Virus record (IMG/VR): IMGVR_UViG_3300047548_001509
Span: 1 to 64,000 of that record
DNA: 64,000 nucleotides
Source of the DNA: a virus
Reading direction: 5' to 3' (one strand)
Every line of letters begins with the position of its first letter. Position 1 is the stretch's first letter. The notes under the pieces were generated by a model that made no database searches, was not told the origin of the DNA, and saw only the letters and a program-made list of their open reading frames with translations. The position numbers and the translations under genes are program-made. Shown here in pieces: positions 1-64,000 of this stretch.

Positions 1-1
1 T

Positions 2-265
2 AAGAGAAAGAAAGAATACATTTTCAAAATCTTCGAAAATAAATCTGCAAAGATTATCGAAGAAAACTTTGATTACACCTCAAAGCTCTTTGATAAGAAA
101 GAGCAAGAGAGATTAGAAGTAATCAGAGAAGAAGCTTTCACATCTCGAGTAGCTCAACATGATGCACCAAAAGTCATCAAAGAGAGCACTCAAGGTAAGA
201 AAAAAGAGGTTTCGCCTGAACCGCTTATGAATGAGTACGTCTCAGTCCTAGGAGGAGGAAGGTAA
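2..265 (+). CDS. Prohead core scaffold protein, C-terminal end (gp22-like), partial
   Basis: An open frame enters from the left edge and ends with TAA 75 bases before the major capsid gene. The 87 visible residues are highly charged, with a helical Lys/Glu-rich stretch and a Pro-containing tail ending PLMNEYVSVLGGGR. T4-like scaffold proteins (gp22) sit directly upstream of gp23 and have charged helical bodies with a similar short 'M..YVS' tail. The assignment rests on gene order plus that tail, so it is moderate. The N-terminal part and start codon lie outside the window. Confidence 0.6.
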   Translation, partial: KRKKEYIFKIFENKSAKIIEENFDYTSKLFDKKEQERLEVIREEAFTSRVAQHDAPKVIKESTQGKKKEVSPEPLMNEYVSVLGGGR

Positions 266-328
266 AATTTCCAACATGAGGTCAATAGACCTGAGCTGCT
301 TGGGGTAAATCCCATGAGATAAAGAAAA

Positions 329-336
329 GATAAATA
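329..336 (+). promoter_or_regulatory. T4-type late promoter of the major capsid gene
   Basis: GATAAATA differs from the T4 late consensus TATAAATA at one position and ends 4 nt before the gp23 ATG. If initiation occurs 5-6 nt downstream, as in T4, the transcript would start at or next to the start codon. Confidence 0.6.
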
Positions 337-340
337 GCCT

Positions 341-1819
341 ATGAAAAACAAATCAGACTTCATCAACAAAGATATGGCAGATGTGCTTCTCGAAAAGTGG
401 AAACCAGTTCTTGACTATAAGTCAGACACGGTTGCTCCTATCGAGAATGATTACAATCGCTACGCTACTGCAGTTCTCCTTGAGAACCAAGAGCGCTGGT
501 GCTTGAACGAAGCTAATATCGCAGGTGGTACTTCATCAGTATTTGGATCAGTTAACTCTGGTGCTTATGGTGGTGCTGTTAATACTGGCGACAATTACGC
601 TACGGGTGATCAACGTCTTCCTAAGATTCTTATTCCGATGATCCGCAGAACGTTCCCAGAACTCATCACAAATGAGCTTGTGGGTGTTCAGCCTATGACT
701 GGTCCAGTTGGCCTCGCATTTGCTCTTCGTTACAAGTATGGTTCTACTACCCTCGGTGGTGGTAACTATACCGACGGATACAATAGCGGTGGTTCTCCAG
801 CTTCTGTTTCAGGTGCAGCACACAACCAACAAGCCGTCTCGTACGGTTCTGGTAACGGCGCAAATGAACTCGGCTGGCAACATCTTGACACACGCTTCAC
901 TGGTACTTCTGCTGCTGCCCTCTCGGGTGATGCAACGTACTGGGATTTCGTGAACCAAGATATGGGTGTCGCAGAACTTCTTAAGAACTACGAGATCAAT
1001 TCCAACATTCCTACAGTAGAGGTTTCTTTCGAGAAAACCGCTGTTGAAGCTGGTACTCGTCGTCTTGGAGCTCGTTGGTCTATCGAACTTGAACAAGATC
1101 TCAAAAATATGAATGGTATCGATATCGATGCTGAACTTACAAATGCAATGTCATATGAAGTTCAAGCAGAAATCGATCGCGAGATGATCATTCGTATGAT
1201 CCAAGCCAGCTTAAATGGTGGTTTTGGACAAGGTTTCTCAGTTTGGTCACCAGCATCTGCCGACGGTCGTTGGCTCGCTGAGCGTAATCGTGACTTCTAT
1301 CAAAAGCTTATCATCGAAGCTAACCGCATTGCTGTTCGTAACAGACGTGGGGCAGCAAACTTCATCGTTGCAACACCACGTGTGTGCGCAATTCTTGAAA
1401 TGCTCCCTGAGTTCCAGTGGATGTCAGTAAACGGATCCGTCAATACCCAAGGTATTGGTGTTTCTAAGGTTGGTAACCTCGGTGGTCGCTTTACAGTTTA
1501 TCGTGATACCCGTACAGAGGCACAGAACTCTACGTACTATGGTAACAACGGTTATACTGGTGGTGGAACAACTCCTGAATACGCATTGCTTGGATACAAA
1601 GGTCCAGAATTCTATGATACAGGTATTATCTATTGCCCATATATTCCAATTATGGTTCAACGCACAATCGGTCCTAACGACTTCGCACCACGTGTGGGTC
1701 TTATGACACGTTATGGTGTTGTCAATAATATTTTTGGAGCGGCCCTATACTACCACACTGTTTTCGTAACTGGACTCGGTGTCGCGTTCACGCCTGGTAG
1801 TACTTCGGTTTATATGTAA
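341..1819 (+). CDS. gp23: Major capsid protein gp23
   Basis: This is the main shell subunit of T4-like heads. The 492-residue protein starts with a T4-like region (VLLEKWKPVLD near residue 15, followed by A..LENQERW) and has the HK97-type body seen in gp23 (for example VEVSFEKTAVEAGTRRLGARWSIE, quoted in part, and a GPNDFAPRVGLMTRYG segment near the C-terminus). Length is close to T4 gp23 (521). The gene is visibly more GC-rich than its neighbours and prefers C-ending codons such as AAC, TTC and ATC, as expected for the most highly expressed gene. A strong hairpin terminator follows. T4 gp23 is cleaved near the N-terminus by the prohead protease; the cleavage site here is not certain. Confidence 0.96.
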   Translation: MKNKSDFINKDMADVLLEKWKPVLDYKSDTVAPIENDYNRYATAVLLENQERWCLNEANIAGGTSSVFGSVNSGAYGGAVNTGDNYATGDQRLPKILIPMIRRTFPELITNELVGVQPMTGPVGLAFALRYKYGSTTLGGGNYTDGYNSGGSPASVSGAAHNQQAVSYGSGNGANELGWQHLDTRFTGTSAAALSGDATYWDFVNQDMGVAELLKNYEINSNIPTVEVSFEKTAVEAGTRRLGARWSIELEQDLKNMNGIDIDAELTNAMSYEVQAEIDREMIIRMIQASLNGGFGQGFSVWSPASADGRWLAERNRDFYQKLIIEANRIAVRNRRGAANFIVATPRVCAILEMLPEFQWMSVNGSVNTQGIGVSKVGNLGGRFTVYRDTRTEAQNSTYYGNNGYTGGGTTPEYALLGYKGPEFYDTGIIYCPYIPIMVQRTIGPNDFAPRVGLMTRYGVVNNIFGAALYYHTVFVTGLGVAFTPGSTSVYM

Positions 1820-1854
1820 GCTTTAGAACTGTATAACAAACATTTATTGTTTTG

Positions 1855-1887
1855 TGCTAGAGGGATTGCTACCTCTAGCATTTTTTT
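1855..1887 (+). terminator. Rho-independent terminator after gp23
   Basis: A perfect 9-bp stem (TGCTAGAGG / CCTCTAGCA) with an 8-nt loop is followed by seven Ts. It separates the capsid transcript from the homing endonuclease gene. Confidence 0.93.
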
Positions 1888-1920
1888 CAACACATTGCAG
1901 TTGAATAATATGTTTGAGAC

Positions 1921-1928
1921 TATATAAT
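1921..1928 (+). promoter_or_regulatory. TATATAAT-type promoter 5 nt from an ATG
   Basis: TATATAAT ends 5 nt before the homing endonuclease ATG. The same octamer with 5-6 nt spacing precedes QueF and the DUF366 gene, so it may be a second, non-late promoter class. Confidence 0.45.
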
Positions 1929-1933
1929 ATTAT

Positions 1934-3547
1934 ATGCATTTTATAATTAAAACGAAAATTGAAACGTATTTAATCAATAATAATAGATCTTTTACTACAC
2001 CTCGTATACAAAATATAGATAAGATTTATAAATTACTAACACCTGAAGAGATTATATTCTTTGATGATTTTACAAAGGAATATAATGATAATTCCCGAAA
2101 GGTTGTTGCGTTTATCACAAACCAACCTAATAGACATAAATGTATTTGTGGTTCCTTTACTAAGTGGAATTCATCAACAGGTGAATATATGAAATATTGC
2201 TCTAGAAAATGTACCTGGGATGATAATGAAAATGTCCAGAAAGTGAAGAAAGAAACAAACATTAAGAAGTACGGGACTACAAATGTTCTAGCTAGTGCAT
2301 ATGGTAAAGAGAAAGCAAAGAAGACTCATCTTGAAAAGTATGGTGTAGAACATTATAACAAGACCCAGGAATATAAAGACCGGTTAGCATCAGGTGAAAT
2401 CATTAGACCTGAGACTTCTTATATTAAACAAAGTATTACAAAACGACGTAAGCATTATGATAATGTAATTACAAAGCACCCGAACGTTGAATGTATGTTT
2501 TCTTTTGATGATTATAAAGGATCTGGAGGATACAATAAACATCCCTGGCGGTGTAAAAAATGCGGTAAAGACTTTCAGTGTTATATTAACCCAAATACAC
2601 CTTTAGAGTGCCCATTTTGTGCCCCGAAAGGAACCAAACATGAGCAATTAATTAAGGATTTTCTTACAAAGCATGGTATCAGACATTATGATAGATACCG
2701 CAAACTACTACGTACTGTCGATGGTAAAACCAAAGAGTTAGATTTCTATCTTCCTGATCACAATTTAGGTATCGAAGTACATGGTCTTTATTGGCATTCA
2801 GAATTAAAGATCAATAAAAATCACGATGTAAACAAACTTAATTTATGTGAACAAAATGGCACTCGTTTGATATCAATATTTGATGATGAAATTTTTAATA
2901 AACAGCAAATTGTGTTTAACCGATTGAAATCAATTCTAGGTAAAACAAAATATAAGATATTTGCCCGTAAATGTGTAATTAAGAGTTTAAACTTTAAAGA
3001 AAAAGGCCGGTTTCTTAATAAGTATCACATTCAAGGAGATACAACCTCAACACATAACTATGGTCTTTACTATAAAAATAGATTAGTTGCTGTGTGTACG
3101 TTTAATAAAACCAGACAAATGTTTAAAACAACTACCAATAAGGTTGAAAACGAATTTGAACTTGTACGATATTGCACGGTCGGTTCTTTTTCGATAGTGG
3201 GTGGTTGTGGTAAAATGTTCAAACACTTTCTTAAAGATATAAACCCTTCTCAGGTTATATCCTATTGTGATCGTCGGTGGTCTCAAGGTAATATGTACAA
3301 ACAATTAGGCTTTAAATTACAAACTATTACACAACCTAATTACTGGTATACACATATGAGCTCTTGTAAAGAGAGATACTCACGATATATGTTTCAAAAA
3401 CACAAATTAAAGCAAATTCTTGAAAATTATAACGAAACACTCTCAGAACATCAAAATATGAGAAATAATAAATATATCAGAGTATACGATTGTGGGTCTT
3501 ATAAATTTGTCTATAAGACCCACAATCAAACTTCTGCGGGAGATTAA
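1934..3547 (+). CDS. Vsr-like (EDxHD) homing endonuclease with Mom/GNAT-like C-terminal domain
   Basis: A mobile DNA nuclease of 537 residues. Visible parts in order: a Cys cluster near residues 70-93 (C..C and C...C), two 'KYGT/KYGV' DNA-binding repeats around 111-145, a zinc ribbon at 207-229 (CKKC and CPFC), then a Vsr-like catalytic region with Glu237, Asp270 (KELDFYLP), Glu281 (GIEVHG) and His288. The C-terminal third (about 345-475: GLYYKNRLVAVCTF, CDRRWSQGNMYKQLGF) resembles the Mom/GNAT-type fold found on other phage endonucleases. It follows the gp23 terminator and is AT-rich relative to gp23, consistent with an inserted selfish gene. The nuclease call is firm and the C-terminal fold is a weaker inference. 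Confidence 0.82.
   Translation: MHFIIKTKIETYLINNNRSFTTPRIQNIDKIYKLLTPEEIIFFDDFTKEYNDNSRKVVAFITNQPNRHKCICGSFTKWNSSTGEYMKYCSRKCTWDDNENVQKVKKETNIKKYGTTNVLASAYGKEKAKKTHLEKYGVEHYNKTQEYKDRLASGEIIRPETSYIKQSITKRRKHYDNVITKHPNVECMFSFDDYKGSGGYNKHPWRCKKCGKDFQCYINPNTPLECPFCAPKGTKHEQLIKDFLTKHGIRHYDRYRKLLRTVDGKTKELDFYLPDHNLGIEVHGLYWHSELKINKNHDVNKLNLCEQNGTRLISIFDDEIFNKQQIVFNRLKSILGKTKYKIFARKCVIKSLNFKEKGRFLNKYHIQGDTTSTHNYGLYYKNRLVAVCTFNKTRQMFKTTTNKVENEFELVRYCTVGSFSIVGGCGKMFKHFLKDINPSQVISYCDRRWSQGNMYKQLGFKLQTITQPNYWYTHMSSCKERYSRYMFQKHKLKQILENYNETLSEHQNMRNNKYIRVYDCGSYKFVYKTHNQTSAGD
3488..3527. repeat. 16-bp perfect inverted repeat inside the 3' end of the homing endonuclease gene
   Basis: GATTGTGGGTCTTATA and its exact complement flank an 8-nt loop within the last 20 codons of the gene. 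No T-run follows, so it is not a standard terminator. It could be a transcript-processing hairpin or mark the edge of the mobile unit. Confidence 0.75.
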
Positions 3548-3624
3548 TATTATGTTCTCACAACTTCGGTTATTTTATATCCAATTCTCCAAAAGTATAC
3601 ACCGAAGAAATTATTCAAGGCATT

Positions 3625-3663
3625 AATACCACCTATAGAGATATTAGCCCTATAGGTGGTATT
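3625..3663. repeat. 14-bp intergenic inverted repeat
   Basis: AATACCACCTATAG pairs with CTATAGGTGGTATT across an 11-nt loop, in the otherwise empty 212-nt space after the homing endonuclease gene. No T-tract is present on either strand. Role unknown. Confidence 0.7.
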
Positions 3664-3759
3664 CAAATATCCTCGTATCTTTTATTTCTTTACTTAGATT
3701 AATTTCTAGAGAACATGCACACGAATTCAAAATAACAATACTATTGTATAGATTATTCT

Positions 3760-3975
3760 TCATTTTAATAATAAATGCGCACGTATTTCTTCGCTTATAT
3801 CGTAATACATTAGCTTACATGGTATTCCTATACTTGTCTCAAATTTTGAGCATACTGGAAGACGTACATTACTAGCCGATTTTGCAATAATGTAATTATC
3901 TATTTCATGTAAAACCTTTTTATAATTTACAATGCATATACCAAGAGACTTATATAAATTATTTTTATTTTTCAT
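3760..3975 (-). CDS. Small hypothetical protein
   Basis: A 71-residue frame starting MKNKNNLYKSLG and ending IRAHLLLK. It overlaps the end of the next upstream minus-strand frame by 11 nt, the close packing typical of this phage. No known domain is recognised. Because it lies at the boundary of two transcription blocks next to a mobile gene, it could be a real accessory gene or chance. Confidence 0.45.
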   Translation of the reverse strand: MKNKNNLYKSLGICIVNYKKVLHEIDNYIIAKSASNVRLPVCSKFETSIGIPCKLMYYDISEEIRAHLLLK

Positions 3976-4168
3976 ACCATTTTGTTGTTATGCATGATCT
4001 TACCCTGAGATATACTTCATCTATACCGGTTCGCACCACATCAAAAACATCATCTAAAACATCATCCATTAATGGTCTATTATAGTACTCATCAATAAAC
4101 TTCATATTTGGTCCGAGTACATGATAATATATTTGTGGGTATAAGTCTAAACTTGCGTATATTTTCAT
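3965..4168 (-). CDS. Small hypothetical protein
   Basis: A 67-residue frame (MKIYASLDLYPQIYYHVLG...) with a mildly acidic middle (MDDVLDDVFDVV). It would be the first gene of a two-gene minus-strand unit with the frame downstream. No family recognised and no clear promoter seen. Confidence 0.45.
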   Translation of the reverse strand: MKIYASLDLYPQIYYHVLGPNMKFIDEYYNRPLMDDVLDDVFDVVRTGIDEVYLRVRSCITTKWYEK

Positions 4169-4210
4169 AAGAGTTTATTTTGTAGGGTTCGCTAAAAAAA
4201 GAGTTGAATC

Positions 4211-4218
4211 TATAAATA
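4211..4218 (+). promoter_or_regulatory. Consensus T4 late promoter TATAAATA, leaderless layout
   Basis: Exact TATAAATA with 5 nt between it and the ATG of the next gene, which puts the expected start of transcription on the A of ATG. Confidence 0.82.
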
Positions 4219-4223
4219 TATAC

Positions 4224-4598
4224 ATGACAAATTTTACATCGCAAGTTTTCGACCCTGTTCGTTTTAACCCAGCACCGACAACTATTTCTCTCTCAGCTAA
4301 TTCAGTTCATCTTGTTTCAACAGGTACTGTAAATAGTGTTCAAGTTAAAGGTGTTGCTTTTAATCCGGTTACACCTACGACTGGTATTTACAGAACATTA
4401 TCAGCATTTAATGGTACGCAAATTAATGTTGATCAAGCATATTTTGGGTCTCAAATGGCTCTTATATTTGAAAATGGTACATCATCACTTTTTACGGTTG
4501 TAACCGGTGCATCGACAACCGTTCAGGTTCTTACTGCAGCACAGTCAAGTGATGTAAATTACCCTGAATTGCGCCGCAAGAGATTACTTGAGTTTTAA
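4224..4598 (+). CDS. Probable virion structural protein
   Basis: A 124-residue protein rich in Thr, Ser, Val and Asn, with alternating hydrophobic residues that suggest an all-beta fold (TTISLSANSVHLVSTGT; MALIFENGTSSLFTVVTG). It is driven by a consensus late promoter placed 5 nt before its ATG, so it is very likely made late, with the virion genes. No specific homologue is recognised; a capsid decoration or fibre-associated protein would fit. A small membrane protein follows at once. Confidence 0.7.
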   Translation: MTNFTSQVFDPVRFNPAPTTISLSANSVHLVSTGTVNSVQVKGVAFNPVTPTTGIYRTLSAFNGTQINVDQAYFGSQMALIFENGTSSLFTVVTGASTTVQVLTAAQSSDVNYPELRRKRLLEF

Positions 4599-4602
4599 TT
4601 AT

Positions 4603-4914
4603 ATGGCAGTATTAAGGCATGTATACTCATTTATTGTGTCACCTCTCATGAGGCTGATCGTATATGTCTTACTTGCTTTAATTACTACTCTTCTTGGTGA
4701 AATTCAAGATATTACTTCAGAGCAAGCTCTACTATATACCTGGTGGGATTGGTTTAAAACCTTTTTAGTTGTTACCGTTCCACCGCTCATTGTAGTAAGA
4801 GCTTTTATTGATAGTTCTTTAGCTCGAAAAGATAACGAGCTAGCTCCATTACCTGAACCGGTTTCTGAAAAGCTAGCCCGTAAGAAGACAACTAAAAAGA
4901 CACCAACGAAGTAA
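4603..4914 (+). CDS. Small two-helix membrane protein, holin candidate
   Basis: The ATG (MAVLRHVYSF) lies 4 nt after the preceding stop; a TTG further upstream would overlap the previous gene and is less likely. The 103-residue product has two hydrophobic helices (about residues 12-31, RLIVYVLLALITTLL, and 46-66, TFLVVTVPPLIVVRAF) and a strongly basic Lys/Thr tail (KKTTKKTPTK). Two membrane spans with a charged tail and late co-transcription fit a holin or other lysis protein, but no lysin gene is adjacent, so the function is only suggested. Confidence 0.7.
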   Translation: MAVLRHVYSFIVSPLMRLIVYVLLALITTLLGEIQDITSEQALLYTWWDWFKTFLVVTVPPLIVVRAFIDSSLARKDNELAPLPEPVSEKLARKKTTKKTPTK

Positions 4915-4915
4915 T

Positions 4916-5836
4916 TTATTGCCGTGGTGTTTTAATGTGGTATCGCATTGGATCGCATAACTCGTAGTTTAGTAGATCTTCGCCTGTTGCTCTCTGTGGA
5001 CAGATATCAATTCCTCCGCGACGAGTATAAAGACACATTACATGTAGATCTGTTACATTTTCAAACGCGTTCAACCTTGTAAATATTGTTTCACAAATTT
5101 CTTCATGAAAGTGACATTCGTCTCTGAATGAAACAATATACTTTAAGAGTGAAACGTAATCAGGTTCCAAAGTAGATGTAAAAGAGATATAAACATCACC
5201 AAAATCTGGTTGAGAAGTTACACGACAATTACTCTTCAATAGAGAGCTATGAATTTTATAATGCTTTTTCTTTCTTTGAGATAAAAGGTTGAAAGCAATT
5301 AAACCAGGTTCTTCTTTGAAAACTGTAAATTCAACTCCTTCTCCAAGATTATCTATAGTAGTATAACCACTTTGCCATTCTTCTTGAGGTGAGCTAGTTC
5401 CAGATGCAAAAGCTTCTTGTGATGAATATACCGCAACAGATACTTGAGTTTCTAACAAATCAGACAAATCTCTTTCAGCATAGTATTTGATATTTTCAAA
5501 CACACTATTAATTGTTGGACCCATCTTTGTCATATTGAATGAATTAAAGTACAACTTAATAGACTTTGATTCAACAATATATGGGTTATCACAGCTGTAA
5601 ACCAGTTTAATGATACCAGTTACAGGCAACCCACTATCAGTTAATGCTGAAATTTCATATGCATTCCATGTATCGTATCCAACAAATGGAAGTTTATCTT
5701 CTTTGATACCTAGATGAACTCTATTAGAAGAGCGTGGTTCACGAACTAATAGAGTTGGGTCGTATTGAGAAGCATAAGCAGAAGATTTACCAAGGTGCTT
5801 TGAGATGTTTGAATTGTCTAATTCTTTAAGAGCCAT
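4916..5836 (-). CDS. queF: NADPH-dependent 7-cyano-7-deazaguanine reductase QueF
   Basis: QueF reduces the nitrile of PreQ0 to the aminomethyl of PreQ1. The 306-residue protein is the long, two-module type. The QueF signature ESKSIKLYFNSFN is at residues 89-101. The catalytic Cys204 (KSNCRVTSQPDFGD) and Asp211 keep the 7-residue spacing of E. coli Cys190/Asp197, and the substrate-binding His-Glu pair follows (CHFHEEICE, about 241-249). It is the last gene of the minus-strand run DpdA, GNAT, P-loop, QueF, but has its own TATATAAT element 6 nt upstream of the ATG. In a phage it points to a PreQ1-derived base in DNA rather than tRNA. Confidence 0.95.
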   Translation of the reverse strand: MALKELDNSNISKHLGKSSAYASQYDPTLLVREPRSSNRVHLGIKEDKLPFVGYDTWNAYEISALTDSGLPVTGIIKLVYSCDNPYIVESKSIKLYFNSFNMTKMGPTINSVFENIKYYAERDLSDLLETQVSVAVYSSQEAFASGTSSPQEEWQSGYTTIDNLGEGVEFTVFKEEPGLIAFNLLSQRKKKHYKIHSSLLKSNCRVTSQPDFGDVYISFTSTLEPDYVSLLKYIVSFRDECHFHEEICETIFTRLNAFENVTDLHVMCLYTRRGGIDICPQRATGEDLLNYELCDPMRYHIKTPRQ

Positions 5837-5842
5837 ATAGAT

Positions 5843-5850
5843 ATTATATA
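5843..5850 (-). promoter_or_regulatory. TATATAAT-type promoter of queF
   Basis: On the minus strand TATATAAT ends 6 nt before the QueF ATG, the same arrangement as at the homing endonuclease and DUF366 genes. Confidence 0.4.
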
Positions 5851-5853
5851 ATA

Positions 5854-6441
5854 TTATTTGAGATATTCAATAATTGTTTTCATTCTTTTATCAATTGATC
5901 CTTTTAATCTCACCACTTCAGTATGCCTTGAAACTTCAATAATAGAATTTTCAAACATTTCAATGATTTGATCTCTAAATGTTTTAGATGATGATCTCTC
6001 TCCATCATCAACTAGTTTTACATCAGTCGGGTCAGTATAAAAAATACAGTCGTAGCCGCCAATAAGTAGGTCAAATGTTTCGTATGCATAATCTAGCGTT
6101 TCTTTTGATACTTTTTCTTCATCTTCATGATATAGCCAATTTGTGTAAATTACACCATCCCATATACATCTATCCATCACAACACTCTTTGGTGTGAGAT
6201 AATTTGTACCAGCTGTAATAACATTTGCAACATCCATGTTGTCTTCATGTTGATTGATAATTGCACGTTGTGTCTTATCGTCTCCATCTTCATTGATTGT
6301 AAATCCTTTAGATCTCAGCTGTCTGGTGATTTCTGGAAAGTAAATAAGTCGATCTCCAAATTGCTTTTCAATGAGATCTAGAAGAGTAGATTTACCTGTT
6401 GATTGTGCCCCTGAAAAGGAGAATATTTTTCCTGTGTTCAT
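5854..6441 (-). CDS. P-loop ATPase/kinase (AAA_28, NadR-like)
   Basis: A 195-residue P-loop protein with Walker A GAQSTGKST at residues 11-19 and a MDRCIWDGV segment typical of NadR-like and deoxynucleoside-kinase-like NTPases. It is packed between the GNAT gene (1-nt gap) and QueF in the DpdA operon, so it may act on a nucleotide or modified base in that pathway. A similar but longer protein is encoded later in the window (SGPQCTGKST). The substrate cannot be read from sequence; kinase and ATPase are both possible. Confidence 0.8.
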   Translation of the reverse strand: MNTGKIFSFSGAQSTGKSTLLDLIEKQFGDRLIYFPEITRQLRSKGFTINEDGDDKTQRAIINQHEDNMDVANVITAGTNYLTPKSVVMDRCIWDGVIYTNWLYHEDEEKVSKETLDYAYETFDLLIGGYDCIFYTDPTDVKLVDDGERSSSKTFRDQIIEMFENSIIEVSRHTEVVRLKGSIDKRMKTIIEYLK

Positions 6442-6442
6442 A

Positions 6443-7015
6443 TTAACAATATTTTTCGTATGTTCCTCTAATAAATTTTAGAAAATTGGTTGTATAAAAT
6501 GCTAAGCTTGGTCCTGATGATTTGGTATAACATACCATATACAGTGTATTGCTATCATCTACCATGGGGCATAACATCGGCGCAACAACAAACCAATACT
6601 TTTCATCTTTTGTCTTCATGAAAGGTATGAATTTCAATTTACTCCATACCTCCCAATTTTCAATATCACAAAACAAATAGATTGATCTGCAATTCAATTC
6701 AAAAGAACGCAACCAAATATCATTGAAAAGTTCTCGGAATAGTCCTTGTTTTCTAAATTTCGGAACCGTATAAGTGCGTTGGATATATAGAGATTTTTCT
6801 CCCGTGTAATCAGAGTGTGTTGTGTAATTATAAAATATAATACTTGCTAACTCTCCATCAATAGTTATACATCTCGGCGGGTAAGAAAACCACATATGCT
6901 TCTCATCCCAATTTGGTATATAATCTTCCTGAAATATCTGCTTCGTTTCATCGTCGCAGCTCTCTAACAAAAAGAGAAGCACATCTTTTTCTAAATGCAA
7001 AAACTTCTTACCCAT
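6443..7015 (-). CDS. GNAT-like N-acyltransferase
   Basis: A 190-residue protein with a GNAT-like core: strands around residues 70-95 (SLYIQRTYTVPKF), then RKQGLFRELFNDIWLR, which matches the acetyl-CoA pyrophosphate-binding loop R-x-x-G and its helix, then NCRSIYLFCD and a WSKLKFIPF segment where GNATs have the 'Y.k.GF' end. It lies 1 nt after DpdA and 1 nt before the P-loop gene, which suggests joint work. PreQ1 carries a free aminomethyl group, so N-acylation of the modified base is a plausible role, though not shown. Fold confidence is moderate. Confidence 0.65.
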   Translation of the reverse strand: MGKKFLHLEKDVLLFLLESCDDETKQIFQEDYIPNWDEKHMWFSYPPRCITIDGELASIIFYNYTTHSDYTGEKSLYIQRTYTVPKFRKQGLFRELFNDIWLRSFELNCRSIYLFCDIENWEVWSKLKFIPFMKTKDEKYWFVVAPMLCPMVDDSNTLYMVCYTKSSGPSLAFYTTNFLKFIRGTYEKYC

Positions 7016-7016
7016 A

Positions 7017-7802
7017 TCAACGAACTATCTCTCTAAACTTCATAATGTTGAAATCGATTAATTTCTTCTGTTCATCTGTTAGAACAATTTCCAGATTATC
7101 AGCAAGAAGTCCTTTTGGCTTTTGATTTACTCCAAGTCCAGGTGCATATCTCATATTGTTAATACCACACATAATAGGGTTAGATGTATCTACACTTCTA
7201 ATAGACTGCGTAACATTTTTGTATATAGAAAACTCCTTAGGAAGGGAACATCCGAGAAGATGATGCGGTTTATTAGCTCTCCATATCCCATGTGTAATAA
7301 GATCTGAGATTAATCTTTGGCGTCCGGTACACATTTTTTCAAGCTTAGTACTACCCCGCCCCGTATATTGATAATAAGAATAATCAAAAGAAATAGCGAT
7401 GTAATCACAATTGAATGCCATAAACTCATAGCACTCAACAATCTCTTGATATGTTTTTCCTTGTACAACACCAATTTTAAATCCTGGAAGATCAGGATAT
7501 GTACTAGTGAACTGCTTATATAATTCAATAGTATGTTTAGTATCTTCTAAACTATCTGGTACAATGTAATGAGTGGGTCTGAGTTCTTTAATAATCTCTG
7601 CATATCTATTCAAATCAAATGCAACTCCAAGTTCAAAAATTGAATTATCAAGAAGTACCTCAATATTGTTTTGAACGCATCTCTTAAAATGGCTATAGTA
7701 TTCTGGATACTTATCACACAAATGAACGAGGCAATACTGGTAGTCGTTATAAATTATCGACTCTCTTAGAAGTTCTAGCGGCGATTCGTGTGATATAAGC
7801 AT
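7017..7802 (-). CDS. dpdA: DpdA-like 7-deazaguanine DNA transglycosylase
   Basis: A TGT-superfamily enzyme of 261 residues, the size of phage DpdA proteins, which swap guanine in DNA for a 7-deazaguanine. Visible TGT-like features are LLDNSIFELG (51-60), YIVPDSLED (79-87), KIGVVQGKTYQEI (109-121, matching the TGT 'IVQG' strand), HLLGCSLP (181-188) and SVDTSNP (203-209), where Asp205 is the candidate nucleophile. Compared with bacterial tRNA TGT it is short and lacks the Cys-rich zinc site. It heads an operon with GNAT, P-loop and QueF, which argues for PreQ1 or a derivative as its substrate. Confidence 0.88.
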   Translation of the reverse strand: MLISHESPLELLRESIIYNDYQYCLVHLCDKYPEYYSHFKRCVQNNIEVLLDNSIFELGVAFDLNRYAEIIKELRPTHYIVPDSLEDTKHTIELYKQFTSTYPDLPGFKIGVVQGKTYQEIVECYEFMAFNCDYIAISFDYSYYQYTGRGSTKLEKMCTGRQRLISDLITHGIWRANKPHHLLGCSLPKEFSIYKNVTQSIRSVDTSNPIMCGINNMRYAPGLGVNQKPKGLLADNLEIVLTDEQKKLIDFNIMKFREIVR

Positions 7803-7841
7803 ATTATAATTATAACAAATTTCCTAATTAAATCTATTGGT

Positions 7842-7849
7842 CTTAAATA
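7842..7849 (+). promoter_or_regulatory. T4-like late promoter of the baseplate hub unit
   Basis: CTTAAATA ends 7 nt before the ATG. It is two mismatches from TATAAATA and stands at the divergent junction with DpdA. Confidence 0.45.
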
Positions 7850-7856
7850 TGTTTAT

Positions 7857-8471
7857 ATGGGTTTGACAAATAGAGTAGTAAATTATAGTAGACAGATTAA
7901 TAATACATTTGATCAGTTTACATCTGTGGCCGCTGGAGCTCTTTGTTTGGGACGGTCTATTGTCTCTCTTATTACAAATCCTGGAGCAGCTATTGGTGGT
8001 ATAGGGCAGATTATTGCTAACTCTGTAATGGGTTCTATATCCGTGTTTAGTAATTTCTTAAGAGGTCAGCTAAACAGAATATTATATTCAACGTTTGGTA
8101 TAATTGTGGGTGCTCAGCAACTCATTATTGATGTGGCTCGTAGTATAAATTTCATTACGTCTGTTGTAACTAGTACCATACAATCTATATTTGCACGAGC
8201 TGATTATCTTAGAGGTTTAATTTCTGGTCAAGAAAATTGTCAGCATATTTTATCTTACATGATTTCTTGCTTTATGAATAAAACAAGCGGAATCACTAAC
8301 GATAAAAAGGCTTTACGAGCACTTAGTGACATTAATAACATTGAACAGTCAACATTAAATCTACTTTACGACACGTTCAAGCAAGATGATTTTAATAGGT
8401 TCGTTGATAAATACGAAAACGAAGCTTATAAGCTTCAAACACAAATCACAAAAACGAGACAGATTTTATAA
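7857..8471 (+). CDS. Probable baseplate/virion protein upstream of the hub genes
   Basis: A 204-residue protein with a long hydrophobic, Gly/Ala/Ile-rich first half (AAGALCLGRSIVSLITNPGAAIGG and onward, quoted in part) and a polar helical C-terminal half. It is translationally coupled to the gp5-like hub gene (its stop TAATG contains the next ATG). The hydrophobic half could be a membrane-active or buried tail-tip segment. No named family is assigned; a role in the baseplate hub or tail-tip is inferred from position. Confidence 0.65.
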   Translation: MGLTNRVVNYSRQINNTFDQFTSVAAGALCLGRSIVSLITNPGAAIGGIGQIIANSVMGSISVFSNFLRGQLNRILYSTFGIIVGAQQLIIDVARSINFITSVVTSTIQSIFARADYLRGLISGQENCQHILSYMISCFMNKTSGITNDKKALRALSDINNIEQSTLNLLYDTFKQDDFNRFVDKYENEAYKLQTQITKTRQIL

Positions 8472-9106
8472 TGAATCCATCATATCTAACAAACGATACA
8501 GGGATAACAACTTATGGTGGTCTCTATAAGGGTATTATTATTGATACAAATAGTGAGCTTGGTCTTGTTAAATGTTTTGTTCCAGAAATTTATGGATATG
8601 ATATTAATGACATTGTGTCTCTAGACCAGCTGATACCATCCTTTGTTTACAAATTTCCTGGTAAAAATATTCAATCAAATTTAGACAGAAAAACCCTAGA
8701 CCAAATTAAAAATATACCCTGGGCCAGAATATCTGGTCCAATTATTGGTGATTGTTCTCCAGGTCGATATATTCCAGAAATAGACGCAGCTACTGTTGGT
8801 GATGGAACCAACCCTCTCAAGCTTATCACACCCGGGTCTGTTGAATCTGCAAAAGCTAAATCCTATAAACAGAACCCCCCAAAAGGTTCATCTGGGTTAG
8901 AAAATATGCTACCAAAACGCAATCCATATGAATATGCTTTTGGTCCAGAAAATTTTGATAATCTTCCAAAAGGTACATTTGGTATTCCTAACATTGGTGC
9001 TCAAGTTTGGGTTATGTTTGTACGTGGAGATCATAATTTTCCAGTCATTATGGGAAGTGCAAATAGTACTTTAGAATATTCACAAATTAATTACGATGCC
9101 AGATAA
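8471..9106 (+). CDS. Baseplate hub OB-fold protein (gp5 N-terminal-like)
   Basis: The 211-residue product has the OB-fold signature of T4 gp5/VgrG hubs: GGLYKGIIIDTNSELGLVKCFVPEI near the N-terminus (quoted in two parts: GGLYKGIIIDTNS and ELGLVKCFVPEI), PWARISGPIIGDC near residue 76, and a closing FGIPNIGAQVWVMFVRGD segment. The lysozyme domain of T4 gp5 is absent. The gene overlaps the following beta-helix spike gene by 11 nt, so the hub function appears to be carried by two separate polypeptides. Confidence 0.85.
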   Translation: MNPSYLTNDTGITTYGGLYKGIIIDTNSELGLVKCFVPEIYGYDINDIVSLDQLIPSFVYKFPGKNIQSNLDRKTLDQIKNIPWARISGPIIGDCSPGRYIPEIDAATVGDGTNPLKLITPGSVESAKAKSYKQNPPKGSSGLENMLPKRNPYEYAFGPENFDNLPKGTFGIPNIGAQVWVMFVRGDHNFPVIMGSANSTLEYSQINYDAR

Positions 9107-10979
9107 AACACAATTTGATTCATTTGAAAATAAACCACCAGCAATAATAGTAAATGACCATGGTGGTTCAATATCAATAACAAATAAAACCGGAAAAGAA
9201 AAGGTAAATATAACCCACAGAAGCGGTGCTTCTATTGAATTGAACCCCGTACAGACTTCTATATTTTCTCCTGAGAATAGAAGTGATGTAACAAATAACG
9301 ATGAGTTTAAAACCATAAAGGGTGACTTAGTTGAGTATGTAAACAGTACAAAATCTGTATCTGTTAATAGAGATCTAGTTACAACTATTGGTAATGCAAA
9401 AGCTTTTCTTTCAAATGCACCTCAACAATTTTTAAATAAGTGGGGTGAAATTGCTGCTCCTTTTGTTAAGGGGGATCTTAATAGACCGCTAAGATATGTT
9501 GTTGCAGGTTTACCTATTGATCAATATCCAGAAGACTCCGGAGAGGCAGTAACAATAAGATTGAATGACGCGCTCGAGCAATTAAAAAACAATTTCTGCT
9601 CATCACTCACTTCTAATTTAGATAACCCACCGGTATTAAATGACTTCTTAGTGGATTTTGATGAACTGTTTACACTGATAAAAGAAGCAATTACAGTAAT
9701 AACCGGTTCTATCTACACAGCAATTGACGATCTTATTACAACAATTACTCAAGAAGCAATTGACGCGTTTTATGAAATATTAAATGAACTAGTTGCTGAG
9801 TTAAAGCAATTACTATTTGAGGTATTATGTCAATTTTTGACTGTACCAGCCCAACTTGTTGAATTTGTGAATGCATATCTTAATAGCATATCACAAGCTG
9901 TACGTAGCGTTATTGACCCATTAATTAAAGAAGAACCTCAATCATCTGAAGGTAATACATATACTCAAAATGATAAGTCTTCTCTTCATGAATATCTCAT
10001 ACAAAAGAATGAAGAGCTTCTTGCATATGAGCAGGCTCTTGGTGTCGGTGGTAATTCAACTACAAATATTCTAAAGAATAAAATGGTTAATATTGGTGGT
10101 GGGTTTAATATGACCTCACCAATATCTATTGACCCACATGGGACAGAAGTTGCTGCTGCTCCTTTAATTGATAAGTGGCAAGGTGTAACAACATTAAATG
10201 GAGGTATACCAAAACTAGAAAGATCAACAATTAATGATGCTTGTGATGTTGGTAATTACACTATCACTATTGGAAACAAGTTTAATATACTAACAGGTGG
10301 TGGTGGTGTTAGAATTGACACAAATGGACCTCTTGATCTACAAGCTCCAATGATCAATTTAGTTGGCCATGGAGTTGATATGTCAGGAGAAGTAGTAAAG
10401 GTAAATGCTTCGAGTGGTATATTATTTGACTCAAAGAATTTTCTCACTCTTAGAGCCCCATTTTCAATTGCACTAGATGGTAACTGCCAAGTTACAAAAA
10501 ACATGGTTGTTCAAGGCGGTTCATACATTAATGGTGAGTTATATGTGAACCATATAACAGCTCCTCTTGAAATGCAAGAGACTATGGAACAAGAAAGTGC
10601 AACTGGTATTTTTACCCCAGAAGCTACGTTCATATTTACTAACTTAACACCTCTTATTGGTACTGAAGCAGGTGGTGTTGTAACTATTCCGTCACAAGCT
10701 ATAACATTTCAGGTTACTGCTAATATACCAGGTATTGATCCTGTCACAGTTAAACCACACATTCACAAATTTCCAAATATACCTCTTCGACTCACAAAAG
10801 GTACTACAATTAATTCTGAAACTGGTTTAGATGCATTTGATGTAAGTGACCCACTTGCACTTGGATTTAATTCAGCCCATTCCAAACTTCGTGAACTTGC
10901 TCAAGCAACTCTTTCAACCGAAACTGCTAATGCTTACAAAATAAATGAAGGTAACAAATGGGATCAAGCATTAACTTGA
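9096..10979 (+). CDS. Baseplate central spike/hub protein (gp5 C-terminal-like)
   Basis: The 627-residue protein opens with the beta-repeat pattern of gp5/VgrG spikes (GGSISITNKTGKEKVNITH, SGASIELNPVQTSIFS, KGDLVEYVNSTKSVSVNRD). The middle (about 160-300) is helical and hydrophobic, then beta-structure returns (NYTITIGNKFNILTGGGGV; KVNASSGILFDSKN). A HIHKFPNIPLRLTKG segment lies near the C-terminus. It overlaps the OB-fold hub gene and converges on the GMP reductase gene with a 16-nt overlap. The exact equivalence to T4 parts (spike versus wedge) is uncertain. Confidence 0.78.
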   Translation: MPDKTQFDSFENKPPAIIVNDHGGSISITNKTGKEKVNITHRSGASIELNPVQTSIFSPENRSDVTNNDEFKTIKGDLVEYVNSTKSVSVNRDLVTTIGNAKAFLSNAPQQFLNKWGEIAAPFVKGDLNRPLRYVVAGLPIDQYPEDSGEAVTIRLNDALEQLKNNFCSSLTSNLDNPPVLNDFLVDFDELFTLIKEAITVITGSIYTAIDDLITTITQEAIDAFYEILNELVAELKQLLFEVLCQFLTVPAQLVEFVNAYLNSISQAVRSVIDPLIKEEPQSSEGNTYTQNDKSSLHEYLIQKNEELLAYEQALGVGGNSTTNILKNKMVNIGGGFNMTSPISIDPHGTEVAAAPLIDKWQGVTTLNGGIPKLERSTINDACDVGNYTITIGNKFNILTGGGGVRIDTNGPLDLQAPMINLVGHGVDMSGEVVKVNASSGILFDSKNFLTLRAPFSIALDGNCQVTKNMVVQGGSYINGELYVNHITAPLEMQETMEQESATGIFTPEATFIFTNLTPLIGTEAGGVVTIPSQAITFQVTANIPGIDPVTVKPHIHKFPNIPLRLTKGTTINSETGLDAFDVSDPLALGFNSAHSKLRELAQATLSTETANAYKINEGNKWDQALT

Positions 10980-11959
10980 TACCACCGAACTGAATTATAA
11001 AGTTGGTCCACTCTTCTAACACCAGCATATGATATACCCGATTGTATATCTTGTTTGATCTCTTCGAGTTTCTCTAAATATGTCATTCCATTAGAATCCA
11101 CAACAATTAATGTACCTTCTACATTATTGTTATGCCCTTTATTGTGAAAGCTTGCTGAACCAAAGTATGATTTTTTGTTACCTGATTCTGTTCGTATTTC
11201 AGGAGAAGGGGAGTCGATACATTCTGCAAAAAGTTTACCAGACATAACCCAATCTGCCCCAGCTACTAATGCTTTGACAATATCACCATTATGTTTAATG
11301 CCACCATCTGCAATAATCATACAATTCTTTACCTGTTCATTACAACACATCTCTCTTCGTAATGCTATATTGGTTATGCAAGAAAACATAGGCATTGTAA
11401 ATCCTGTTTTGAGTTTCGTGGTGCATGCGGCCCCTGGTCCTACGCCACTCTTAACGGCATGACAACCCCACGTAGCAAGATCAAAAAATCCCTCAAACGT
11501 ACATACATTACCACCAATAACAAAACATGGTAACTCTTCTCGAATAAATTCTACCATTTTTTTGACAAGCTCATGATGACCATGAGCTACATCAACAGTT
11601 ATGTGTGTTACGCGTAATCTTGAATTTTTGATTTTGTTGATTAGATCAAAATCTTCCTTTTTAACACCGACTGATATTGATATTACGTCCCAATTTTCTC
11701 TGTTAGCCTTTTTAACGAAGTCAAAAACATCACCGAATCTATGCATTATATAGAAATAACCTCCCTTATATAACATTTTTGCAACATGTTCATCGACAAC
11801 ACACTTCATATTTGCAGGTATTACCGGGATATTATAACTGCTAACCCCCATACGTTGTGTTGTTATTGCATTAGATCTGGTATCTAAGTTTGAAAAATTG
11901 GGAATTAGACATACGTCATCATATGACAACGCCAAGGTTGGCGGATTCGAAATAGACAT
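10964..11959 (-). CDS. guaC: GMP reductase (GuaC, YumD type)
   Basis: GMP reductase converts GMP to IMP with NADPH. The 331-residue protein is a TIM barrel with the N-terminal LSYDDVCLIPNFS motif, FVIGGNV at 146-152, SGVGPGAACTTKLKTG with catalytic Cys179, and the type-specific C-terminal YFGSASFHNKG...NVEG and QSGISYAG segments, which match Bacillus YumD-type GuaC rather than IMP dehydrogenase. It is the last gene of a minus-strand purine/deoxynucleotide operon after NrdB. Purine salvage for AT-rich DNA synthesis, or tuning of GTP for 7-deazaguanine synthesis, would both fit. Confidence 0.92.
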   Translation of the reverse strand: MSISNPPTLALSYDDVCLIPNFSNLDTRSNAITTQRMGVSSYNIPVIPANMKCVVDEHVAKMLYKGGYFYIMHRFGDVFDFVKKANRENWDVISISVGVKKEDFDLINKIKNSRLRVTHITVDVAHGHHELVKKMVEFIREELPCFVIGGNVCTFEGFFDLATWGCHAVKSGVGPGAACTTKLKTGFTMPMFSCITNIALRREMCCNEQVKNCMIIADGGIKHNGDIVKALVAGADWVMSGKLFAECIDSPSPEIRTESGNKKSYFGSASFHNKGHNNNVEGTLIVVDSNGMTYLEKLEEIKQDIQSGISYAGVRRVDQLYNSVRWYQVNA

Positions 11960-11995
11960 AATTTATATTAGCTTCTTAAATTACAAAAACAACAA

Positions 11996-12997
11996 TTAAA
12001 AGTCGTCTTCGATTAGAGCACCAGCGGATTGATAAGCTTGTACTTTACTCTCAAAGAAGTTTTTCATCTTTTTGAGATCTTGGGTTTCAGATAAGAAGTC
12101 AAATGGATTTTCTTTTTCAGGGAAACGAAACTTCATATTAACACCTTCAAGTCTTCTGTTGCCAATATATTGCATATAGTCAAGAAAACTCTCTGATTTT
12201 AGCCCAAGAATACCACGAGGTAAAACATCCTGCGCATACTTTATCTCAAGTTCAACAGCTTCTTTTAGATAACCTGTAAGCTCTTGTTCGAATTCATCAG
12301 TCCATGCAAGTGGGTTTTGCTCTTTAATTTTGTTAATAAGCATTGTTCCAAATTTAATATGGTTAGATTCATCTCGTAACGTATATTCAATTTGTTCACC
12401 AATGCCTGGTATTTTCTTTTTCATCGCAAGTAACATTGCAAATCCAGAGAAAAAGAATGTGCCTTCACAAATAATCCAATAAAGGAATGCAGCTTTAAGA
12501 ATTTCCCTAACCCCTTCAATAGTTGAAACATCAATATCAACTTTGAGATTTTTTGTGACGTTCATTAAGAACTCGTCTTTAGCTTTAATAGCTGGAACTG
12601 TTGCATAAGCTTCATACACTTCTTCAATATTAAGGTTTAAAGAATCACAAATATAAACAATAGTGTCGTTATGCAGGCATTCTTCCCAGATTTGCCGAGA
12701 CATATATTGTCTACATTCTGGGTCCGTAATATGTCTAAACAATGATACAAGATTATTACCAACTAATGATTCAGAGCCTGCAAAGAATCCAAGCGTACGT
12801 TTAATAACAAGTTTTTCGTCTTCAGTTAATTTATCCGAACGCCAGTTACTGATATCAACATTCATTGGAATCTCTTCAGGGTTCCAATTATTATTTTTAC
12901 CAACCTTATATAAATCCCACGCCCATTTATGAACATGAGGTAGAATTTGATTTACGCTTTCTTTTTTATCGCCTAGAATTTTTCCGTCTTTTTTCAT
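11996..12997 (-). CDS. nrdB: Ribonucleotide reductase small subunit NrdB, class Ic-like
   Basis: The R2 subunit supplies the radical for deoxynucleotide synthesis. In this 333-residue protein the six metal ligands read Glu76 (FFAGSESLVG), Glu106, His109 (EECLHND), Glu178 (IICEGT), Glu210 and His213 (RDESNH). Where class Ia enzymes have Asp then the radical Tyr four residues after the His, this protein has Glu76 and Ile113. Glu at ligand 1 and a non-Tyr at the radical site are the hallmarks of the class Ic (Mn/Fe, Chlamydia-type) group, which also shares the following YICDSL/YICESL stretch. It overlaps the upstream small gene by 4 nt (ATGA). Confidence 0.95.
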   Translation of the reverse strand: MKKDGKILGDKKESVNQILPHVHKWAWDLYKVGKNNNWNPEEIPMNVDISNWRSDKLTEDEKLVIKRTLGFFAGSESLVGNNLVSLFRHITDPECRQYMSRQIWEECLHNDTIVYICDSLNLNIEEVYEAYATVPAIKAKDEFLMNVTKNLKVDIDVSTIEGVREILKAAFLYWIICEGTFFFSGFAMLLAMKKKIPGIGEQIEYTLRDESNHIKFGTMLINKIKEQNPLAWTDEFEQELTGYLKEAVELEIKYAQDVLPRGILGLKSESFLDYMQYIGNRRLEGVNMKFRFPEKENPFDFLSETQDLKKMKNFFESKVQAYQSAGALIEDDF

Positions 12998-13212
12998 AAG
13001 TATTGTTCTTTAATTTTTTCAATTAGACTATCACGAACCTTAACACCATCATCATTTAGCCCTGATAATGATTGCACATTATTTATAGTTGGTATAATCT
13101 GACAGTATCTTGGGTCTCTAAAATTTGAGCTAAGACCCTCATTAAGAGTATAACACAAAAGAGACATCTCATCCTCATCAAGGATGTCATATATTACTTC
13201 TGAGAATATCAT
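12994..13212 (-). CDS. Small hypothetical protein between nrdA and nrdB
   Basis: The start at 13212 gives an ATGA overlap with the nrdA stop; an ATG five codons upstream would overlap more. The 72-residue acidic product (MIFSEVIYDILDEDEMSLLCY...) also overlaps nrdB by ATGA, so the three genes are translationally coupled. It has no glutaredoxin CxxC motif, so it is not an obvious NrdH. Function unknown. Confidence 0.7.
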   Translation of the reverse strand: MIFSEVIYDILDEDEMSLLCYTLNEGLSSNFRDPRYCQIIPTINNVQSLSGLNDDGVKVRDSLIEKIKEQYL

Positions 13213-14558
13213 TGGCAAGATGTACAATCTTCACCGAGTGTGCAAAATGCTACACCAAGTTCTTCTTTTTCATCTCCAATAGAAGAAAGAACTTTATCAC
13301 TTACAACTGATGCCTTTTCAATCTCAGATGCACCTTCGTTGCGAAGATAGTAGGTCGTCTTCAATCCAAGGTTCCAAGCTTCAAAATACAAATCATTAAG
13401 AAACTTCAATGATGTAGTATTATTGAATAAATTCACTGACATACCCATATCAATCCACTTACCACGGGCCTGAGCTTGCTTCAGAATATTTGATTGATTA
13501 ACTTGGAATGATGTTTTGTGTCTTCTTCTAAACCAATCTCTATCACCCTGATTTGGTAGACAATCTAATGAGAGCTTATATACATCACCATCAGCTGCTT
13601 TTAATTGCTGTGACATTTTATAATCCCATGCATTAAACTTTCTAAGATCTTTTACAATCCATTTATTGATCATAGTAAGATCACCTGACATTGTGGTATA
13701 AACAAATACGTTTGAAAAATATGGCTCTGTTGTTGGTGAACACCCAGCAATTGTTGAGATTGAAGCTGTTGGTGCAATAGCCATGGTGTTAGAGTTTCTC
13801 ATACCATATTCTCGCACATGATCTCTTACGATATCCCAGTTAAGAGTCTCGAGAGTATCTCTCGTTTCATTAAATGAGTCATCACGTTTTCTCATTAAAG
13901 TAATGAATGTATCAATAGGGAATATATCTTGAGACCACAATGAATTTTCATAAGAAGAGTACCTACCTTTCTCTTTTGCTAATTCAGATGAACCAAGAAT
14001 AGCATTATAGGAGATATACTCATACAATTTATCTGATAGTTCAATTGCTTCTTTACTATCATAATCAATATTAAGAGTGTTAAACATATCATGCCAACCC
14101 ATAGATCCAAGACCAACTGGTCGGTGACGCATGTTTGATAATTTTGCTTCTTGTGTTGGGTAGAAGTTAATATCGATTACATTATCCAACATTCTCATTG
14201 CAGTTTTGGTAACGTATGTAACTTTAGCCCAATCAATATCATTATTACCATCTTGATCAACTACAATAAATTTGGAAAGATTTAAAGATCCAAGATTACA
14301 CACTGCTGTCTCTCCGTACTCTTTAATTTCACGATCATTATTGGGTTTGAATGACGTTGCTTTAGAAGGAAGTAAAATTTCGGTACAGAGATTGCTGCTT
14401 AGAACAGTACCTATTTGAGGGTTTTGATGTCGTATGTTTGAAGCATCCTTAAACGTACAATTATGTATTAATATATTATTTGCATAAAAATTTTCATTCT
14501 TATGCACTTGTATATCATATACGTTTGCCACATTTTCTAGTTTTTTAATTTTAATCAT
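13209..14558 (-). CDS. nrdA: Ribonucleotide reductase large subunit NrdA, C-terminal half with C-intein
   Basis: The first 33 residues are the C-part of a split intein ending NNILIHN; the C-extein starts at Cys34 (CTFKDASNIR). The extein holds the R1 active-site landmarks: SSNLCTEI (the catalytic Cys region), TAVCNLGSLNLS, the APTASISTIAGCSPTTEP loop, and the C-terminal redox tail FCTLGEDCTSCQ. The ATG is coupled to the stop of the homing endonuclease gene through TAATG. Joined to the N-half by splicing it would give about 828 residues of NrdA (412 + 416), a normal length. Confidence 0.95.
   Translation of the reverse strand: MIKIKKLENVANVYDIQVHKNENFYANNILIHNCTFKDASNIRHQNPQIGTVLSSNLCTEILLPSKATSFKPNNDREIKEYGETAVCNLGSLNLSKFIVVDQDGNNDIDWAKVTYVTKTAMRMLDNVIDINFYPTQEAKLSNMRHRPVGLGSMGWHDMFNTLNIDYDSKEAIELSDKLYEYISYNAILGSSELAKEKGRYSSYENSLWSQDIFPIDTFITLMRKRDDSFNETRDTLETLNWDIVRDHVREYGMRNSNTMAIAPTASISTIAGCSPTTEPYFSNVFVYTTMSGDLTMINKWIVKDLRKFNAWDYKMSQQLKAADGDVYKLSLDCLPNQGDRDWFRRRHKTSFQVNQSNILKQAQARGKWIDMGMSVNLFNNTTSLKFLNDLYFEAWNLGLKTTYYLRNEGASEIEKASVVSDKVLSSIGDEKEELGVAFCTLGEDCTSCQ
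14460..14558 (-). other. NrdA split intein, C-part (33 residues)
   Basis: MIKIKKLENVANVYDIQV (first 18 residues) then FYANNILIHN|C: the block F and G motifs of inteins, ending in His-Asn followed by a Cys nucleophile. Confidence 0.93.
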
Positions 14559-15289
14559 TATTTTTCTTTTTTTGGTTTTATAGATTTAATAAACTTCCAT
14601 CCGGATTGAATTTCCCTGGTTTGGTTTACCAATGTGGATATATTGTAGTTTGTTAATTTAAACTCTCTTTGCCACACATATCGAGTGTTTGTTATAATCT
14701 CCCCAGTTGTTATATTTTGCAATGTTATTAATGGACTCTTTGACAATATTACCTGCTCACTTATCTTTTTTTTATGTTCTTGTGAATGTTTTGTTCCGGT
14801 TTTTGGGTCAACCCAGGTAGGGTCCCCTATTCTGTCTCTCATTGTTTTTCCTGTTTGAAATTTTTTCTTCCTCTCTTTTAGATCTTTTGATCTTTCAATT
14901 CCATGTATTTCATCCCATGTTTTACCTTTTAATTTTCTACTACAGAAATCACCATATTTCAGATATCTAGTCTTGAGAGCTTTTTGTCTTGTCTCGGGTG
15001 TGTTTATTATGACATGACCAGCGTTGCCGTTGTAACCTATAGGCCATAGATTATTTTTCGTAATATCATCTTCCCATTTTTTAACAACCGATAAATCTCC
15101 TTCGATTAGTAATTCACATGTAAATTTTTCTTTTCCAAATTTAAGTATACCTTCTTTGAATAAGATTTTCCCACCTTTACCACAAATATGTTCATGAAAC
15201 CTATCCAAATACGTTTTATTTTTCCTATAAACTATTCCATAATATTTCATATTATTAACCGTGTTTATTATAACATATCCTTGAGCCAT
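14558..15289 (-). CDS. GIY-YIG homing endonuclease between the nrdA intein halves
   Basis: A free-standing 243-residue nuclease. The N-terminal GIY-YIG module shows GYVIINTVNNMKYYGIV (residues 4-20), then YLDRFHEH with the conserved Arg region and FGKEKFTCELL. The rest is basic, with a NUMOD-like DNA-binding end (ITLQNITTGEIITNT and a YNISTLVN helix). It sits exactly between the two intein-coding halves, the 'fractured gene' arrangement in which the nuclease spreads the split intein. A perfect late promoter 5 nt before its ATG lets it be expressed independently of nrdA. Confidence 0.9.
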   Translation of the reverse strand: MAQGYVIINTVNNMKYYGIVYRKNKTYLDRFHEHICGKGGKILFKEGILKFGKEKFTCELLIEGDLSVVKKWEDDITKNNLWPIGYNGNAGHVIINTPETRQKALKTRYLKYGDFCSRKLKGKTWDEIHGIERSKDLKERKKKFQTGKTMRDRIGDPTWVDPKTGTKHSQEHKKKISEQVILSKSPLITLQNITTGEIITNTRYVWQREFKLTNYNISTLVNQTREIQSGWKFIKSIKPKKEK

Positions 15290-15294
15290 GTAAA

Positions 15295-15302
15295 TATTTA
15301 TA
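15295..15302 (-). promoter_or_regulatory. Consensus late promoter of the intein-embedded endonuclease
   Basis: On the minus strand exact TATAAATA lies 5 nt before the GIY-YIG ATG, inside the gap between the nrdA halves. T4 intron endonucleases are likewise driven by their own late promoters. Confidence 0.85.
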
Positions 15303-15315
15303 CGTAATCCAAGGA

Positions 15316-16875
15316 TTATACATCTGTTTTTTTGACCAAAATATCAGTACTAACTAAATCTTTAACCTTAACATAACCACGATTTTGTGTAAATATAAGA
15401 TGATCCCCTGTGCAGCAAAGTATATTACCACACTCATCTTCTATTTCATATATCTCTGATTGCATTCTCATCATGGCCGCAGCAACAATCGGTTGGTATT
15501 CTTCTTTTTGTGTTTCTGTATCAAATGACAACGCACAGATCAATTCATTATTTGAGAATCTCTCAGCAATTTCAATAATTGCCATATCTTTATATATACC
15601 ATCATGTATAACTGGTACCAATGTCGTACCATGTACACACCATGGTCCTCCAGTCTCGAACAGCATTTTAAGCATCTTCTTCCAGAGGTCTTTTGCATTA
15701 ACTTCCCTGAAAAGTCTGATCTCTCCTTTCTTTCCTTTCTCTACATATTCCCAATACAGCTTTTCAAATTCTTCACCATAAGCACTATGAAGATTGGGTA
15801 CCTCTTCGGGTGAAAACAAATACCAACTACCATTAGCTTGAACCTGTTTCATGAAAAGATCTGGGATCCAGTTAGCTGTATTCAGATCATGACATCTTTT
15901 TCTTTCATCTCCTGTATTTTTCTTAAGTTCAAGAAAGTCTTCGATATCATAATGCCATGTTTCAAGATAACCACAACCAGCACCACGTCGCTTTCCTCCC
16001 TGGTTGATAGAGACAAGCATATCGTTAAACAATTTCCAGGTATATACAGCACCTGTCGTTTTACCACCTGTTGAATTAATCAAAGCATTACCAGCACGGA
16101 ACGGGGTAAAGTCCATTCCAAGACCACCAGCAAATTTTGACTTCTGAGCTTCTTGATGCAAACCATCAAATATACCAAACACAGAATCCTCAAAGGTGTT
16201 TAAGAAACATGAAGATAACTGACTACGTGATGTACCAGAATAAAATAATGTTGGTGTTGAAGGAACATACAACATCTCTGATAACACTTCATAGAATTGT
16301 ATTGCATATTCTGTACGGTTCTCTGGTTGTTCTCCAATTGCAAGACCCATTGCAATACGCATCCATAACGCTTGTGGAGACTCAACAATTTCATTATCCA
16401 ACTTAATGAGATATCTGTCTACAATAGTCTGTAATCCAGCATATTCAAACAACTCATCTCTTTTGATATCAATATGTTCAGCTAACCTCTTAAGGTCAAA
16501 CTTAAGCATTTCTTTTGCAAGAACACCTTGTTTGACAAGCTTCTTAACATTCGTAACAAACGCTCTTTTATATTGGTATTGAACAGCATCAGAGTCTACT
16601 GATTCACCAAAAACCTCTTTGTATAGAGAATTTAGAAGAATCCGAGCAGCCACTAAGGAGTATTCTGGTTGTTGCTCAATAAGAGCTCTTGAAGACTTAA
16701 TTAATGCTTCGTCTATCTCTTCAGTCTTAACCCCATCATATAACTTCAAAGTTGAGTTATATACAATTGTCTTTGGGTCTACGTTTTCAATTCCTTTACA
16801 AGCTCTCTCGACTCGCTTGTGAATCTTTTTATCGTTAAAGGTTTCTTCTTTACCGTTTCGTTTTAAAACTCTCAT
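15316..16875 (-). CDS. nrdA: Ribonucleotide reductase large subunit NrdA, N-terminal half with N-intein
   Basis: The N-extein (412 residues) begins with an ATP-cone regulatory domain (MRVLKRNGKEETFNDKKIHK..., quoted in part) and contains QLSSCFLNTFEDS with the first redox Cys, GGLGMDFTPFR and QGGKRRGAG. It ends LFETGGPW, where complete NrdA proteins continue with FKDA. The last 107 residues are an N-intein starting at Cys413. A TATAAATT element 5 nt before the ATG could promote it, although upstream genes of the same operon also read into it. Confidence 0.95.
   Translation of the reverse strand: MRVLKRNGKEETFNDKKIHKRVERACKGIENVDPKTIVYNSTLKLYDGVKTEEIDEALIKSSRALIEQQPEYSLVAARILLNSLYKEVFGESVDSDAVQYQYKRAFVTNVKKLVKQGVLAKEMLKFDLKRLAEHIDIKRDELFEYAGLQTIVDRYLIKLDNEIVESPQALWMRIAMGLAIGEQPENRTEYAIQFYEVLSEMLYVPSTPTLFYSGTSRSQLSSCFLNTFEDSVFGIFDGLHQEAQKSKFAGGLGMDFTPFRAGNALINSTGGKTTGAVYTWKLFNDMLVSINQGGKRRGAGCGYLETWHYDIEDFLELKKNTGDERKRCHDLNTANWIPDLFMKQVQANGSWYLFSPEEVPNLHSAYGEEFEKLYWEYVEKGKKGEIRLFREVNAKDLWKKMLKMLFETGGPWCVHGTTLVPVIHDGIYKDMAIIEIAERFSNNELICALSFDTETQKEEYQPIVAAAMMRMQSEIYEIEDECGNILCCTGDHLIFTQNRGYVKVKDLVSTDILVKKTDV
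15319..15639 (-). other. NrdA split intein, N-part (107 residues)
   Basis: It starts CVHGTTLVPV and includes the block B-like CCTGDHLIFTQNRGYVKVKDL, where the conserved His follows T-G-D. It ends at a stop codon after KKTDV. Its layout resembles the known phage NrdA and NrdJ split inteins. Confidence 0.93.
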
Positions 16876-16880
16876 TGTAT

Positions 16881-16888
16881 AATTTATA
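16881..16888 (-). promoter_or_regulatory. Possible promoter of nrdA (TATAAATT)
   Basis: TATAAATT on the minus strand, one base from the late consensus, with 5 nt before the nrdA ATG. Confidence 0.35.
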
Positions 16889-16905
16889 GATATTTTCCTA
16901 TATAA

Positions 16906-17154
16906 TTACTTACTGATTTGGATAGATTTTAGAAGTGAACAACCAGGAAGAGAAAAATAATTCATCATTGGTTGGTTATTTACTTTAACTTCACATACTA
17001 CTTGGTTTTCTGTAACGATTGGTTGATTTATTAATTGACCACCTGCAGGGAAAGTTCTATATAATGAACCTGTTTCAGCATCAAAAAGTTTAACTGTATT
17101 ATTCGGCCCTGTTGTAACTGTAAATCGTTTTCTTCGTTCAAATTTGTTATTCAT
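16906..17154 (-). CDS. Small hypothetical protein
   Basis: An 82-residue protein with a beta-rich pattern (RFTVTTGPNNTVKLFDAETGSLYRTF, quoted in part) suggesting a small beta-sheet or propeller-blade-like fold. Its ATG overlaps the end of the upstream gene by 8 nt, placing it in the phosphoribosyltransferase-to-nrdA operon. No known family recognised. Confidence 0.65.
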   Translation of the reverse strand: MNNKFERRKRFTVTTGPNNTVKLFDAETGSLYRTFPAGGQLINQPIVTENQVVCEVKVNNQPMMNYFSLPGCSLLKSIQISK

Positions 17155-17509
17155 ATCCTTGTTTCTTGATTGTATTTAAGAAGATCTTCACCTCTTCATC
17201 TGATGTTTGTTGGTTAAAATTTAAGGAAGATTCAAATCGTCGCATCTGTGAAGTCTTCTTTTTTGAATGGTATTCACAGATGTGTATAAGTTCTTCATCT
17301 TTTGGTAAATCTGGGTCTGTTATAGATAATAATCTACGTATCTCTGTTACAGTAAACCCTCTTCCAAGAAGAGATTTACACTTTCTAGCTACATAGAATG
17401 TCTTAAGATTTTCTTCTGAACCAAATTCTTTAACTTTTTTCTCCCAATATTCTTTACCAAATATAAGAGACTGTCCGGTGATTGGGCATGTACATTTTCT
17501 ATCCGCCAT
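17147..17509 (-). CDS. Hypothetical protein with N-terminal CxCP motif
   Basis: A 120-residue protein opening MADRKCTCPITGQSLIFG, which has the look of a zinc-binding knuckle, followed by a helical basic region (LLGRGFTVTEIRRLL resembles a helix-turn-helix). It lies 3 nt downstream of the phosphoribosyltransferase gene and overlaps the next gene. A nucleic-acid-binding role is possible but unproven. Confidence 0.68.
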   Translation of the reverse strand: MADRKCTCPITGQSLIFGKEYWEKKVKEFGSEENLKTFYVARKCKSLLGRGFTVTEIRRLLSITDPDLPKDEELIHICEYHSKKKTSQMRRFESSLNFNQQTSDEEVKIFLNTIKKQGYE

Positions 17510-17512
17510 ATT

Positions 17513-18022
17513 TTATTCCCAAGGCATTATAATCCACTTATTGTTATTAACATCAATTGCTTGCTGAGCAATTTCTACTTCATCTAATGCATAATCACTG
17601 TAATCTATTTTTGGAGAACCAAATTTTGATGTATTTCTTCTGAATATAGACCAAAAGTGGAGGTATATAGTTGGAGAAATATTTAGTATATAATTTTCAA
17701 CAAATGTAAATGTATCACCAGAATCGTTGATATCATCAACCACCAATACATTAAAATAGTCATCCTTATCGATTTTTAGATCTAAATGCTGATATACCTC
17801 AATTTCTGATTTGAGGTTATTATTTGTGTATGAATTTAGTCCTAAATTTAGTACGTTACATTTAATACGATTTGCAATTATTGTAGCGGGTATTAATCCT
17901 CCCTTGCCAACTGCAATAATATATTCAAATTTATATCTATGTCTTAGGATTTCATCTGCAAATTCTTTACATGCTTTTTCTACTTCTAACCAACTAACAT
18001 ATGTTTTTTCAAAGCCATCCAT
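17513..18022 (-). CDS. Purine-type phosphoribosyltransferase
   Basis: The 169-residue protein has the PRPP-binding motif VLVVDDINDSGDTF (residues about 91-104) and an upstream IIAVGKGGLIPATIIANR loop, as in xanthine/hypoxanthine-guanine phosphoribosyltransferases. It would convert a free purine base plus PRPP to the nucleotide. It opens the minus-strand operon that continues to NrdA, NrdB and GMP reductase, so it fits a purine-supply role. The exact base cannot be called from sequence. Confidence 0.85.
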   Translation of the reverse strand: MDGFEKTYVSWLEVEKACKEFADEILRHRYKFEYIIAVGKGGLIPATIIANRIKCNVLNLGLNSYTNNNLKSEIEVYQHLDLKIDKDDYFNVLVVDDINDSGDTFTFVENYILNISPTIYLHFWSIFRRNTSKFGSPKIDYSDYALDEVEIAQQAIDVNNNKWIIMPWE

Positions 18023-18032
18023 CTTAACATAA

Positions 18033-18069
18033 TTATACCCGATGAATCATTAAAATCCATCGGGTATAA
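18033..18069. repeat. 12-bp inverted repeat between lipoprotein and phosphoribosyltransferase genes
   Basis: TTATACCCGATG pairs with CATCGGGTATAA across a 13-nt loop. No T-run follows on the minus strand, but TATAAT is formed within the distal arm just upstream of the phosphoribosyltransferase gene, so it could act both as a barrier and as a promoter or operator. Confidence 0.65.
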
Positions 18070-18086
18070 AATCAATTTTTAGATAA

Positions 18087-18605
18087 TTACAGTTTTAGAT
18101 CTTCGTCCGATACTCTCTTGAATGGATTGGGCTCAAGAGCGTCTTTAATAGACAACCCTTTAATGAGAACGCTATTAACTGCTTCATCCATTCCATTACT
18201 AATTGACTTCAAAACAAGCACAACGCGGTAATCAACACGACCATCGATGTTATTAACTTCATAGAATCTCTTGTATGTATCAATGATTAAATTAATACCA
18301 ACTTCAAAAAATGGATAAAACTCATCGTTAATTTTATCTCCCATTGCTGCAACAATCTGATTTTTAACATCTTCTGGGGACAACTTCTTGACATCTACAG
18401 CTGCTTTAATAGCAGTTGATGCTGCCTGAAAATATGGTACTGTATTGATATTATTTGCTACAACTCTTTGTGTTGTTACTCTTGCTCCTGTTTGGAATAA
18501 GAATGAAACAGAGTCAATATTACCCGGGTCTTCTAAAAGAGTTGAACTACAATTGGTTAAAAGTGATAAACCAAACAAACAACTTACGAATTTTAATCTT
18601 GTCAT
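18087..18605 (-). CDS. Putative lipoprotein
   Basis: A 172-residue protein with an N-terminal signal: basic MTRLK, hydrophobic FVSCLFGLSLLTN and Cys19 followed by SS. The lipobox LTNC is imperfect because position -1 is Asn rather than Gly/Ala/Ser. The mature part is mostly helical. Phage lipoproteins commonly act in superinfection exclusion or in spanin-like lysis, but neither is demonstrated here. It ends about 18 nt before the 12-bp inverted repeat. Confidence 0.7.
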   Translation of the reverse strand: MTRLKFVSCLFGLSLLTNCSSTLLEDPGNIDSVSFLFQTGARVTTQRVVANNINTVPYFQAASTAIKAAVDVKKLSPEDVKNQIVAAMGDKINDEFYPFFEVGINLIIDTYKRFYEVNNIDGRVDYRVVLVLKSISNGMDEAVNSVLIKGLSIKDALEPNPFKRVSDEDLKL

Positions 18606-18614
18606 GTATGTAGT

Positions 18615-18622
18615 TATAAATA
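18615..18622 (+). promoter_or_regulatory. Consensus late promoter, leaderless layout
   Basis: Exact TATAAATA with 5 nt before ATG 18628. It also fixes the start of the following gene, whose frame is open much further upstream. Confidence 0.83.
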
Positions 18623-18627
18623 CAATT

Positions 18628-18963
18628 ATGGGTAATCCACTAAGAGATATGGAAAAAATTTATGAAGCTTATACAGGCCAATCTGTAGAATTTTCAAAAT
18701 CAGCAATTGGTCAACGCTCACCTATTCAAGATAGACATTCTTATTCAAGACCTGTTCCAACAACTGCACCTGATAATCCATCTTATGTTGAGTCTCCAAT
18801 GGCCCTTCAGCCTGTAGAATCTGAGGAAGAAGAAAAGAAAGGTAATGTTTCTAGATCCAAACTATCAGAATATGTCAATGCTGAGATACATAAAGCATCA
18901 ATGTTTGGAATGGATTATTGTGTTATGGTTCTTTCTGAACTTCAGAAGAAGTTTCGTCTTTAA
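18628..18963 (+). CDS. Hypothetical late protein
   Basis: The frame is open back to 18445, but the late promoter and the divergent lipoprotein gene place the start at 18628 (MGNPLRDMEKIYEAYTG). The 111-residue product is polar, with a Pro/Ser/Glu-rich disordered middle (ESEEEEKKG) and a helical C-terminus. It is the only plus-strand gene in this stretch and converges on the membrane-protein gene with a 41-nt overlap. No family recognised. Confidence 0.75.
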   Translation: MGNPLRDMEKIYEAYTGQSVEFSKSAIGQRSPIQDRHSYSRPVPTTAPDNPSYVESPMALQPVESEEEEKKGNVSRSKLSEYVNAEIHKASMFGMDYCVMVLSELQKKFRL

Positions 18964-19252
18964 TAGAGCGAATAAGACCCGGTAAATTTATTATGGTGTT
19001 AAAGATATTATCAACACCATAGCAAAATGCAGAAGAAATAAACGGCATCATTAAATGAAACCAAAGCTGTTTATCAAGGAAAAATTGCCAAAACAAACCA
19101 ACCCACCAACCTGAACACATTGCACAAGTTAGTAATTTTCGGAAGAAGTCGTATTCAAATAGCCTCTCCCTAATTGGCTCAAGGATTGACCCGTATTTAA
19201 TAATCCAGGTCAACCCCAAACAACCTAATAGTATTGCAAATAGATCAGCCAT
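18923..19252 (-). CDS. Membrane protein with CxxC-WW motif (DUF1360-like)
   Basis: A 109-residue protein with an N-terminal hydrophobic helix (LFAILLGCLGLTWIIKYG), a central LLTCAMCSGWWVGLFW segment and a third hydrophobic stretch (LMMPFISSAFCYGV). The C-x-x-C-x-x-W-W-x-G pattern resembles the DUF1360 family of small bacterial and phage membrane proteins of unknown function. It overlaps its upstream neighbour by 8 nt. Confidence 0.68.
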   Translation of the reverse strand: MADLFAILLGCLGLTWIIKYGSILEPIRERLFEYDFFRKLLTCAMCSGWWVGLFWQFFLDKQLWFHLMMPFISSAFCYGVDNIFNTIINLPGLIRSIKDETSSEVQKEP

Positions 19253-19481
19253 TGATCAATACATCTCCGGGCATATAAACTTTATTTTCAGCAACTTTTA
19301 ATTGTTGTGATTTAAAGTGTGTATTTGCTCCTTCAACCATATCAAGTTCTTCTTTTGAGAGAATTACTTCTCCACCGAAATCATCAGTGATCTTAAATTT
19401 ATTATCACCAATTTTTTCAACGACTGGGCAATTTTGTCCATTACAACATAGCTTTACTCTGTTTTTATCTAAGATTTTCAT
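19245..19481 (-). CDS. Small hypothetical late protein
   Basis: A 78-residue protein with two Cys near the N-terminus (VKLCCNGQNCPVVEK) and a short beta-rich core (KFKITDDFGGEVILSKEEL). It has its own CATAAATA late-type promoter 5 nt before the ATG and overlaps the downstream membrane-protein gene. No family assigned. Confidence 0.7.
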   Translation of the reverse strand: MKILDKNRVKLCCNGQNCPVVEKIGDNKFKITDDFGGEVILSKEELDMVEGANTHFKSQQLKVAENKVYMPGDVLING

Positions 19482-19486
19482 ATTCT

Positions 19487-19494
19487 TATTTATG
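19487..19494 (-). promoter_or_regulatory. Late promoter CATAAATA, leaderless layout
   Basis: On the minus strand CATAAATA (one mismatch) lies 5 nt before ATG 19481, just past the portal stop codon. Confidence 0.65.
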
Positions 19495-19496
19495 TA

Positions 19497-21260
19497 TTAT
19501 TGTTGCTGTGGTTGTTCAACAGGTTCATTTTCTGTAGTTTGATCTTGTGGTTCTTCTCCGGTTTCAGCTGCTGTAATTACACCACCACCTCCGAAAGCTG
19601 GCGGGGCTGCGCTGCCAGCACCTCCGCCACCCATATCCATTCCACCTTCACCTGGTGCTGCACCAGCTTGCATTGCTTCTTGCCAATTTGGACCCAATGC
19701 GGTAATCTGGCTAATCTCCCACTGAAACTCAGCATCTTTTCTAATATATTCCCTATTAGCTAGAATATCTAAGTCAGAAAATCCGAGATATTTCTTTTGC
19801 GCAAACGTCTTTGATATCATTGGATCAGACGTTAAGTTAGTATAGTTTTGAGCTTTTAGTTCAAGCTTCTGATTTTCACGTAAATCATAAAAGTTTGTTG
19901 GTGGGTTAAACTCAATAACCATATTAGGTTCTATTAACTCATACTCACTCCAGAGATTTTTTAATTTGAGATGAGTTATAAACCCCTTTTTAATTGCATT
20001 TGCAAATCTATTTTGATGTCTAATTACAAAACGTGCAAATTTTAACTCTTCACGAAGAATATCACCCCCATCACGGAATGCATCCTGTGGGTCTAATCTT
20101 GTTGTTGGTATTTTTAATGATCTGTATAACTTCTTAATGAAGTGCATCAAATCATCAAGTTGACCTAAATTTTGACCACCTGGGAGGGTCGTGACATCTG
20201 TACCTTGTCCATTACGCTTTGTAAACCAATATGCATCAAGCATAGATTGGGGATTATACTTTTGAACAACGTCGTTCTGGTCTAAGTCAAAGGTCTTTGT
20301 TGACCAATATTGTTGTATTAACTTTCTTAAATGAGCTTCGGCTTTTGGTGGGGGTAAGTTACCGACATCAACGTTAAAAACAAGTCTCTCTGGTGCTCTC
20401 ACAAGTCGATATATAACAATACTATCTTCAATAAGAGATAATTGTCTATATGGTCTGCGAGCGTTTTCTAAAATTGGGAGGACGAATGTTTTTGATTCAT
20501 CATATATACCACTATTGATATATACGCATTGGTTTTCTTGAAGTGGTATAAAATCAAACTTTTCAATTTTGTTTGGATTTTTTGGATCCATAATAGGCTT
20601 TCTATATAGAAAACCTTTCACTATTAAGTTCTGTAAATTATTATATACTGGATCAATTAGTTCCGTTGGTACGTTTACCAGACCCAACACACCTTCATCC
20701 AAGTAATCTTTATGAATAATGTTTTCAAAAAATACCTCCCCTTCGGTTAGATATTGTCTTACATATTGCCACCCTTTTGATTGAAAATCAAAGTAGTCAA
20801 CATACTTAACAAACTCCTTTTGTAAAACTGAATTTTGAACATCTGTTAACTTTATGTTTCTAAATTTTAGTTTACAAACGTCGCCATTATTATCAGGGTT
20901 GATAAATTCGTCACAAATCTCATCTAATGCATCAGCAACTTCACTAAATGCTGCCATTACTCTATAATCTCGTAATCTTGCTCCTTTATCTTGATTGATA
21001 GAAGCATACAATATATGTTGAAACGAATTATCTCTTTGTAATTCTACAATTGGTGAATTGTTATATTGGTTGCTTAGTGCAACAGAATGTTTTGTTAGTA
21101 CTTCAGCTCGTCTAACACCTGCTCCTTCAAACGTTTTATATTTTGGATTATGGTGAGCAGCTTTATCAACAGTCTGGAATGAATTATATGGCAGCTTTTG
21201 TGAAACATAGTCCATCATGCTTCGACCAAAAGTTGAGCTCTTATCTTTTGTATTAGACAT
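19497..21260 (-). CDS. gp20: Portal vertex protein gp20
   Basis: The portal forms the dodecameric DNA gate and head-tail joint. The 587-residue protein carries typical T4 portal sequence: VADALDEICDEFINPD near residue 107, RQLSLIEDSIVIYRLVRAPERLVFNVDVG (about 274-302, quoted in parts: SLIEDSIVIYRLVRAPER), YWFTKRNGQGTDVTTLPGG and RDGGDILREELKFARFV. A Gly/Ala-rich and acidic Gln-rich tail of about 50 residues extends it beyond T4 gp20 (524). A TATAAATA element lies 9 nt before the ATG. It is encoded 19 kb from gp22/gp23 and on the opposite strand, unlike in T4. Confidence 0.95.
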   Translation of the reverse strand: MSNTKDKSSTFGRSMMDYVSQKLPYNSFQTVDKAAHHNPKYKTFEGAGVRRAEVLTKHSVALSNQYNNSPIVELQRDNSFQHILYASINQDKGARLRDYRVMAAFSEVADALDEICDEFINPDNNGDVCKLKFRNIKLTDVQNSVLQKEFVKYVDYFDFQSKGWQYVRQYLTEGEVFFENIIHKDYLDEGVLGLVNVPTELIDPVYNNLQNLIVKGFLYRKPIMDPKNPNKIEKFDFIPLQENQCVYINSGIYDESKTFVLPILENARRPYRQLSLIEDSIVIYRLVRAPERLVFNVDVGNLPPPKAEAHLRKLIQQYWSTKTFDLDQNDVVQKYNPQSMLDAYWFTKRNGQGTDVTTLPGGQNLGQLDDLMHFIKKLYRSLKIPTTRLDPQDAFRDGGDILREELKFARFVIRHQNRFANAIKKGFITHLKLKNLWSEYELIEPNMVIEFNPPTNFYDLRENQKLELKAQNYTNLTSDPMISKTFAQKKYLGFSDLDILANREYIRKDAEFQWEISQITALGPNWQEAMQAGAAPGEGGMDMGGGGAGSAAPPAFGGGGVITAAETGEEPQDQTTENEPVEQPQQQ

Positions 21261-21269
21261 TATTACACC

Positions 21270-21277
21270 TATTTATA
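21270..21277 (-). promoter_or_regulatory. Late promoter of the portal gene
   Basis: Exact TATAAATA on the minus strand, 9 nt before the portal ATG, predicting a leader of only about 4 nt. Confidence 0.75.
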
Positions 21278-21279
21278 AT

Positions 21280-22413
21280 TTATTCCACAAGATTAAAGTA
21301 TATATCTTTATTGGTGCCTGTTGATTGCCAACTGACAAAGTTATGTAACACAAGATCATATAACCCTGGTACACAACCATTTGGTATATCTACAGTCATT
21401 ATATTATCAGATAATACTGTATAGCTCGGAACAGGATAAGCACTGAGCGTCTGACCATATTCACTTGTTAGTTGCTGTTGTGTGGTGAATGTGTTTATTT
21501 GATTGGAGCTAAGTGCAACTGTATCTAATATATCAAAATTCTTACCATATAGTAATACATTTGTATTTGCACTACTTAATACAATCGTTTGTGTATCAAA
21601 TAACTCATATCTTAATCCCTGCTTTGCATAATAAACGTTTGTTATCTGTGGGAATGCTGATAGGGTCACACCGGGTGTGTCTCCTGGATAGCTACCAGAA
21701 AGAAGGGTAGATGACGTGTAATTAAACAGGTCATTTGGCATGTTTGTTGCTTCATAGAAGTCAGCATTAATAAAGTAAATGTTGCTTGTATCTTCTCCAA
21801 GATCTTTAAACAACCACGTCTTTATTGTAAATGTGGTGTCTGCAGATACTTTATATCTGTCGCTTGCAGTCAGATCAACAGGTTGATCCAATGCAATATT
21901 ACCATTCCATAGTACCTCTGTTCGTAACTCTTCAGTATACTCTAATCCAGCTTCTGTTGGTACTTTCCAAGTTAGTATGATATATGGATTAGAATAAACA
22001 ACAAAGTTTGATAATATTTGATATATATCAAGCTCAAACTTTGTAATTATTGACATATTAACGTCAATATTAATTGGTACAGGCTGGGGTATCTTTTGAG
22101 TATTTTTTGTAGATAAATTCTTAACGGGATAATAACCCGTTAGCTTATTAAACACCCTATTTTCATCCCTAGTAATATTTGTAACAGTAAATGCAACAGC
22201 AGGTAATATTAATTCATGAGGTTCTTCAGATATGATATCATGCAGCACCCGACCTTTTGGGGCGTTTATATATCTTACTTTGATTATATCTTGAGGTCTT
22301 TTATTGTTATTAAACCTCTTGACAACGACGTTATCAAACGCAGCAACAAACTGCTTTAAGATGTCTTGGATTTCATGATAATAATTGTAGTTATCCACTA
22401 CATTATTTATCAC
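21280..22413 (-). CDS. Tail sheath stabiliser/terminator, gp15-like
   Basis: The start is GTG, overlapping the helicase stop in a GTGA junction; no nearby in-frame ATG exists. The first 215 residues fit gp15-type proteins (YYHEIQDILKQFVAAFDNVVVKRF; a central VNMSIITKFELDIYQILSNFV helix pair; TFTIKTWLF). The last 150 residues look like an immunoglobulin-like IPT/TIG domain (TNVLLYGKNFDILDTV; GCVPGLYDLVLHNF), an addition over T4 gp15. It lies directly upstream of the portal gene, consistent with a tail-to-head connector role. Confidence 0.72.
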   Translation of the reverse strand: MINNVVDNYNYYHEIQDILKQFVAAFDNVVVKRFNNNKRPQDIIKVRYINAPKGRVLHDIISEEPHELILPAVAFTVTNITRDENRVFNKLTGYYPVKNLSTKNTQKIPQPVPINIDVNMSIITKFELDIYQILSNFVVYSNPYIILTWKVPTEAGLEYTEELRTEVLWNGNIALDQPVDLTASDRYKVSADTTFTIKTWLFKDLGEDTSNIYFINADFYEATNMPNDLFNYTSSTLLSGSYPGDTPGVTLSAFPQITNVYYAKQGLRYELFDTQTIVLSSANTNVLLYGKNFDILDTVALSSNQINTFTTQQQLTSEYGQTLSAYPVPSYTVLSDNIMTVDIPNGCVPGLYDLVLHNFVSWQSTGTNKDIYFNLVE

Positions 22414-24032
22414 ACAAAGCGATCAATGAAGTACTTTGGTAAAATGGATTTGTTATCAAGAATTTCTTCTGATATTTTACCATCTAAAATATACGTAATA
22501 CACTTATCATCTTTTGATCGAACACCTCGGCCACACGCTTGTATTAATTGTGATAACATTTTATTGGTATACCACTTTTGATCCATTTCAGTTAGCTTTT
22601 TAACTCGCTGATTTAGTAATGGTGGGTATGGAGCTTTAACAATAATTTGGAATCTAGCAAGATCATCTTTTAAGTCAACACCAAAAGTCATTGATGGTGA
22701 GACAATAATTGAATCATCATCTGTGTTTAGATGTTGATATAAAATTTGTTCGTTATTTGTACCTGCTTCTCTAAAAATATACCGCCCATATCGAAGCTTA
22801 TTTTTTAGAAACATTGTGATCTCATTTGTGTGGGTATGAATAATACCTTTTTGACCTTTATGAGAATCACAAATTTGCTGAACCATATCTGCAATTGAAG
22901 GCAATGCTTTTTGAAGTGTGTACCTACTCAATTTAAACTTATTAGAGCAAAATATAGGCCCATTTTTTGGATCAAATGTTGACCCTACTTCAATATACCC
23001 ATAGTCTTCAATACCAAGTGTTTTAGCAAAATTCTTGTGATCAATAATAGTTGCTGATAACAGTATAATTCTATCACCATAATCAAATAGATATTTTGAC
23101 AGTTTATCAACCTTCAACGGATAAAATTTGATGGTATCTTTATCAACATCAAAAAGGTACTCACAATCACTCCAAGTATCTAAAACAATTCTAAGTTTAT
23201 GCAAAACGTTTGAGAGATATACAACTCTTAGCTTGAGTGTATTCTCTCTCGATTTCGATGCAGATCGCTTAAGTTCTTCTTTAAATTTATCAATGTTGCT
23301 AGCAATCTGGCCACTAACATTATTAATCCAACCGGGTATCTTACCAACATCGTCATTAAATTGTGGTATCTTTATCTCAGAAGCTCTCAATACTTTAAGA
23401 TTGAGATCGCATGTAAACTGCTTCACCAATACATCTTCAAGTTCAGAAGCTTCATCACATACAATATACTTTCGTCTCTTAACAATATCTGGAAGACTAA
23501 AGAACATATTGTAGTTCAGAGCTGCTAACGTAGATGTAACAGCTCTATTACGTTGTGAGTAGTATGGACATGAATTATTCTTCCAGCATTCCTGCTTAAT
23601 AGATTTAACATGCACACACGGAGCTGTCTCTACAGAGAAGTTAGGATCAACCTCACATGTATAATTTGACTTACCTTTAAGGTCTTCACACTCTTTAAAT
23701 AGTTCAGTATATTGATCCTGCAGAGTTTTTGTAATTGTTAATGCATAACAACCAAAAGACTTTTGCCCATTTACTTCATCTTCATTACTGTATCCACCCA
23801 TTCCATCTGATTTGTATACAGCGTATGAATCAACAAGATCTTTAAAAATTGCAGAACATTTACCTGCTTCGTTAGCAAGTGTTGCTGGTATGAATGACTT
23901 TCCTGAACCGGTCGGTGCACTTATAATAACGAATTTTTTACCCTCTTTAAAATAATTCTCAGCTGATTTGAGAATATCAACTTGCTGTTTGAGAGGAGTA
24001 AAAGTCTTTGGAAAGTAATCAATATAATTCAC
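22410..24032 (-). CDS. XPD/DinG-like superfamily 2 helicase with Fe-S Cys cluster
   Basis: A 540-residue DNA helicase. Walker A is APTGSGKS (about 39-46), motif II is CDEASELED, motif III is LLSATI, and motif VI is QACGRGVRSKDD. Between motifs I and II four cysteines (CEDLKGKSNYTC, then ECWKNNSC region) match the iron-sulphur domain of XPD, Rad3 and DinG. This places it among 5'-3' helicases of repair and recombination. It is embedded in an operon with clamp-loader-like and co-chaperonin genes and overlaps the gp15-like start by 4 nt. Confidence 0.9.
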   Translation of the reverse strand: MNYIDYFPKTFTPLKQQVDILKSAENYFKEGKKFVIISAPTGSGKSFIPATLANEAGKCSAIFKDLVDSYAVYKSDGMGGYSNEDEVNGQKSFGCYALTITKTLQDQYTELFKECEDLKGKSNYTCEVDPNFSVETAPCVHVKSIKQECWKNNSCPYYSQRNRAVTSTLAALNYNMFFSLPDIVKRRKYIVCDEASELEDVLVKQFTCDLNLKVLRASEIKIPQFNDDVGKIPGWINNVSGQIASNIDKFKEELKRSASKSRENTLKLRVVYLSNVLHKLRIVLDTWSDCEYLFDVDKDTIKFYPLKVDKLSKYLFDYGDRIILLSATIIDHKNFAKTLGIEDYGYIEVGSTFDPKNGPIFCSNKFKLSRYTLQKALPSIADMVQQICDSHKGQKGIIHTHTNEITMFLKNKLRYGRYIFREAGTNNEQILYQHLNTDDDSIIVSPSMTFGVDLKDDLARFQIIVKAPYPPLLNQRVKKLTEMDQKWYTNKMLSQLIQACGRGVRSKDDKCITYILDGKISEEILDNKSILPKYFIDRFV

Positions 24033-24055
24033 AATTCAAATTATATCTTAAGAAA

Positions 24056-24397
24056 TTAGGATTTCAAGATCTCAATTGTTGAATTATAAAATTTCAATGG
24101 TTTATTTGTAATTTTGAAATTTTTTAGCATTGAAAATATAGGTTTTGATCCATGTGATAGAGACTCAATGGTGTAATCTAACACACATCGATCTGCTTGC
24201 TTTAATAGCTTATATGGGTATGGGAGTTCAAACACCTTAATAACCCCATCTATTTCTATATTAAGCTTTATAAAGAATTGTTTGATATTAACAAGTTTGA
24301 GGCGTCCTTGTTTTACAACTTTGTTATCAACTTTTATAATAATATCTTTGAGTAAGAAATCCATCAAAAGATTTTCAATGTTCTCTTTTTGTTTCAT
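24056..24397 (-). CDS. Hypothetical protein
   Basis: A 113-residue Lys/Ile/Leu-rich protein with alternating beta pattern (DIIIKVDNKVVKQGRLKLVNIKQFFIKLNIEIDG, quoted in part). It overlaps its upstream neighbour by 4 nt (ATGA) and precedes the helicase gene by 23 nt. No family is recognised. Confidence 0.72.
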   Translation of the reverse strand: MKQKENIENLLMDFLLKDIIIKVDNKVVKQGRLKLVNIKQFFIKLNIEIDGVIKVFELPYPYKLLKQADRCVLDYTIESLSHGSKPIFSMLKNFKITNKPLKFYNSTIEILKS

Positions 24398-24768
24398 GAG
24401 TCCATATAACTTGTTTTATCTCTTTGAGACATTAACCTATATTGCTTATTAAACTTCTCCCAGAATTGCTCTGGATCTAATGCTTCAATAACCGTACAAG
24501 ATTCAACTGGGATATTTCTATAATCTTGCATAAAAATATCCCACACCCCAACAAGATTTTCATATAGGGGGTTATATTTTGGCTGCTGCGTAGGCGGTTT
24601 ATAGTTCAATATCAACCGCCCATTATTAGAGTTCAAAATTTCAAGAGATTTTGTACATAACATCCTCCTTGTAGAAGGGTGGTTATCTTTTAGAAGTCGT
24701 CTTGTAAATCGTACATCTAAAACCTTTTCTCTTAAAAGTTGATCCAATTGAGATTTTAACATTATCAA
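24394..24768 (-). CDS. Small protein, WYL-like SH3/DUF2693-like
   Basis: A 124-residue protein beginning MIMLKSQLDQLLREKVLDVRFTRR and containing RRMLCTKSLEILN and YENLVGVWDIFMQDYRNIPVESCTVIEAL (quoted in part: GVWDIFMQDYRNIPVESC). The order 'L.e.v..V.FT... R.M.CT' followed by 'VWD...W/YR....' resembles the DUF2693/WYL-like small proteins common in T4-like phages. The match is by eye only. It overlaps both neighbours by 4 nt. Confidence 0.6.
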   Translation of the reverse strand: MIMLKSQLDQLLREKVLDVRFTRRLLKDNHPSTRRMLCTKSLEILNSNNGRLILNYKPPTQQPKYNPLYENLVGVWDIFMQDYRNIPVESCTVIEALDPEQFWEKFNKQYRLMSQRDKTSYMDS

Positions 24769-25160
24769 TTAACTTTTGTGCATACACCAAACAAACGTTG
24801 CTCGTTTAAGAATTTACCATTCTTCACAATACCGTAATCTGCAATAGCTGCGTTTGTTAATGCAATTCCCCTGTCGTGTGGGAACATTACAACATCACCA
24901 ACTTTACAGTGCTTTACGTCTGGACCTGCAAGAATTACTTTTCCTCGTCGCCAAAGAGATCGGGTTGCTGCAACAGGAACGAAAAGAGAACCCCTTTTAA
25001 CCATATCTCCAGTTTCGTCTGTATCATTATATTCAACAAGAACAATGTCACCAAAAACTTTTGATAAAATGTATTCATTATCAAATGAAAATTCTGCATT
25101 ATCATAACGTTCAATATCAAGTCCAACAGTTACTGGACCAAGCATGTCAATATCAGCCAT
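24765..25160 (-). CDS. GroES-like co-chaperonin (gp31 analogue)
   Basis: The 131-residue protein fits the Cpn10 fold: GDIVLVEYND strand, a mobile-loop region with GSLFVPVAATRSLWRRGKVILAGPD (quoted in part: SLFVPVAATRSLWRRGK), KVGDVVMFPHDRGIAL, and a C-terminal strand LFGVCTKVN. T4 gp31 replaces GroES to fold gp23 in the host GroEL; this would be the functional counterpart. It lies 5 nt downstream of the gp62-like gene and overlaps the next gene by 4 nt. Confidence 0.8.
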   Translation of the reverse strand: MADIDMLGPVTVGLDIERYDNAEFSFDNEYILSKVFGDIVLVEYNDTDETGDMVKRGSLFVPVAATRSLWRRGKVILAGPDVKHCKVGDVVMFPHDRGIALTNAAIADYGIVKNGKFLNEQRLFGVCTKVN

Positions 25161-25165
25161 ATTGT

Positions 25166-25540
25166 TTAGTTATATTGTTTAAAATATTGTTCAACCTCTC
25201 TCTTAGAGATTTCTCGAGCTTTTGCAATTAACCCAATATTTTTTTCTTGCTCCTCTTGCTCTTTATTGGGCTTTTCTTTCTTCACCTTTTTAACATAATT
25301 GATTTTTTTGAATCTACAACTTGGTATAATATTCATTAAAAATGACAGTTGATCATCTTTTGAGTCAAAAGCCTGACCGTATTTATTGGTTGTATCATCA
25401 ATAAGATTGTTAATACCCGGTGAGTACATTGAGCACCATCTATTGATCATATATAGATTGAAGATATTTTCATCATCAACATTTATACTAAGGGGCTTCT
25501 TTGTATAGAGAAGTGAATTAAGAATAGAGAATATAGTCAT
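25166..25540 (-). CDS. Sliding-clamp loader small subunit, gp62-like
   Basis: The 124-residue protein has the pattern seen in short gp62 proteins of marine T4-like phages: an INRWCSMYSPGINNLIDDTTNKYG segment (quoted in part), QLSFLMNIIPSCRFKKINYVKK, and an ISKREVEQYFKQY end where relatives have 'S.ReA..Y'. gp62 works with gp44 and the gp45 clamp in replication; those partners are not in the window. The assignment is from pattern memory and needs a profile search. Confidence 0.55.
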   Translation of the reverse strand: MTIFSILNSLLYTKKPLSINVDDENIFNLYMINRWCSMYSPGINNLIDDTTNKYGQAFDSKDDQLSFLMNIIPSCRFKKINYVKKVKKEKPNKEQEEQEKNIGLIAKAREISKREVEQYFKQYN

Positions 25541-26121
25541 TAAAGAGAAATTTTTGTAGTTGCTTTAAAAATATCTGCAACCATTTCGTCAAATAAACCA
25601 CAAACATCATTCATAAAAGACAACACCTTATCATTTGCCATCTTAGTTGAATATGCAAAACCAGGAGCTGTTAGACCGGCATCAATATTAATGCCAAGAT
25701 GACCTATTGCTACATTGTCTTTGGAGTACGTTATAGATACCGAACACTTACCAACATCATATTCTTTTCCGTCTGAACCAACAAACTTATCAACAACCAT
25801 AATATCATCACCTTTCACAGATATAGGTTTTTGAATATATTGGAAGATAATATTAGCAACATTGGTATTGAATAGTCTTTGAAAAGCAACAGCACCTAAT
25901 GGACACATATTTGGAATTTCCCAACAGAAGTTAATAGCATCGTCACTTGCAATAAAATCATTTGTTAGGGCGTCTTCAAGGTCGATAAGATTATCAGATA
26001 CATTCATTGGGCTTCTAAATGCGACAATATTACCATATGGACTAACATTTTCACGGAAATATTTGTAAGCAAATCTTGATTTTAAGAATGAACCGTTGTA
26101 ATCTTTTTGTTTGATTATCAT
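25540..26121 (-). CDS. DUF366 family protein
   Basis: A 193-residue protein matching DUF366 (PF04017), a family mainly known from archaea: DYNGSFLKSRFAYKYF, NIVAFRSPMNVSDNLIDLEDAL, GKCSVSITYSKDNVAIGHLGINID (all quoted in short pieces). Function in the family is not established. Its presence in a phage with QueF and DpdA is suggestive because DUF366 genes have been discussed alongside viral 7-deazaguanine genes, but that link is from memory. It starts the operon and has a TATATAAT element 5 nt before its ATG. Confidence 0.72.
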   Translation of the reverse strand: MIIKQKDYNGSFLKSRFAYKYFRENVSPYGNIVAFRSPMNVSDNLIDLEDALTNDFIASDDAINFCWEIPNMCPLGAVAFQRLFNTNVANIIFQYIQKPISVKGDDIMVVDKFVGSDGKEYDVGKCSVSITYSKDNVAIGHLGINIDAGLTAPGFAYSTKMANDKVLSFMNDVCGLFDEMVADIFKATTKISL

Positions 26122-26126
26122 ATCTA

Positions 26127-26134
26127 ATTATATA
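26127..26134 (-). promoter_or_regulatory. TATATAAT-type promoter of the DUF366 gene
   Basis: Minus-strand TATATAAT with 5 nt before the ATG, as at the homing endonuclease gene near 1.9 kb. Confidence 0.45.
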
Positions 26135-26146
26135 ATGTTTTGAATT

Positions 26147-26947
26147 TTAATCAATACTGTAATTAAAAAGTTCTTCAATTTGCTGCTTATATGGTTTTAT
26201 TATTCTTGTCCCATAATGTATAGATTGTAAAGCTCTATTAATCGGTTGCTCTGATTCAACGGGTATAACTTCATTGTTTAGTTTATATACATCATTTATT
26301 ATTTTAACCAGACTGTACTTTGTTATATGTTGAGATGTATAATAATGCTTTACTCCGTTCCAAAGGATTCCCTTATTAATAATTTTATCTATCTCTCTAC
26401 ATAACTCCAAACAAGTAACCCCGTTCCATATATGATTAATATATCCATTTATAGATGAATTTTTATTGGACTTTACCCACTCAATTAGAGAGAGTTTACC
26501 TTTATTTTCTTCTCCAATTATGGAAGTTCGTATAATTGTAAGGTTTGTATATTCTCCATTATACTTAGTGATTCCATACACATCTTTTGCATTTGCAATA
26601 CTTAGTTCATTATACCAACCGGACTGACCATCAAAAACACAATCGGTTGTGATATGAATTATATTACAATCAAACATCTGCTTTAGTATAGACAAATGAA
26701 GGGGTATTACTGAATTAAGATTAATACTCTCTGTTATGGAATAATCCTTTTGTTTAATTGCGCCTATGCAGTTTATTATGACATCTTTTACAGAGACTTT
26801 ATCTTTAAGAAAATCTATAATAGACACAGATGTTGCTTGATCTCCATAATCAGCTCTTGTTAGTGGAATAACATCATATTTACTTTTTAGAAATTTTGAT
26901 GCATAAGTGCCAAGCATTCCATTCGCACCTAAAATAAAAACTTTCAT
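26147..26947 (-). CDS. RmlD-like sugar nucleotide reductase (SDR)
   Basis: A 266-residue short-chain dehydrogenase. The NAD(P)-binding loop is LGANGMLGTY (residues 6-15), followed by VIINCIGAI, the ITTDCVFDG segment and the catalytic YGITK (Y-x-x-x-K). These features match dTDP-4-dehydrorhamnose reductase-like enzymes, which finish activated deoxysugars. It is the last gene of the glycan cluster and overlaps the methyltransferase by 4 nt. Confidence 0.85.
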   Translation of the reverse strand: MKVFILGANGMLGTYASKFLKSKYDVIPLTRADYGDQATSVSIIDFLKDKVSVKDVIINCIGAIKQKDYSITESINLNSVIPLHLSILKQMFDCNIIHITTDCVFDGQSGWYNELSIANAKDVYGITKYNGEYTNLTIIRTSIIGEENKGKLSLIEWVKSNKNSSINGYINHIWNGVTCLELCREIDKIINKGILWNGVKHYYTSQHITKYSLVKIINDVYKLNNEVIPVESEQPINRALQSIHYGTRIIKPYKQQIEELFNYSID

Positions 26948-27498
26948 ATGTATATTATTTGTTTGTTTCTTTTTATTTTTTTTACCATCGTCACTCCCGG
27001 ATTAAAAGGAAGGGTGAGTATTTCAAAATCATCAATGAAATATGTTTTTATGTGTAATGCAGTTTTATATACATCATTACACATTCCAGGGTCGAACATT
27101 TTTGAATCATGAGGGTATGTATCATGTAAAAAAATAAACCCATCTTCTATTACTCTATCTTTAACATTGTTGAAATCTATTAACGACTGTTCATAAGAAT
27201 GGTCAGCATCAATAAAAACTACATCAAATACTGTAATAGGATCTAGTTTACTAAAATATTCATCAGTTGTCATTTGGTGGTATTCCATATTAGACTTCAT
27301 CGGTCTCTTAGGGGGTATGATATCCACACCTATAGCTCTCTTGCAATGCTTTGCACATACTTCAAAATTTACCCCTTCTCTAACACCTAATTCAATATAA
27401 CATTCAGGCTTTATCCAACTCAACATCATATCAAAAAAATTAATATGATCGAAAGTTTCAACTGGCGGCGGTAGATTACGTAAGTGTATTGGAGTCAT
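26944..27498 (-). CDS. Class I SAM-dependent methyltransferase
   Basis: The 184-residue protein has a Rossmann-type SAM motif CYIELGVREGVNFEVC (about 33-48), an acidic AIGVDIIPPK strand, FDVVFIDADHSYEQ and a GFIFLHDTYP segment, as in the Methyltransf_24/cephalosporin-hydroxylase-like group often found in glycan clusters. It probably methylates a sugar. Its start overlaps the upstream gene by 23 nt. Confidence 0.8.
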   Translation of the reverse strand: MTPIHLRNLPPPVETFDHINFFDMMLSWIKPECYIELGVREGVNFEVCAKHCKRAIGVDIIPPKRPMKSNMEYHQMTTDEYFSKLDPITVFDVVFIDADHSYEQSLIDFNNVKDRVIEDGFIFLHDTYPHDSKMFDPGMCNDVYKTALHIKTYFIDDFEILTLPFNPGVTMVKKIKRNKQIIYI

Positions 27499-28231
27499 AT
27501 TCTGGCTTTGGGGTATAATTTTTTGTAAATATAGTTGTTATAGCTCTCTCAATCATGTGAGCTTCAGCATTTAATACGTTCCATGATAATATATGTCTTA
27601 TTTTTTCATAGAACTGCTTTGTATACCTAAGAATTAAATGCTTAGGTATGATATAGCAACCGCCAGGAGAGAATTGAAGATATTGTTCTATAGGTGGGTC
27701 AATGTACATATCATTAAAAAAATCATTTATATTTGTATAATACTTTGATGGTTGTAAACCAAAATACCAACTATTATTAAGTTCTAAGTACTCACCATTA
27801 GGTCCTTTTTTGTTATCATAACCAGAAAATCTCCAATCTTCTTTGAAAAAATCATTAAGCTCTGTAAATGTTGTATTGTTGCAATTTTCCTTGAAAAATT
27901 CTTCAGTGCAATTTCCATTAGATAGTCTGTTGCCTTTATTATCATATCTAGGGGTACCTGTATCTTTTGGGAAAAGAAACGCTGCTCTACAGAAGATCAT
28001 ACAATCTGGAAGATTATTGTATCTTGTAACAATAAAATCAAATATGTCGTATATATTTTGACCGACATTGTTTTGGTGTATTACCTTATCTGTCTGTCTA
28101 AACCTATGTGCTCTATCATAGATTAAGTAATTATCTGTTGATCTACAAACCCATGAATTTTCTAAGTCTTCGTCCAACCAGTTGTAATCACTAACAACGA
28201 GAAAATTTTTTTCAATATTAAAATTTATCAT
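27476..28231 (-). CDS. DUF3431-like glycosyltransferase-type protein
   Basis: A 251-residue protein resembling DUF3431, a group of predicted glycosyltransferases: an N-terminal FLVVSDYNWLDEDL, a central YNNLPDCMIFCRAAFLFPKD, then FSPGGCYIIPKHLILRYTKQFYEKI and AHMIERAITTIFTKN (a typical 'ER.w..iF' end). It overlaps both neighbours, so it belongs to the same translated string of surface-glycan enzymes. The donor and acceptor are unknown. Confidence 0.65.
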   Translation of the reverse strand: MINFNIEKNFLVVSDYNWLDEDLENSWVCRSTDNYLIYDRAHRFRQTDKVIHQNNVGQNIYDIFDFIVTRYNNLPDCMIFCRAAFLFPKDTGTPRYDNKGNRLSNGNCTEEFFKENCNNTTFTELNDFFKEDWRFSGYDNKKGPNGEYLELNNSWYFGLQPSKYYTNINDFFNDMYIDPPIEQYLQFSPGGCYIIPKHLILRYTKQFYEKIRHILSWNVLNAEAHMIERAITTIFTKNYTPKPEYDSNTLT

Positions 28232-29021
28232 AAAACAAATTAATCCACTTCTGTTTATTGTCTTTAAGATATTGAGGCAATCTACTAAAATCTGTAGATA
28301 TTACATCACTACTATTAATTTCTATATGATTCTTAGCTCGATTAAATCTTCCAATATTATCTGGATGGCTATCTCCCCATTTATCTGCATGTTTAATAAG
28401 CCAAGAAAAATGCCATCCAGCTGGCTCAGACTCACCTAGCATTGCAATGCTAGGGCATTCTCTTTCTGTTCTAAAGTGATTTGGACCAAATTGATTTAAA
28501 ATTTTAAATTGCCCTATTCTTGTACCGGTCCAATCACTAAAATGTTGAGTTGTTGGAACATCTACCCATAATGCTCTGCCTTCAAGGATTGGCTTATATA
28601 CCTTTCCATTAAAATCTAACCCCTCAAAAGATATTTTTGGGTTCCATATTTCATCTACATCTGACACACATATAATATCGTCATCATTACAAATAGGTAG
28701 TAATGGAATTATAAGTTCTTCTTTTTGATAAAATTCTCTTACCCAGTAGTGTTCTTTATTTGGTCCAGTATTAGGACTAGCTAAAGCTTTTTGGTATATA
28801 TGTTCATTTGTATGAAAATCTGTAGTTATATAATGTATAATTTTATCTTCCCACTCTTTAAACCTGTCTCTATTTTCGTTAAAGAATAATGGTTTTTCTT
28901 TACCATTAAAGGTTTGATTAGACTCTACAACTATAAATCTATCAACAACGGGGCTTAATATGTTAAATCTTATTTCAAGTAAATCTAACTCATCAAAAAA
29001 ATTGAAACAATCGTATATCAT
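28218..29021 (-). CDS. Glycosyltransferase family 17 protein
   Basis: A 267-residue GT17 (N-acetylglucosaminyltransferase III-like) protein. It shows the family start YDCFNFFDELDLLEIR, then FIVVESNQTFNGKEKPL, the DDDIICVSDVDEI acidic motif, and AGWHFSWLI near the C-terminus. It overlaps the upstream gene by 4 nt. GT17 proteins are common in giant and T4-like phage glycan cassettes; the acceptor may be a virion or host surface glycan. Confidence 0.85.
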   Translation of the reverse strand: MIYDCFNFFDELDLLEIRFNILSPVVDRFIVVESNQTFNGKEKPLFFNENRDRFKEWEDKIIHYITTDFHTNEHIYQKALASPNTGPNKEHYWVREFYQKEELIIPLLPICNDDDIICVSDVDEIWNPKISFEGLDFNGKVYKPILEGRALWVDVPTTQHFSDWTGTRIGQFKILNQFGPNHFRTERECPSIAMLGESEPAGWHFSWLIKHADKWGDSHPDNIGRFNRAKNHIEINSSDVISTDFSRLPQYLKDNKQKWINLFYDKF

Positions 29022-29905
29022 CCGTAAATTCTTGTTTTAGTTTTATAATTCTCAAATTCTTCAACACATTGATCATATGTAAAAAGTTTACCATCTCTAT
29101 CTATATACGTATGGTTTCTGAAAATATTATAACCACATGACCAATATCCATCAGAAACATTATGTCTTGCCCAATATTTTGGAGCTAATATATACTCATT
29201 ACGATCACTAATAAGTGTAGCAAAATATGGAAAGCTGGAATTTGAAAGTATTAAATACTTTGCATTTTTTATAATTGTAAAGTCGTCAGATATATTACCA
29301 TGATAAATTATAAAATCAGGAAAAAACTGCTTAGCAGCTTCTGGATCATCTGTTACTACAACAAATCTCATTTTCGGGTTAATGAATTTCATTTGTTTTA
29401 TTGCATCTTCCCAGTACTGCTTTCTTAAAAAGAATCCACTTACTGCTTTATATTCACCCCCTCTAAAATTAATAATACATGTATTATCATCAGCAAAGTT
29501 AAAATTATCCTTATCAGGCAATACTTGCAGCCAATCTTTTATTTCTTTTTTTCTATGTATAATCTTATTTTCAGATTGGAATATCCCATCAATTTTTGTA
29601 TTGTCCGGTAACCTATTTAAATTGGGGTCGTCTATTGTTATATTTGCCCCGTTATAATATTGCCACTGCTCCTTATAATAATATTTTATACCATCGGGAA
29701 GAGTAGTCGGTGGTCCACCCTCTGGTCCGTCGCCACCTGATACGGGTATACCGCTATCTAACTTAATAAAGTCATTACATTTAAACTTATATGAATTCAT
29801 TATGCCATATTCATACCCTAGGTCTTTTGCAATTACTCTTGTAGTTACATAACATGCTAATTGATTACCTAACCCCTGACCATTATAAATTTCAGTTACT
29901 AACAT
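29018..29905 (-). CDS. GT11-like (fucosyltransferase-type) glycosyltransferase, divergent
   Basis: The 295-residue protein opens EIYNGQGLGNQLACYVTTR, the GLGNQ loop of GT11 alpha-1,2-fucosyltransferases, and has CIINFRGGEYK in place of the usual HVRRGDY, then MRFVVVTDDPEAA and AKYLILSNSSFPYFATLI, where family members have SNSTFSWWGA. The changed motifs suggest a different donor or weakened activity. It overlaps the upstream gene by 14 nt. Confidence 0.78.
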   Translation of the reverse strand: MLVTEIYNGQGLGNQLACYVTTRVIAKDLGYEYGIMNSYKFKCNDFIKLDSGIPVSGGDGPEGGPPTTLPDGIKYYYKEQWQYYNGANITIDDPNLNRLPDNTKIDGIFQSENKIIHRKKEIKDWLQVLPDKDNFNFADDNTCIINFRGGEYKAVSGFFLRKQYWEDAIKQMKFINPKMRFVVVTDDPEAAKQFFPDFIIYHGNISDDFTIIKNAKYLILSNSSFPYFATLISDRNEYILAPKYWARHNVSDGYWSCGYNIFRNHTYIDRDGKLFTYDQCVEEFENYKTKTRIYG

Positions 29906-31187
29906 ATCTTTTTAATATAGTCAATCCATTATTATTATCAAATTTTTCCACTAAGACCCATTCTTGTGTGTTAATTAATTCTTCAATAGGTTTCCATATT
30001 CCGTCTTTACCTTTTGTTTCACCACTAGTTGCGAATGTTGTGGTATCATGAAATATAATATACTTTTGAACTTTGTCTTTATGGTTCTTAATTTCTTCTC
30101 TAATTTGATCTTCATCATGTAAAGTATCAATAAACAATAGATCACATTCTGGGATATTAACTGTTCTTGAATCTGATAACTTAAATTCAAAATCAATTCC
30201 GTTTTGTATACATAATGATTCAACGTCTTCTAATTTTGACGCTCCTGGTATAAACGAATATGAGTCAGGATGAGCAATATCAACAGAAACCATTCTTTGA
30301 GGCTTACCGGCAAGGAATGCCCATGTTGATACAATAGATCTCATCCCTAGCTCCACTATAGTTTTACACTTTGATGCGTAAAATGTTAGAGTATCTAGAT
30401 GTTCTCTTATATCTATTGCCGCTGTTGGGTGTCTCTTTAAGAACAATACCTTTTGTTCGAATTCATTCATCTTACTCAGTATGTACTCTTGTTCTTTTTT
30501 CTTAACATCTTCTGTTATTAGTGTATTTGTTACTTGTCCAGACCATAAAGTATTAACAATGCTGTCATGCTCAATAACGACAGGTTTACCATATTTGATA
30601 AACATTCGATGGTAAAATTCAGTATCCATGTACCATATTAAATTTCCATCAAAAAAGTTACCCTCATTTGGAAATACAATACAAGAAGGAGGTCCTATGG
30701 TATTATTACCAGACTGTATATCAGCATTATAATATGGTGTTCTGTGTCTAAAATGTTCACCATTACTCATATGATAATGGTGATAGCTTTGAATGGCCCA
30801 ACATTTGATGTTATTATCTATAACATCAAAAATATAACTCAGAGCTTTATTATTACTAAAATAATCATCCTGGAATATAGGCTTGATATAATCACCTTTA
30901 CTATTTTTGATACAATTATTAATATTGTGTGATGAAGAACCCCTTTGTTCAGTATTTTTTACATAATTAATAGCAAGAGCTTTCTTGCCAATATAATCAT
31001 CAACAAGTTTATATATTCTATCATCTTCAGAATGGTCACTTATTACAATTTCTGTTCGATATCTTTGATCATCAGATACTAATTGAGTTACAATCGATTG
31101 AAGAAGAATATCTAAAAATGTAGTACCAGATCCATGCATTTCATAGCACGGAATACAAATTGATAATGTTGGTTTTAATTTTTCCAT
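29892..31187 (-). CDS. Two-domain glycosyltransferase (GT2)-methyltransferase fusion
   Basis: Residues 1 to about 230 form a GT2-type glycosyltransferase (LSICIPCYEMHGSG, EIVISDHSEDDRIY, YIKPIFQDDYF with the metal-binding acidic motif, WYMDTEFYHRMF). Residues about 255-431 form a class I methyltransferase (CKTIVELGMRSIVSTWAFL, MVSVDIAHP, CDLLFIDTLHDEDQI, YIIFHDTT) like the separate one in this cluster. One polypeptide could add and then cap a sugar. It overlaps both neighbours. Confidence 0.85.
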   Translation of the reverse strand: MEKLKPTLSICIPCYEMHGSGTTFLDILLQSIVTQLVSDDQRYRTEIVISDHSEDDRIYKLVDDYIGKKALAINYVKNTEQRGSSSHNINNCIKNSKGDYIKPIFQDDYFSNNKALSYIFDVIDNNIKCWAIQSYHHYHMSNGEHFRHRTPYYNADIQSGNNTIGPPSCIVFPNEGNFFDGNLIWYMDTEFYHRMFIKYGKPVVIEHDSIVNTLWSGQVTNTLITEDVKKKEQEYILSKMNEFEQKVLFLKRHPTAAIDIREHLDTLTFYASKCKTIVELGMRSIVSTWAFLAGKPQRMVSVDIAHPDSYSFIPGASKLEDVESLCIQNGIDFEFKLSDSRTVNIPECDLLFIDTLHDEDQIREEIKNHKDKVQKYIIFHDTTTFATSGETKGKDGIWKPIEELINTQEWVLVEKFDNNNGLTILKRYVSN

Positions 31188-31987
31188 GTCTTAATATAAT
31201 TTTCTAATTCTTCTTTTGTGCAGTGACCAACAAATTCACTATGTTGGTAATTTTGTTGATAGAACGGGTGTTTTTCTCTCACTGTATTATCATGTGGTAG
31301 ATGCCAAGCGATCGCCTTTGGGTCTTTAACTCTCTCAAGTTCGAATCCGAGCTTTGTATATCTATTCGATATTTCGTCATCTTCAAATCCCCAACCAATA
31401 AAATTCGTATTATACCCACCGCAATACTCGAATGCTTCTCTAGAAAACATAACAGAACCACCTTTACTCATTGGATGAGCTACAAGAAAATTTTCTGTTT
31501 CAAAATATGGCACTGGCTTTAGAGTATGTATTAAATCTTCAAGTGGTGTAATATCAAGTGTTTTATCAAATTCTTCACTATTATGTTTCTTGAGATGAAC
31601 AAACATCCCACTGTATGGATAAACAACACCAACTTTTGGATTTTGTTCAAATATCTTTATTGCGTCTAGAATATATTTTGGATTTATAAAGACATCTGTA
31701 TCACCAGCAATGAGATATTTTCTTTTTGAGAACTTCGCTGCTTCGTTAAACGCTTTTGTTCTCCAGTAAGTACCACTATTTTGCTGAAATAGTACCCAAC
31801 AATTATATGTTCTATGAAGCCTATCAAGATCTGGATCTATATCTTTATCATCATTAACAATAATAATGCTGAGGTTGGGTGCATATTTTCTATAGAACTT
31901 CATTACAGTTTCCAAATTAGTAAGACGTTGTTCAACATCTCTTCTAAAATGAATCATTAATGCTACATCACTTAAGTCAATTTTCAT
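31175..31987 (-). CDS. GT2/GT7-like glycosyltransferase
   Basis: A 270-residue protein with the nucleotide-sugar fold: NLSIIIVNDDKDIDPDL, KYLIAGDTDVFINPKYI (DxD-type motif), SKGGSVMFSREAFEYCGGYN and the galactosyltransferase-type motif FIGWGFEDDEI. It overlaps its neighbours by 4 and 13 nt. The donor is probably a hexose but cannot be fixed. Confidence 0.85.
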   Translation of the reverse strand: MKIDLSDVALMIHFRRDVEQRLTNLETVMKFYRKYAPNLSIIIVNDDKDIDPDLDRLHRTYNCWVLFQQNSGTYWRTKAFNEAAKFSKRKYLIAGDTDVFINPKYILDAIKIFEQNPKVGVVYPYSGMFVHLKKHNSEEFDKTLDITPLEDLIHTLKPVPYFETENFLVAHPMSKGGSVMFSREAFEYCGGYNTNFIGWGFEDDEISNRYTKLGFELERVKDPKAIAWHLPHDNTVREKHPFYQQNYQHSEFVGHCTKEELENYIKTWKN

Positions 31988-32799
31988 ATCTTATACCAAA
32001 AAGGGTCGTATAAATCATCTGTATCTTGAGGCCCGTTTGCTCCAAACCATTTTTTTGGAGCAACAACTGAATTACCTCGGTGTTTTCCTAAAAACGCACC
32101 CCACCATGAGAATGTACTGTTACTTATAATTAGTCTCTTACACATTGAGAGTGTATATAGATCTTGTAGCTCAGTACTACCTTCTGTTGAATAATATTTG
32201 TGACAAACAGTAGAGTTAAAAATATTTTCTTCATTTAGTGAATACCAATCATCACAACAAATTATAATATTATCAACAACATAATCAAGAGTTAGTGTGT
32301 TAGAACTATCAAGATAGTGAATAGCTTTATCGTAATAATCACGATTTAGACAGGGATGTATATTTTCATAATGAACATAATCACCTCTTCTAACATGACA
32401 ACCGATAATTGTTGCTGGGTCTAATTTTTCAGTTATCTTATTCCACTTCTCTTTATCGTTATCAGAGAAATAAAATAATTCTCTTACCTCTTCACGACAT
32501 TCTTGGAAATATTTTTCTGATTGCCAATAACCGTCAATAAGTATGTCTCCCTCAATTTTAGGAAGTTCTTGATATACAAATCCTTTCTCAATTACTGACT
32601 GTTTGGGTACTATATCAGTTGTTGGAATATTTTTGAATATAGTACTTTTATATTTGTCTGGGGACTTTCCTTGACCACCATGGTGTGGAATGTTATAATT
32701 AATTGCAAATTCAGTACCCAATTGTTTCGCATATGCATAAGCACATGCTATCTGAAACATTTGATTACCTAATCCACCTTTAAGATTTGGTACTACCAT
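31984..32799 (-). CDS. Alpha-1,2-fucosyltransferase-like protein (GT11)
   Basis: The preferred start is the ATG at 32799 (MVVPNLKGGLGNQMFQIA); an ATG eight codons further up would deepen the overlap with the upstream gene. All GT11 motifs are intact: GGLGNQMFQIACAYAYA, IDGYWQSEKYF, CHVRRGDYVHY and SNSTFSWWGAFLG. It would transfer fucose (or a similar deoxysugar) from a GDP-sugar. Together with the RmlD-like reductase it argues for a deoxysugar-bearing glycan. Confidence 0.9.
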   Translation of the reverse strand: MVVPNLKGGLGNQMFQIACAYAYAKQLGTEFAINYNIPHHGGQGKSPDKYKSTIFKNIPTTDIVPKQSVIEKGFVYQELPKIEGDILIDGYWQSEKYFQECREEVRELFYFSDNDKEKWNKITEKLDPATIIGCHVRRGDYVHYENIHPCLNRDYYDKAIHYLDSSNTLTLDYVVDNIIICCDDWYSLNEENIFNSTVCHKYYSTEGSTELQDLYTLSMCKRLIISNSTFSWWGAFLGKHRGNSVVAPKKWFGANGPQDTDDLYDPFWYKI

Positions 32800-33592
32800 A
32801 TTTTTGCTTAATGAATTTAACAACTTCTTCTTCTGGTGTATCTTTTACGCCTTCAGGTCCAAAAGGTAAGACACCAAACTGCTCTTTAAAGAGCTGCATT
32901 GATTGTTGTATGTTACTTACCCATTTATCATGTTGCTCTGGTGTCTTTATAGATGATGATTCTTCAGAGCATTTTTGTTCTCTAATATAATCTGTTGACT
33001 TCCATACATCTGACCACCACCAATATGGTGTAGATAATCCATTAAGTGCAAGCTTATATGAGTGTGATACATGATCAAATGCGTTTTTATACTTTTCATC
33101 TATTAATCCTGTTTGAACTAAAGACCCTCTTGTATAGTAACAAAATGCTCCAACGCAATGTCTGTTTAAGGCTAATTTAGTATCTTCTGAATATTCTAAA
33201 ATTAATCGAGGAGCCGGAGAACCTTTTGATATATTATTTTTGTTGGCTGGCCCATGGTAACCAAACATTAAATGCTGTATGCCTGTTTCTTTTGATGTGT
33301 TAATATATTTATCAAAAATATCTTCGCGAAGAAGTTCCATGTCATCTTCTATGATGAATATATGTTCACATTTTTTATCAATTAGGTATTTTAGAGCTTC
33401 GTTTTTACTTCCACCCACACCAACATTTGTCAGATGATTTATCGTTTTACAGTCGTATATTTCTTCTAGTGGAGACCCATCATTAATTATAATGAGTTCA
33501 TCTACTTTATTTTTTGGAATAGAATTATAACAGACCTTTAACATATCTGGTCTATTACAAGTGATTATCCCAACACCAACCTTTTCAATCAT
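32780..33592 (-). CDS. Family 2-like glycosyltransferase
   Basis: The first gene of the glycan cluster, 270 residues. GT-A features are VGVGIITCNRPDMLKVCYNSI, ELIIINDGS, NVGVGGSKNEALKYLI and HIFIIEDDMEL with the acidic EDD motif. The last third is polar and helical. A short divergent region separates it from the plus-strand cluster that begins at 33.6 kb. Confidence 0.85.
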   Translation of the reverse strand: MIEKVGVGIITCNRPDMLKVCYNSIPKNKVDELIIINDGSPLEEIYDCKTINHLTNVGVGGSKNEALKYLIDKKCEHIFIIEDDMELLREDIFDKYINTSKETGIQHLMFGYHGPANKNNISKGSPAPRLILEYSEDTKLALNRHCVGAFCYYTRGSLVQTGLIDEKYKNAFDHVSHSYKLALNGLSTPYWWWSDVWKSTDYIREQKCSEESSSIKTPEQHDKWVSNIQQSMQLFKEQFGVLPFGPEGVKDTPEEEVVKFIKQKYGSTKS

Positions 33593-33607
33593 TACATTAT
33601 AATAGAG

Positions 33608-33615
33608 ACTAAATA
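33608..33615 (+). promoter_or_regulatory. Possible late promoter of the 33.6-38.8 kb cluster
   Basis: ACTAAATA, two mismatches from consensus, lies 10 nt before the first ATG of the plus-strand cluster. Confidence 0.4.
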
Positions 33616-33625
33616 ATGTAAATCC

Positions 33626-33964
33626 ATGTCTAAATTTACCAAAATACTAGAAAACGCTGATCCTCAACTGCAAGATAATGATGATATGAAGCTCCTAAAT
33701 GCTCTTCATAAAGTATGTAACGGTTTAGGATATAATTGCAGCCTTGAAGGTAGTACATTAACCATTTCCCTCACAGAAGAAGAACAAGAAACACAAGCTG
33801 ATATGATAAGTACAATATCTGCAATTGCACAGCTTCCGGACCAGGGAATGGGGAAGCAGTTAATGTCTGCAACAGCACGTAAGCTTCAAATGGCAAAACG
33901 AAAGATGGCAGACGGAGCTGAAAAAATTGCAGATAAATTTCTTAGAGCAGCTTCTCAGCGTTAA
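33626..33964 (+). CDS. Hypothetical protein, possible capsid-packaged protein
   Basis: A 112-residue protein starting MSKFTKILENADPQ, then a mostly helical chain with a Met/Lys/Ala-rich C-terminal helix (SATARKLQMAKRKMADGAEK). It begins a string of tightly packed genes, several with a short 'M-x-F-K-x-F-F' start. No family recognised. Confidence 0.7.
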   Translation: MSKFTKILENADPQLQDNDDMKLLNALHKVCNGLGYNCSLEGSTLTISLTEEEQETQADMISTISAIAQLPDQGMGKQLMSATARKLQMAKRKMADGAEKIADKFLRAASQR

Positions 33965-33967
33965 TTT

Positions 33968-34309
33968 ATGAAATCAAAAACCGTACAGCTAATAAACACT
34001 TTTTTTGAACAGGTTGATCCATCACAGGTGCAACCTGATGATAATTTAATGCCTGATGCAACTAATGTTCAAGATACAGAAGAAGTTTCAAATGAAATTA
34101 CTGCAAATCAAATTGTAAATCTTGCAACAATAATGAGAGATTTTATTGTTAATATGTCTCAATTTGGTAATAAATTAGATACTGATGAGGTTGCAAGACT
34201 ATCTGGAGATAAAATAACAGCAGAAAATGCAATGCAAAAAATCTCAGAATATTCAAGAATTGCGACTAGTAAGCAACCTGACATGGGTGTAAATATTCCA
34301 TTAACATGA
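33968..34309 (+). CDS. Hypothetical protein
   Basis: A 113-residue acidic helical protein (MKSKTVQLINTFFEQVDPSQ...). It follows the previous gene by 3 nt and overlaps the next by 4 nt. T4-like phages often have small helical structural or internal head proteins in such places; no specific match is made. Confidence 0.7.
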   Translation: MKSKTVQLINTFFEQVDPSQVQPDDNLMPDATNVQDTEEVSNEITANQIVNLATIMRDFIVNMSQFGNKLDTDEVARLSGDKITAENAMQKISEYSRIATSKQPDMGVNIPLT

Positions 34310-35742
34310 TCAATACATTATATGACAGAATGGTTTCAACACAACCAACAAAATCATTAGTAGACGCATATAAGTCTATTAATGAAGCAACAGTTGTTGT
34401 AGATTTTGGTCAAGGTCATATTAAGCAATTAGAAGTAGATAATAATGTTGCTCGTGAAATATTATCACATAGTCAGAAAATTACCACCGACTATGATAAT
34501 CTAATTGATGAGTGGATTAAGACCGGGGGGTGGAATACATCTGAAGAGATTAATATTATCAAACCAATAATCATCAAAGCTCTTGAAGGTAGTATAAGAT
34601 TAACAAACAGGGGTGTTTTCTCACAGGTCATAAAAGAGATACAAAAGCTAACTAAGTTAAAGCCATCTCTTACAAATTTCGAAAGTAAGTTTCACTCAAA
34701 AAACTTTCTTGCGTTTATTGAAGATCTACGTACAAAGCACGATATTAAGATCATCACTAATCCTTCGGTAGTTTCTGTTATCAAAAATTCTAAGTTTCTG
34801 GTTGGTACCGTATCAGTAGGCCCTGGAGAATTATTAATCACTTTATTTTCTGGTTCACAAAAATCTGACATCGGTGATATTAAATTACTAAACGGTCAGA
34901 TGGTTGAAATTAAAGGATCTGGTGGTAGAGCTGGTAAAGGCCCATGGAATGATAGGGCTCTAAAATCAGCTGCTGATATAGCAGGACTACTAAAAAATAA
35001 TACATATATACAGCAACACCTTTCCAACATTACAACAAAAATCAGTAAAGTTGCAAAAAATTTATCTTCCAAATTATCTAAGTTTACTCCTGGAACAAAA
35101 CAAATTGTGGGTAAAAATGACGCTGTAAGAATTAAAGCATTAATAGACTATATCTATTATAATGCTAATAATTTACATCAAAAAAATATTGAGAAGATTG
35201 TATCTTTTAATCATCTCAAGCCTGAGAACCTCAGAAATGCAAGTAGTTATTTCACCCAAACTCTAAACATTAATATTCTTCCAGAGCTTCAAAATCTAAT
35301 CAATGATTTGAATTTGCTATTCAAAGATAGGACACAGGGTGGCCAGACAGCAATGTTCAGACAATTTTTTGAATTGTTTAATCATAGTACAGGTTCAAAA
35401 CCTATTGAAGAACTAACAAAAATTATTTCTCAGTATTCAATGAGACCAGAAGTAGTTACAAAAGATATCAAAAAATATCTAAGCTCTAATTTTGGCTCTA
35501 TACCTATTGAGAGACTTGCAAGTCAAATAATAGCATCACTACAATTAACAGATTATCAAAATAAAGAAAAATTTACATATCTGCTTTTCTACGATAAATT
35601 TTCAGACAAGCAGCTCGTAATTGGGGAGTTTACAGATGATTATCATGACAACTTTAAAAAGATATTAACTAAGTCAAAATTCTTCAATGTTGATCCAACT
35701 ATTGTCAGAGGTGATGGATTTGGTATTACTATTAATATATGA
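34306..35742 (+). CDS. Hypothetical protein with possible PD-(D/E)XK nuclease core
   Basis: A 478-residue protein. Around residues 172-212 it reads VGPGELLITLFSG, then SDIGDIKLLNGQMVEIKGSGGRAGKG. A Gly-Asp-Ile strand followed by Glu-Ile-Lys is the arrangement of PD-(D/E)XK nucleases (catalytic D, E and K), although the rest is only a helical, Lys/Asn-rich chain. It overlaps both neighbours by 4 nt. The nuclease call is a hypothesis; a structural role cannot be excluded. Confidence 0.6.
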   Translation: MINTLYDRMVSTQPTKSLVDAYKSINEATVVVDFGQGHIKQLEVDNNVAREILSHSQKITTDYDNLIDEWIKTGGWNTSEEINIIKPIIIKALEGSIRLTNRGVFSQVIKEIQKLTKLKPSLTNFESKFHSKNFLAFIEDLRTKHDIKIITNPSVVSVIKNSKFLVGTVSVGPGELLITLFSGSQKSDIGDIKLLNGQMVEIKGSGGRAGKGPWNDRALKSAADIAGLLKNNTYIQQHLSNITTKISKVAKNLSSKLSKFTPGTKQIVGKNDAVRIKALIDYIYYNANNLHQKNIEKIVSFNHLKPENLRNASSYFTQTLNINILPELQNLINDLNLLFKDRTQGGQTAMFRQFFELFNHSTGSKPIEELTKIISQYSMRPEVVTKDIKKYLSSNFGSIPIERLASQIIASLQLTDYQNKEKFTYLLFYDKFSDKQLVIGEFTDDYHDNFKKILTKSKFFNVDPTIVRGDGFGITINI

Positions 35743-36458
35743 TCAAATTTAAAGACTTTTTTTTACTCAAAGAAGGTGGTAATGTTTTTAAAACACACCC
35801 AACCTCGAGAATTTCTCTCCAACATATACCTCAAACACTCAGTTTTTTGAGTAGTATTGTTGGGTGGGACGTATCTAAGAATTTATTAGGTTCAACAGGT
35901 AAAAAACCAACATCAGGAGACATTGATATTGCTGTTGATCAGCAAAAAATATCAAAGAAAAATTTTGAACAACTTTTAATAAAGTGGTGTGAAGATAGAA
36001 ATTTAAATCCGAAAGATTATGTTGCAAAATCTGGTATAAGTGTACATTTTAGAACACCAATTGCAAATACAGAAGATTTTGTACAGACAGATTTCATGTT
36101 TTACGATGATGTAAATTTTGCTCAATTTGCAGCGAGTAATGATGAGACACCTCCTCTAAAGGGTGTTCATCGCCATATGGTACTCTCAAATTTGGCAAAA
36201 AATTTGGGATATAAATGGTCTGTCACTGCAGGGTTAAAAAGTAGACAAACGGATCAAGTTATTGAGTCACATAATCCAGATAATGTTGCTCGACTCATTT
36301 TAAATGATAAAAGTGCGACAGCTAAAAATATTATAAACATACCAGCAATCTTTGAATTTCTAAAGCGTAAATATAGTGTTGATATGATTCAAGATATGGT
36401 TAGAGAAGCTCATGATACAATTTTAAAAGAAGGGATAGATATATATGATCAGCTTTAA
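35739..36458 (+). CDS. Nucleotidyltransferase-like protein
   Basis: A 239-residue protein with the polymerase-beta-type nucleotidyltransferase motif LGSTGKKPTSGDIDIAVD (residues 50-67), with Asp61 and Asp63 as metal ligands, and a third carboxylate candidate in DFVQTDFMFYDD (about 117-126). Such motifs transfer an NMP to RNA, protein or antibiotic targets. Its N-terminus MIKFKDFFLLKEGG resembles the T4 capsid-targeting peptide. It overlaps the ligase-like gene by 14 nt. Confidence 0.78.
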   Translation: MIKFKDFFLLKEGGNVFKTHPTSRISLQHIPQTLSFLSSIVGWDVSKNLLGSTGKKPTSGDIDIAVDQQKISKKNFEQLLIKWCEDRNLNPKDYVAKSGISVHFRTPIANTEDFVQTDFMFYDDVNFAQFAASNDETPPLKGVHRHMVLSNLAKNLGYKWSVTAGLKSRQTDQVIESHNPDNVARLILNDKSATAKNIINIPAIFEFLKRKYSVDMIQDMVREAHDTILKEGIDIYDQL

Positions 36459-37428
36459 GAGTTTTTTTATTGAAAATAATATTGGTGATCGTGTTGGTAT
36501 ACAACATTTGTATTCAGATTATAAACCAACAGAATACTCTATGTCTTTCGAAAACCTGGAGACTCTTATAGATTCTCTCAAAATGTCAAGGGGGCTTATA
36601 CAGCCTGGTAATTCACAGTTATCTGAAAAAGCTGATGGTATGGCTGTTAAATTTGGATTAGATCCTAATTTTAATTTCTTTCTTCAGTCTAGTTATAGTG
36701 GTCCTGTTTTTGATGGTAATTTTGATGGTAAAATAAAACATCCACCTACAAAAGTGGCTTTTGAAGAAGAGTTTCCAAAACTTAAAAAGCTTATATCACC
36801 GGTATTAAAAAGAATAGCTAAACAACACAAATTAAAAGGAATAAGGGTGAACTGTGAATGGTTATACTCTCCATTTGCTATTCATAGAGAAAATAAACCT
36901 GGGTTTGTTTATTTTGTCGCAACAAATTATAGTTTGGATAAGATTGGTAAGTGGTCAACTTTTCCAATTATTAACGCAACAGACTTTCAGGGTAATCCTA
37001 TTGATGATAGTATTTTTACTGAAATTGTACACAGCTTAAGTAGCTTATCAAATGATGACATTAAATTTGTAGATCTCAATGTAGTAGAGTTTCCTGTTAT
37101 TGATTTACGTGCTGAAACTATTGAAGCTGAAAAAGTTATAAACTCTTTCAAACTTAATAATCCGGATTACGAAGAGGTATTATATTCGGGTTCTAGAAAA
37201 CGTGAAGACCATGTTAAGAAAAAACAAATGAGACAAAGTCTTATTAATTCACTCTTACACATCCAAAAAGCAATGCATGTTAAAATACAAGAGGTTATTA
37301 CAAATATTGAAGGTAAGCTTGGTGAGTACGAAGGTATGGTGTTTAAACTACAGACACCATCAGGTAAGCCATTTTTGTTTAAAGTTATATCACCATCTTT
37401 TCACGAACAAAAAGGGAGAACTATATGA
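36445..37428 (+). CDS. ATP-dependent RNA/DNA ligase-like protein
   Basis: A 327-residue protein with covalent nucleotidyltransferase motifs: motif I SEKADGMAVKFG with the adenylated Lys62 (K-x-D-G), a motif III-like VNCEWLY (about 135-141), motif IV YEGMVFK (295-301) and motif V FLFKV with Lys313. It is minimal, with no obvious OB domain. It lies between a nucleotidyltransferase and an HxGH adenylyltransferase-like gene, all overlapping, which suggests joint work on nucleic-acid ends or on nucleotide cofactors. The N-terminus MISFKSFFIEN resembles a capsid-targeting peptide. Confidence 0.78.
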   Translation: MISFKSFFIENNIGDRVGIQHLYSDYKPTEYSMSFENLETLIDSLKMSRGLIQPGNSQLSEKADGMAVKFGLDPNFNFFLQSSYSGPVFDGNFDGKIKHPPTKVAFEEEFPKLKKLISPVLKRIAKQHKLKGIRVNCEWLYSPFAIHRENKPGFVYFVATNYSLDKIGKWSTFPIINATDFQGNPIDDSIFTEIVHSLSSLSNDDIKFVDLNVVEFPVIDLRAETIEAEKVINSFKLNNPDYEEVLYSGSRKREDHVKKKQMRQSLINSLLHIQKAMHVKIQEVITNIEGKLGEYEGMVFKLQTPSGKPFLFKVISPSFHEQKGRTI

Positions 37429-37970
37429 ACTTCAAAACATTCTTCGAAAATTATAAACAAAAATCCATCGCCGTTTTTCCCGGGGGTTCAAAACCCCCAC
37501 ATAAAGGTCACTTTAAAGCTCTTGAATATCTCCTTCAAACATGTGATGAAGGGGTTGTGTACATTGGTAACCAAGTGAGAGACGGTATAACAGCTGCAAT
37601 GGCTGAGCAAATTTGGGAAATTTATAAGAAGTATCTTCCGGTACCAGTAAGTGTATATATCTCCCCAGTAACACCCGTTAAATCTGTATATGATTTTGCT
37701 GATAACAATTTAGATAAACGAATCGTTGTTGGAGCAGGGGATAAAGATGATGATATTAAGCGGTATGCATACTTTATGAAGAATGTTCAGAAGTATCCTT
37801 TCGTTGAAGTTGTAAAGATTCCAATTCAAGAAGGTGGTATTTCTGGTTCAGTAACCCGACAAAGAATACAATCTGGTGATCCAAATGTTGTGGATTATTT
37901 TGTCCCTGATGTTGTATCTCCAGAAGATCGTGAAAAAATTAAACAAATTTTAGGACTAAATAGTAGATGA
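37425..37970 (+). CDS. HxGH nucleotidylyltransferase (NMN adenylyltransferase-like)
   Basis: The 181-residue protein has the cytidylyltransferase-fold signature SIAVFPGGSKPPHKGHFKAL with His26 and His29 (H-x-G-H), a GAGDKDDD segment and ISGSVTRQRI, which corresponds to the ISSTxxR ATP-binding motif. NMN, pantetheine phosphate and glycerol-3-phosphate are all possible substrates in this fold; the ISGS..R end favours an adenylyltransferase. It overlaps both neighbours by 4 nt and has a MNFKTFFENY start. Confidence 0.85.
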   Translation: MNFKTFFENYKQKSIAVFPGGSKPPHKGHFKALEYLLQTCDEGVVYIGNQVRDGITAAMAEQIWEIYKKYLPVPVSVYISPVTPVKSVYDFADNNLDKRIVVGAGDKDDDIKRYAYFMKNVQKYPFVEVVKIPIQEGGISGSVTRQRIQSGDPNVVDYFVPDVVSPEDREKIKQILGLNSR

Positions 37971-38332
37971 CCAGAAAAGAGATCAATACAATGGGTAAAC
38001 TTTATGAGTCTGTTGTTTTTGTTGCAAAACAACAAGACCTATCAAGCGAGCCTTCCCCTGCTGATAAATTTCATACACAGTTAAAGTCAGTTCTTGGTCA
38101 AACAACAAATCCAGATGAATGTGGTGACCCAGGAGATATTGAATTAGCTTTATCCGACTTAAAAAAACTTCATGAATACTCCAAAAAACTGCACTCTTTA
38201 ATTCAAAATAAACAAGATGTTGATGGGTGGATGCAATCAAAAATTACTAAAGCAGCTGATTATGTTTCAGAAGTCTATCATCGTTTAGATTCTATAGAAT
38301 CAGAAGGAGATATGTGTTGTGATGAATTTTAA
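37967..38332 (+). CDS. Hypothetical helical phage protein
   Basis: A 121-residue protein whose ATG overlaps the previous stop (ATGA); an internal ATG eight codons later (MGKLYESVV) is an alternative. The C-terminal GWMQSKITKAADYVSEVYHRL is a motif seen in many T4-like phage proteins of unknown role. It overlaps the next gene by 14 nt. Confidence 0.7.
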   Translation: MTRKEINTMGKLYESVVFVAKQQDLSSEPSPADKFHTQLKSVLGQTTNPDECGDPGDIELALSDLKKLHEYSKKLHSLIQNKQDVDGWMQSKITKAADYVSEVYHRLDSIESEGDMCCDEF

Positions 38333-38756
38333 AGAATTCTACATTGAAAAAACAATTATTGGGCTCGTTGAAGAAATAACAATTGACGAGCTTGGTCCTG
38401 TTCCATGTAAGGTTGATTCAGGTAATGGTGCTTATAATGTTCTTCATGGTGAAAATATTAGACATGGATCTGGAACAGTAAAGTTTGATACTGTTCATAA
38501 TAAAACTCTTCAAAAAGATGTTGTTGATACTATTGTTATCAATGTTGGAGCTGGTAATACAGAAGAGAGACCCATAGTACTGTTCGATATCAAGCTTGGT
38601 GATAAGGTGTTTAAGAATGTAAAATTCTCTATTGGTAATAGAACCACAAACGAATATCCTGTATTAATCGGTGCTACATTTATCAAAGAACTTGACGCGC
38701 TTATTGATATTTCCCAAAAAAATATATTTTCTCAAAATTTGACAGTTGATTTATAA
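38319..38756 (+). CDS. Retropepsin-like (RimK-associated protease family) protein
   Basis: A 145-residue protein with an aspartyl-protease-like core: LGPVPCKVDSGNGAYNVLHG, where DSG takes the place of the catalytic DTG/DSG, then EERPIVLFDIKLGD, NVKFSIGNRTTNEYPVLIGATFI and an ending ALID. This matches the retropepsin-like family next to RimK in bacteria and is found in some marine T4-like phages. The start MMNFKEFYIEK resembles a capsid-targeting peptide. It closes the 33.6-38.8 kb cluster. Confidence 0.78.
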   Translation: MMNFKEFYIEKTIIGLVEEITIDELGPVPCKVDSGNGAYNVLHGENIRHGSGTVKFDTVHNKTLQKDVVDTIVINVGAGNTEERPIVLFDIKLGDKVFKNVKFSIGNRTTNEYPVLIGATFIKELDALIDISQKNIFSQNLTVDL

Positions 38757-38848
38757 TCCGCGGAGACTAACTATTCTTAGAATAAGAAAATTGGGAAGCT
38801 GGGAAGCCAAAAGCAAAAACAGTATTTCAGTTGTTTTTCATAAATTCT

Positions 38849-38856
38849 AATAAATA
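38849..38856 (+). promoter_or_regulatory. Late promoter of the DUF1549/DUF1501 cassette
   Basis: AATAAATA, one mismatch from consensus, ends 8 nt before the DUF1549 ATG. An imperfect inverted repeat (AACTAT..TAGAAT at 38769-38783 and ATTCTA..ATAGTT at 38844-38859) overlaps it, so the promoter may carry an operator. Confidence 0.6.
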
Positions 38857-38864
38857 GTTAGAAT

Positions 38865-40643
38865 ATGAGAACGTTAATAGCAACTGCAATTATCTTGGTA
38901 TCATCAGTATATGGACAAGATTACAATAAGCTTAATAATTATTCACAAGCTATTGATAATATCTTAGAGTCTCAATATCAGAAAGTTAAGCTTAAGGGTA
39001 ATCCAATAATCAATGATGATCAATTTGTACGAAGAGCATATCTAACAATTATAGGAAGAATTCCAACAGTTGATGAATATGATGCATTTATTACAAATAA
39101 TCTTCCAACAAAGAGACAGGAATTAATTAAACATCTTCTTAAACACCCGGGTTATACATCTCATATGTATAATTTCTGGGCAGATGCTCTTAGATTGAGA
39201 GAAAGATTATCACCAGTTAACAACTTCAATGGTGGTCCTTATATTCAATACATTAAAGATCAAATTAAGAAAAACGTTCCGTATACACAATTTGTTAAGG
39301 ATCTTTTACAGTCATCGGGGTTATATTACACTAATCCAGCAACGGGTTATTATTACAGAGATCTTGGAATGCCTCTTGATAATTTAATCGCAACAATGAA
39401 AGTATTTGGTGGTACAGACATTTCATGTGCTCAATGTCATGATGACCCTTTCCAAGATTTCTCTCAATTAGAGTTTTATGAACTTGCAGCATTTTTTGTA
39501 CAGACAGATCTAAGAAATAAAACTGATAAAGAAATGCAAGAGAAAGTTGCTTCTCTACGAAAAGAAGTTGATGAACTAATTAAGCAAGATCCAATGAAGA
39601 ATAGAGGTCTCAACAATCAGATTAATAATTTCGTTCGAGCAACTCAAACAGCTGTTGAGGTAATCGAAAATAAAACAATTAAGCTTCCGCATGACTATCA
39701 ATATACAGATAAAAAGCCAAATGAAGTAATACAACCAAAGTTTCTTAAATCATCTGGAGAAATAAAGAATAAACACGACTTAAGAATTGATGCTATTAAT
39801 TGGCTAACATCACCACAACATCCAACATTTACTAAAAATATATCTAACAGATATTGGAGACTCATTTTTGGCCGTTATATTATCGAAGAATTTGACAACA
39901 TTCAAGATTCTGCTGTACTATCTGGAGATTTAATGACCATGCTTCAGAAAATAATGATAGATTGTGGATATAATACACAGCAATTTTTATATGTACTTCT
40001 CAATACAAAGCTTTTCCAAAGAGAAATGTATGATGGTGCATATGCAAATTCTGAATCATTTGTCTTTATTGGTCCTGTAAAGCAAAGACTTTCAGCTGAG
40101 CAATTGTGGGATTCTGTTCTGTCTCTTACATTGGAAAAGCCAGAACAATTTCAAACAACATTCCAGATTGAATACTCAAAAATTATGCAGACTTATTTGG
40201 AAGACATGACAATTGAAGGTATCAAGAAAAAGCTTGATCAATACAATAAGGTCATGCAAACAAAATATGATGGTGCTCCTAAGTATAAAAATTACATGTT
40301 AGTCCGCGCTTCTGAGGTTAATGATTTAACAGGTTCTAACAATGTGATAAGTCAACTTGGTAGATCAGATAGAGAATTAATTCAAACATCTTCTCTCGAG
40401 GGATCTGTTACGCAAGTAATATCTTTCATGAATGGACAGATTGGGGAGATTGCAACATCAAAAGACTTGAGATTAATGCAATTACTACAGGGTAAATCAC
40501 CTGCTGATAAAATTGAGATTGTTTTCAAAGCAGTTCTTTCTAGAAAGCCAACTATTGCTGAGAAGTCTCAATTTGCTGGTGTTCCGGACGATGATATCAT
40601 CTGGGCGTTGATTAACACAAATCAATTCAAATTCACTAAATAA
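38865..40643 (+). CDS. Secreted DUF1549-DUF1553 protein (planctomycete/verrucomicrobial type)
   Basis: A 592-residue protein with a signal peptide (MRTLIATAIILVSSVYG^Q). The DUF1549 part (about 25-215) has FVRRAYLTIIGRIPT, WADALRLRER and the hallmark CAQCHDDPFQDFSQLEFYELAAFF (quoted in part), with Cys188, Cys191 and His192 in a CxxCH. The DUF1553 part (about 300-590) has NRYWRLIFGRYIIEEFD and KQRLSAEQLWDSVL. In planctomycetes and verrucomicrobia these two domains are fused and sit next to a DUF1501 gene, as here. Their substrate is not established. The CxxCH is family-typical, but haem binding is unproven. It is shorter than most cellular homologues. Confidence 0.93.
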   Translation: MRTLIATAIILVSSVYGQDYNKLNNYSQAIDNILESQYQKVKLKGNPIINDDQFVRRAYLTIIGRIPTVDEYDAFITNNLPTKRQELIKHLLKHPGYTSHMYNFWADALRLRERLSPVNNFNGGPYIQYIKDQIKKNVPYTQFVKDLLQSSGLYYTNPATGYYYRDLGMPLDNLIATMKVFGGTDISCAQCHDDPFQDFSQLEFYELAAFFVQTDLRNKTDKEMQEKVASLRKEVDELIKQDPMKNRGLNNQINNFVRATQTAVEVIENKTIKLPHDYQYTDKKPNEVIQPKFLKSSGEIKNKHDLRIDAINWLTSPQHPTFTKNISNRYWRLIFGRYIIEEFDNIQDSAVLSGDLMTMLQKIMIDCGYNTQQFLYVLLNTKLFQREMYDGAYANSESFVFIGPVKQRLSAEQLWDSVLSLTLEKPEQFQTTFQIEYSKIMQTYLEDMTIEGIKKKLDQYNKVMQTKYDGAPKYKNYMLVRASEVNDLTGSNNVISQLGRSDRELIQTSSLEGSVTQVISFMNGQIGEIATSKDLRLMQLLQGKSPADKIEIVFKAVLSRKPTIAEKSQFAGVPDDDIIWALINTNQFKFTK

Positions 40644-40647
40644 TACT

Positions 40648-40854
40648 ATGACAAAAACTGACCAGCGTTTAATTTGGGAAGCTTATGTGGATTCATTTGA
40701 AGATAGTGAACTTCAAATGGGTATTGAAGTAGAAATGGAGCATACAGATGACCCAAAGATTGCTGAGCAGATTGCCAGGGACCACCTTGCTGAAAATCCA
40801 ACGTATTATACAGACTTAAAAAGATGTGAAGATCAAACAGGAAAAAAATTATGA
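40648..40854 (+). CDS. DUF5661-like small phage protein
   Basis: A 68-residue acidic protein with the compact pattern ELQMGIEVEMEHTDDPKIAEQIARDHLAENPTYY (quoted in part: GIEVEMEHTDDPKIAEQ), as in the DUF5661 proteins found in many phages and phage-like contexts. It is inserted between the DUF1549/1553 and DUF1501 genes with 4-nt spacing on each side, so the three are one transcription unit. Function unknown. Confidence 0.78.
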   Translation: MTKTDQRLIWEAYVDSFEDSELQMGIEVEMEHTDDPKIAEQIARDHLAENPTYYTDLKRCEDQTGKKL

Positions 40855-42086
40855 ATAAACTAAATCGTCGCGAATTCGTTCTCAACCTAGCTGCTACAGG
40901 GTTGGGTGTTACTGTATTACCAACCATTAATGCTGCTCCAGCTCCACGAAAAGCTGAGCATATCATTTACTTGTTTATGAATGGTGGTATGTCACATCTT
41001 GATACATTTGACCCAAAAACAAATGAAGAAGTAAAAGGGGAATTTAATACCATTAAAACTAATACTGGAGCTGATATTAGCGAACATCTACCTAATTTAG
41101 CTAAACTTGGAGATAAAATGGCTATTATCCGCTCAATGATGGTTACAACTGGAGCTCACGAACAAGCTCAATATCTTCAGAGAACATCTTATAAAAAGAT
41201 TGGTACAATTGTTCATCCAAATTTAGGTGCATGGATGTGTAATGTTCAAGATGATAAGAAACTTCGTGCTATTCCACAGAATGTTCTTATTTCAGGACCA
41301 GCAGATCATCCAGGTTCAGGTTGGATGCCAAAGAAATATGCACCGGTTCCGATCCAAGATCCAATGAGAGGTCTTGAAAATTCTGCTTTGAAAAATAAAG
41401 ACGAGTTTTCAAAGCGTATTCAAATCCTCCAACAACTTGAAAAAGATTCTCTTAAAGCTATAAACCCACAACAAAAAGCTTACAGTGAGTTTTATGATCA
41501 AACAATTAGACTGCTCAATTCAACTGAGTTAGATGTATTTGATCTTTCAAAAGAAACAAAAGAAACACGCGATAAATATGGTGATAACCGTTTTGGTCAA
41601 GGTTGTTGTCTTGCAAAACGCCTTATTGAAAAAGGTGGTGTGAAGTTTATTGAAGTTCAAGATGGTGGATGGGATACACACGTTAATAACTTTGAAGCTC
41701 TTGAAACAAAACTTAAGATTTTTGATACAGCTATTTCTGCTCTTGTTGAAGATCTCAAGCAGTCTGGTTTGCTTGAAAAAACATTAATTGTCATTTCAAC
41801 AGACTTTGGTCGTACTCCTGTAATTAATGTTAATAATGGTCGTGACCACCACCCGGGTTGCTTTAGCGGATGTTTGATTGGTGCTGGAATTAAAGGAGGC
41901 CAAGTACATGGGACAACTGACGAAAAGGGAATGAAAGTTGTTGATAAGGTTGTGTCTGTGCAGGATTTTAATGCAACTATTGCAGCTGCAGCAAATATAC
42001 CTGTTGATCTTGTTCTTCACTCACCAGAAGGAAGACCATTTAAAGTCGCCGATAAAGGTGTACCAATTCAAAGTCTTCTAGTTTAA
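40851..42086 (+). CDS. Tat-exported DUF1501 protein
   Basis: A 411-residue member of DUF1501, an alkaline-phosphatase/sulfatase-fold family. It has a twin-arginine signal (LNRREFVLNLAATGLGV, AAPA cleavage region) and the family landmarks LFMNGGMSHLDTFDPK, GQGCCLAKRLIEKGGVKFIEV, GGWDTHVNNF, STDFGRTPVIN, NGRDHHPGCFSGCLIGAG and GTTDEKG. Conserved Asp and His residues are therefore intact. In the planctomycete/verrucomicrobial group, DUF1501 genes follow DUF1549/1553 genes and the products are exported. Here the pair is in a phage late-type operon; the phage presumably acts on the host envelope or surface polymers with it, which is inference. Confidence 0.95.
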   Translation: MNKLNRREFVLNLAATGLGVTVLPTINAAPAPRKAEHIIYLFMNGGMSHLDTFDPKTNEEVKGEFNTIKTNTGADISEHLPNLAKLGDKMAIIRSMMVTTGAHEQAQYLQRTSYKKIGTIVHPNLGAWMCNVQDDKKLRAIPQNVLISGPADHPGSGWMPKKYAPVPIQDPMRGLENSALKNKDEFSKRIQILQQLEKDSLKAINPQQKAYSEFYDQTIRLLNSTELDVFDLSKETKETRDKYGDNRFGQGCCLAKRLIEKGGVKFIEVQDGGWDTHVNNFEALETKLKIFDTAISALVEDLKQSGLLEKTLIVISTDFGRTPVINVNNGRDHHPGCFSGCLIGAGIKGGQVHGTTDEKGMKVVDKVVSVQDFNATIAAAANIPVDLVLHSPEGRPFKVADKGVPIQSLLV

Positions 42087-42122
42087 TCTAGATATTTTAA
42101 TACAGTAACATAAATTAAATTT

Positions 42123-42935
42123 ATGAGCATACTTTGCTTGGGTAATGGTTTGGTTGGAAGAGAATTCCAAAGACGGGGTATTCAGTCCCTTGGAAGAGAA
42201 CTTATTAATATTACACATCAGGCTAGTGTGTTTGATAGTTATGCTTTGCAAGAACAATTAGATCAGTTTGATACTATTATAAATTGTATTGCATTTACAA
42301 ATACAAAGCCAAAAACAAAAGAAGACTTTTCATTTAACGTATTGGTTAATACCAATTTTGTTAGAGATCTTGCTATTTTTTGTGACGAACACAATAAAAA
42401 ATTGGTCCATATCTCAACCGGGGATATCTATGGAGATTCACAAAGACTTCGAATGTCTAAAGCATTTAAGGAGACAGATTCGACAATCGTGATGACAGAG
42501 TATTCTGCAGCAAAATACCTTGCAGAACAATTCATTGATAAAGATAAACATCTCATCTTAAGACCTCGTTTGATTTTTGGACCAGATAATCTGTCTAGTA
42601 ACTTAATAACAAAACTATACAAATATACATCATTTACCCCTTATATAAATTCATTCTGTTCAACACGAACATTAGTTGATGCTGCTCTCACACTAATAGA
42701 CAAGCAAGCAACGGGGGTGTTTAATGTATGTAACTCTGGTATCTCTACTATGTTGGAATTAGCAGAGATAATTAGAGATAAATTCGATAAGTCGAAAAAA
42801 ATAGAACATGCTCAGATTGATTCAATTAATAATGTTCTTGATATTAAGAAACTTTCACTATACTATAAACCAACTCCTATTGTTTTTGAATTTCAGGATA
42901 TCTATCCAAAATTTCTTGAAACCATAAAGGCTTAG
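42123..42935 (+). CDS. NAD-dependent epimerase/RmlD-like SDR protein
   Basis: A 270-residue Rossmann-fold enzyme: LCLGNGLVGREF (dinucleotide loop, residues 4-15), IINCIAFTNT, LVHISTGDIYGDS and the catalytic YSAAK (Y-x-x-x-K), then LRPRLIFGP and a GVFNVCNSG segment. It probably reduces or epimerises a nucleotide sugar, as does the RmlD-like gene at 26 kb, and could supply the glycan cluster. It converges with the next gene and overlaps it by 59 nt. Confidence 0.8.
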   Translation: MSILCLGNGLVGREFQRRGIQSLGRELINITHQASVFDSYALQEQLDQFDTIINCIAFTNTKPKTKEDFSFNVLVNTNFVRDLAIFCDEHNKKLVHISTGDIYGDSQRLRMSKAFKETDSTIVMTEYSAAKYLAEQFIDKDKHLILRPRLIFGPDNLSSNLITKLYKYTSFTPYINSFCSTRTLVDAALTLIDKQATGVFNVCNSGISTMLELAEIIRDKFDKSKKIEHAQIDSINNVLDIKKLSLYYKPTPIVFEFQDIYPKFLETIKA

Positions 42936-43446
42936 ATTTGTTTGTCCATGTAGCAAAAGGTTTGTCAAACACATAATAGTGTCTATATTTTTCTTTAGCA
43001 GAAAAATTTTCAAAACCACTAATCTTCCAACAATTTTTATCTTTGTTGATTGCTATTGCATAAGGTGTAATTGAACCACCTTCAACGCATGCATTACTTT
43101 TGTTTTTATCAACCCAATTAACAAAATCCCCAGTAAAATGTTCTTCTGACTGAGGCCATCTCTCATATCGTTCTCTTAACATAGTTTTTGTATGTTCAAG
43201 AAGCCAAAAAAAGTTTGCAGAGGTTTTACGAGCCCAAACAGACGAAGGGTGATTTGCGTAACCACCCTTCGATTTTCTAATTTTACCCGTTTTGGTACGT
43301 GGGCAGCTACTATGACTAAGTTGATCTTGATCAAAGCATGATTGAAGTGCAATTGCACTCTCAATAATCATTTTTGATCTAACATGCTTATCACATAGAT
43401 CTTTTGCTGCCTTGACTGGGTCATCGTCAAGGATAAAGATATTCAT
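42877..43446 (-). CDS. Conserved phage protein of unknown function
   Basis: A 189-residue protein whose start MNIFILDDDPVKAAKDLCDKHVRSKMIIESA (quoted in part: DDDPVKAAKDLCDKHV) is shared by a widespread T4-like phage family, and which continues with GGYANHPSSVWARKTSANFFWLLEH. Some relatives are annotated as pyrimidine-dimer glycosylase-like, but I see no decisive catalytic motif. It is separated by 9 nt from the FolE gene upstream and so is probably co-transcribed with it. Confidence 0.75.
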   Translation of the reverse strand: MNIFILDDDPVKAAKDLCDKHVRSKMIIESAIALQSCFDQDQLSHSSCPRTKTGKIRKSKGGYANHPSSVWARKTSANFFWLLEHTKTMLRERYERWPQSEEHFTGDFVNWVDKNKSNACVEGGSITPYAIAINKDKNCWKISGFENFSAKEKYRHYYVFDKPFATWTNKSKPLWFQEILDRYPEIQKQ

Positions 43447-43455
43447 CTTGTATAA

Positions 43456-44076
43456 TTACAATACGCCTCGGTTATTCTGAGCAAATTCAACGAATTTATA
43501 AAATTCAGCCCGGGATGCTCCATCAATATCATGGAAAGCTCCAGACACTCTCGCTGTGCGCATGCAACTAGGGTGCTTAATTCCGCGTGCTGAACAACAT
43601 GTATGATTTGCTTCAATCATTACTGCAACACCTTTATTATCAATGCATACACTATCGATAGTCTCGTGGATCTTCTTAGTAAGAGATTCTTGAACTGATG
43701 GTCTACGACTAATGTGGTCAACAATTCTATTTAATTTTGACAATCCTATCATTTTGCCATCTCGAGATGGGATATAAGCAACATGCGCATACCCAGAAAA
43801 GGTAAGCAGATGATGTGCGCAAAGTGATACTAATGGAATATTAGTTTGACATACCATTCCATCGTATTGTTCATCATTTGCAAAAGATGTAATAGTTGGT
43901 GGATCAGTAAAAAGGCCTTTCATAAGGTCATTAATCCAGGATTTAATAACTCTTTTAGGTGTGTCCTGCATATGTGGATCAGTATCCCAATTAATATTGA
44001 GAGACTTAAGTACATGACCCATATGGGTAGTAGCATCTATAATATTTTGTTCTGTAATATTAATTTTATCGATCAT
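43456..44076 (-). CDS. folE: GTP cyclohydrolase I FolE
   Basis: FolE opens the guanine ring of GTP to give dihydroneopterin triphosphate, the first step to 7-deazaguanines. The 206-residue protein keeps the zinc ligands Cys86 and His89 (SLCAHHLLTF) and Cys160 (ANHTCCSARGIKH), plus GLSKLNRIVDHISRRPSVQE (quoted in full, 20 residues). Length is normal for the family (about 200-220). Together with QueD, QueE, QueF and DpdA in this window it supports base modification rather than folate supply. Confidence 0.95.
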   Translation of the reverse strand: MIDKINITEQNIIDATTHMGHVLKSLNINWDTDPHMQDTPKRVIKSWINDLMKGLFTDPPTITSFANDEQYDGMVCQTNIPLVSLCAHHLLTFSGYAHVAYIPSRDGKMIGLSKLNRIVDHISRRPSVQESLTKKIHETIDSVCIDNKGVAVMIEANHTCCSARGIKHPSCMRTARVSGAFHDIDGASRAEFYKFVEFAQNNRGVL

Positions 44077-44144
44077 AATATAATATTATCTACTTTCCCA
44101 TAGATGTCAAATATTTTTTTGATTGCCAATATATTATAATTGTT

Positions 44145-44288
44145 TCAGCTCCGAGTTCTTTTTAGGTTACACTCTGTATCTCTAATAGTCGATAAGTTAA
44201 ACATATTCATGTACTTTCGACAGGTTGTGTTATGTTGTCTTAGATGGGAGTTTGTTACCTCTTTAAATTCTCTGTTACATATTAAGCA
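44145..44288 (-). pseudogene. Fragment of a C2H2 zinc-finger (MucR-like) protein
   Basis: A 47-codon minus-strand frame with no start codon reads CLICNREFKEVTNSHLRQH and goes on to NTTCRKYMNMFNLS. C-x2-C-x10-H-x4-H followed by 'Y...F' is the small zinc-finger found at the ends of many phage homing endonucleases and MucR-like proteins. A stop codon directly precedes it and TGA ends it, so it looks like the residue of a lost mobile endonuclease. The rest of this ~300-nt gap between FolE and the next gene holds nothing I can recognise apart from the promoter. Confidence 0.6.
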
Positions 44289-44362
44289 TCATCTCATCTA
44301 CATATTTACAGCGAATGGGTTATGATATCCACAACTAATACTAGTAATATTCTACTTTACTT

Positions 44363-44370
44363 ACTAAATA
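44363..44370 (+). promoter_or_regulatory. Late-type promoter ACTAAATA, leaderless layout
   Basis: Two mismatches from TATAAATA but at the exact 5-nt distance from ATG 44376; it decides the start of the next gene. Confidence 0.6.
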
Positions 44371-44375
44371 TCCAT

Positions 44376-44729
44376 ATGGAAAAATTCAAACAACTTTTTG
44401 AAGAAGCACAAAGATTAAATGAGAGTGATCAGATTTTTGGAAATGTTAAATTAATTCCAACACCGAATGATGTTGTTAAAGGCATTGGTAATTTATTAGC
44501 AAAACCTTTTAAAAAGGGCGTCGCACAACAATCTACACAACAATCTACTAACCAATTACAGCAATCTACTGACCAACAACAATCTCCAGTTCAAAGAAAA
44601 GAAAAAGGGACGATACTATATTTTAGAATGTATGATTCTAAATTACCAAACCCTCTTTTTATTAGATATGATAGGAGGACAAAGCATATAACCTTCATTT
44701 CAGAAAATGATTTCAAAAAAATGGTTTGA
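44376..44729 (+). CDS. Hypothetical protein with Gln-rich repeat and capsid-targeting-like start
   Basis: The start at 44376 is chosen because of the promoter spacing and because the product then begins MEKFKQLFEEAQRLNE, like the T4 internal-protein leader MKTYQEFIAEA. The frame is open 18 codons further up. Residues about 48-72 are a low-complexity Gln/Ser/Thr stretch (QQSTQQSTNQLQQSTDQQQ) encoded by an irregular CAACAATCTAC repeat. The C-terminal 40 residues form a small beta-rich unit (TILYFRMYDSKLPNPLFIRYD). Confidence 0.75.
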   Translation: MEKFKQLFEEAQRLNESDQIFGNVKLIPTPNDVVKGIGNLLAKPFKKGVAQQSTQQSTNQLQQSTDQQQSPVQRKEKGTILYFRMYDSKLPNPLFIRYDRRTKHITFISENDFKKMV

Positions 44730-44759
44730 TTTATTTAGGAAGTATCTCATAATTAATTT

Positions 44760-45437
44760 ATGAGTAATTTTATTTCAACAAAAGTTATTGAATTGGGTTC
44801 AAGTGCGTTCAGACAGTGGAGAGCAACACACAGCCATTGCCAATATATTCATGGGTACCAGCTTAAAGCAAAATTTTGGTTTACATGTAGTAAATTAGAT
44901 GAAAAGCACTGGTGTGCTGATTTTGGAGGTCTTAAGCCGTTAAAGGAAGCTTTGCAAGCAGTATTTGATCATAAATTACTCGTAGCAGCTGATGATCCCT
45001 GCCTTGAAGATTTTAAATCTCTCGAACAAAAAGGTGTTGTAAAATTGTCAATTTTTCCAAAGGGTGTTGGTATTGAAAGAGCTGCTGAATATTGTTTTGA
45101 AGTTGCACAAGATTTTATTCACCAGACGTATGGACCAAGAGTTCAAGTTAGTAGAGTAGAAGTATTTGAACACGAAGATAATTCAGCTGTTTATGAATCT
45201 TGTGCAAAATATGAAAAATATTTATCTAAAGTACAATCAATGATTGCAGAAGCAATTTCACAACCAGATGAAAACCCACAGGATGGAAGTGTAACCGGTA
45301 CTATGACCTCAATTGAAGAGTCTCCCTGGGGTACACCGGTTACAGAATTAACAGTCACACCACATCAGCCAGCACAGATCTCACAACAAGTAACCTCTGG
45401 TCGTGGTAATTGGTTTGCTGGTACTTCTTGGCAATAA
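44760..45437 (+). CDS. 6-pyruvoyl-tetrahydropterin synthase/QueD-like protein, extended
   Basis: The N-terminal 150 residues fit the T-fold QueD/PTPS family: FRQWRATHSHCQYIHGYQLKA, with Cys27 and His31 at the QueD spacing, CADFGGLKPLKEAL and FDHKLLVAADDP. The third zinc ligand of QueD (His33) is Tyr here (HGY instead of HGH), and a 75-residue Ser/Thr/Pro-rich tail is added, so it may have a changed reaction or a binding role. Similar 'IHGY' proteins occur in marine T4-like phages. The true QueD is more likely the one encoded after QueE. Confidence 0.8.
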   Translation: MSNFISTKVIELGSSAFRQWRATHSHCQYIHGYQLKAKFWFTCSKLDEKHWCADFGGLKPLKEALQAVFDHKLLVAADDPCLEDFKSLEQKGVVKLSIFPKGVGIERAAEYCFEVAQDFIHQTYGPRVQVSRVEVFEHEDNSAVYESCAKYEKYLSKVQSMIAEAISQPDENPQDGSVTGTMTSIEESPWGTPVTELTVTPHQPAQISQQVTSGRGNWFAGTSWQ

Positions 45438-46199
45438 TTATTTTGCTAAATCAAGTACTTCAACAATGTGTTTGAGAATCTCAGAACGTACGATGTCTTC
45501 TGTAGTGAACTTTGCACAGAAGATATCATGTTCTTTTGATAGATCAGTATTAAAAGCATTAAACACCCTGCGAAATCCAGAATCTTTAATATCTGATTGA
45601 TTACAATCTCCTATTACGGCATACTTAGATTTATTACCAAAACGGGTTAGTATAGTTGCACATTCCTTAGGTGAGAAATTTTGTGATTCGTCCACAATTA
45701 CAAATGTTCTATGAAATGTTAGACCACGGCAGAAATTGACAGGTATACCTTTAATTAACCCGTGTTGAAAAAGATACTCCCCTGTACCATTTCTAGTTAG
45801 TTCATTTACTTTATCAATAAGAGGCATAGACCAAGGAAGAAATTTATCATCAATTTCACCAGGAAGTGAACCCATTTTATTATCAGCAGACTCAGCAATA
45901 GAACGAATATAAAAGATTTTATCAACATACCGCTCTTTAAGTGCTGTTAACGCGGCATAAACAGCTAGAAAAGTTTTGCCACTGCCTGCAGGACCATCAA
46001 TTAAAACCATTTTTGTTTTGTTTCTTTGCATCAAATGTAAAACATCCAGATGTCTCTGAGACAATTCAAAAGGTTGGTATATCTCAAAATTTGTTACCGC
46101 ATTTTGATTTAATGATGTGTATATGTCATCAACTAATATATCGTTAGTTTTTGACCCGTCAACTTTATGCGATTTACGTATCGCTTTTTTAGTAGACAT
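45438..46199 (-). CDS. phoH: PhoH-like P-loop ATPase
   Basis: The 253-residue protein has Walker A DGPAGSGKTFLA (about 68-79), a FYIRSIAES segment, GSLPGEIDDKFLPW, and Walker B FVIVDESQNFSPKE, then VIGDCNQSD. All are typical of PhoH-type ATPases common in marine phages; the role may be in RNA metabolism but is not settled. It converges on the QueD-like gene with zero gap. Confidence 0.92.
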   Translation of the reverse strand: MSTKKAIRKSHKVDGSKTNDILVDDIYTSLNQNAVTNFEIYQPFELSQRHLDVLHLMQRNKTKMVLIDGPAGSGKTFLAVYAALTALKERYVDKIFYIRSIAESADNKMGSLPGEIDDKFLPWSMPLIDKVNELTRNGTGEYLFQHGLIKGIPVNFCRGLTFHRTFVIVDESQNFSPKECATILTRFGNKSKYAVIGDCNQSDIKDSGFRRVFNAFNTDLSKEHDIFCAKFTTEDIVRSEILKHIVEVLDLAK

Positions 46200-46249
46200 A
46201 TAAGCTATTTAATAATTTGACATTAGGAAACAGGTGATTATAATTAGTA

Positions 46250-47059
46250 ATGATTGATATTGATAAAGAGTTTTTAACTGTCGGTGGTGTAGGTGGGGAA
46301 CCAGAAATTTTTGCAACACTCGAGGGTGAAGGCAGATATGTTGGACAACCTTCAATTTTTATTCGAATGGCTACATGTAATTTAACATGTAGTGCGTGGG
46401 CTTCTCCAGACTCTCCAAATGGATGTGATTCATATGTATCATGGTCGGTTAAGAACAAAATTACATTTCGTAAGGCATTTGAAATCTTAGAAGGGTTGAA
46501 TGCAATTCAACGACTAAAAGATGGTTGGATTCTAAAACTCACAGGCGGTGAACCATTTATTAGACAAAAAGAGCTTTATAAATTTGTTCAAGCTCTTGGT
46601 CAGGAATATGGAATAAACAAACCAAAAATTGATTTTGAGACAAATGGTACAATAATGCCAGATTGTAAAATGTGGGGATGGGATGATTCCAATAGTTTCT
46701 CAAACCTATGGATTGATAATAATGTAACGTTTACTACTTCACCAAAACTATCTACAAATGGTGATCCTGAAGAAAAGACATACAAGCCAGAAGTACTTAG
46801 ATTTTTGAAGAAAAATTATGCATGTTTTAAATTCGTGATTACAGGGGAAAGAGACATTGAAGAAATTTGGAGAAAATACGTAGAAGATAAAGAAGGGATT
46901 AATATCACAAGGGATATGATTTGGTTTATGCCTTGTTGTGGTTCTCGACAGGAGCATATTGAAAGAGCAACTACAGTAGCAGAGTATGCGAAATCAATGG
47001 GTGTTAACTTTTCTCCAAGGTTGCATTTGATACTCTGGGACAAAAGTCTAAGAGTGTAA
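46250..47059 (+). CDS. queE: 7-carboxy-7-deazaguanine synthase QueE
   Basis: A radical SAM enzyme that makes the 7-deazaguanine ring from carboxy-tetrahydropterin. The 269-residue protein has FATLEGEGRYVGQPSIFIRM, Cys43 and Cys47 of the cluster (CNLTC), and the third Cys59 in GCDSY, giving C-x3-C-x11-C instead of the textbook C-x3-C-x2-C. LTGGEPFIRQKEL is the SAM-binding GGE motif, and IDFETNGT follows. QueE proteins with a spaced third Cys are known. It is 18 nt upstream of a QueD gene. Confidence 0.92.
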   Translation: MIDIDKEFLTVGGVGGEPEIFATLEGEGRYVGQPSIFIRMATCNLTCSAWASPDSPNGCDSYVSWSVKNKITFRKAFEILEGLNAIQRLKDGWILKLTGGEPFIRQKELYKFVQALGQEYGINKPKIDFETNGTIMPDCKMWGWDDSNSFSNLWIDNNVTFTTSPKLSTNGDPEEKTYKPEVLRFLKKNYACFKFVITGERDIEEIWRKYVEDKEGINITRDMIWFMPCCGSRQEHIERATTVAEYAKSMGVNFSPRLHLILWDKSLRV

Positions 47060-47077
47060 TTAACATCTAGGTAATTT

Positions 47078-47686
47078 ATGGTAATAACAAAAAAAATCGA
47101 TTTCGAGATGGCACATATTGTGCGTAACGCATGGTCTCGAAGATGTTCACATAGTATTCATGGTCATAGCTACACAGCAGAGATCATGATTGAATCAAAA
47201 GAGTTTGATAGTGGTGGAATGGTTATGGACTTTGGTCTTGTTAAAAAATATATTCACCCATTTATCGATTCCTTTGATCATGCAACTATGTTGTGGAATC
47301 AAGATGACCCAGAGATTATATCATTATTTGAGAACAAATTTGAACGTGTAATTGTATCACCATTTACATCTTCTTGTGAGCAACAAGCCCGGTATTTTTA
47401 TTGGATTATTAATGAAATTATTGAATATGTAAAAGTTATAGACCCACAAGTTTCAAACCGATATGTATCAGTTCGTGGTGTGAGAATACACGAAACCAAA
47501 ACAGGAAGTGCATTTTATACGTCACATAATGCAAAATCAGAAGATAACAAATTTAAGTATACAGATGTGTATAATGATATTGTAAGTATTAAATTTTCTG
47601 ATGGTATAATTAGTGAATGGCCTAAAGAAATACAACATATCTATCATGATATTTTTGATATAGATCCACAGAAACTAGGAAATTGA
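47078..47686 (+). CDS. queD: 6-carboxy-tetrahydropterin synthase QueD
   Basis: A 202-residue T-fold enzyme acting between FolE and QueE. Zinc ligands are His13 (FEMAHIV), His28 and His30 (IHGHSY). The catalytic Cys is Cys23, one residue further from the HGH than in E. coli QueD (C-x4-HGH instead of C-x3-HGH). MVMDFGLVKKYI and DSFDHATMLW follow the family pattern, and the C-terminus is extended by about 70 residues. It forms an operon with QueE directly upstream. Confidence 0.88.
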   Translation: MVITKKIDFEMAHIVRNAWSRRCSHSIHGHSYTAEIMIESKEFDSGGMVMDFGLVKKYIHPFIDSFDHATMLWNQDDPEIISLFENKFERVIVSPFTSSCEQQARYFYWIINEIIEYVKVIDPQVSNRYVSVRGVRIHETKTGSAFYTSHNAKSEDNKFKYTDVYNDIVSIKFSDGIISEWPKEIQHIYHDIFDIDPQKLGN

Positions 47687-47710
47687 TTACAATTGATAAA
47701 AAGTAATCAA
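47683..47710. repeat. 8-bp inverted repeat after queD
   Basis: TTGATTAC pairs with GTAATCAA over a 12-nt loop at the queD stop codon. There is no T-run, so it would be a weak stop or an RNA end-protecting hairpin. Confidence 0.4.
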
Positions 47711-47714
47711 AAAG

Positions 47715-48341
47715 ATGATTAAGCACAAAAGTAAAATACTTAAGCTAAATGCTAACTACATGCCTATTGATGTGGGTGATTGGAAAGATATTATGGTTAA
47801 TATCGTTTCTGGTGCCGCATATCCTGTAGATGTGCAGTATGCTCAAGATGAAGATGGAAAGTATACCAATAAAATTGAATCTTTCTTCCCAGTAAAATCT
47901 TGGAAAGACTGGGAAGAACTTTCTATTAGAGAATGTGACGAGTATGTTATTGGCGCTACAAAGACTTACAGGTTACCTGTTGTTGTAATTTGCTCAAGAT
48001 ATGATCAGGTTAGATGGGGACATTCAGTATTCCCAACTAGTAGAAACATTTATAAGAGAGATAATTATACATGTCAGTATACTGGGAAAAAATTACAAAA
48101 ACATGAGCTGTCTGTAGACCACATTATACCAGTCTCAAAAGGTGGTCAAAATACCTGGACTAATCTTGTTTGTTGTGATAGGGAATTAAATAGTTGGAAA
48201 GGTTCACGTACCCTAAAAGAATGTGGTCTTAAGCTGATTAATAAACCTATTCAACCAACAAATGGTGTTAATAGGGTGTTCGAATTCATGAAAGATGAAT
48301 GGAATATTTTTCTTGGTGGAGATTACGACAGTACATATTAA
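47715..48341 (+). CDS. HNH endonuclease
   Basis: A 208-residue protein with an N-terminal family domain (ILKLNANYMPIDVGDWKDIM) followed by the HNH nuclease: RDNYTCQYTGKKL with the first Cys, LSVDHIIPVSKGG (the D-H pair), and TNLVCCDRELNSWKG (Asn and Cys ligands). This long form is widespread in phages and some bacteria. It may be a homing-type or packaging/restriction-like nuclease; it has no partner that tells which. Confidence 0.88.
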   Translation: MIKHKSKILKLNANYMPIDVGDWKDIMVNIVSGAAYPVDVQYAQDEDGKYTNKIESFFPVKSWKDWEELSIRECDEYVIGATKTYRLPVVVICSRYDQVRWGHSVFPTSRNIYKRDNYTCQYTGKKLQKHELSVDHIIPVSKGGQNTWTNLVCCDRELNSWKGSRTLKECGLKLINKPIQPTNGVNRVFEFMKDEWNIFLGGDYDSTY

Positions 48342-48350
48342 AATAAGGTT

Positions 48351-49082
48351 ATGAGAATTTGCGTTTCTGGTCCCCAATGTACAGGTAAATCAACATTCAT
48401 TAAAGATTTCTTGAGTGAGTGGCCAAAGTATAAGACAACAAAAAAGACATATAGGGACATTATTACTGAGAATAATTTAACACATTCATCGGTAACAACA
48501 GAAGAAACACAACGAAAAATTCTCGATTGGATGGTCATCGAGGGGAGGAAGTACTCCCCTCGTGACAAAATTATCTTTGATCGTGGACCGCTTGACAATT
48601 TAGTTTATACAATGTGGGCAGCTGGCAATGGGTTGGTTTCTGAAGAATTCTTTAAAGAAACGACAAAGCGAGTAAAGAATGCGCTAAAATATGTAGATTT
48701 AATTATCATCATTCCTACAGACCCATCTATTAAGATGGAAGATGATAATCTAAGAGATACAAATATTCAATATCAAAAAGATATTAATGACATCTTTCTG
48801 TTTTTGCATGATCAATACAAAAACAACTTTGAATCAGATGTTTTCTTCCCATATAATGACTCCCCGGGGGTAATAACCATTAGTGGCACGAGAGAGCAAA
48901 GAATATCGTATCTTAAACAGAACTATTTTGATAGTAGTGGTGATATCTACGGTGATGAGCATTCTATTCTCAATCCAGATCATCTTGATATGATTGAAGA
49001 TTTGATTGAATATCAAGAAGGTAGTCTTAAAGCTGAAAAAGAGATCGAAGAAAAGATCAAAAAGCTGAAAAACGGACTTTAA
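48351..49082 (+). CDS. P-loop ATPase/kinase (AAA_28-like) with helical tail
   Basis: The 243-residue protein has Walker A SGPQCTGKSTF (6-16), FDRGPLDNLVYTMW (a D-R-G lid-like region as in deoxynucleoside kinases and NadR) and a C-terminal coiled-coil tail (EKEIEEKIKKLKNGL). It is a relative of the P-loop gene in the DpdA operon, so the phage has two such enzymes. A nucleotide or cofactor kinase role is plausible. Confidence 0.8.
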   Translation: MRICVSGPQCTGKSTFIKDFLSEWPKYKTTKKTYRDIITENNLTHSSVTTEETQRKILDWMVIEGRKYSPRDKIIFDRGPLDNLVYTMWAAGNGLVSEEFFKETTKRVKNALKYVDLIIIIPTDPSIKMEDDNLRDTNIQYQKDINDIFLFLHDQYKNNFESDVFFPYNDSPGVITISGTREQRISYLKQNYFDSSGDIYGDEHSILNPDHLDMIEDLIEYQEGSLKAEKEIEEKIKKLKNGL

Positions 49083-49833
49083 ATCCACTGTCCCCAGTTC
49101 CAGGGCCTTGAGTTGATACACTCACATAATATGTATCATTTGGTGTTTGGTTCGTTGATAGCATAGGCATACTCACATCAAATCTACGGCTTTGTGAATA
49201 TGATATATTTGCTAATTGTATATCAACGTAATTAATTTCGATATTACGTGCAAATACAATATTCCAAACTCTCAAATACGGGCTTATACTTCCAACGATT
49301 GGTATGGTTGTGGAAAAACGTACGTGTTGATAATACTGTACGTTATATTTACCAAGGTCTGTAAAACTTGTAATATATGTAGGGGCACCGCCGCTACTCA
49401 TACCTACATACCCATAAGCTTTAATACCACCAGATTCAACCACAGCACTAATTGTTGTGACGTCTGTTTGGATCTGGGTAATTGTTTCATTTGTTGTTTC
49501 AACAGATGCTTCTAAGCTTGTTATACTTACAGTATTAGCATAAATCTGCGCTGAAAGTGCATTAAATGCAGTACCCCCAAGAGCGTCGACTGTAATTTGT
49601 AGGTCTGCTAGGTCTTCTTCAAGCTCAACAATAGCATTATCAAGAGCAAGATCATTAGCTGTTAAGACACTGTAAAAAGTGGTTTGGTATGTATCAATGA
49701 CGAGGTCGTCAAAGTCCATAATATTTGTTCCATCTTCTGTTTCGACAATGAGCAGATCACCACTTTCGATACCACCTATTTGTGGTAATTCTTTGATGTT
49801 TACAAATATATTCTCGTTACTGATCTTAGCCAT
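49057..49833 (-). CDS. Virion structural or fibre-associated protein
   Basis: A 258-residue protein. The N-terminus (IKELPQIGGIESGDLLIVETEDGTNIMDFDDL, quoted in part) is the attachment-type start shared by tail-fibre and structural proteins of marine T4-like phages. Residues about 65-135 form a heptad-like coiled coil (LEEDLADLQITVDALGG; SLEASVETTNETITQIQT), and the C-terminal half is beta-rich. A TATAAATA late promoter lies 6 nt before the ATG. It overlaps the end of the P-loop gene by 26 nt, tail to tail. Confidence 0.78.
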   Translation of the reverse strand: MAKISNENIFVNIKELPQIGGIESGDLLIVETEDGTNIMDFDDLVIDTYQTTFYSVLTANDLALDNAIVELEEDLADLQITVDALGGTAFNALSAQIYANTVSITSLEASVETTNETITQIQTDVTTISAVVESGGIKAYGYVGMSSGGAPTYITSFTDLGKYNVQYYQHVRFSTTIPIVGSISPYLRVWNIVFARNIEINYVDIQLANISYSQSRRFDVSMPMLSTNQTPNDTYYVSVSTQGPGTGDSGFKVRFSAF

Positions 49834-49839
49834 TTATTT

Positions 49840-49847
49840 TATTTATA
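49840..49847 (-). promoter_or_regulatory. Consensus late promoter of the structural gene
   Basis: Exact TATAAATA on the minus strand, 6 nt before the ATG. Confidence 0.82.
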
Positions 49848-49848
49848 A

Positions 49849-50388
49849 CTAGGTCGTTAGTATAAGGTAGTTGATATTTTTGAAATGGTTTTCATAGAGA
49901 TATTTTAAACCATATTTTTGGAAAAATTTTTGTTGCTTCTTTTTATCACTTTTACACGATCTTAGCGTCCACCCTTTTGAAATAGCAGATGCAGATCCAC
50001 TGTTATATTCTTCGTAGAATTTCTTTGCACCTCCAGGAAATTCATAGATAATAATACCAATAGTGGTTATACATGTTTTGATAAATTCTTCCAAAAATAG
50101 TTTAATATCCGCAGCTGTATCAATAAAGATAGTATTTAATTTTGTAAAGGATAACCTATGTGAAGAATATATAAAGTATATTCTCTGAAAATTGTGTTGT
50201 ACGTGAATTTCACACAATCTTTTTATAAGATGGTGATATACAATCTTTTTACTATCCTTATGGTTTATCGATGTCGATAACAGTCCATATTGTATGATAT
50301 CTTTCTGAATGTCTAATGCAATCTCATTTATCGAATCAATGAGATCTGTAAATGAGAGATTTTCAATGGGTATGTAATAGGGATTCAT
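49849..50388 (-). CDS. Hypothetical protein
   Basis: A 179-residue Ile/Lys/Tyr-rich protein (MNPYYIPIENLSFTDLIDSI...). No family is recognised. It abuts the GIY-YIG gene without a gap, and its C-terminal part is basic (KSDKKKQQKFFQKYG). It may be co-transferred with the nuclease upstream. Confidence 0.68.
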   Translation of the reverse strand: MNPYYIPIENLSFTDLIDSINEIALDIQKDIIQYGLLSTSINHKDSKKIVYHHLIKRLCEIHVQHNFQRIYFIYSSHRLSFTKLNTIFIDTAADIKLFLEEFIKTCITTIGIIIYEFPGGAKKFYEEYNSGSASAISKGWTLRSCKSDKKKQQKFFQKYGLKYLYENHFKNINYLILTT

Positions 50389-50814
50389 TTAGAATTTTAC
50401 TTTACCGAGACGGCAATTTATAATCCCATTGTAGTATTCTTCCTTTAGAAGTACATCTTCAATTATTTGAAGTTTAATTTCTTCATAAGCTAGATGTGAC
50501 TTACTGTTACAAAATTTAAGTATATCAAAGGAAAAATTTTCTTTTCCTAACTTCTTAATGTCACTATTGAGTTCATTTGATGAACCAGTATATGTTTTCC
50601 AGTCTGTTTCCTTTTCTACCCGTCTGGATTTTTTCTTTCCCTTTAGGGGTTTAAGCTTACGCATAGTAAGCATTTGCTTTTTTCCAATATACTTTCGATT
50701 TGTAACGTTATTTGTTATTTGGTATATAAAACCAAAAGCGTGTTCCACAAAATCAGTCTTCAGATTCCAATGGCCCAGGTTTTTGAGACTTTGATTTTCG
50801 TTTTTTTCTTCCAC
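50389..50814 (-). CDS. GIY-YIG endonuclease (Seg-like)
   Basis: A 141-residue nuclease with GFIYQITNNVTNRKYIGKKQM (residues 28-48, quoted as GFIYQITN and KYIGKKQM), TDWKTYTGSS and LGKENFSFDILKF, the order seen in SegE-like phage endonucleases. The listed ATG overlaps the upstream gene by 62 nt; a GTG at 50748 (VEHAFGFIY), just after that gene's TGA, is a likely alternative start and keeps the entire nuclease domain. Confidence 0.87.
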   Translation of the reverse strand: MEEKNENQSLKNLGHWNLKTDFVEHAFGFIYQITNNVTNRKYIGKKQMLTMRKLKPLKGKKKSRRVEKETDWKTYTGSSNELNSDIKKLGKENFSFDILKFCNSKSHLAYEEIKLQIIEDVLLKEEYYNGIINCRLGKVKF

Positions 50815-51010
50815 GCTTAGTATTTAATCCTGGTCTGCGTTGTATTCCAGACCCTTTTGGTGTGCGTGTATCACCAGGGGCGTATGAATCTGTAGAGTAT
50901 ATTGAATGAGGTGGTTCAAATCCTGGTGAATAATCTCCGAAAACACCCCCATCACCGGATATCATTTCTTCTTTAATAAATTTGTTATAAAACTCTTGAA
51001 ATCTATCCAT
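50753..51010 (-). CDS. Small basic phage protein
   Basis: An 85-residue protein starting MDRFQEFYNKFIKEEM, similar to the capsid-targeting-like starts elsewhere in the window, followed by a Pro/Gly-rich and strongly basic part (RRPGLNTKRGRKKRKSKSQK). A short leader plus a basic tail would suit a DNA-binding internal head protein; the function is otherwise unknown. Confidence 0.68.
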   Translation of the reverse strand: MDRFQEFYNKFIKEEMISGDGGVFGDYSPGFEPPHSIYSTDSYAPGDTRTPKGSGIQRRPGLNTKRGRKKRKSKSQKPGPLESED

Positions 51011-51034
51011 GTAGCTATATAGTATTTAGGTCAG

Positions 51035-51430
51035 ATGGAACTACTCAAGCAATATATTGAAGAACTTAATAGAGATCTTATAATTAACGACCTCAATGTA
51101 AAAGAGGTACAAATGAGATTACCAGCACGTAAGCATTTTTGGATAGGTCGATCTATTAATGCAAAAATTGAATTAGCAAAGCTGGAGAAAAAAGAAAAGC
51201 AAATGAGAGAAGAAATATTTGCAAGAATTTCGGCAACTTCTCCAATTGCAATGTCACATAGTCAGGTAAATATTGCTGTCAATAATACTGCTGAAATGTC
51301 AAGGATTATGGAGCAAATTAAGGAGTATAAGTATATTGTTGAGTATCTTGAAAAAATTGAGAAAGTTTTTTCTCAGATGACATTTGATATTGGTAACATT
51401 ATTAAAATTATACAACTTGAGCAAAACTGA
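51035..51430 (+). CDS. uvsY: UvsY-like recombination mediator
   Basis: A 131-residue helical protein (LPARKHFWIGRSINAKIELAKLEKKEKQM, quoted in part) that overlaps the UvsW gene by 1 nt. In T4, uvsY and uvsW are neighbours, and UvsY loads UvsX on single-stranded DNA. Size and charge match T4 UvsY (137 residues). The sequence resemblance is weak by eye, so gene order carries much of the call. Confidence 0.65.
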   Translation: MELLKQYIEELNRDLIINDLNVKEVQMRLPARKHFWIGRSINAKIELAKLEKKEKQMREEIFARISATSPIAMSHSQVNIAVNNTAEMSRIMEQIKEYKYIVEYLEKIEKVFSQMTFDIGNIIKIIQLEQN

Positions 51431-52854
51431 TGGTCACAGTTGATTATAATTCTAAAACCCGGATGGGTAGACTTATATGTGATAGTGTAATTATAGAAAC
51501 TGTCCGTAATAACTTTTCTCAAGAACGCAAGGGTATATTTTACATAAAGAAAGTGAACAAGCATGTCTCACAGAGAGAATATGTGTTAACACCGGGTGGT
51601 CAATTTAAGATAGGTTTATATAAGTTGATTATATCATACATAAGACATGAACTGGATCTAACCGTATCATTAACAGATAATTTTAAGAGCTATATATCAA
51701 AAAAGTATGGTCATGATATAATTGAGTATGAAAAATACCCGCTAAGATATTATCAAAAAGATATAGTAAATAATTGTCTCAACACCATTAATGGTGTTGT
51801 TGTATTAGGCACAGGTGGCGGCAAAACACTAACAATGTGTACTTTGTTAGAGACAATTTATAAAAACTCTAAAGATCCAAATCTCTTTAAATGTTTGATT
51901 ATAGTTCCAGATCTAGGTCTTGTAACACAAACATATAATGATTTTAAAGAATATGGATGTACATTTTCGCTTCAAAAATGGACAGGAAGTAATGATCTTA
52001 CTATGGATTACAATGTGGTAATTTGTAATATGCAGATACTGCTTCGTCGATTTAAAAATGAAGAATGGCTAAAATATGTCGATCTATTAATGGTAGATGA
52101 AGTACATAGAATCACTGCAACAGAACTACAGTCTGTTGCCATTAAAATTAAAACAGAGAATCGATTTGGGTTTACTGGTACATTACCAATAGATAAGATT
52201 AATTATTGGAATGTATTGGGTATCATTGGCCCGCTTATATATGAAAAAAGATCAAAAGAGTTAAGAGATGACAAATATCTTGCAAATGTAGAATGTAAGA
52301 TATTAAACATTGAGTACAACGATGTTACTGATCTTATCTATAATAGTTCATTTGAAAATGAAACTAATTTTATTATCAACAATGAGTTTAGAAACAATGT
52401 TATATTAAAATTATGTACCAATGTAAAAAATAACATATTGGTAATGGTTAATAGGATTGAACATGGTGAGATATTAGAGAACATACTGAAGCGTTCTGGT
52501 AAGCGAGTTTATTTTATTCGGGGCTCTGTTGATGTTGAAACAAGAGAAAAAATAAAGAGTATTATTGAAAATGAAAATAATGTAGTATGTGTTGCAATAA
52601 GTAAAATATTTTCAACAGGTATTAATATTAAGAATATACATTATATTATGTTTTGTGCCGGTGGAAAAGCATTTATACAAATAGTTCAATCAATTGGGCG
52701 GGGATTAAGATTACACCCCAATAAATCTAAACTAACTATTTTTGATGTTGCAGATAACCTTAAACATGGTACAAATCATTCGGTAGAGAGAAAGAAAATA
52801 TATGAATTGGAACAAATAAAATTTACTGAAACAAATATCATTGAAAAATCATAG
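51430..52854 (+). CDS. uvsW: UvsW-like DNA helicase
   Basis: A superfamily 2 helicase of 474 residues that in T4 unwinds branched and R-loop DNA. Motifs: LRYYQKDIV (Q-like), VVLGTGGGKTLTM (Walker A, about 125-137), CLIIVPDLGLV, LLMVDEVHRI (DEVH near residue 222), GFTGTLP (motif III), and QSIGRGLRLHP (motif VI). It starts the run UvsW, gp55, gp47, gp46. Confidence 0.93.
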   Translation: MVTVDYNSKTRMGRLICDSVIIETVRNNFSQERKGIFYIKKVNKHVSQREYVLTPGGQFKIGLYKLIISYIRHELDLTVSLTDNFKSYISKKYGHDIIEYEKYPLRYYQKDIVNNCLNTINGVVVLGTGGGKTLTMCTLLETIYKNSKDPNLFKCLIIVPDLGLVTQTYNDFKEYGCTFSLQKWTGSNDLTMDYNVVICNMQILLRRFKNEEWLKYVDLLMVDEVHRITATELQSVAIKIKTENRFGFTGTLPIDKINYWNVLGIIGPLIYEKRSKELRDDKYLANVECKILNIEYNDVTDLIYNSSFENETNFIINNEFRNNVILKLCTNVKNNILVMVNRIEHGEILENILKRSGKRVYFIRGSVDVETREKIKSIIENENNVVCVAISKIFSTGINIKNIHYIMFCAGGKAFIQIVQSIGRGLRLHPNKSKLTIFDVADNLKHGTNHSVERKKIYELEQIKFTETNIIEKS

Positions 52855-52866
52855 AAATAACATAAA

Positions 52867-53340
52867 ATGAAATCAAAGCCAAGAAAACAAAGGTCAAAAG
52901 AAGAAGAAAAATTTTATATTTCACCTGCTGAATTCAGAGATGAATTACGAAAATTTTACGAATCAGGTAGTGAAATAGTTCCAGATATTTTAGCGGAAAA
53001 CATTAAAAAGATAGCGTATGGTTTAAGTTATACACATCAATTTAAAGGTTATACATATATTGAGGATATGGTTGGTGATGCAATTCTTAAAATGTATGCA
53101 GCTTTAAAATACAAGAAGTATTCATTTAACACTGTTACAAATCCCTTTTCATATTTTACTACTATTGCATGGCATGCTTTTATTAACAGAATTAAGAAAG
53201 AGAAAAAATGTCAAGAGACGCATGAAGCATATAGAGAAAAAATGTATAGTGAACTTCTTATTGATGACCCTGATGGTGTTGGGTGTATATACGTAAGACC
53301 AACACATTGTGATGATGATTTTATAGATGATGGAGATTAA
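52867..53340 (+). CDS. gp55: Late-transcription sigma factor gp55
   Basis: The 157-residue protein matches T4-like gp55: FYISPAEFRDELRKFYESG, ENIKKIAYGLSY, YTYIEDMVGDAILKMYAAL, NPFSYFTTIAWHAFINRIKKEKK (quoted in parts). gp55 directs host RNA polymerase to TATAAATA promoters, which are abundant in this window. Its stop overlaps the gp47 start. The C-terminus is acidic and short, where T4 gp55 contacts the polymerase and the gp45 clamp. Confidence 0.9.
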   Translation: MKSKPRKQRSKEEEKFYISPAEFRDELRKFYESGSEIVPDILAENIKKIAYGLSYTHQFKGYTYIEDMVGDAILKMYAALKYKKYSFNTVTNPFSYFTTIAWHAFINRIKKEKKCQETHEAYREKMYSELLIDDPDGVGCIYVRPTHCDDDFIDDGD

Positions 53341-54376
53341 TGAAAAAGAAATAGCAATATTTTCTGACCTTCACTTAGGGGTCCATGGAAACTCAACAAA
53401 GTGGCACGATATAACACTTGAGTGGGTTACATGGATAAAGGATGAACTAAACGACAAAAAAATCAAAACCATTTTCTTTTTAGGGGATTGGTTTGATAAT
53501 AGGAGTGAAATTGCAGTTAATACTTTAGATGTATCAAGCAAGGTATTAGACATTCTAAAAGATTTTAAACTGATCATGATAACTGGTAACCATGATCAGT
53601 TTTTTAAATATAGAACCGACGTACATTCTCTTTCAATCTTAAAAGGTAGAGAAAATGTTACTATATTAGACAAACCTTCTTATATTACGGTTAATGGGAA
53701 GAAGTGCGTTTTCATTCCGTGGGGTTATAATTTAAGCGATATTGAACCAGGAGATTGCTGCTTTGGTCATCTTGAGGTTGAGTTGTTTAATATGAACAAC
53801 TCTGTTATATGTGAGCATGGAATTAAAATCCCAGAGCTATTAAGCAAGTATAAATTATCCTTTTCTGGACACTTTCATACCAGATCAGAAAAAGCCTTTA
53901 AAGAAGGTAAAATTGTTTACGTTGGTAACCCATTTGCAACGACATTTAATGACACTGATAATCAAAAAGGTTATTATATTCTTAATACAGATACACTTAA
54001 TTATTCGTTTTTCGGTAATAGTGTATCACCAAAATATTATAAGCTTCTTTTATCAAATATTATAAAGGAAGAAGGGATAACAACAAACTTAAAGAACATA
54101 TTTTGTAATAATTTCATAACCATCAAGATTGACAAAAATGTATCATCTGATGACATGCACACACTTCAAACTGTGTTCTCCCAATTAAAGGCAGAACAAA
54201 TAGTGTATGATTATGACACATCTTATAATAAGATACAAAATGATACAGCAGATCAAGATTTTAGTGGAGTTGACATCCCACTAGCATTTGAGCAATTTAT
54301 TCAAATGCTAGATATAGATGATAAAAAGATGATGGTAGAGTTCATGGTTGATTTATACAAAAAGCACAAAAAATGA
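53327..54376 (+). CDS. gp47: Recombination nuclease subunit gp47 (Mre11/SbcD-like)
   Basis: A metallophosphoesterase of 349 residues: FSDLHLG (D14, H16), GDWFDNR (53-59), ITGNHDQF (about 90-97), CEHG, and SGHFHTR. It pairs with gp46 to process DNA ends in recombination-dependent replication. Overlaps are 14 nt with gp55 and 4 nt with gp46. Confidence 0.95.
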   Translation: MMEINEKEIAIFSDLHLGVHGNSTKWHDITLEWVTWIKDELNDKKIKTIFFLGDWFDNRSEIAVNTLDVSSKVLDILKDFKLIMITGNHDQFFKYRTDVHSLSILKGRENVTILDKPSYITVNGKKCVFIPWGYNLSDIEPGDCCFGHLEVELFNMNNSVICEHGIKIPELLSKYKLSFSGHFHTRSEKAFKEGKIVYVGNPFATTFNDTDNQKGYYILNTDTLNYSFFGNSVSPKYYKLLLSNIIKEEGITTNLKNIFCNNFITIKIDKNVSSDDMHTLQTVFSQLKAEQIVYDYDTSYNKIQNDTADQDFSGVDIPLAFEQFIQMLDIDDKKMMVEFMVDLYKKHKK

Positions 54377-56187
54377 AGCAGGTTATTTTTAAGAAGCTAA
54401 CTATTAGAAATTTTTTATCAATTGGGGACGAACCGGTTTCTATTGATTTTGGTCCGGGGCTACATGTTATAACAGGCTCTAATATTGATAAGCCAGAAAG
54501 AAAAAATGCTGTTGGGAAGACTACTATTCTCAATGGTTTTTACTGGAGTATATTTGGTAATACAATTGATGGTCTCAAGAAGGATCTTATCATAAACAAT
54601 GTAGTTGGTGGTACGGCAGAATGCAAATTAACATTTGATGTAATAACATCGACATCTAATAATTCTTATGAAATTATAAGAAGGTTAAATCCATCTAACT
54701 TAACATTTACATGTAATGGTGTTGATAAAACAAGAGATTCTATTGCAAATACAAATGATTATATTTGTGAAGTATTATCAGCTTCCCCTCAATTGTTTCA
54801 GAATTGTGTTGTTATGACTATCAATAATACAATTCCGTTCATGGCAAAGAGTAAGACGGATAAAAGAAAGTTTATTGAAGATATTTTTAGCTTAGAAATA
54901 TTTTCACAAATGGTACAGACCGTTCGTGGTCAATATAATGAAATTACGAAAAAACATGAGATTGAACGGTCAAAATATACAGAGCTATGTCTATCACTAA
55001 ATAATTTAAATGAGCAAAAACAATCACTGATTGAACAGAAGAAACAAAAAGTGGAGTTATACAAAAAGAGGCAGAAAGATAATGAAGCTCAGCTAAAACT
55101 ATACAATAAAGAGATCAATAGTATTGAGGTGGTAGAGATATCTGTTCTTGAAGAGAAAAAAGCTGCACTAGAAGCCGGGGAGAAAAATTTAGAATCGCAG
55201 ATAAGCGATATGACTAGTAAAATTACTGCAAGTAAATTGAGTAGAGCTCACGAACAAACCGTGTTACAAAATATTGGTACAGATAAAGATCTTTGCCCGA
55301 CATGTTTAAAACCAATAACAAGTGATGATATTGACCACATTAAAGAAGAAAAGGTTAAGATATCCAAGAAAATAGATGATATAACTAATGCGCTGGAAAA
55401 GTTAGAGATAAAAAAGAAACACCTTACAGATAAAAAAAGTAAGATACAAGCAGCATTACAGCAAGTAAACAAAAAAATAACGCAAAATTTTGTAAATTCT
55501 ATGAAGATACAAAATTTGACTGAAAAGATTGAACAGATTAAAGAGTGGCAGAAAACTCTTGTTGATGATATTGCAGAATGTATTAGTGATAGTACTGAGT
55601 TTGATAGTGCTCTTGCAGATGTTGAATCTCGTATAAAGGTTATTGAAGGTGCTTGTGTTGAGTTAAAGAAAGAAATATCAAAACTTGATGTTGCTAAATT
55701 TATTCTTAGCGATGAAGGAGTGAAGTCCTATATTGTGAAGATACTTTTAGATCAACTTAATTCTAGACTTTTATATTATCTTAATAAATTGGATTCAAAT
55801 TGTATTTGCTACTTTGACGAGTTTTTTGAAGAAGAAATTCTCAATGAGCGTAAGAGAGCATGTTCATACTTCAATTTCTCTGGTGCTGAGAAGAAGTCGA
55901 TTGATATTGCATGTATGTTTGCATTCTCAGATATCAAAAGAATGCAAGGCGGTGTAAAATATAATGTAACATTTTACGATGAATTATTTGATACATCTTT
56001 TGATGAAAAGGGTATTGAATTGGTTGTTGGTGTATTAAAAGAAAGAGTTGAGAAATATAATGAAGGATGTTATATTATTTCACACCAGAAGGGATCTGTT
56101 AAGAATGTAACCGGGCAGGTTATATATCTTGAAAAGATGAATGATATAACTCGTCGAGTTGAAATTCCTGAAGGTATGTTTAATTAG
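54373..56187 (+). CDS. gp46: Recombination nuclease subunit gp46 (Rad50/SbcC-like)
   Basis: An SMC-like ATPase of 604 residues. Walker A is the unusual NIDKPERKNAVGKTT (about 37-51), with an insertion before the GKT. A long coiled coil (about 170-480) carries the zinc hook LCPTC near residue 308. The signature FSGAEKKSIDIACMFAF (about 503) and Walker B VTFYDELFD follow. It acts with gp47. Confidence 0.95.
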   Translation: MKQVIFKKLTIRNFLSIGDEPVSIDFGPGLHVITGSNIDKPERKNAVGKTTILNGFYWSIFGNTIDGLKKDLIINNVVGGTAECKLTFDVITSTSNNSYEIIRRLNPSNLTFTCNGVDKTRDSIANTNDYICEVLSASPQLFQNCVVMTINNTIPFMAKSKTDKRKFIEDIFSLEIFSQMVQTVRGQYNEITKKHEIERSKYTELCLSLNNLNEQKQSLIEQKKQKVELYKKRQKDNEAQLKLYNKEINSIEVVEISVLEEKKAALEAGEKNLESQISDMTSKITASKLSRAHEQTVLQNIGTDKDLCPTCLKPITSDDIDHIKEEKVKISKKIDDITNALEKLEIKKKHLTDKKSKIQAALQQVNKKITQNFVNSMKIQNLTEKIEQIKEWQKTLVDDIAECISDSTEFDSALADVESRIKVIEGACVELKKEISKLDVAKFILSDEGVKSYIVKILLDQLNSRLLYYLNKLDSNCICYFDEFFEEEILNERKRACSYFNFSGAEKKSIDIACMFAFSDIKRMQGGVKYNVTFYDELFDTSFDEKGIELVVGVLKERVEKYNEGCYIISHQKGSVKNVTGQVIYLEKMNDITRRVEIPEGMFN

Positions 56188-56190
56188 AAT

Positions 56191-57399
56191 ATGTTCAACA
56201 ATTTGTACCAATCAAACCTATTTGCTCCTAAAAAAAATTTACAGGGTGTTTTTAATCCTCAGATACAAAAACAGCAAATTGAAGAACCAAGAGAGTTAAG
56301 CTACCCTAGAGTCGTTCAATATATTGCAGATCAATCAGGATGTGCACATTATAGAATGATTTGGCCGGAGCAGTTCTTGAATGCTGAGAATAAAACAATG
56401 TCTTCATCTCTTACTTGTATGGTGTTACAACCGCAGTGGTATAAAGGTGTTAAAGTTGTAAAGGTACAAAGACAAGCTACAGGGATTCAAAAACAGTTCA
56501 TGCAGTTTCTTAAGAGTGTTCAAAACGAACATGGTTTTCGACTTATATATGAAGTAGACGATGTTGTATTCTCTGAAGATATTCCTAATTACAATAAGTT
56601 TAAGTTTGCGTTTGATTCAGAAGAGATAAGAAATAATTGTATTGACATGATTAACATGTGCGATGAAGTCACCGTCACGTGTCAGTTCATGAAGGACTTA
56701 TATCAGGAAAAAACAGGTAAAAAAGAAATAAGTGTTATACCAAACTTCCCGCCAAATTGGTGGATGGGTTATCTTTATAATAAAGATAAAGTGTTGAGAG
56801 ACTATTCACAAAATTATAACAAGCCTAGAATTTTATATACAGGATCTGGAGCTCATTTTGATGTTGAAAATAAAAATGGTGGTGTTGATGATTTTTCCCA
56901 TGTTGTTGATGCAGTGAGAAAAACTGTTGATAAGTTTCAATGGGTCTTTATTGGTTGCTTTCCACCAAGCCTTATTGACTTAGTTAAAGCAAAAAAGATT
57001 GAATTTCACCCCTGGCAGACACTTTACAAATATCCTCAATTGGTATATAGACTAAATCCTACAGCCACAATAGCACCTCTTCACGATAATAATTTCAATA
57101 GAGCTAAATCAGATATTAAATTTATTGAATCATCTATTATGGGCATACCAAGTTTCTGTCAAGATATGTGTACCTATGAGAATGCAATGTTTAAATTTAA
57201 GACAGGGGATGAGTTAGTAGATTCAATTAACTGTTTGGTCCGCAATAAAGAAAGATATAAAAAAGTTGTACCACAACTAAGGGAGGTTGGAGCAAAGCGA
57301 ATTCTCGAGCAAGATGAAAATATTTCATGTTATGAGGAGCTTGTGTTACACCCGTATGGATCTCCGGAGAGAAAAAATATATTAAAGTGGAATGCTTGA
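56191..57399 (+). CDS. GT4-type glycosyltransferase in the replication operon
   Basis: A 402-residue GT-B-type protein: VVQYIADQSGCAHYRMIWPEQ near residue 40, LIYEVDDVVFSEDIPNYNKF, EVTVTCQFMKDLY, SVIPNFPPNWW, PRILYTGSGAHFD, and a donor-site end FIESSIMGIPSFC. Similar glycosyltransferases are common in large myoviruses. Its place between gp46 and gp43, not in the glycan cluster, makes a DNA-base or nucleotide target conceivable, but a surface-glycan role is equally possible. Confidence 0.8.
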   Translation: MFNNLYQSNLFAPKKNLQGVFNPQIQKQQIEEPRELSYPRVVQYIADQSGCAHYRMIWPEQFLNAENKTMSSSLTCMVLQPQWYKGVKVVKVQRQATGIQKQFMQFLKSVQNEHGFRLIYEVDDVVFSEDIPNYNKFKFAFDSEEIRNNCIDMINMCDEVTVTCQFMKDLYQEKTGKKEISVIPNFPPNWWMGYLYNKDKVLRDYSQNYNKPRILYTGSGAHFDVENKNGGVDDFSHVVDAVRKTVDKFQWVFIGCFPPSLIDLVKAKKIEFHPWQTLYKYPQLVYRLNPTATIAPLHDNNFNRAKSDIKFIESSIMGIPSFCQDMCTYENAMFKFKTGDELVDSINCLVRNKERYKKVVPQLREVGAKRILEQDENISCYEELVLHPYGSPERKNILKWNA

Positions 57400-57421
57400 G
57401 GAAATATTCTAAACTTTAGTT

Positions 57422-59530
57422 GTGTTTAGAAACTGTTTTTATAACTCTTTTGAAAGAGAAATTGTATTATCGACTTGGGACAAAGATGGTAAGCGGGTAA
57501 AATATAACATACCCTTCGAGCCATATCTATATGTAGAAGATCCAAAAGGTGAATATAAGTCGATATTCAATACTAATTTAGCAAAGAAAACTTTTCGTAA
57601 TGGATACGAAAAGAATAAATTTTTACGGGATACTGGAATCAAACGAGTGTTTGGAAATTTCCAACCGGTTCAGCAATTTCTGATTGATACATTCTGGAGA
57701 GAAAATGAAACTAGAGAATTTTCGCAACACCCATTAAATGTATTGTTTCTAGATATTGAGACAATTTCTGAAACTGACCAAACATTCCCAAACCCAGAAG
57801 ACCCAAATCATCCCATTGTATCACTTGCATGTTACTCAACTCTGTACAAGGAGATGATGTGTTTTGGTATTGGACCATATACAGGTAATAAAGCTCATGA
57901 GTTCACATATGTGAACTGTAAATCTGAGAAAGAACTTTTCCTGCGATTTATAGAATATCTTCAGAAGGATTACCCTGATCTGATGACTGCATACAATGGA
58001 GAGATATTTGACTTTCCATATATTATTAATAGATGTACAAGAGTGTGTGGAGAAGATGTAACAAAAAAACTATCACCATTTGGTAAAATTCGAATCTCTG
58101 TTATACCTCCATCAGCTGCTTCCTTTGGTAAAGAGCGAAAGAGATATTTTATTGAAGGTATTGCTGTTGTAGATTACCTGGAGATTTACAAGAGATTTCA
58201 ATTATCACCAAGAGACTCATTCAAACTTGATAATATTGCAGAGATTGAACTCGGTGAAAATAAAGTAGATTTTGGGATGATGTCGCTAACATCATTGATG
58301 AAAGAGGACTGGAATAAGTTCATTGAGTATAACGTTCAAGACGTTAATCTTCTTGTTAGATTAGATAATAAGCTTGGGTTTGTTAACTTACTTAGAATGT
58401 TAGCATACACAGGACTTACTAATTTGGATTCTGCAATGGGTTCAATTGTGGTAAATACCGGAGCTTTTGCTATTAAGGCAAAACAGCTTGGACAAATATT
58501 ATCAACATTTGTAAGAAATGATCCAGACAGTACAAACCCCGGGGCATTCGTAGCGGAACCTCAACAAGGATTTCAAGAGCAATTCATTTATTTCGATGCA
58601 AGTTCCCTATATCCAAATACGATGATTACTCTTAATCTATCCATGGAGACAAAGGTTGGTAGACTTATCGAGAATGATAATAATGTGATATTCAGACATG
58701 TATCTGGAAAGGAATACCCGATGTCTAGAGAGAAATTTGACATGCTTTGTAATAAAGAGCAGCTTTGTATTTCTAAAAATAATATCATTTTTAGTCAAAA
58801 AAAGCGTGGAATTATACCAATGTTTCTTGAGGAGAAATATAATGAACGGATCCAAATTAGAAATAAGATGAAGGATCTAAAAAAGGAGAAACAAAAATAT
58901 AAAAAGGGAGCTACTCGGATTGATGAAATTGATAGTGAGTTGAAAATTTTAGACGCAAAACAACTATGTATAAAAATTATTATTAATTCTGCGTATGGGC
59001 TTTTAGGGAATAAGAATGCTGCTGTTGGTGATGATGATCTTGCAGCTGCAATTACTTTAACAGGTCAAGGTGTAATTAAAAAAGCCGCAAGTATCTACAG
59101 CAATTATCTCAAGTTAAATGGAGTTAATATGTCCGACGAACAATGCCGTATCACCGGAGATACTGATAGCTACTCTGGTGATACACTAATTAAAACTAAT
59201 AAAGGGTTATTTGATGCTGCATCTCTGTGGGATCAATATAATATTTCTAGAAAAGTAGAAACACAAAAATCTGGGCACGAAATAATCGATGTTTTTGATT
59301 TAGATTTACAGGTTGATACATATGAACATACCACAGGTAATGTTAAAAAGGTCAAGATAAAGAATCTTATTCGACATAAGGTGAGTAAGCGCAGATTTAA
59401 GATTAAAGCCGGTGATAAAGAAATTATAATGACGGAGGACCATGGTTGTATGGTGGTGAGAGATGGTAATTTGATAGAAGTTAGACCATATGATATTTTA
59501 ACAACAGATAAAATGGTATTATTGGATTAA
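57422..59530 (+). CDS. gp43: DNA polymerase gp43, N-terminal part with N-intein
   Basis: The start is GTG. The N-extein (582 residues) has the family B exonuclease motifs (NVLFLDIETIS near 105, AYNGEIFDFPYI, YNVQDVNLLVRLDNK), pol motif A YFDASSLYPNTM (about 390) and motif B IIINSAYGLLGNKN. It ends TGDTD, in the middle of the catalytic DTDS. Then follow 120 residues of N-intein that start at Ser583. Without splicing this chain lacks the thumb and would be inactive. Spliced length would be about 861 residues, close to T4 gp43 (898). Confidence 0.96.
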   Translation: MFRNCFYNSFEREIVLSTWDKDGKRVKYNIPFEPYLYVEDPKGEYKSIFNTNLAKKTFRNGYEKNKFLRDTGIKRVFGNFQPVQQFLIDTFWRENETREFSQHPLNVLFLDIETISETDQTFPNPEDPNHPIVSLACYSTLYKEMMCFGIGPYTGNKAHEFTYVNCKSEKELFLRFIEYLQKDYPDLMTAYNGEIFDFPYIINRCTRVCGEDVTKKLSPFGKIRISVIPPSAASFGKERKRYFIEGIAVVDYLEIYKRFQLSPRDSFKLDNIAEIELGENKVDFGMMSLTSLMKEDWNKFIEYNVQDVNLLVRLDNKLGFVNLLRMLAYTGLTNLDSAMGSIVVNTGAFAIKAKQLGQILSTFVRNDPDSTNPGAFVAEPQQGFQEQFIYFDASSLYPNTMITLNLSMETKVGRLIENDNNVIFRHVSGKEYPMSREKFDMLCNKEQLCISKNNIIFSQKKRGIIPMFLEEKYNERIQIRNKMKDLKKEKQKYKKGATRIDEIDSELKILDAKQLCIKIIINSAYGLLGNKNAAVGDDDLAAAITLTGQGVIKKAASIYSNYLKLNGVNMSDEQCRITGDTDSYSGDTLIKTNKGLFDAASLWDQYNISRKVETQKSGHEIIDVFDLDLQVDTYEHTTGNVKKVKIKNLIRHKVSKRRFKIKAGDKEIIMTEDHGCMVVRDGNLIEVRPYDILTTDKMVLLD
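59168..59527 (+). other. gp43 split intein, N-part (120 residues)
   Basis: It starts SYSGDTLIKTNKG, with Ser as the first nucleophile and the usual G-D-T block A; IIMTEDHGCMVV is block B with its His. Insertion is in the polymerase site GDTD^S, a classic intein position. Confidence 0.92.
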
Positions 59531-59739
59531 TTACTGGGCATGGTAATCCTCGGTTTTTTAATGAGAATGAGATATTGAGAGGTAATGTAACTGTTAAAGA
59601 AAAAAGAGAATGGGATAAAATTAGACTAGATAAAATACATGAAATAACAGGATTTGATATATTGGTTGTATGGGAAATAGATTATAGATCAAATAGAGAC
59701 GAAGTAATAAATCAGTGTAAGAAGTTTTTATATGAGTAA
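59530..59739 (+). pseudogene. Remnant of a Vsr-like homing endonuclease between the gp43 halves
   Basis: A 69-codon open stretch without a start codon reads HGNPRFFNENEILRG, then WDKIRLDKIHEITGFDILVVWEIDY and QCKKFLYE (quoted in parts). 'HGNP.FF' followed by 'G...L..WE.D' is the C-terminal signature of Vsr-like (EDxHD) homing endonucleases known from fractured phage genes. The N-terminal catalytic part is missing. Its stop overlaps the start of the gp43 C-half. Confidence 0.82.
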
Positions 59740-59860
59740 TGTTTTACTAACAAATGTTGAAGTAGAGGAGTTAACACCTTTTGAGGATGAGTATGTATAT
59801 GATATGGAGGTTGATTCAGAAGAACATACATTTTTCGCGAATGATATATTAATACATAAC
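59732..59860 (+). other. gp43 split intein, C-part (43 residues)
   Basis: Blocks F and G: VYDMEVDSEEHTFFANDILIHN (22 residues, quoted only by ends: VYDMEV...DILIHN) followed by Ser+1. Confidence 0.92.
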
Positions 59861-60700
59861 TCCTGTGTGTTGAAAATGAAAGAGTTGCTAAGTCTAAAAG
59901 GTATAAAATTTCAGAATGAAGATGGTACCCTCACAAAGGAAGTATATGAAGAAGCTCAAAAAATTGAACAGTATCTTAATACAAAAATCAATGAATGGGC
60001 GAGAGCAGAACTAAAATCTAATGACCCTAGATTCTCATTTAAGAGGGAATTAATTGGATCTTGTGGGTTGTTTCTGGCCAAGAAAAGATACGTTCTTCAT
60101 ATGCTTGATGACGAAGGTATACCATGTAGTAAATACAAGTATACTGGTGTTGAGGTTGTAAGAACAACAATGCCAAAGCAAATTAAGCCGTATGCAAAGA
60201 AGATTATTGAAACAATGATTTCAACAAAGTCTAGAGCAGAAGTAGATAAAGTTGTTCAGGAGTGTTATGAGATATTCAAAACACTTCCAATTAAAGATCT
60301 TGCTTTTGTTATGGGTATTAAAGGATACAGAAAATACACAAGCAGCTTAACAGATTTTAACATCCCTTCTGGTACAGGTACACCGGTTCATGTTAAATCA
60401 GCGTATTATTATAATAAATTCCTAAAAGAGTTTAACATTGAAAACAAGTACGAAACTATTAATGATGGTGATAAGTGTAGGTTTTTTTATGTTGAACAAC
60501 CAAACAAATATAGAATTGAGTCATGTGGTTTTAAGTATGAATGGCCTGAAGAATTAAACGATATTATAAAAATTGATCATGAGAAAATGTTTAACAAAAT
60601 TCTATTCTCAATGATTGAAAGATTTTATGATTGTGTATCATGGCAAATAAGAAAACCAAGCGAAAATGTTAGAGTAGAACTAGTGGATTTGTTTGGTTAA
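59732..60700 (+). CDS. gp43: DNA polymerase gp43, C-terminal part with C-intein
   Basis: The first 43 residues are a C-intein (YVYDMEVDSEEHTFFANDILIHN, quoted in part). The C-extein starts at Ser44 (SCVLKMKELLS) and restores TGDTD|SCVLK, the catalytic motif C. The remaining 279 residues hold KKRYVLHMLDDEG (the KxY region), GVEVVRTTMPKQIKPY and a C-terminal MIERFYDCVSWQ...VDLFG; the last residues resemble the clamp-binding tail (LVDLFG) of gp43. Confidence 0.95.
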   Translation: MSNVLLTNVEVEELTPFEDEYVYDMEVDSEEHTFFANDILIHNSCVLKMKELLSLKGIKFQNEDGTLTKEVYEEAQKIEQYLNTKINEWARAELKSNDPRFSFKRELIGSCGLFLAKKRYVLHMLDDEGIPCSKYKYTGVEVVRTTMPKQIKPYAKKIIETMISTKSRAEVDKVVQECYEIFKTLPIKDLAFVMGIKGYRKYTSSLTDFNIPSGTGTPVHVKSAYYYNKFLKEFNIENKYETINDGDKCRFFYVEQPNKYRIESCGFKYEWPEELNDIIKIDHEKMFNKILFSMIERFYDCVSWQIRKPSENVRVELVDLFG

Positions 60701-60719
60701 TAAGCTATAATATTCATAT

Positions 60720-61061
60720 ATGAAAAAGAAATTAGTAACTCTAATTGATTCGGTTGGTCGCTATATTATCGGTGAGCTTAAAAGTGAAGACGAGTCGTCA
60801 ATTACTCTAAAAACACCCGTAATGCTTAATGTTCAACCTGATCCAAACACAGGTAAGCTCCATGTACAAACATATCCACTTTTCTTTAAGGAGTTCCTTG
60901 TTAAGGGTTCGGATAATCTTTGGACCTATGCAAAGTCTTCTGTTGTTATTGGAAATTTAGAACTTGATGCGCAGCTTGTGCAGCAATATAATAATATTGC
61001 AAACCCTCAAGAACTTTCTAAACCAACCGATTCTAAAGTAATTAAACTTTTTGAAGATTAA
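60720..61061 (+). CDS. Small beta-rich phage protein
   Basis: A 113-residue protein (KLVTLIDSVGRYIIGELKSEDESSITLKTPVML, quoted in part) with a pattern like an Sm/SH3-type barrel, followed by a polar tail. Similar small proteins accompany polymerase and UvsX genes in marine T4-like phages. Function unknown. A TATAAT-like element lies 8 nt before its ATG. Confidence 0.75.
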   Translation: MKKKLVTLIDSVGRYIIGELKSEDESSITLKTPVMLNVQPDPNTGKLHVQTYPLFFKEFLVKGSDNLWTYAKSSVVIGNLELDAQLVQQYNNIANPQELSKPTDSKVIKLFED

Positions 61062-61062
61062 T

Positions 61063-61374
61063 ATGTACAGAGACCCATACAAAGATTGTACAATAAAAAA
61101 ATCTAAATTAAATCCCTTAACACCCTGTTCTTCTTGGGATGAAATAGCAGGTAGAATTGCAGTTCTTAAAGAAAATCTCTGCATAATATCTGAACTAGCA
61201 CATTTTGTTGATGAAAGAACGATACAGTATAGATCACAGGGAGTAGAAAGTGTATTACCTGAAGAGCTACCACAAAAGTATATAGATATACCAATATGCA
61301 AAACTATTCAGGAGCTGATTGATATTGCTATTCGAATAAAAGAAAAACTTAGTTATATTAACGATACTTTATAA
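61063..61374 (+). CDS. Hypothetical protein before uvsX
   Basis: The start at 61063 (MYRDPYKDC) directly follows the upstream stop; an ATG four codons upstream would overlap it. The 103-residue chain is mostly helical (RIAVLKENLCIISELAHFVDE). The stop overlaps the uvsX ATG by one base (TAATG), so it is coupled to UvsX. No family recognised. Confidence 0.72.
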   Translation: MYRDPYKDCTIKKSKLNPLTPCSSWDEIAGRIAVLKENLCIISELAHFVDERTIQYRSQGVESVLPEELPQKYIDIPICKTIQELIDIAIRIKEKLSYINDTL

Positions 61375-61622
61375 TGGAAAAAGATGTATTACAAGCGCTA
61401 AGTTCAATTGACGAAGTAAATCCATACGCTTCGTTTTTGAACGAGAGTACACTATCAAATATTGATGGGTATATTGATACAGGTTCATATGTCTTAAATG
61501 CATTGATTTCTGGATCGATTCATGGTGGTATCCCTATGGGAAGGGTTACAATTTTTGGAGGCCCAAGCCAATGTATAACAGCTTCACAAAAAATAAAAGT
61601 ATATGAGATGAAAACCATGTAG
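61374..61622 (+). CDS. uvsX: Recombinase UvsX, N-terminal part with 16-residue N-intein
   Basis: The N-extein is 66 residues (ALISGSIHGGIPMGRVTIFGGPSQ, quoted in part) and stops inside the Walker A motif. Cys67 begins the N-intein CITASQKIKVYEMKTM, after which comes TAG. Without splicing in trans, no Walker A would exist. The extreme N-terminal split is unlike the usual split inteins, whose N-part is about 100 residues; it resembles the rare atypically split inteins known from metagenomes (AceL-TerL, VidaL). Confidence 0.93.
   Translation: MEKDVLQALSSIDEVNPYASFLNESTLSNIDGYIDTGSYVLNALISGSIHGGIPMGRVTIFGGPSQCITASQKIKVYEMKTM
61572..61619 (+). other. uvsX split intein, N-part (16 residues)
   Basis: CITASQKIKVYEMKTM and stop. 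C-I-T-A-S-Q-K-I-K-V occupies the block A position (compare C-x-x-G-D-T-x-I-x-V). Confidence 0.85.
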
Positions 61623-61838
61623 TCGCAGGACAATCCCTTTATTACTGTAGAGGAGAGTGTCAGAAAAGATACATATAAACAACAACTAGCAAACAAAAAT
61701 GGGTTTTTAGTTATAACAGTTTGGGAGAATGACAATTTAACACACAAACTTAAGGAACTGGTGGAATTAATAGAAAAACACATTATAATTAATAATGGAG
61801 ACAATTCAGAAACTAAAAGAACTACAATACTACTATAG
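61623..61838 (+). pseudogene. Remnant of a Vsr-like homing endonuclease between the uvsX halves
   Basis: In the same frame as the uvsX N-half, directly after its TAG, 71 codons stay open: NPFITVEESVRKDTYKQQL, then NKNGFLVITVWENDN and KELVELIEKHI. 'KD..K...L...G..V..VWE.D' is the C-terminal signature of Vsr-like endonucleases. The catalytic N-terminal part is missing. It overlaps the start of the C-half. Confidence 0.78.
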
Positions 61839-62319
61839 TATTGAAAAAATTAGTGAAATTACAAATATACATCACCAAACATTATTAAAATCTATAAAAA
61901 ACAACAGGTTTACAAAAAAACTATCACAATTGATTGATATAGCTTTTAACCATCATTGTGATAGTTTTGGGGTTTTTAAGTCTATTCCAGAAATTATGGA
62001 TACATCTGCTAAGTATGTAGTAGACACACCTGATGGTTTTCAACTAATAAAGAATTTTATAACCAAAAATGTTCAGCCATGTGTTCGACTAACAACCTCT
62101 AAAGGTGCCATGATTGAATGTTCGTCAAAGCATCTAATTGAATGTATTGGTGATGAAAGATGGGTATTTGCTGGTGATCTTAGAGAACAACAGGTAGTAA
62201 CACAACTCGGTCCTGATTTTATTACGCTTTTGGAACCGATTGAAGATCAGGTTGTATATGACTTTGAAGTAGAACACCCGGAACATCGCTATTGGAGCGG
62301 TGGGTTTAGTAATCACAAT
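61795..62319 (+). other. uvsX split intein, C-part (up to 175 residues)
   Basis: It carries the remainder of block A, block B and blocks F/G ending FSNHN before Thr+1. The first 60 residues may be an unrelated HTH extension. Confidence 0.82.
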
Positions 62320-63222
62320 ACCGGAAAATCGCTCTTTGTTCTCAAGATTCTTGCTAATGCACAGAAACGAGGTTTAATACCCGTTATATTCGATACTGAA
62401 AATGCTATTGATTCTGTTTCTGCAGAAAGAATTGGTCTTGATCCATCGAAAATTAAATACGTTCCTTGTGTTACTATTGAACAAACACGAAATGCAATTT
62501 TTAAATTTCTCAATTCTGTAAAAGAAAAAGGTTTAGAAGGGAAGTTTATTATTGCTATTGATTCATTAGGTAATTTACAATCACAACAAGAGATGTCTCG
62601 GATGGAGAAAGAATCTTCTTCAGCAGACATGGGGTCAACAGCACGTGCAATGAAATCATTGATGAAGACCCTTACAAACTTGTGTGGTCTTACAAAGACA
62701 ACTGCTATTTGTACAAATCATGTTTATGATGATCCAAGTGCAATGTTTCCGTCATTAGAGAAAAATATGCCTGGTGGTAGATCTGTTGTATATCTTCCAT
62801 CAGTTACTGTTCAGTTAGCCCGCAAACCTGTAAAAGCAGATGGTGGTAAAACTATTGATGATGAATTAGAAGCAGGTCAGAAAAATTATTCTGGTGTCGT
62901 GTTGAGAGCACTTACAGTGAAGAATAGATTTATTAGACAATATCTTGAAGGTGAGATGTACTTATCATTTACATCCGGTCTTGATAGATACTATGGTCTT
63001 TTAGATCTCTGTGTTGGTTTTGGAATCATTTTACAGACAGGATCAACATATACTCTTGCTGATGGAACAAAGCTTGGTTTCTATAAGAACTTTCGCAAGA
63101 ACGTTGATTTGTGGGAAAAAACTCTTCTTCCAGAACTTGAAAAGGTAATTAAAGAAAAGTGGGCTTATTCACAAGGTGAGCAGATCCCAGACGAAACTGA
63201 AGACGTACCAGACGAAGAATAA
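61795..63222 (+). CDS. uvsX: Recombinase UvsX, C-terminal part with long C-intein
   Basis: Residues 1 to about 60 form a helix-turn-helix-like segment (YYYSIEKISEITNIHHQTL) that is not typical intein. About 66-175 are the C-intein (KYVVDTPDGFQLIKNF, KHLIECIGDERWV, VYDFEVEHPEHRYWS, SNHN). The C-extein starts at Thr176 (TGKSLFVLKILANA) and restores GGPSQ|TGKS. It then shows the RecA core: VIFDTENAID, FIIAIDSLGNLQS (Walker B), TTAICTNHVYDD and GGRSVVYLPSV. An acidic tail ends it. Spliced UvsX would be about 366 residues (T4: 391). An internal ATG at 61996 could give a shorter C-intein. Confidence 0.94.
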   Translation: METIQKLKELQYYYSIEKISEITNIHHQTLLKSIKNNRFTKKLSQLIDIAFNHHCDSFGVFKSIPEIMDTSAKYVVDTPDGFQLIKNFITKNVQPCVRLTTSKGAMIECSSKHLIECIGDERWVFAGDLREQQVVTQLGPDFITLLEPIEDQVVYDFEVEHPEHRYWSGGFSNHNTGKSLFVLKILANAQKRGLIPVIFDTENAIDSVSAERIGLDPSKIKYVPCVTIEQTRNAIFKFLNSVKEKGLEGKFIIAIDSLGNLQSQQEMSRMEKESSSADMGSTARAMKSLMKTLTNLCGLTKTTAICTNHVYDDPSAMFPSLEKNMPGGRSVVYLPSVTVQLARKPVKADGGKTIDDELEAGQKNYSGVVLRALTVKNRFIRQYLEGEMYLSFTSGLDRYYGLLDLCVGFGIILQTGSTYTLADGTKLGFYKNFRKNVDLWEKTLLPELEKVIKEKWAYSQGEQIPDETEDVPDEE

Positions 63223-63239
63223 ACACATAATTAAATTTA

Positions 63240-63270
63240 GGGAGGTGGTTTATATCACCTCCCTTTTTTT
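63240..63270 (+). terminator. Rho-independent terminator after uvsX
   Basis: GGGAGGTG / CACCTCCC (8 bp, GC-rich) with an 8-nt loop followed by seven Ts. Confidence 0.94.
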
Positions 63271-63271
63271 G

Positions 63272-63279
63272 TATAAATA
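63272..63279 (+). promoter_or_regulatory. Consensus late promoter, leaderless layout
   Basis: Exact TATAAATA directly after the uvsX terminator and 5 nt before the lipoprotein ATG. Confidence 0.85.
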
Positions 63280-63284
63280 TCAAT

Positions 63285-63557
63285 ATGCAAATTTTAAAGA
63301 TTTTGATGCTGGTTCTAGTGGTTGGTTGTACAACTACAAAACCACAAGGACTTCAAAGTAACTTTGTTTTTTCAAAAGCATATGTTGAATTGTCTTATAT
63401 TTCAAGAGACAAAACTGAGTTACAACAACTATTAACTATTGTGGAATCAAATGCAACACCACAAAAGAAATTTAACGAGTGGGATTCAAAATTTGATGAC
63501 AAAGTTAAGGTTGAAGTTTTGAAAAAATATATCAAAGAAGGACACAGAGGATTATGA
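63285..63557 (+). CDS. Small phage lipoprotein
   Basis: A 90-residue protein with a textbook lipobox: MQILKILMLVLVVGC with Cys15 followed by TTT. The mature part is helical and polar. It is transcribed from a leaderless-type late promoter, and its stop overlaps the protease gene (ATGA), so the two are made together late. Roles in lysis (o-spanin-like) or exclusion are possible; it has no clear spanin partner. Confidence 0.82.
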   Translation: MQILKILMLVLVVGCTTTKPQGLQSNFVFSKAYVELSYISRDKTELQQLLTIVESNATPQKKFNEWDSKFDDKVKVEVLKKYIKEGHRGL

Positions 63558-64000
63558 GAGTAAAATTAAAAAGTGAAAATTTCCGGTTTGTAAGACCATC
63601 TCTACCAGATAGTAGAGACATTGTTTATAAAACATCAGTGACAGCAGTATCAGAACATTCTCTAGAAGAGTTTAGAGGTCCTATATTAGACCAAGGCTCA
63701 TATGGTGCTTGTACAGGGTTTGGTACTGCAGGAATGTTAAGATCAACGTTTAAGAGACTAACAGATCTCGAAGTTGACTTTAATCCATGGTTCATTTATT
63801 ATAATGCTCGTTCTCGTTCGGGATGGCGTTATAAAGATGAAGGAGCTTACCCGCGAGAAGTGTTTAAGTCGTTGGTTAGGGATGGAGTTATTGAAGATTC
63901 GAAGTGGAACCCACAAAATAAAATTAAGGAAGATCCTCCTAAATTTAGCGATGCTGATTTAATTAAGTTTAAGTCATATAAGAGATTTGAGCTTAAAAAC
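63554..64000 (+). CDS. Papain-like (C1 family) cysteine protease, partial
   Basis: The frame runs off the right edge; 149 residues are visible. They match the start of a C1 peptidase: PSLPDSRDIVY propeptide-like region, GPILDQGSYGACTGFGTAG with Gln47 (oxyanion hole) and the catalytic Cys53, then FNPWFIYYNAR and a GAYPREVFKSLVRDGV helix. The His and Asn of the triad lie outside the window. Late expression with a lipoprotein suggests a virion-associated or host-targeting protease. Confidence 0.88.
   Translation, partial: MRVKLKSENFRFVRPSLPDSRDIVYKTSVTAVSEHSLEEFRGPILDQGSYGACTGFGTAGMLRSTFKRLTDLEVDFNPWFIYYNARSRSGWRYKDEGAYPREVFKSLVRDGVIEDSKWNPQNKIKEDPPKFSDADLIKFKSYKRFELKN

Follow-up and report, generated by a model that had tools for sequence, protein, structure and literature searches.

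The DNA analysed here (the window, 64,000 nt) was taken from an IMG/VR virus record of 82,782 bases, and positions 38865–42086 hold three nearly contiguous genes on the plus strand. The first (38865–40643) encodes a 592-aa protein with a PSCyt2 (DUF1549) and a PSD1 (DUF1553) domain, the second (40648–40854) a small accessory DUF5661 protein of 68 aa (PF18905, 6.2e-13), and the third (40851–42086) a 411-aa DUF1501 protein with a Tat-type signal. An operon leader with a late-type promoter motif precedes them (38832–38864, +). The upstream phage neighbour is a putative zinc-protease-family protein (38319–38756, +; PF05618, 1.6e-9), and the downstream neighbour is an RmlD-like short-chain dehydrogenase (42123–42935, +; PF04321, 8e-19). 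A preliminary description had assigned the three genes to these families by eye, and PF07583, PF07587, PF18905 and PF07394 all matched at the coordinates given above. An NCBIfam search returned no match for either the PSCyt2/PSD1 or the DUF1501 protein, hereafter the pair. Elsewhere in the window (43459–47683) and in the viral contig L178 (1336–2064), we observed genes for GTP cyclohydrolase I and two QueD-like PTPS proteins, with a QueE-like radical-SAM-type protein and a QueC-like ORF in the same region, both read by eye; together these genes look like a preQ0/7-deazaguanine pathway, perhaps for DNA modification.

Profile search identified the record as a T4-like phage by its gp23 major capsid protein (341–1819, +; PF07068, 1.7e-90) and gp20 portal. 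It also carries DNA polymerase, UvsX, helicases, ribonucleotide reductase and PhoH, so that gp23, gp20 and T4-type replication genes all lie on one record, and the gp23 gene puts the pair on a phage genome. No tRNA was found in the window or in the last 19 kb of the record. The window gp23 is approximately 34% identical to its nearest GenBank relatives, mostly T4-like cyanophages, whereas none of the GenBank phage records searched has the pair: PSCyt2/PSD1 had no match there, and DUF1501 had one partial match of 29%. A chimeric contig is ruled out, since independent contigs carry the pair and one of them, L002, also carries both flanks. The gene order of L002 is that of the window (zinc protease, PSCyt2, DUF1501, RmlD-like) at 63–92% identity, with 92% for the zinc-protease-family protein and 63% for the RmlD-like protein; this order and the gp23 gene on the record uphold the genuine phage context assumed in the preliminary description. 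The RmlD-like gene is retained beside the pair in L002 and lies outside the cassette elsewhere, and a DUF5661 relative at the cassette position was found in L019 only (44%). Cellular contamination of IMG/VR is ruled out for the main viral clade by the gp23 or T4-type genes on the same records; the exception may be L135, which falls among cellular sequences.

The promoter motif, AATAAATAG, sits 14 nt before the PSCyt2 ATG. Of the 74 window genes, 14 have NTAAATA in the 40 nt before their start, the gp23 capsid gene among them, against 1.1 expected; in relatives the counts are 72 of 212 genes (4.5 expected) and 41 of 153 genes (5.1 expected). Before the pair, the corresponding site reads TATAAATA or TAAATAAT in many viral relatives. 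The enrichment of NTAAATA fits a T4-type late promoter, as had been proposed for the operon. Because the cassette lies among replication genes in some relatives, late timing is not certain everywhere.

The first protein of the pair matched PF07583 over residues 30–214 (E 1e-36, 127 bits against a curated cut-off of 29.8) and PF07587 over residues 309–570 (E 1.1e-20, 75 bits, cut-off 28.5). The CAQCHDDP motif noted at the outset was found as CAQCHDDPF at residues 188–196, with a CxxCH haem-type motif at 188–192. CxxCH is present in all 46 viral and in 71 of 75 cellular PSCyt2/PSD1 proteins, and an alignment of 84 such proteins left only R57, C188, C191, H192 and R329 invariant. Since C188, C191 and H192 are among so few invariant residues, the alignment marks CxxCH as the family core. 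The aligned proteins have no conserved distal His or Met as a second haem ligand. The N-termini of the viral proteins read as hydrophobic and signal-peptide-like. The AlphaFold model (pLDDT 93.5) had no PDB match by fold at E <= 0.001, and profile comparison with PDB gave none at E <= 0.2. A relationship to DUF1800 was also considered; profile comparison gave a 58-column match with a probability of 26%, and homology is unsupported.

The DUF1501 protein matched PF07394 over almost the entire profile (positions 1–389 of 390; residues 35–409, E 2.5e-102, 343 bits, cut-off 27), and its N-terminus opens with the Tat-type motif NRREFVL. A loose twin-arginine pattern is present in 58 of 59 viral DUF1501 proteins of this type (A) and in all 43 viral copies of a divergent type B. 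The residues invariant among 123 aligned DUF1501 proteins include H103, D275, F319, R321, T322, N326, G330, D332 and H333. Both the Tat signal and the intact Asp/His motifs previously ascribed to this protein are borne out, the latter by H103, D275, D332 and H333, none of which varies across the 123 proteins. In Foldseek, the AlphaFold model (pLDDT 93.2) showed a fold-level likeness to FGly-dependent sulfatases and the alkaline phosphatase superfamily, with a best E of 8e-8 to sulfatases and a probability of 1.00 at a TM-score of only ~0.4; carbohydrate sulfatases, LtaS and arylsulfatase were among the matches. Profile search revealed a conserved helix-strand segment common to DUF1501 and sulfatases. 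In contrast to the FGly sulfatases, the window DUF1501 does not have the signature C/S-x-P-x-R, which rules out an ordinary sulfatase, and an invariant His is found at that spacing: a motif reading of the alignment, made by distance from T112 and not by superposition, would place H103 at the position of the nucleophile.

Both genes occur together in many viruses. A DUF1501 protein scan of IMG/VR yielded 24 contigs at 50–89% identity, and an alignment-based scan yielded 112 contigs with DUF1501 relatives. We retained the best 80 of these 112; their loci and the window together contain 46 viral PSCyt2/PSD1 genes, which reduce to 34 when near-copies at 95% are removed, and in all 46 cases DUF1501 lies immediately downstream on the same strand. 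The T4 gp23 capsid gene is present on 16 of the 75 records searched, and these 16 include members of both the window sub-clade and a sister sub-clade; a third viral sub-clade has a T4-type clamp loader and exonuclease near the pair. This search of viral genomes goes beyond the single phage copy first described, showing a widespread pair in three viral sub-clades. Among the proteins of a viral structure library there is one named “DUF1501 domain-containing protein”, which comes from an uncultured Caudovirales phage and is an uncharacterised UniProt entry; viral DUF1501 has therefore already been named by annotation pipelines. Our literature search found no paper on the pair as a phage system, in agreement with the preliminary description. 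The pair is a real phage tool and not an assembly accident, because about fifty virus fragments hold both genes together and strong selection acts on them. In many relatives a second DUF1501 lies no more than 10 kb from the pair (L006:1324-2583 and L012:5828-7084, among others); this is the B type, about 33% identical to A and with a Tat-type signal. Other large phages (L139, L140, L149–L163) have B-type DUF1501 but no PSD1.

The position of the pair varies within one phage group. In L006, L009 and L018, which are collinear with 66.2–77.3 kb of the window phage's own genome, the pair is flanked by the counterparts of the genes at 73513 and 73829, and DUF1501-B lies before the helicase gene; the window phage has neither at these points. 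In L008, L012, L017 and L019 the pair is immediately followed by the portal gene and its neighbour, and in the window and L002 it lies between the zinc-protease and RmlD-like genes. Both genes remain together at all three sites, and the flanking order is otherwise collinear. The gene orders thus indicate that the pair travels as a cassette. It has the properties of an auxiliary cassette, namely varying sites across related phages, host derivation and maintenance under selection.

Both protein trees unite the pair-bearing viruses in a single clade that branches from within Verrucomicrobiota sequences, supported by 99 in FastTree for PSCyt2/PSD1 and by an IQ-TREE SH-aLRT of 96 for each protein. 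The sister group in the DUF1501 tree consists of Akkermansiaceae UBA6138 and two other Verrucomicrobiota (95), and the same three viral sub-clades are recovered with either protein. Since both proteins give one viral clade among Verrucomicrobiota, the trees indicate that the pair was captured once from a verrucomicrobial genome and then co-inherited. The DUF1501 of L136, L137, L141, L144, L148 and L157 is nested among Planctomycetaceae, and its placement indicates an independent capture. These Planctomycetaceae-type contigs often have two DUF1501 genes close by, some beside DNA polymerase III-like genes. Pairwise dN/dS in the pair is about 0.05, with values of approximately 0.04–0.1 (dN ~0.02–0.15, dS ~0.3–1.6, the larger dS values being near saturation); between the window and L002, dN and dS are 0.08 and 1.45 for DUF1501 and 0.15 and 1.56 for PSCyt2. 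The function of both proteins thus appears to be conserved under strong selection.

The host of the window phage is probably a member of Verrucomicrobia, as suggested by the ancestry of the pair and by the SdhB of the pair-bearing sister phage L111. The latter is 77% identical to a protein of an Akkermansiaceae MAG, 70–74% to the best other Verrucomicrobiota and about 58–60% to Planctomycetota. The preliminary description had named Planctomycetes and Verrucomicrobia together. The PVC ancestry holds for both proteins in the trees with cellular homologues and is mainly Verrucomicrobiota, and the host assignment is drawn from gene trees and a sister phage. Two other markers were uninformative, namely the RmlD-like protein, which is only ~29% identical to Verrucomicrobia proteins, and the phage tmRNA, whose matches were limited to short conserved ends.

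Several further genes were observed in these viruses. tmRNAs with unusually long predicted tag peptides occur in pair-bearing phages (L111:13213-13623, L021:13195-13611 and L116:12942-13351), identified by Rfam RF00023 at ~133 bits in L111 and L021 and by ARAGORN in L116 only. L111:15324-18037 encodes an SdhB-type iron-sulfur protein of verrucomicrobial type, a ferredoxin and an inorganic pyrophosphatase, all energy-metabolism auxiliary genes. Directly 3' of DUF1501 in the same phage (L111:11205-11447) is a small ORF with a prepilin-like N-terminus (GTTLIENITVI...) and no Pfam match, and a phage ORF at L178:554-1306 shows, by eye, a papain-like cysteine peptidase motif (QGSYGACTGFG).

Cellular PSCyt2/PSD1 and DUF1501 pairs of Planctomycetota and Verrucomicrobiota share the families, the gene order, the CxxCH, the Tat motif and the active-site residues with the phage pair. 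The closest cellular DUF1501 proteins are 43–45% identical to that of the phage. The phage PSCyt2 proteins are compact (571–615 aa), whereas their nearest cellular counterparts are mostly 690–885 aa. Unlike the cellular pairs, the phage pair stands under a phage late-type motif, forms its own clade and often has a second divergent DUF1501 nearby. In the DUF1800 and DUF1501 pairs of other bacteria, DUF1501 is likewise directly downstream, but the partner family differs. DUF1800 followed immediately by DUF1501 was also seen in L167, L170, L171, L174, L175 and L176, in some of the same bacteria, and DUF1501 therefore has two alternative partner families. We know of no biochemistry and no function for either the PSCyt2/PSD1 or the DUF1501 family. 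Rhodopirellula has 41 copies of each PSCyt2/PSD1 domain (PMC2754498), and DUF1800–DUF1501 pairs travel with chitin synthase genes (PMC5122149). The chitin synthase neighbours, and the sulfatase neighbours cited below for PSCyt2, are cellular cases of DUF1501 or PSCyt2 genes lying next to polysaccharide genes. These reports, with those cited below on internal membranes, agree weakly with a surface-modifying role.

We tentatively propose, just short of believing it, that the pair is a late-expressed, exported operon of T4-like Verrucomicrobia phages that modifies the envelope or an exopolymer. A phage ancestor would have taken PSCyt2-PSD1 and DUF1501 once from a verrucomicrobial genome and retained them as a compact unit. 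The PSCyt2-PSD1 protein would be exported by Sec and probably bears a c-type haem at CxxCH, and DUF1501 would be exported folded via Tat. Their common target, in the periplasm or on the cell surface, would be an anionic component of the envelope or exopolymer that carries sulfate or phosphate groups. There, DUF1501 may serve as a metal-dependent enzyme of the alkaline phosphatase superfamily with an unusual active site, its catalysis and substrate being predicted, and the haem protein may serve as its redox or binding partner. Late alteration of the host surface could make the release of progeny through a polymer coat easier, reduce re-adsorption, or both. In outline this agrees with the preliminary description, which had suggested an exported two-enzyme system that might remodel surface polymers, block superinfection or help release.

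An exported pair might instead keep sibling phages from adsorbing by altering or masking a receptor polymer. The exported-looking proteins, their retention by phages and the late-type promoter motif would suit such superinfection exclusion. Other phages have acquired other DUF1501 types independently, which is consistent with a surface target that is selected in varied ways. However, late expression would come later than expected for most exclusion genes, and sequence data do not separate exclusion from release or from nutrient scavenging; we consider exclusion improbable as the main role. Still less probable is nutrient scavenging of the kind known from classical auxiliary metabolic genes, in which the pair would release sulfate, phosphate or sugars for phage synthesis from polymers of the host or its environment. 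PSCyt2 genes lie beside sulfatases in freshwater Verrucomicrobia (PMC5615132), and related phages have SdhB-type, ferredoxin and pyrophosphatase genes, but the gain late in infection would be small, and no transporter or sulfur/phosphorus genes travel with the cassette in the compared loci. To the same low degree, the pair may top up housekeeping of the PVC cell plan, giving envelope maintenance or redox support that keeps the cell intact until lysis. DUF1501 clusters are reported preferentially in PVC species having internal membranes (PMC4452313, PMC4960237), and a Rhodopirellula PSCyt2/PSD1 gene is tied to a stress-induced sigma factor (PMC2754498); however, the hosts already own both families, often in many copies, and the cell-plan role of the module is itself unproven. 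A virion component that attacks the coat at entry is highly improbable: the pair adjoins the portal gene in several relatives, but its position is not conserved, and virion proteins, which assemble in the cytoplasm, would not be expected to bear Sec or Tat signals.

The late envelope- or exopolymer-modifying operon that we favor also has a bolder form, which we regard as rather unlikely: a phage weapon or shield unlike known depolymerases, in which a haem protein and a DUF1501 with a His active site modify a Verrucomicrobia surface polymer late in infection. It would also be unusual for a phage to encode a protein with a c-type haem motif together with a partner exported by Tat. Few families are as expanded in Planctomycetota and Verrucomicrobiota as PSCyt2/PSD1 and DUF1501, and the phage version of the pair is reduced, compact and strongly selected. 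This version thus offers a minimal expressible version of the pair and a natural assay in phages with and without it, as well as a marker with which phages of uncultivated Verrucomicrobia may be recognised. If the pair is indeed such a weapon or shield, it would reveal what reaction lies behind one of the largest protein expansions in PVC bacteria that still await an explanation.
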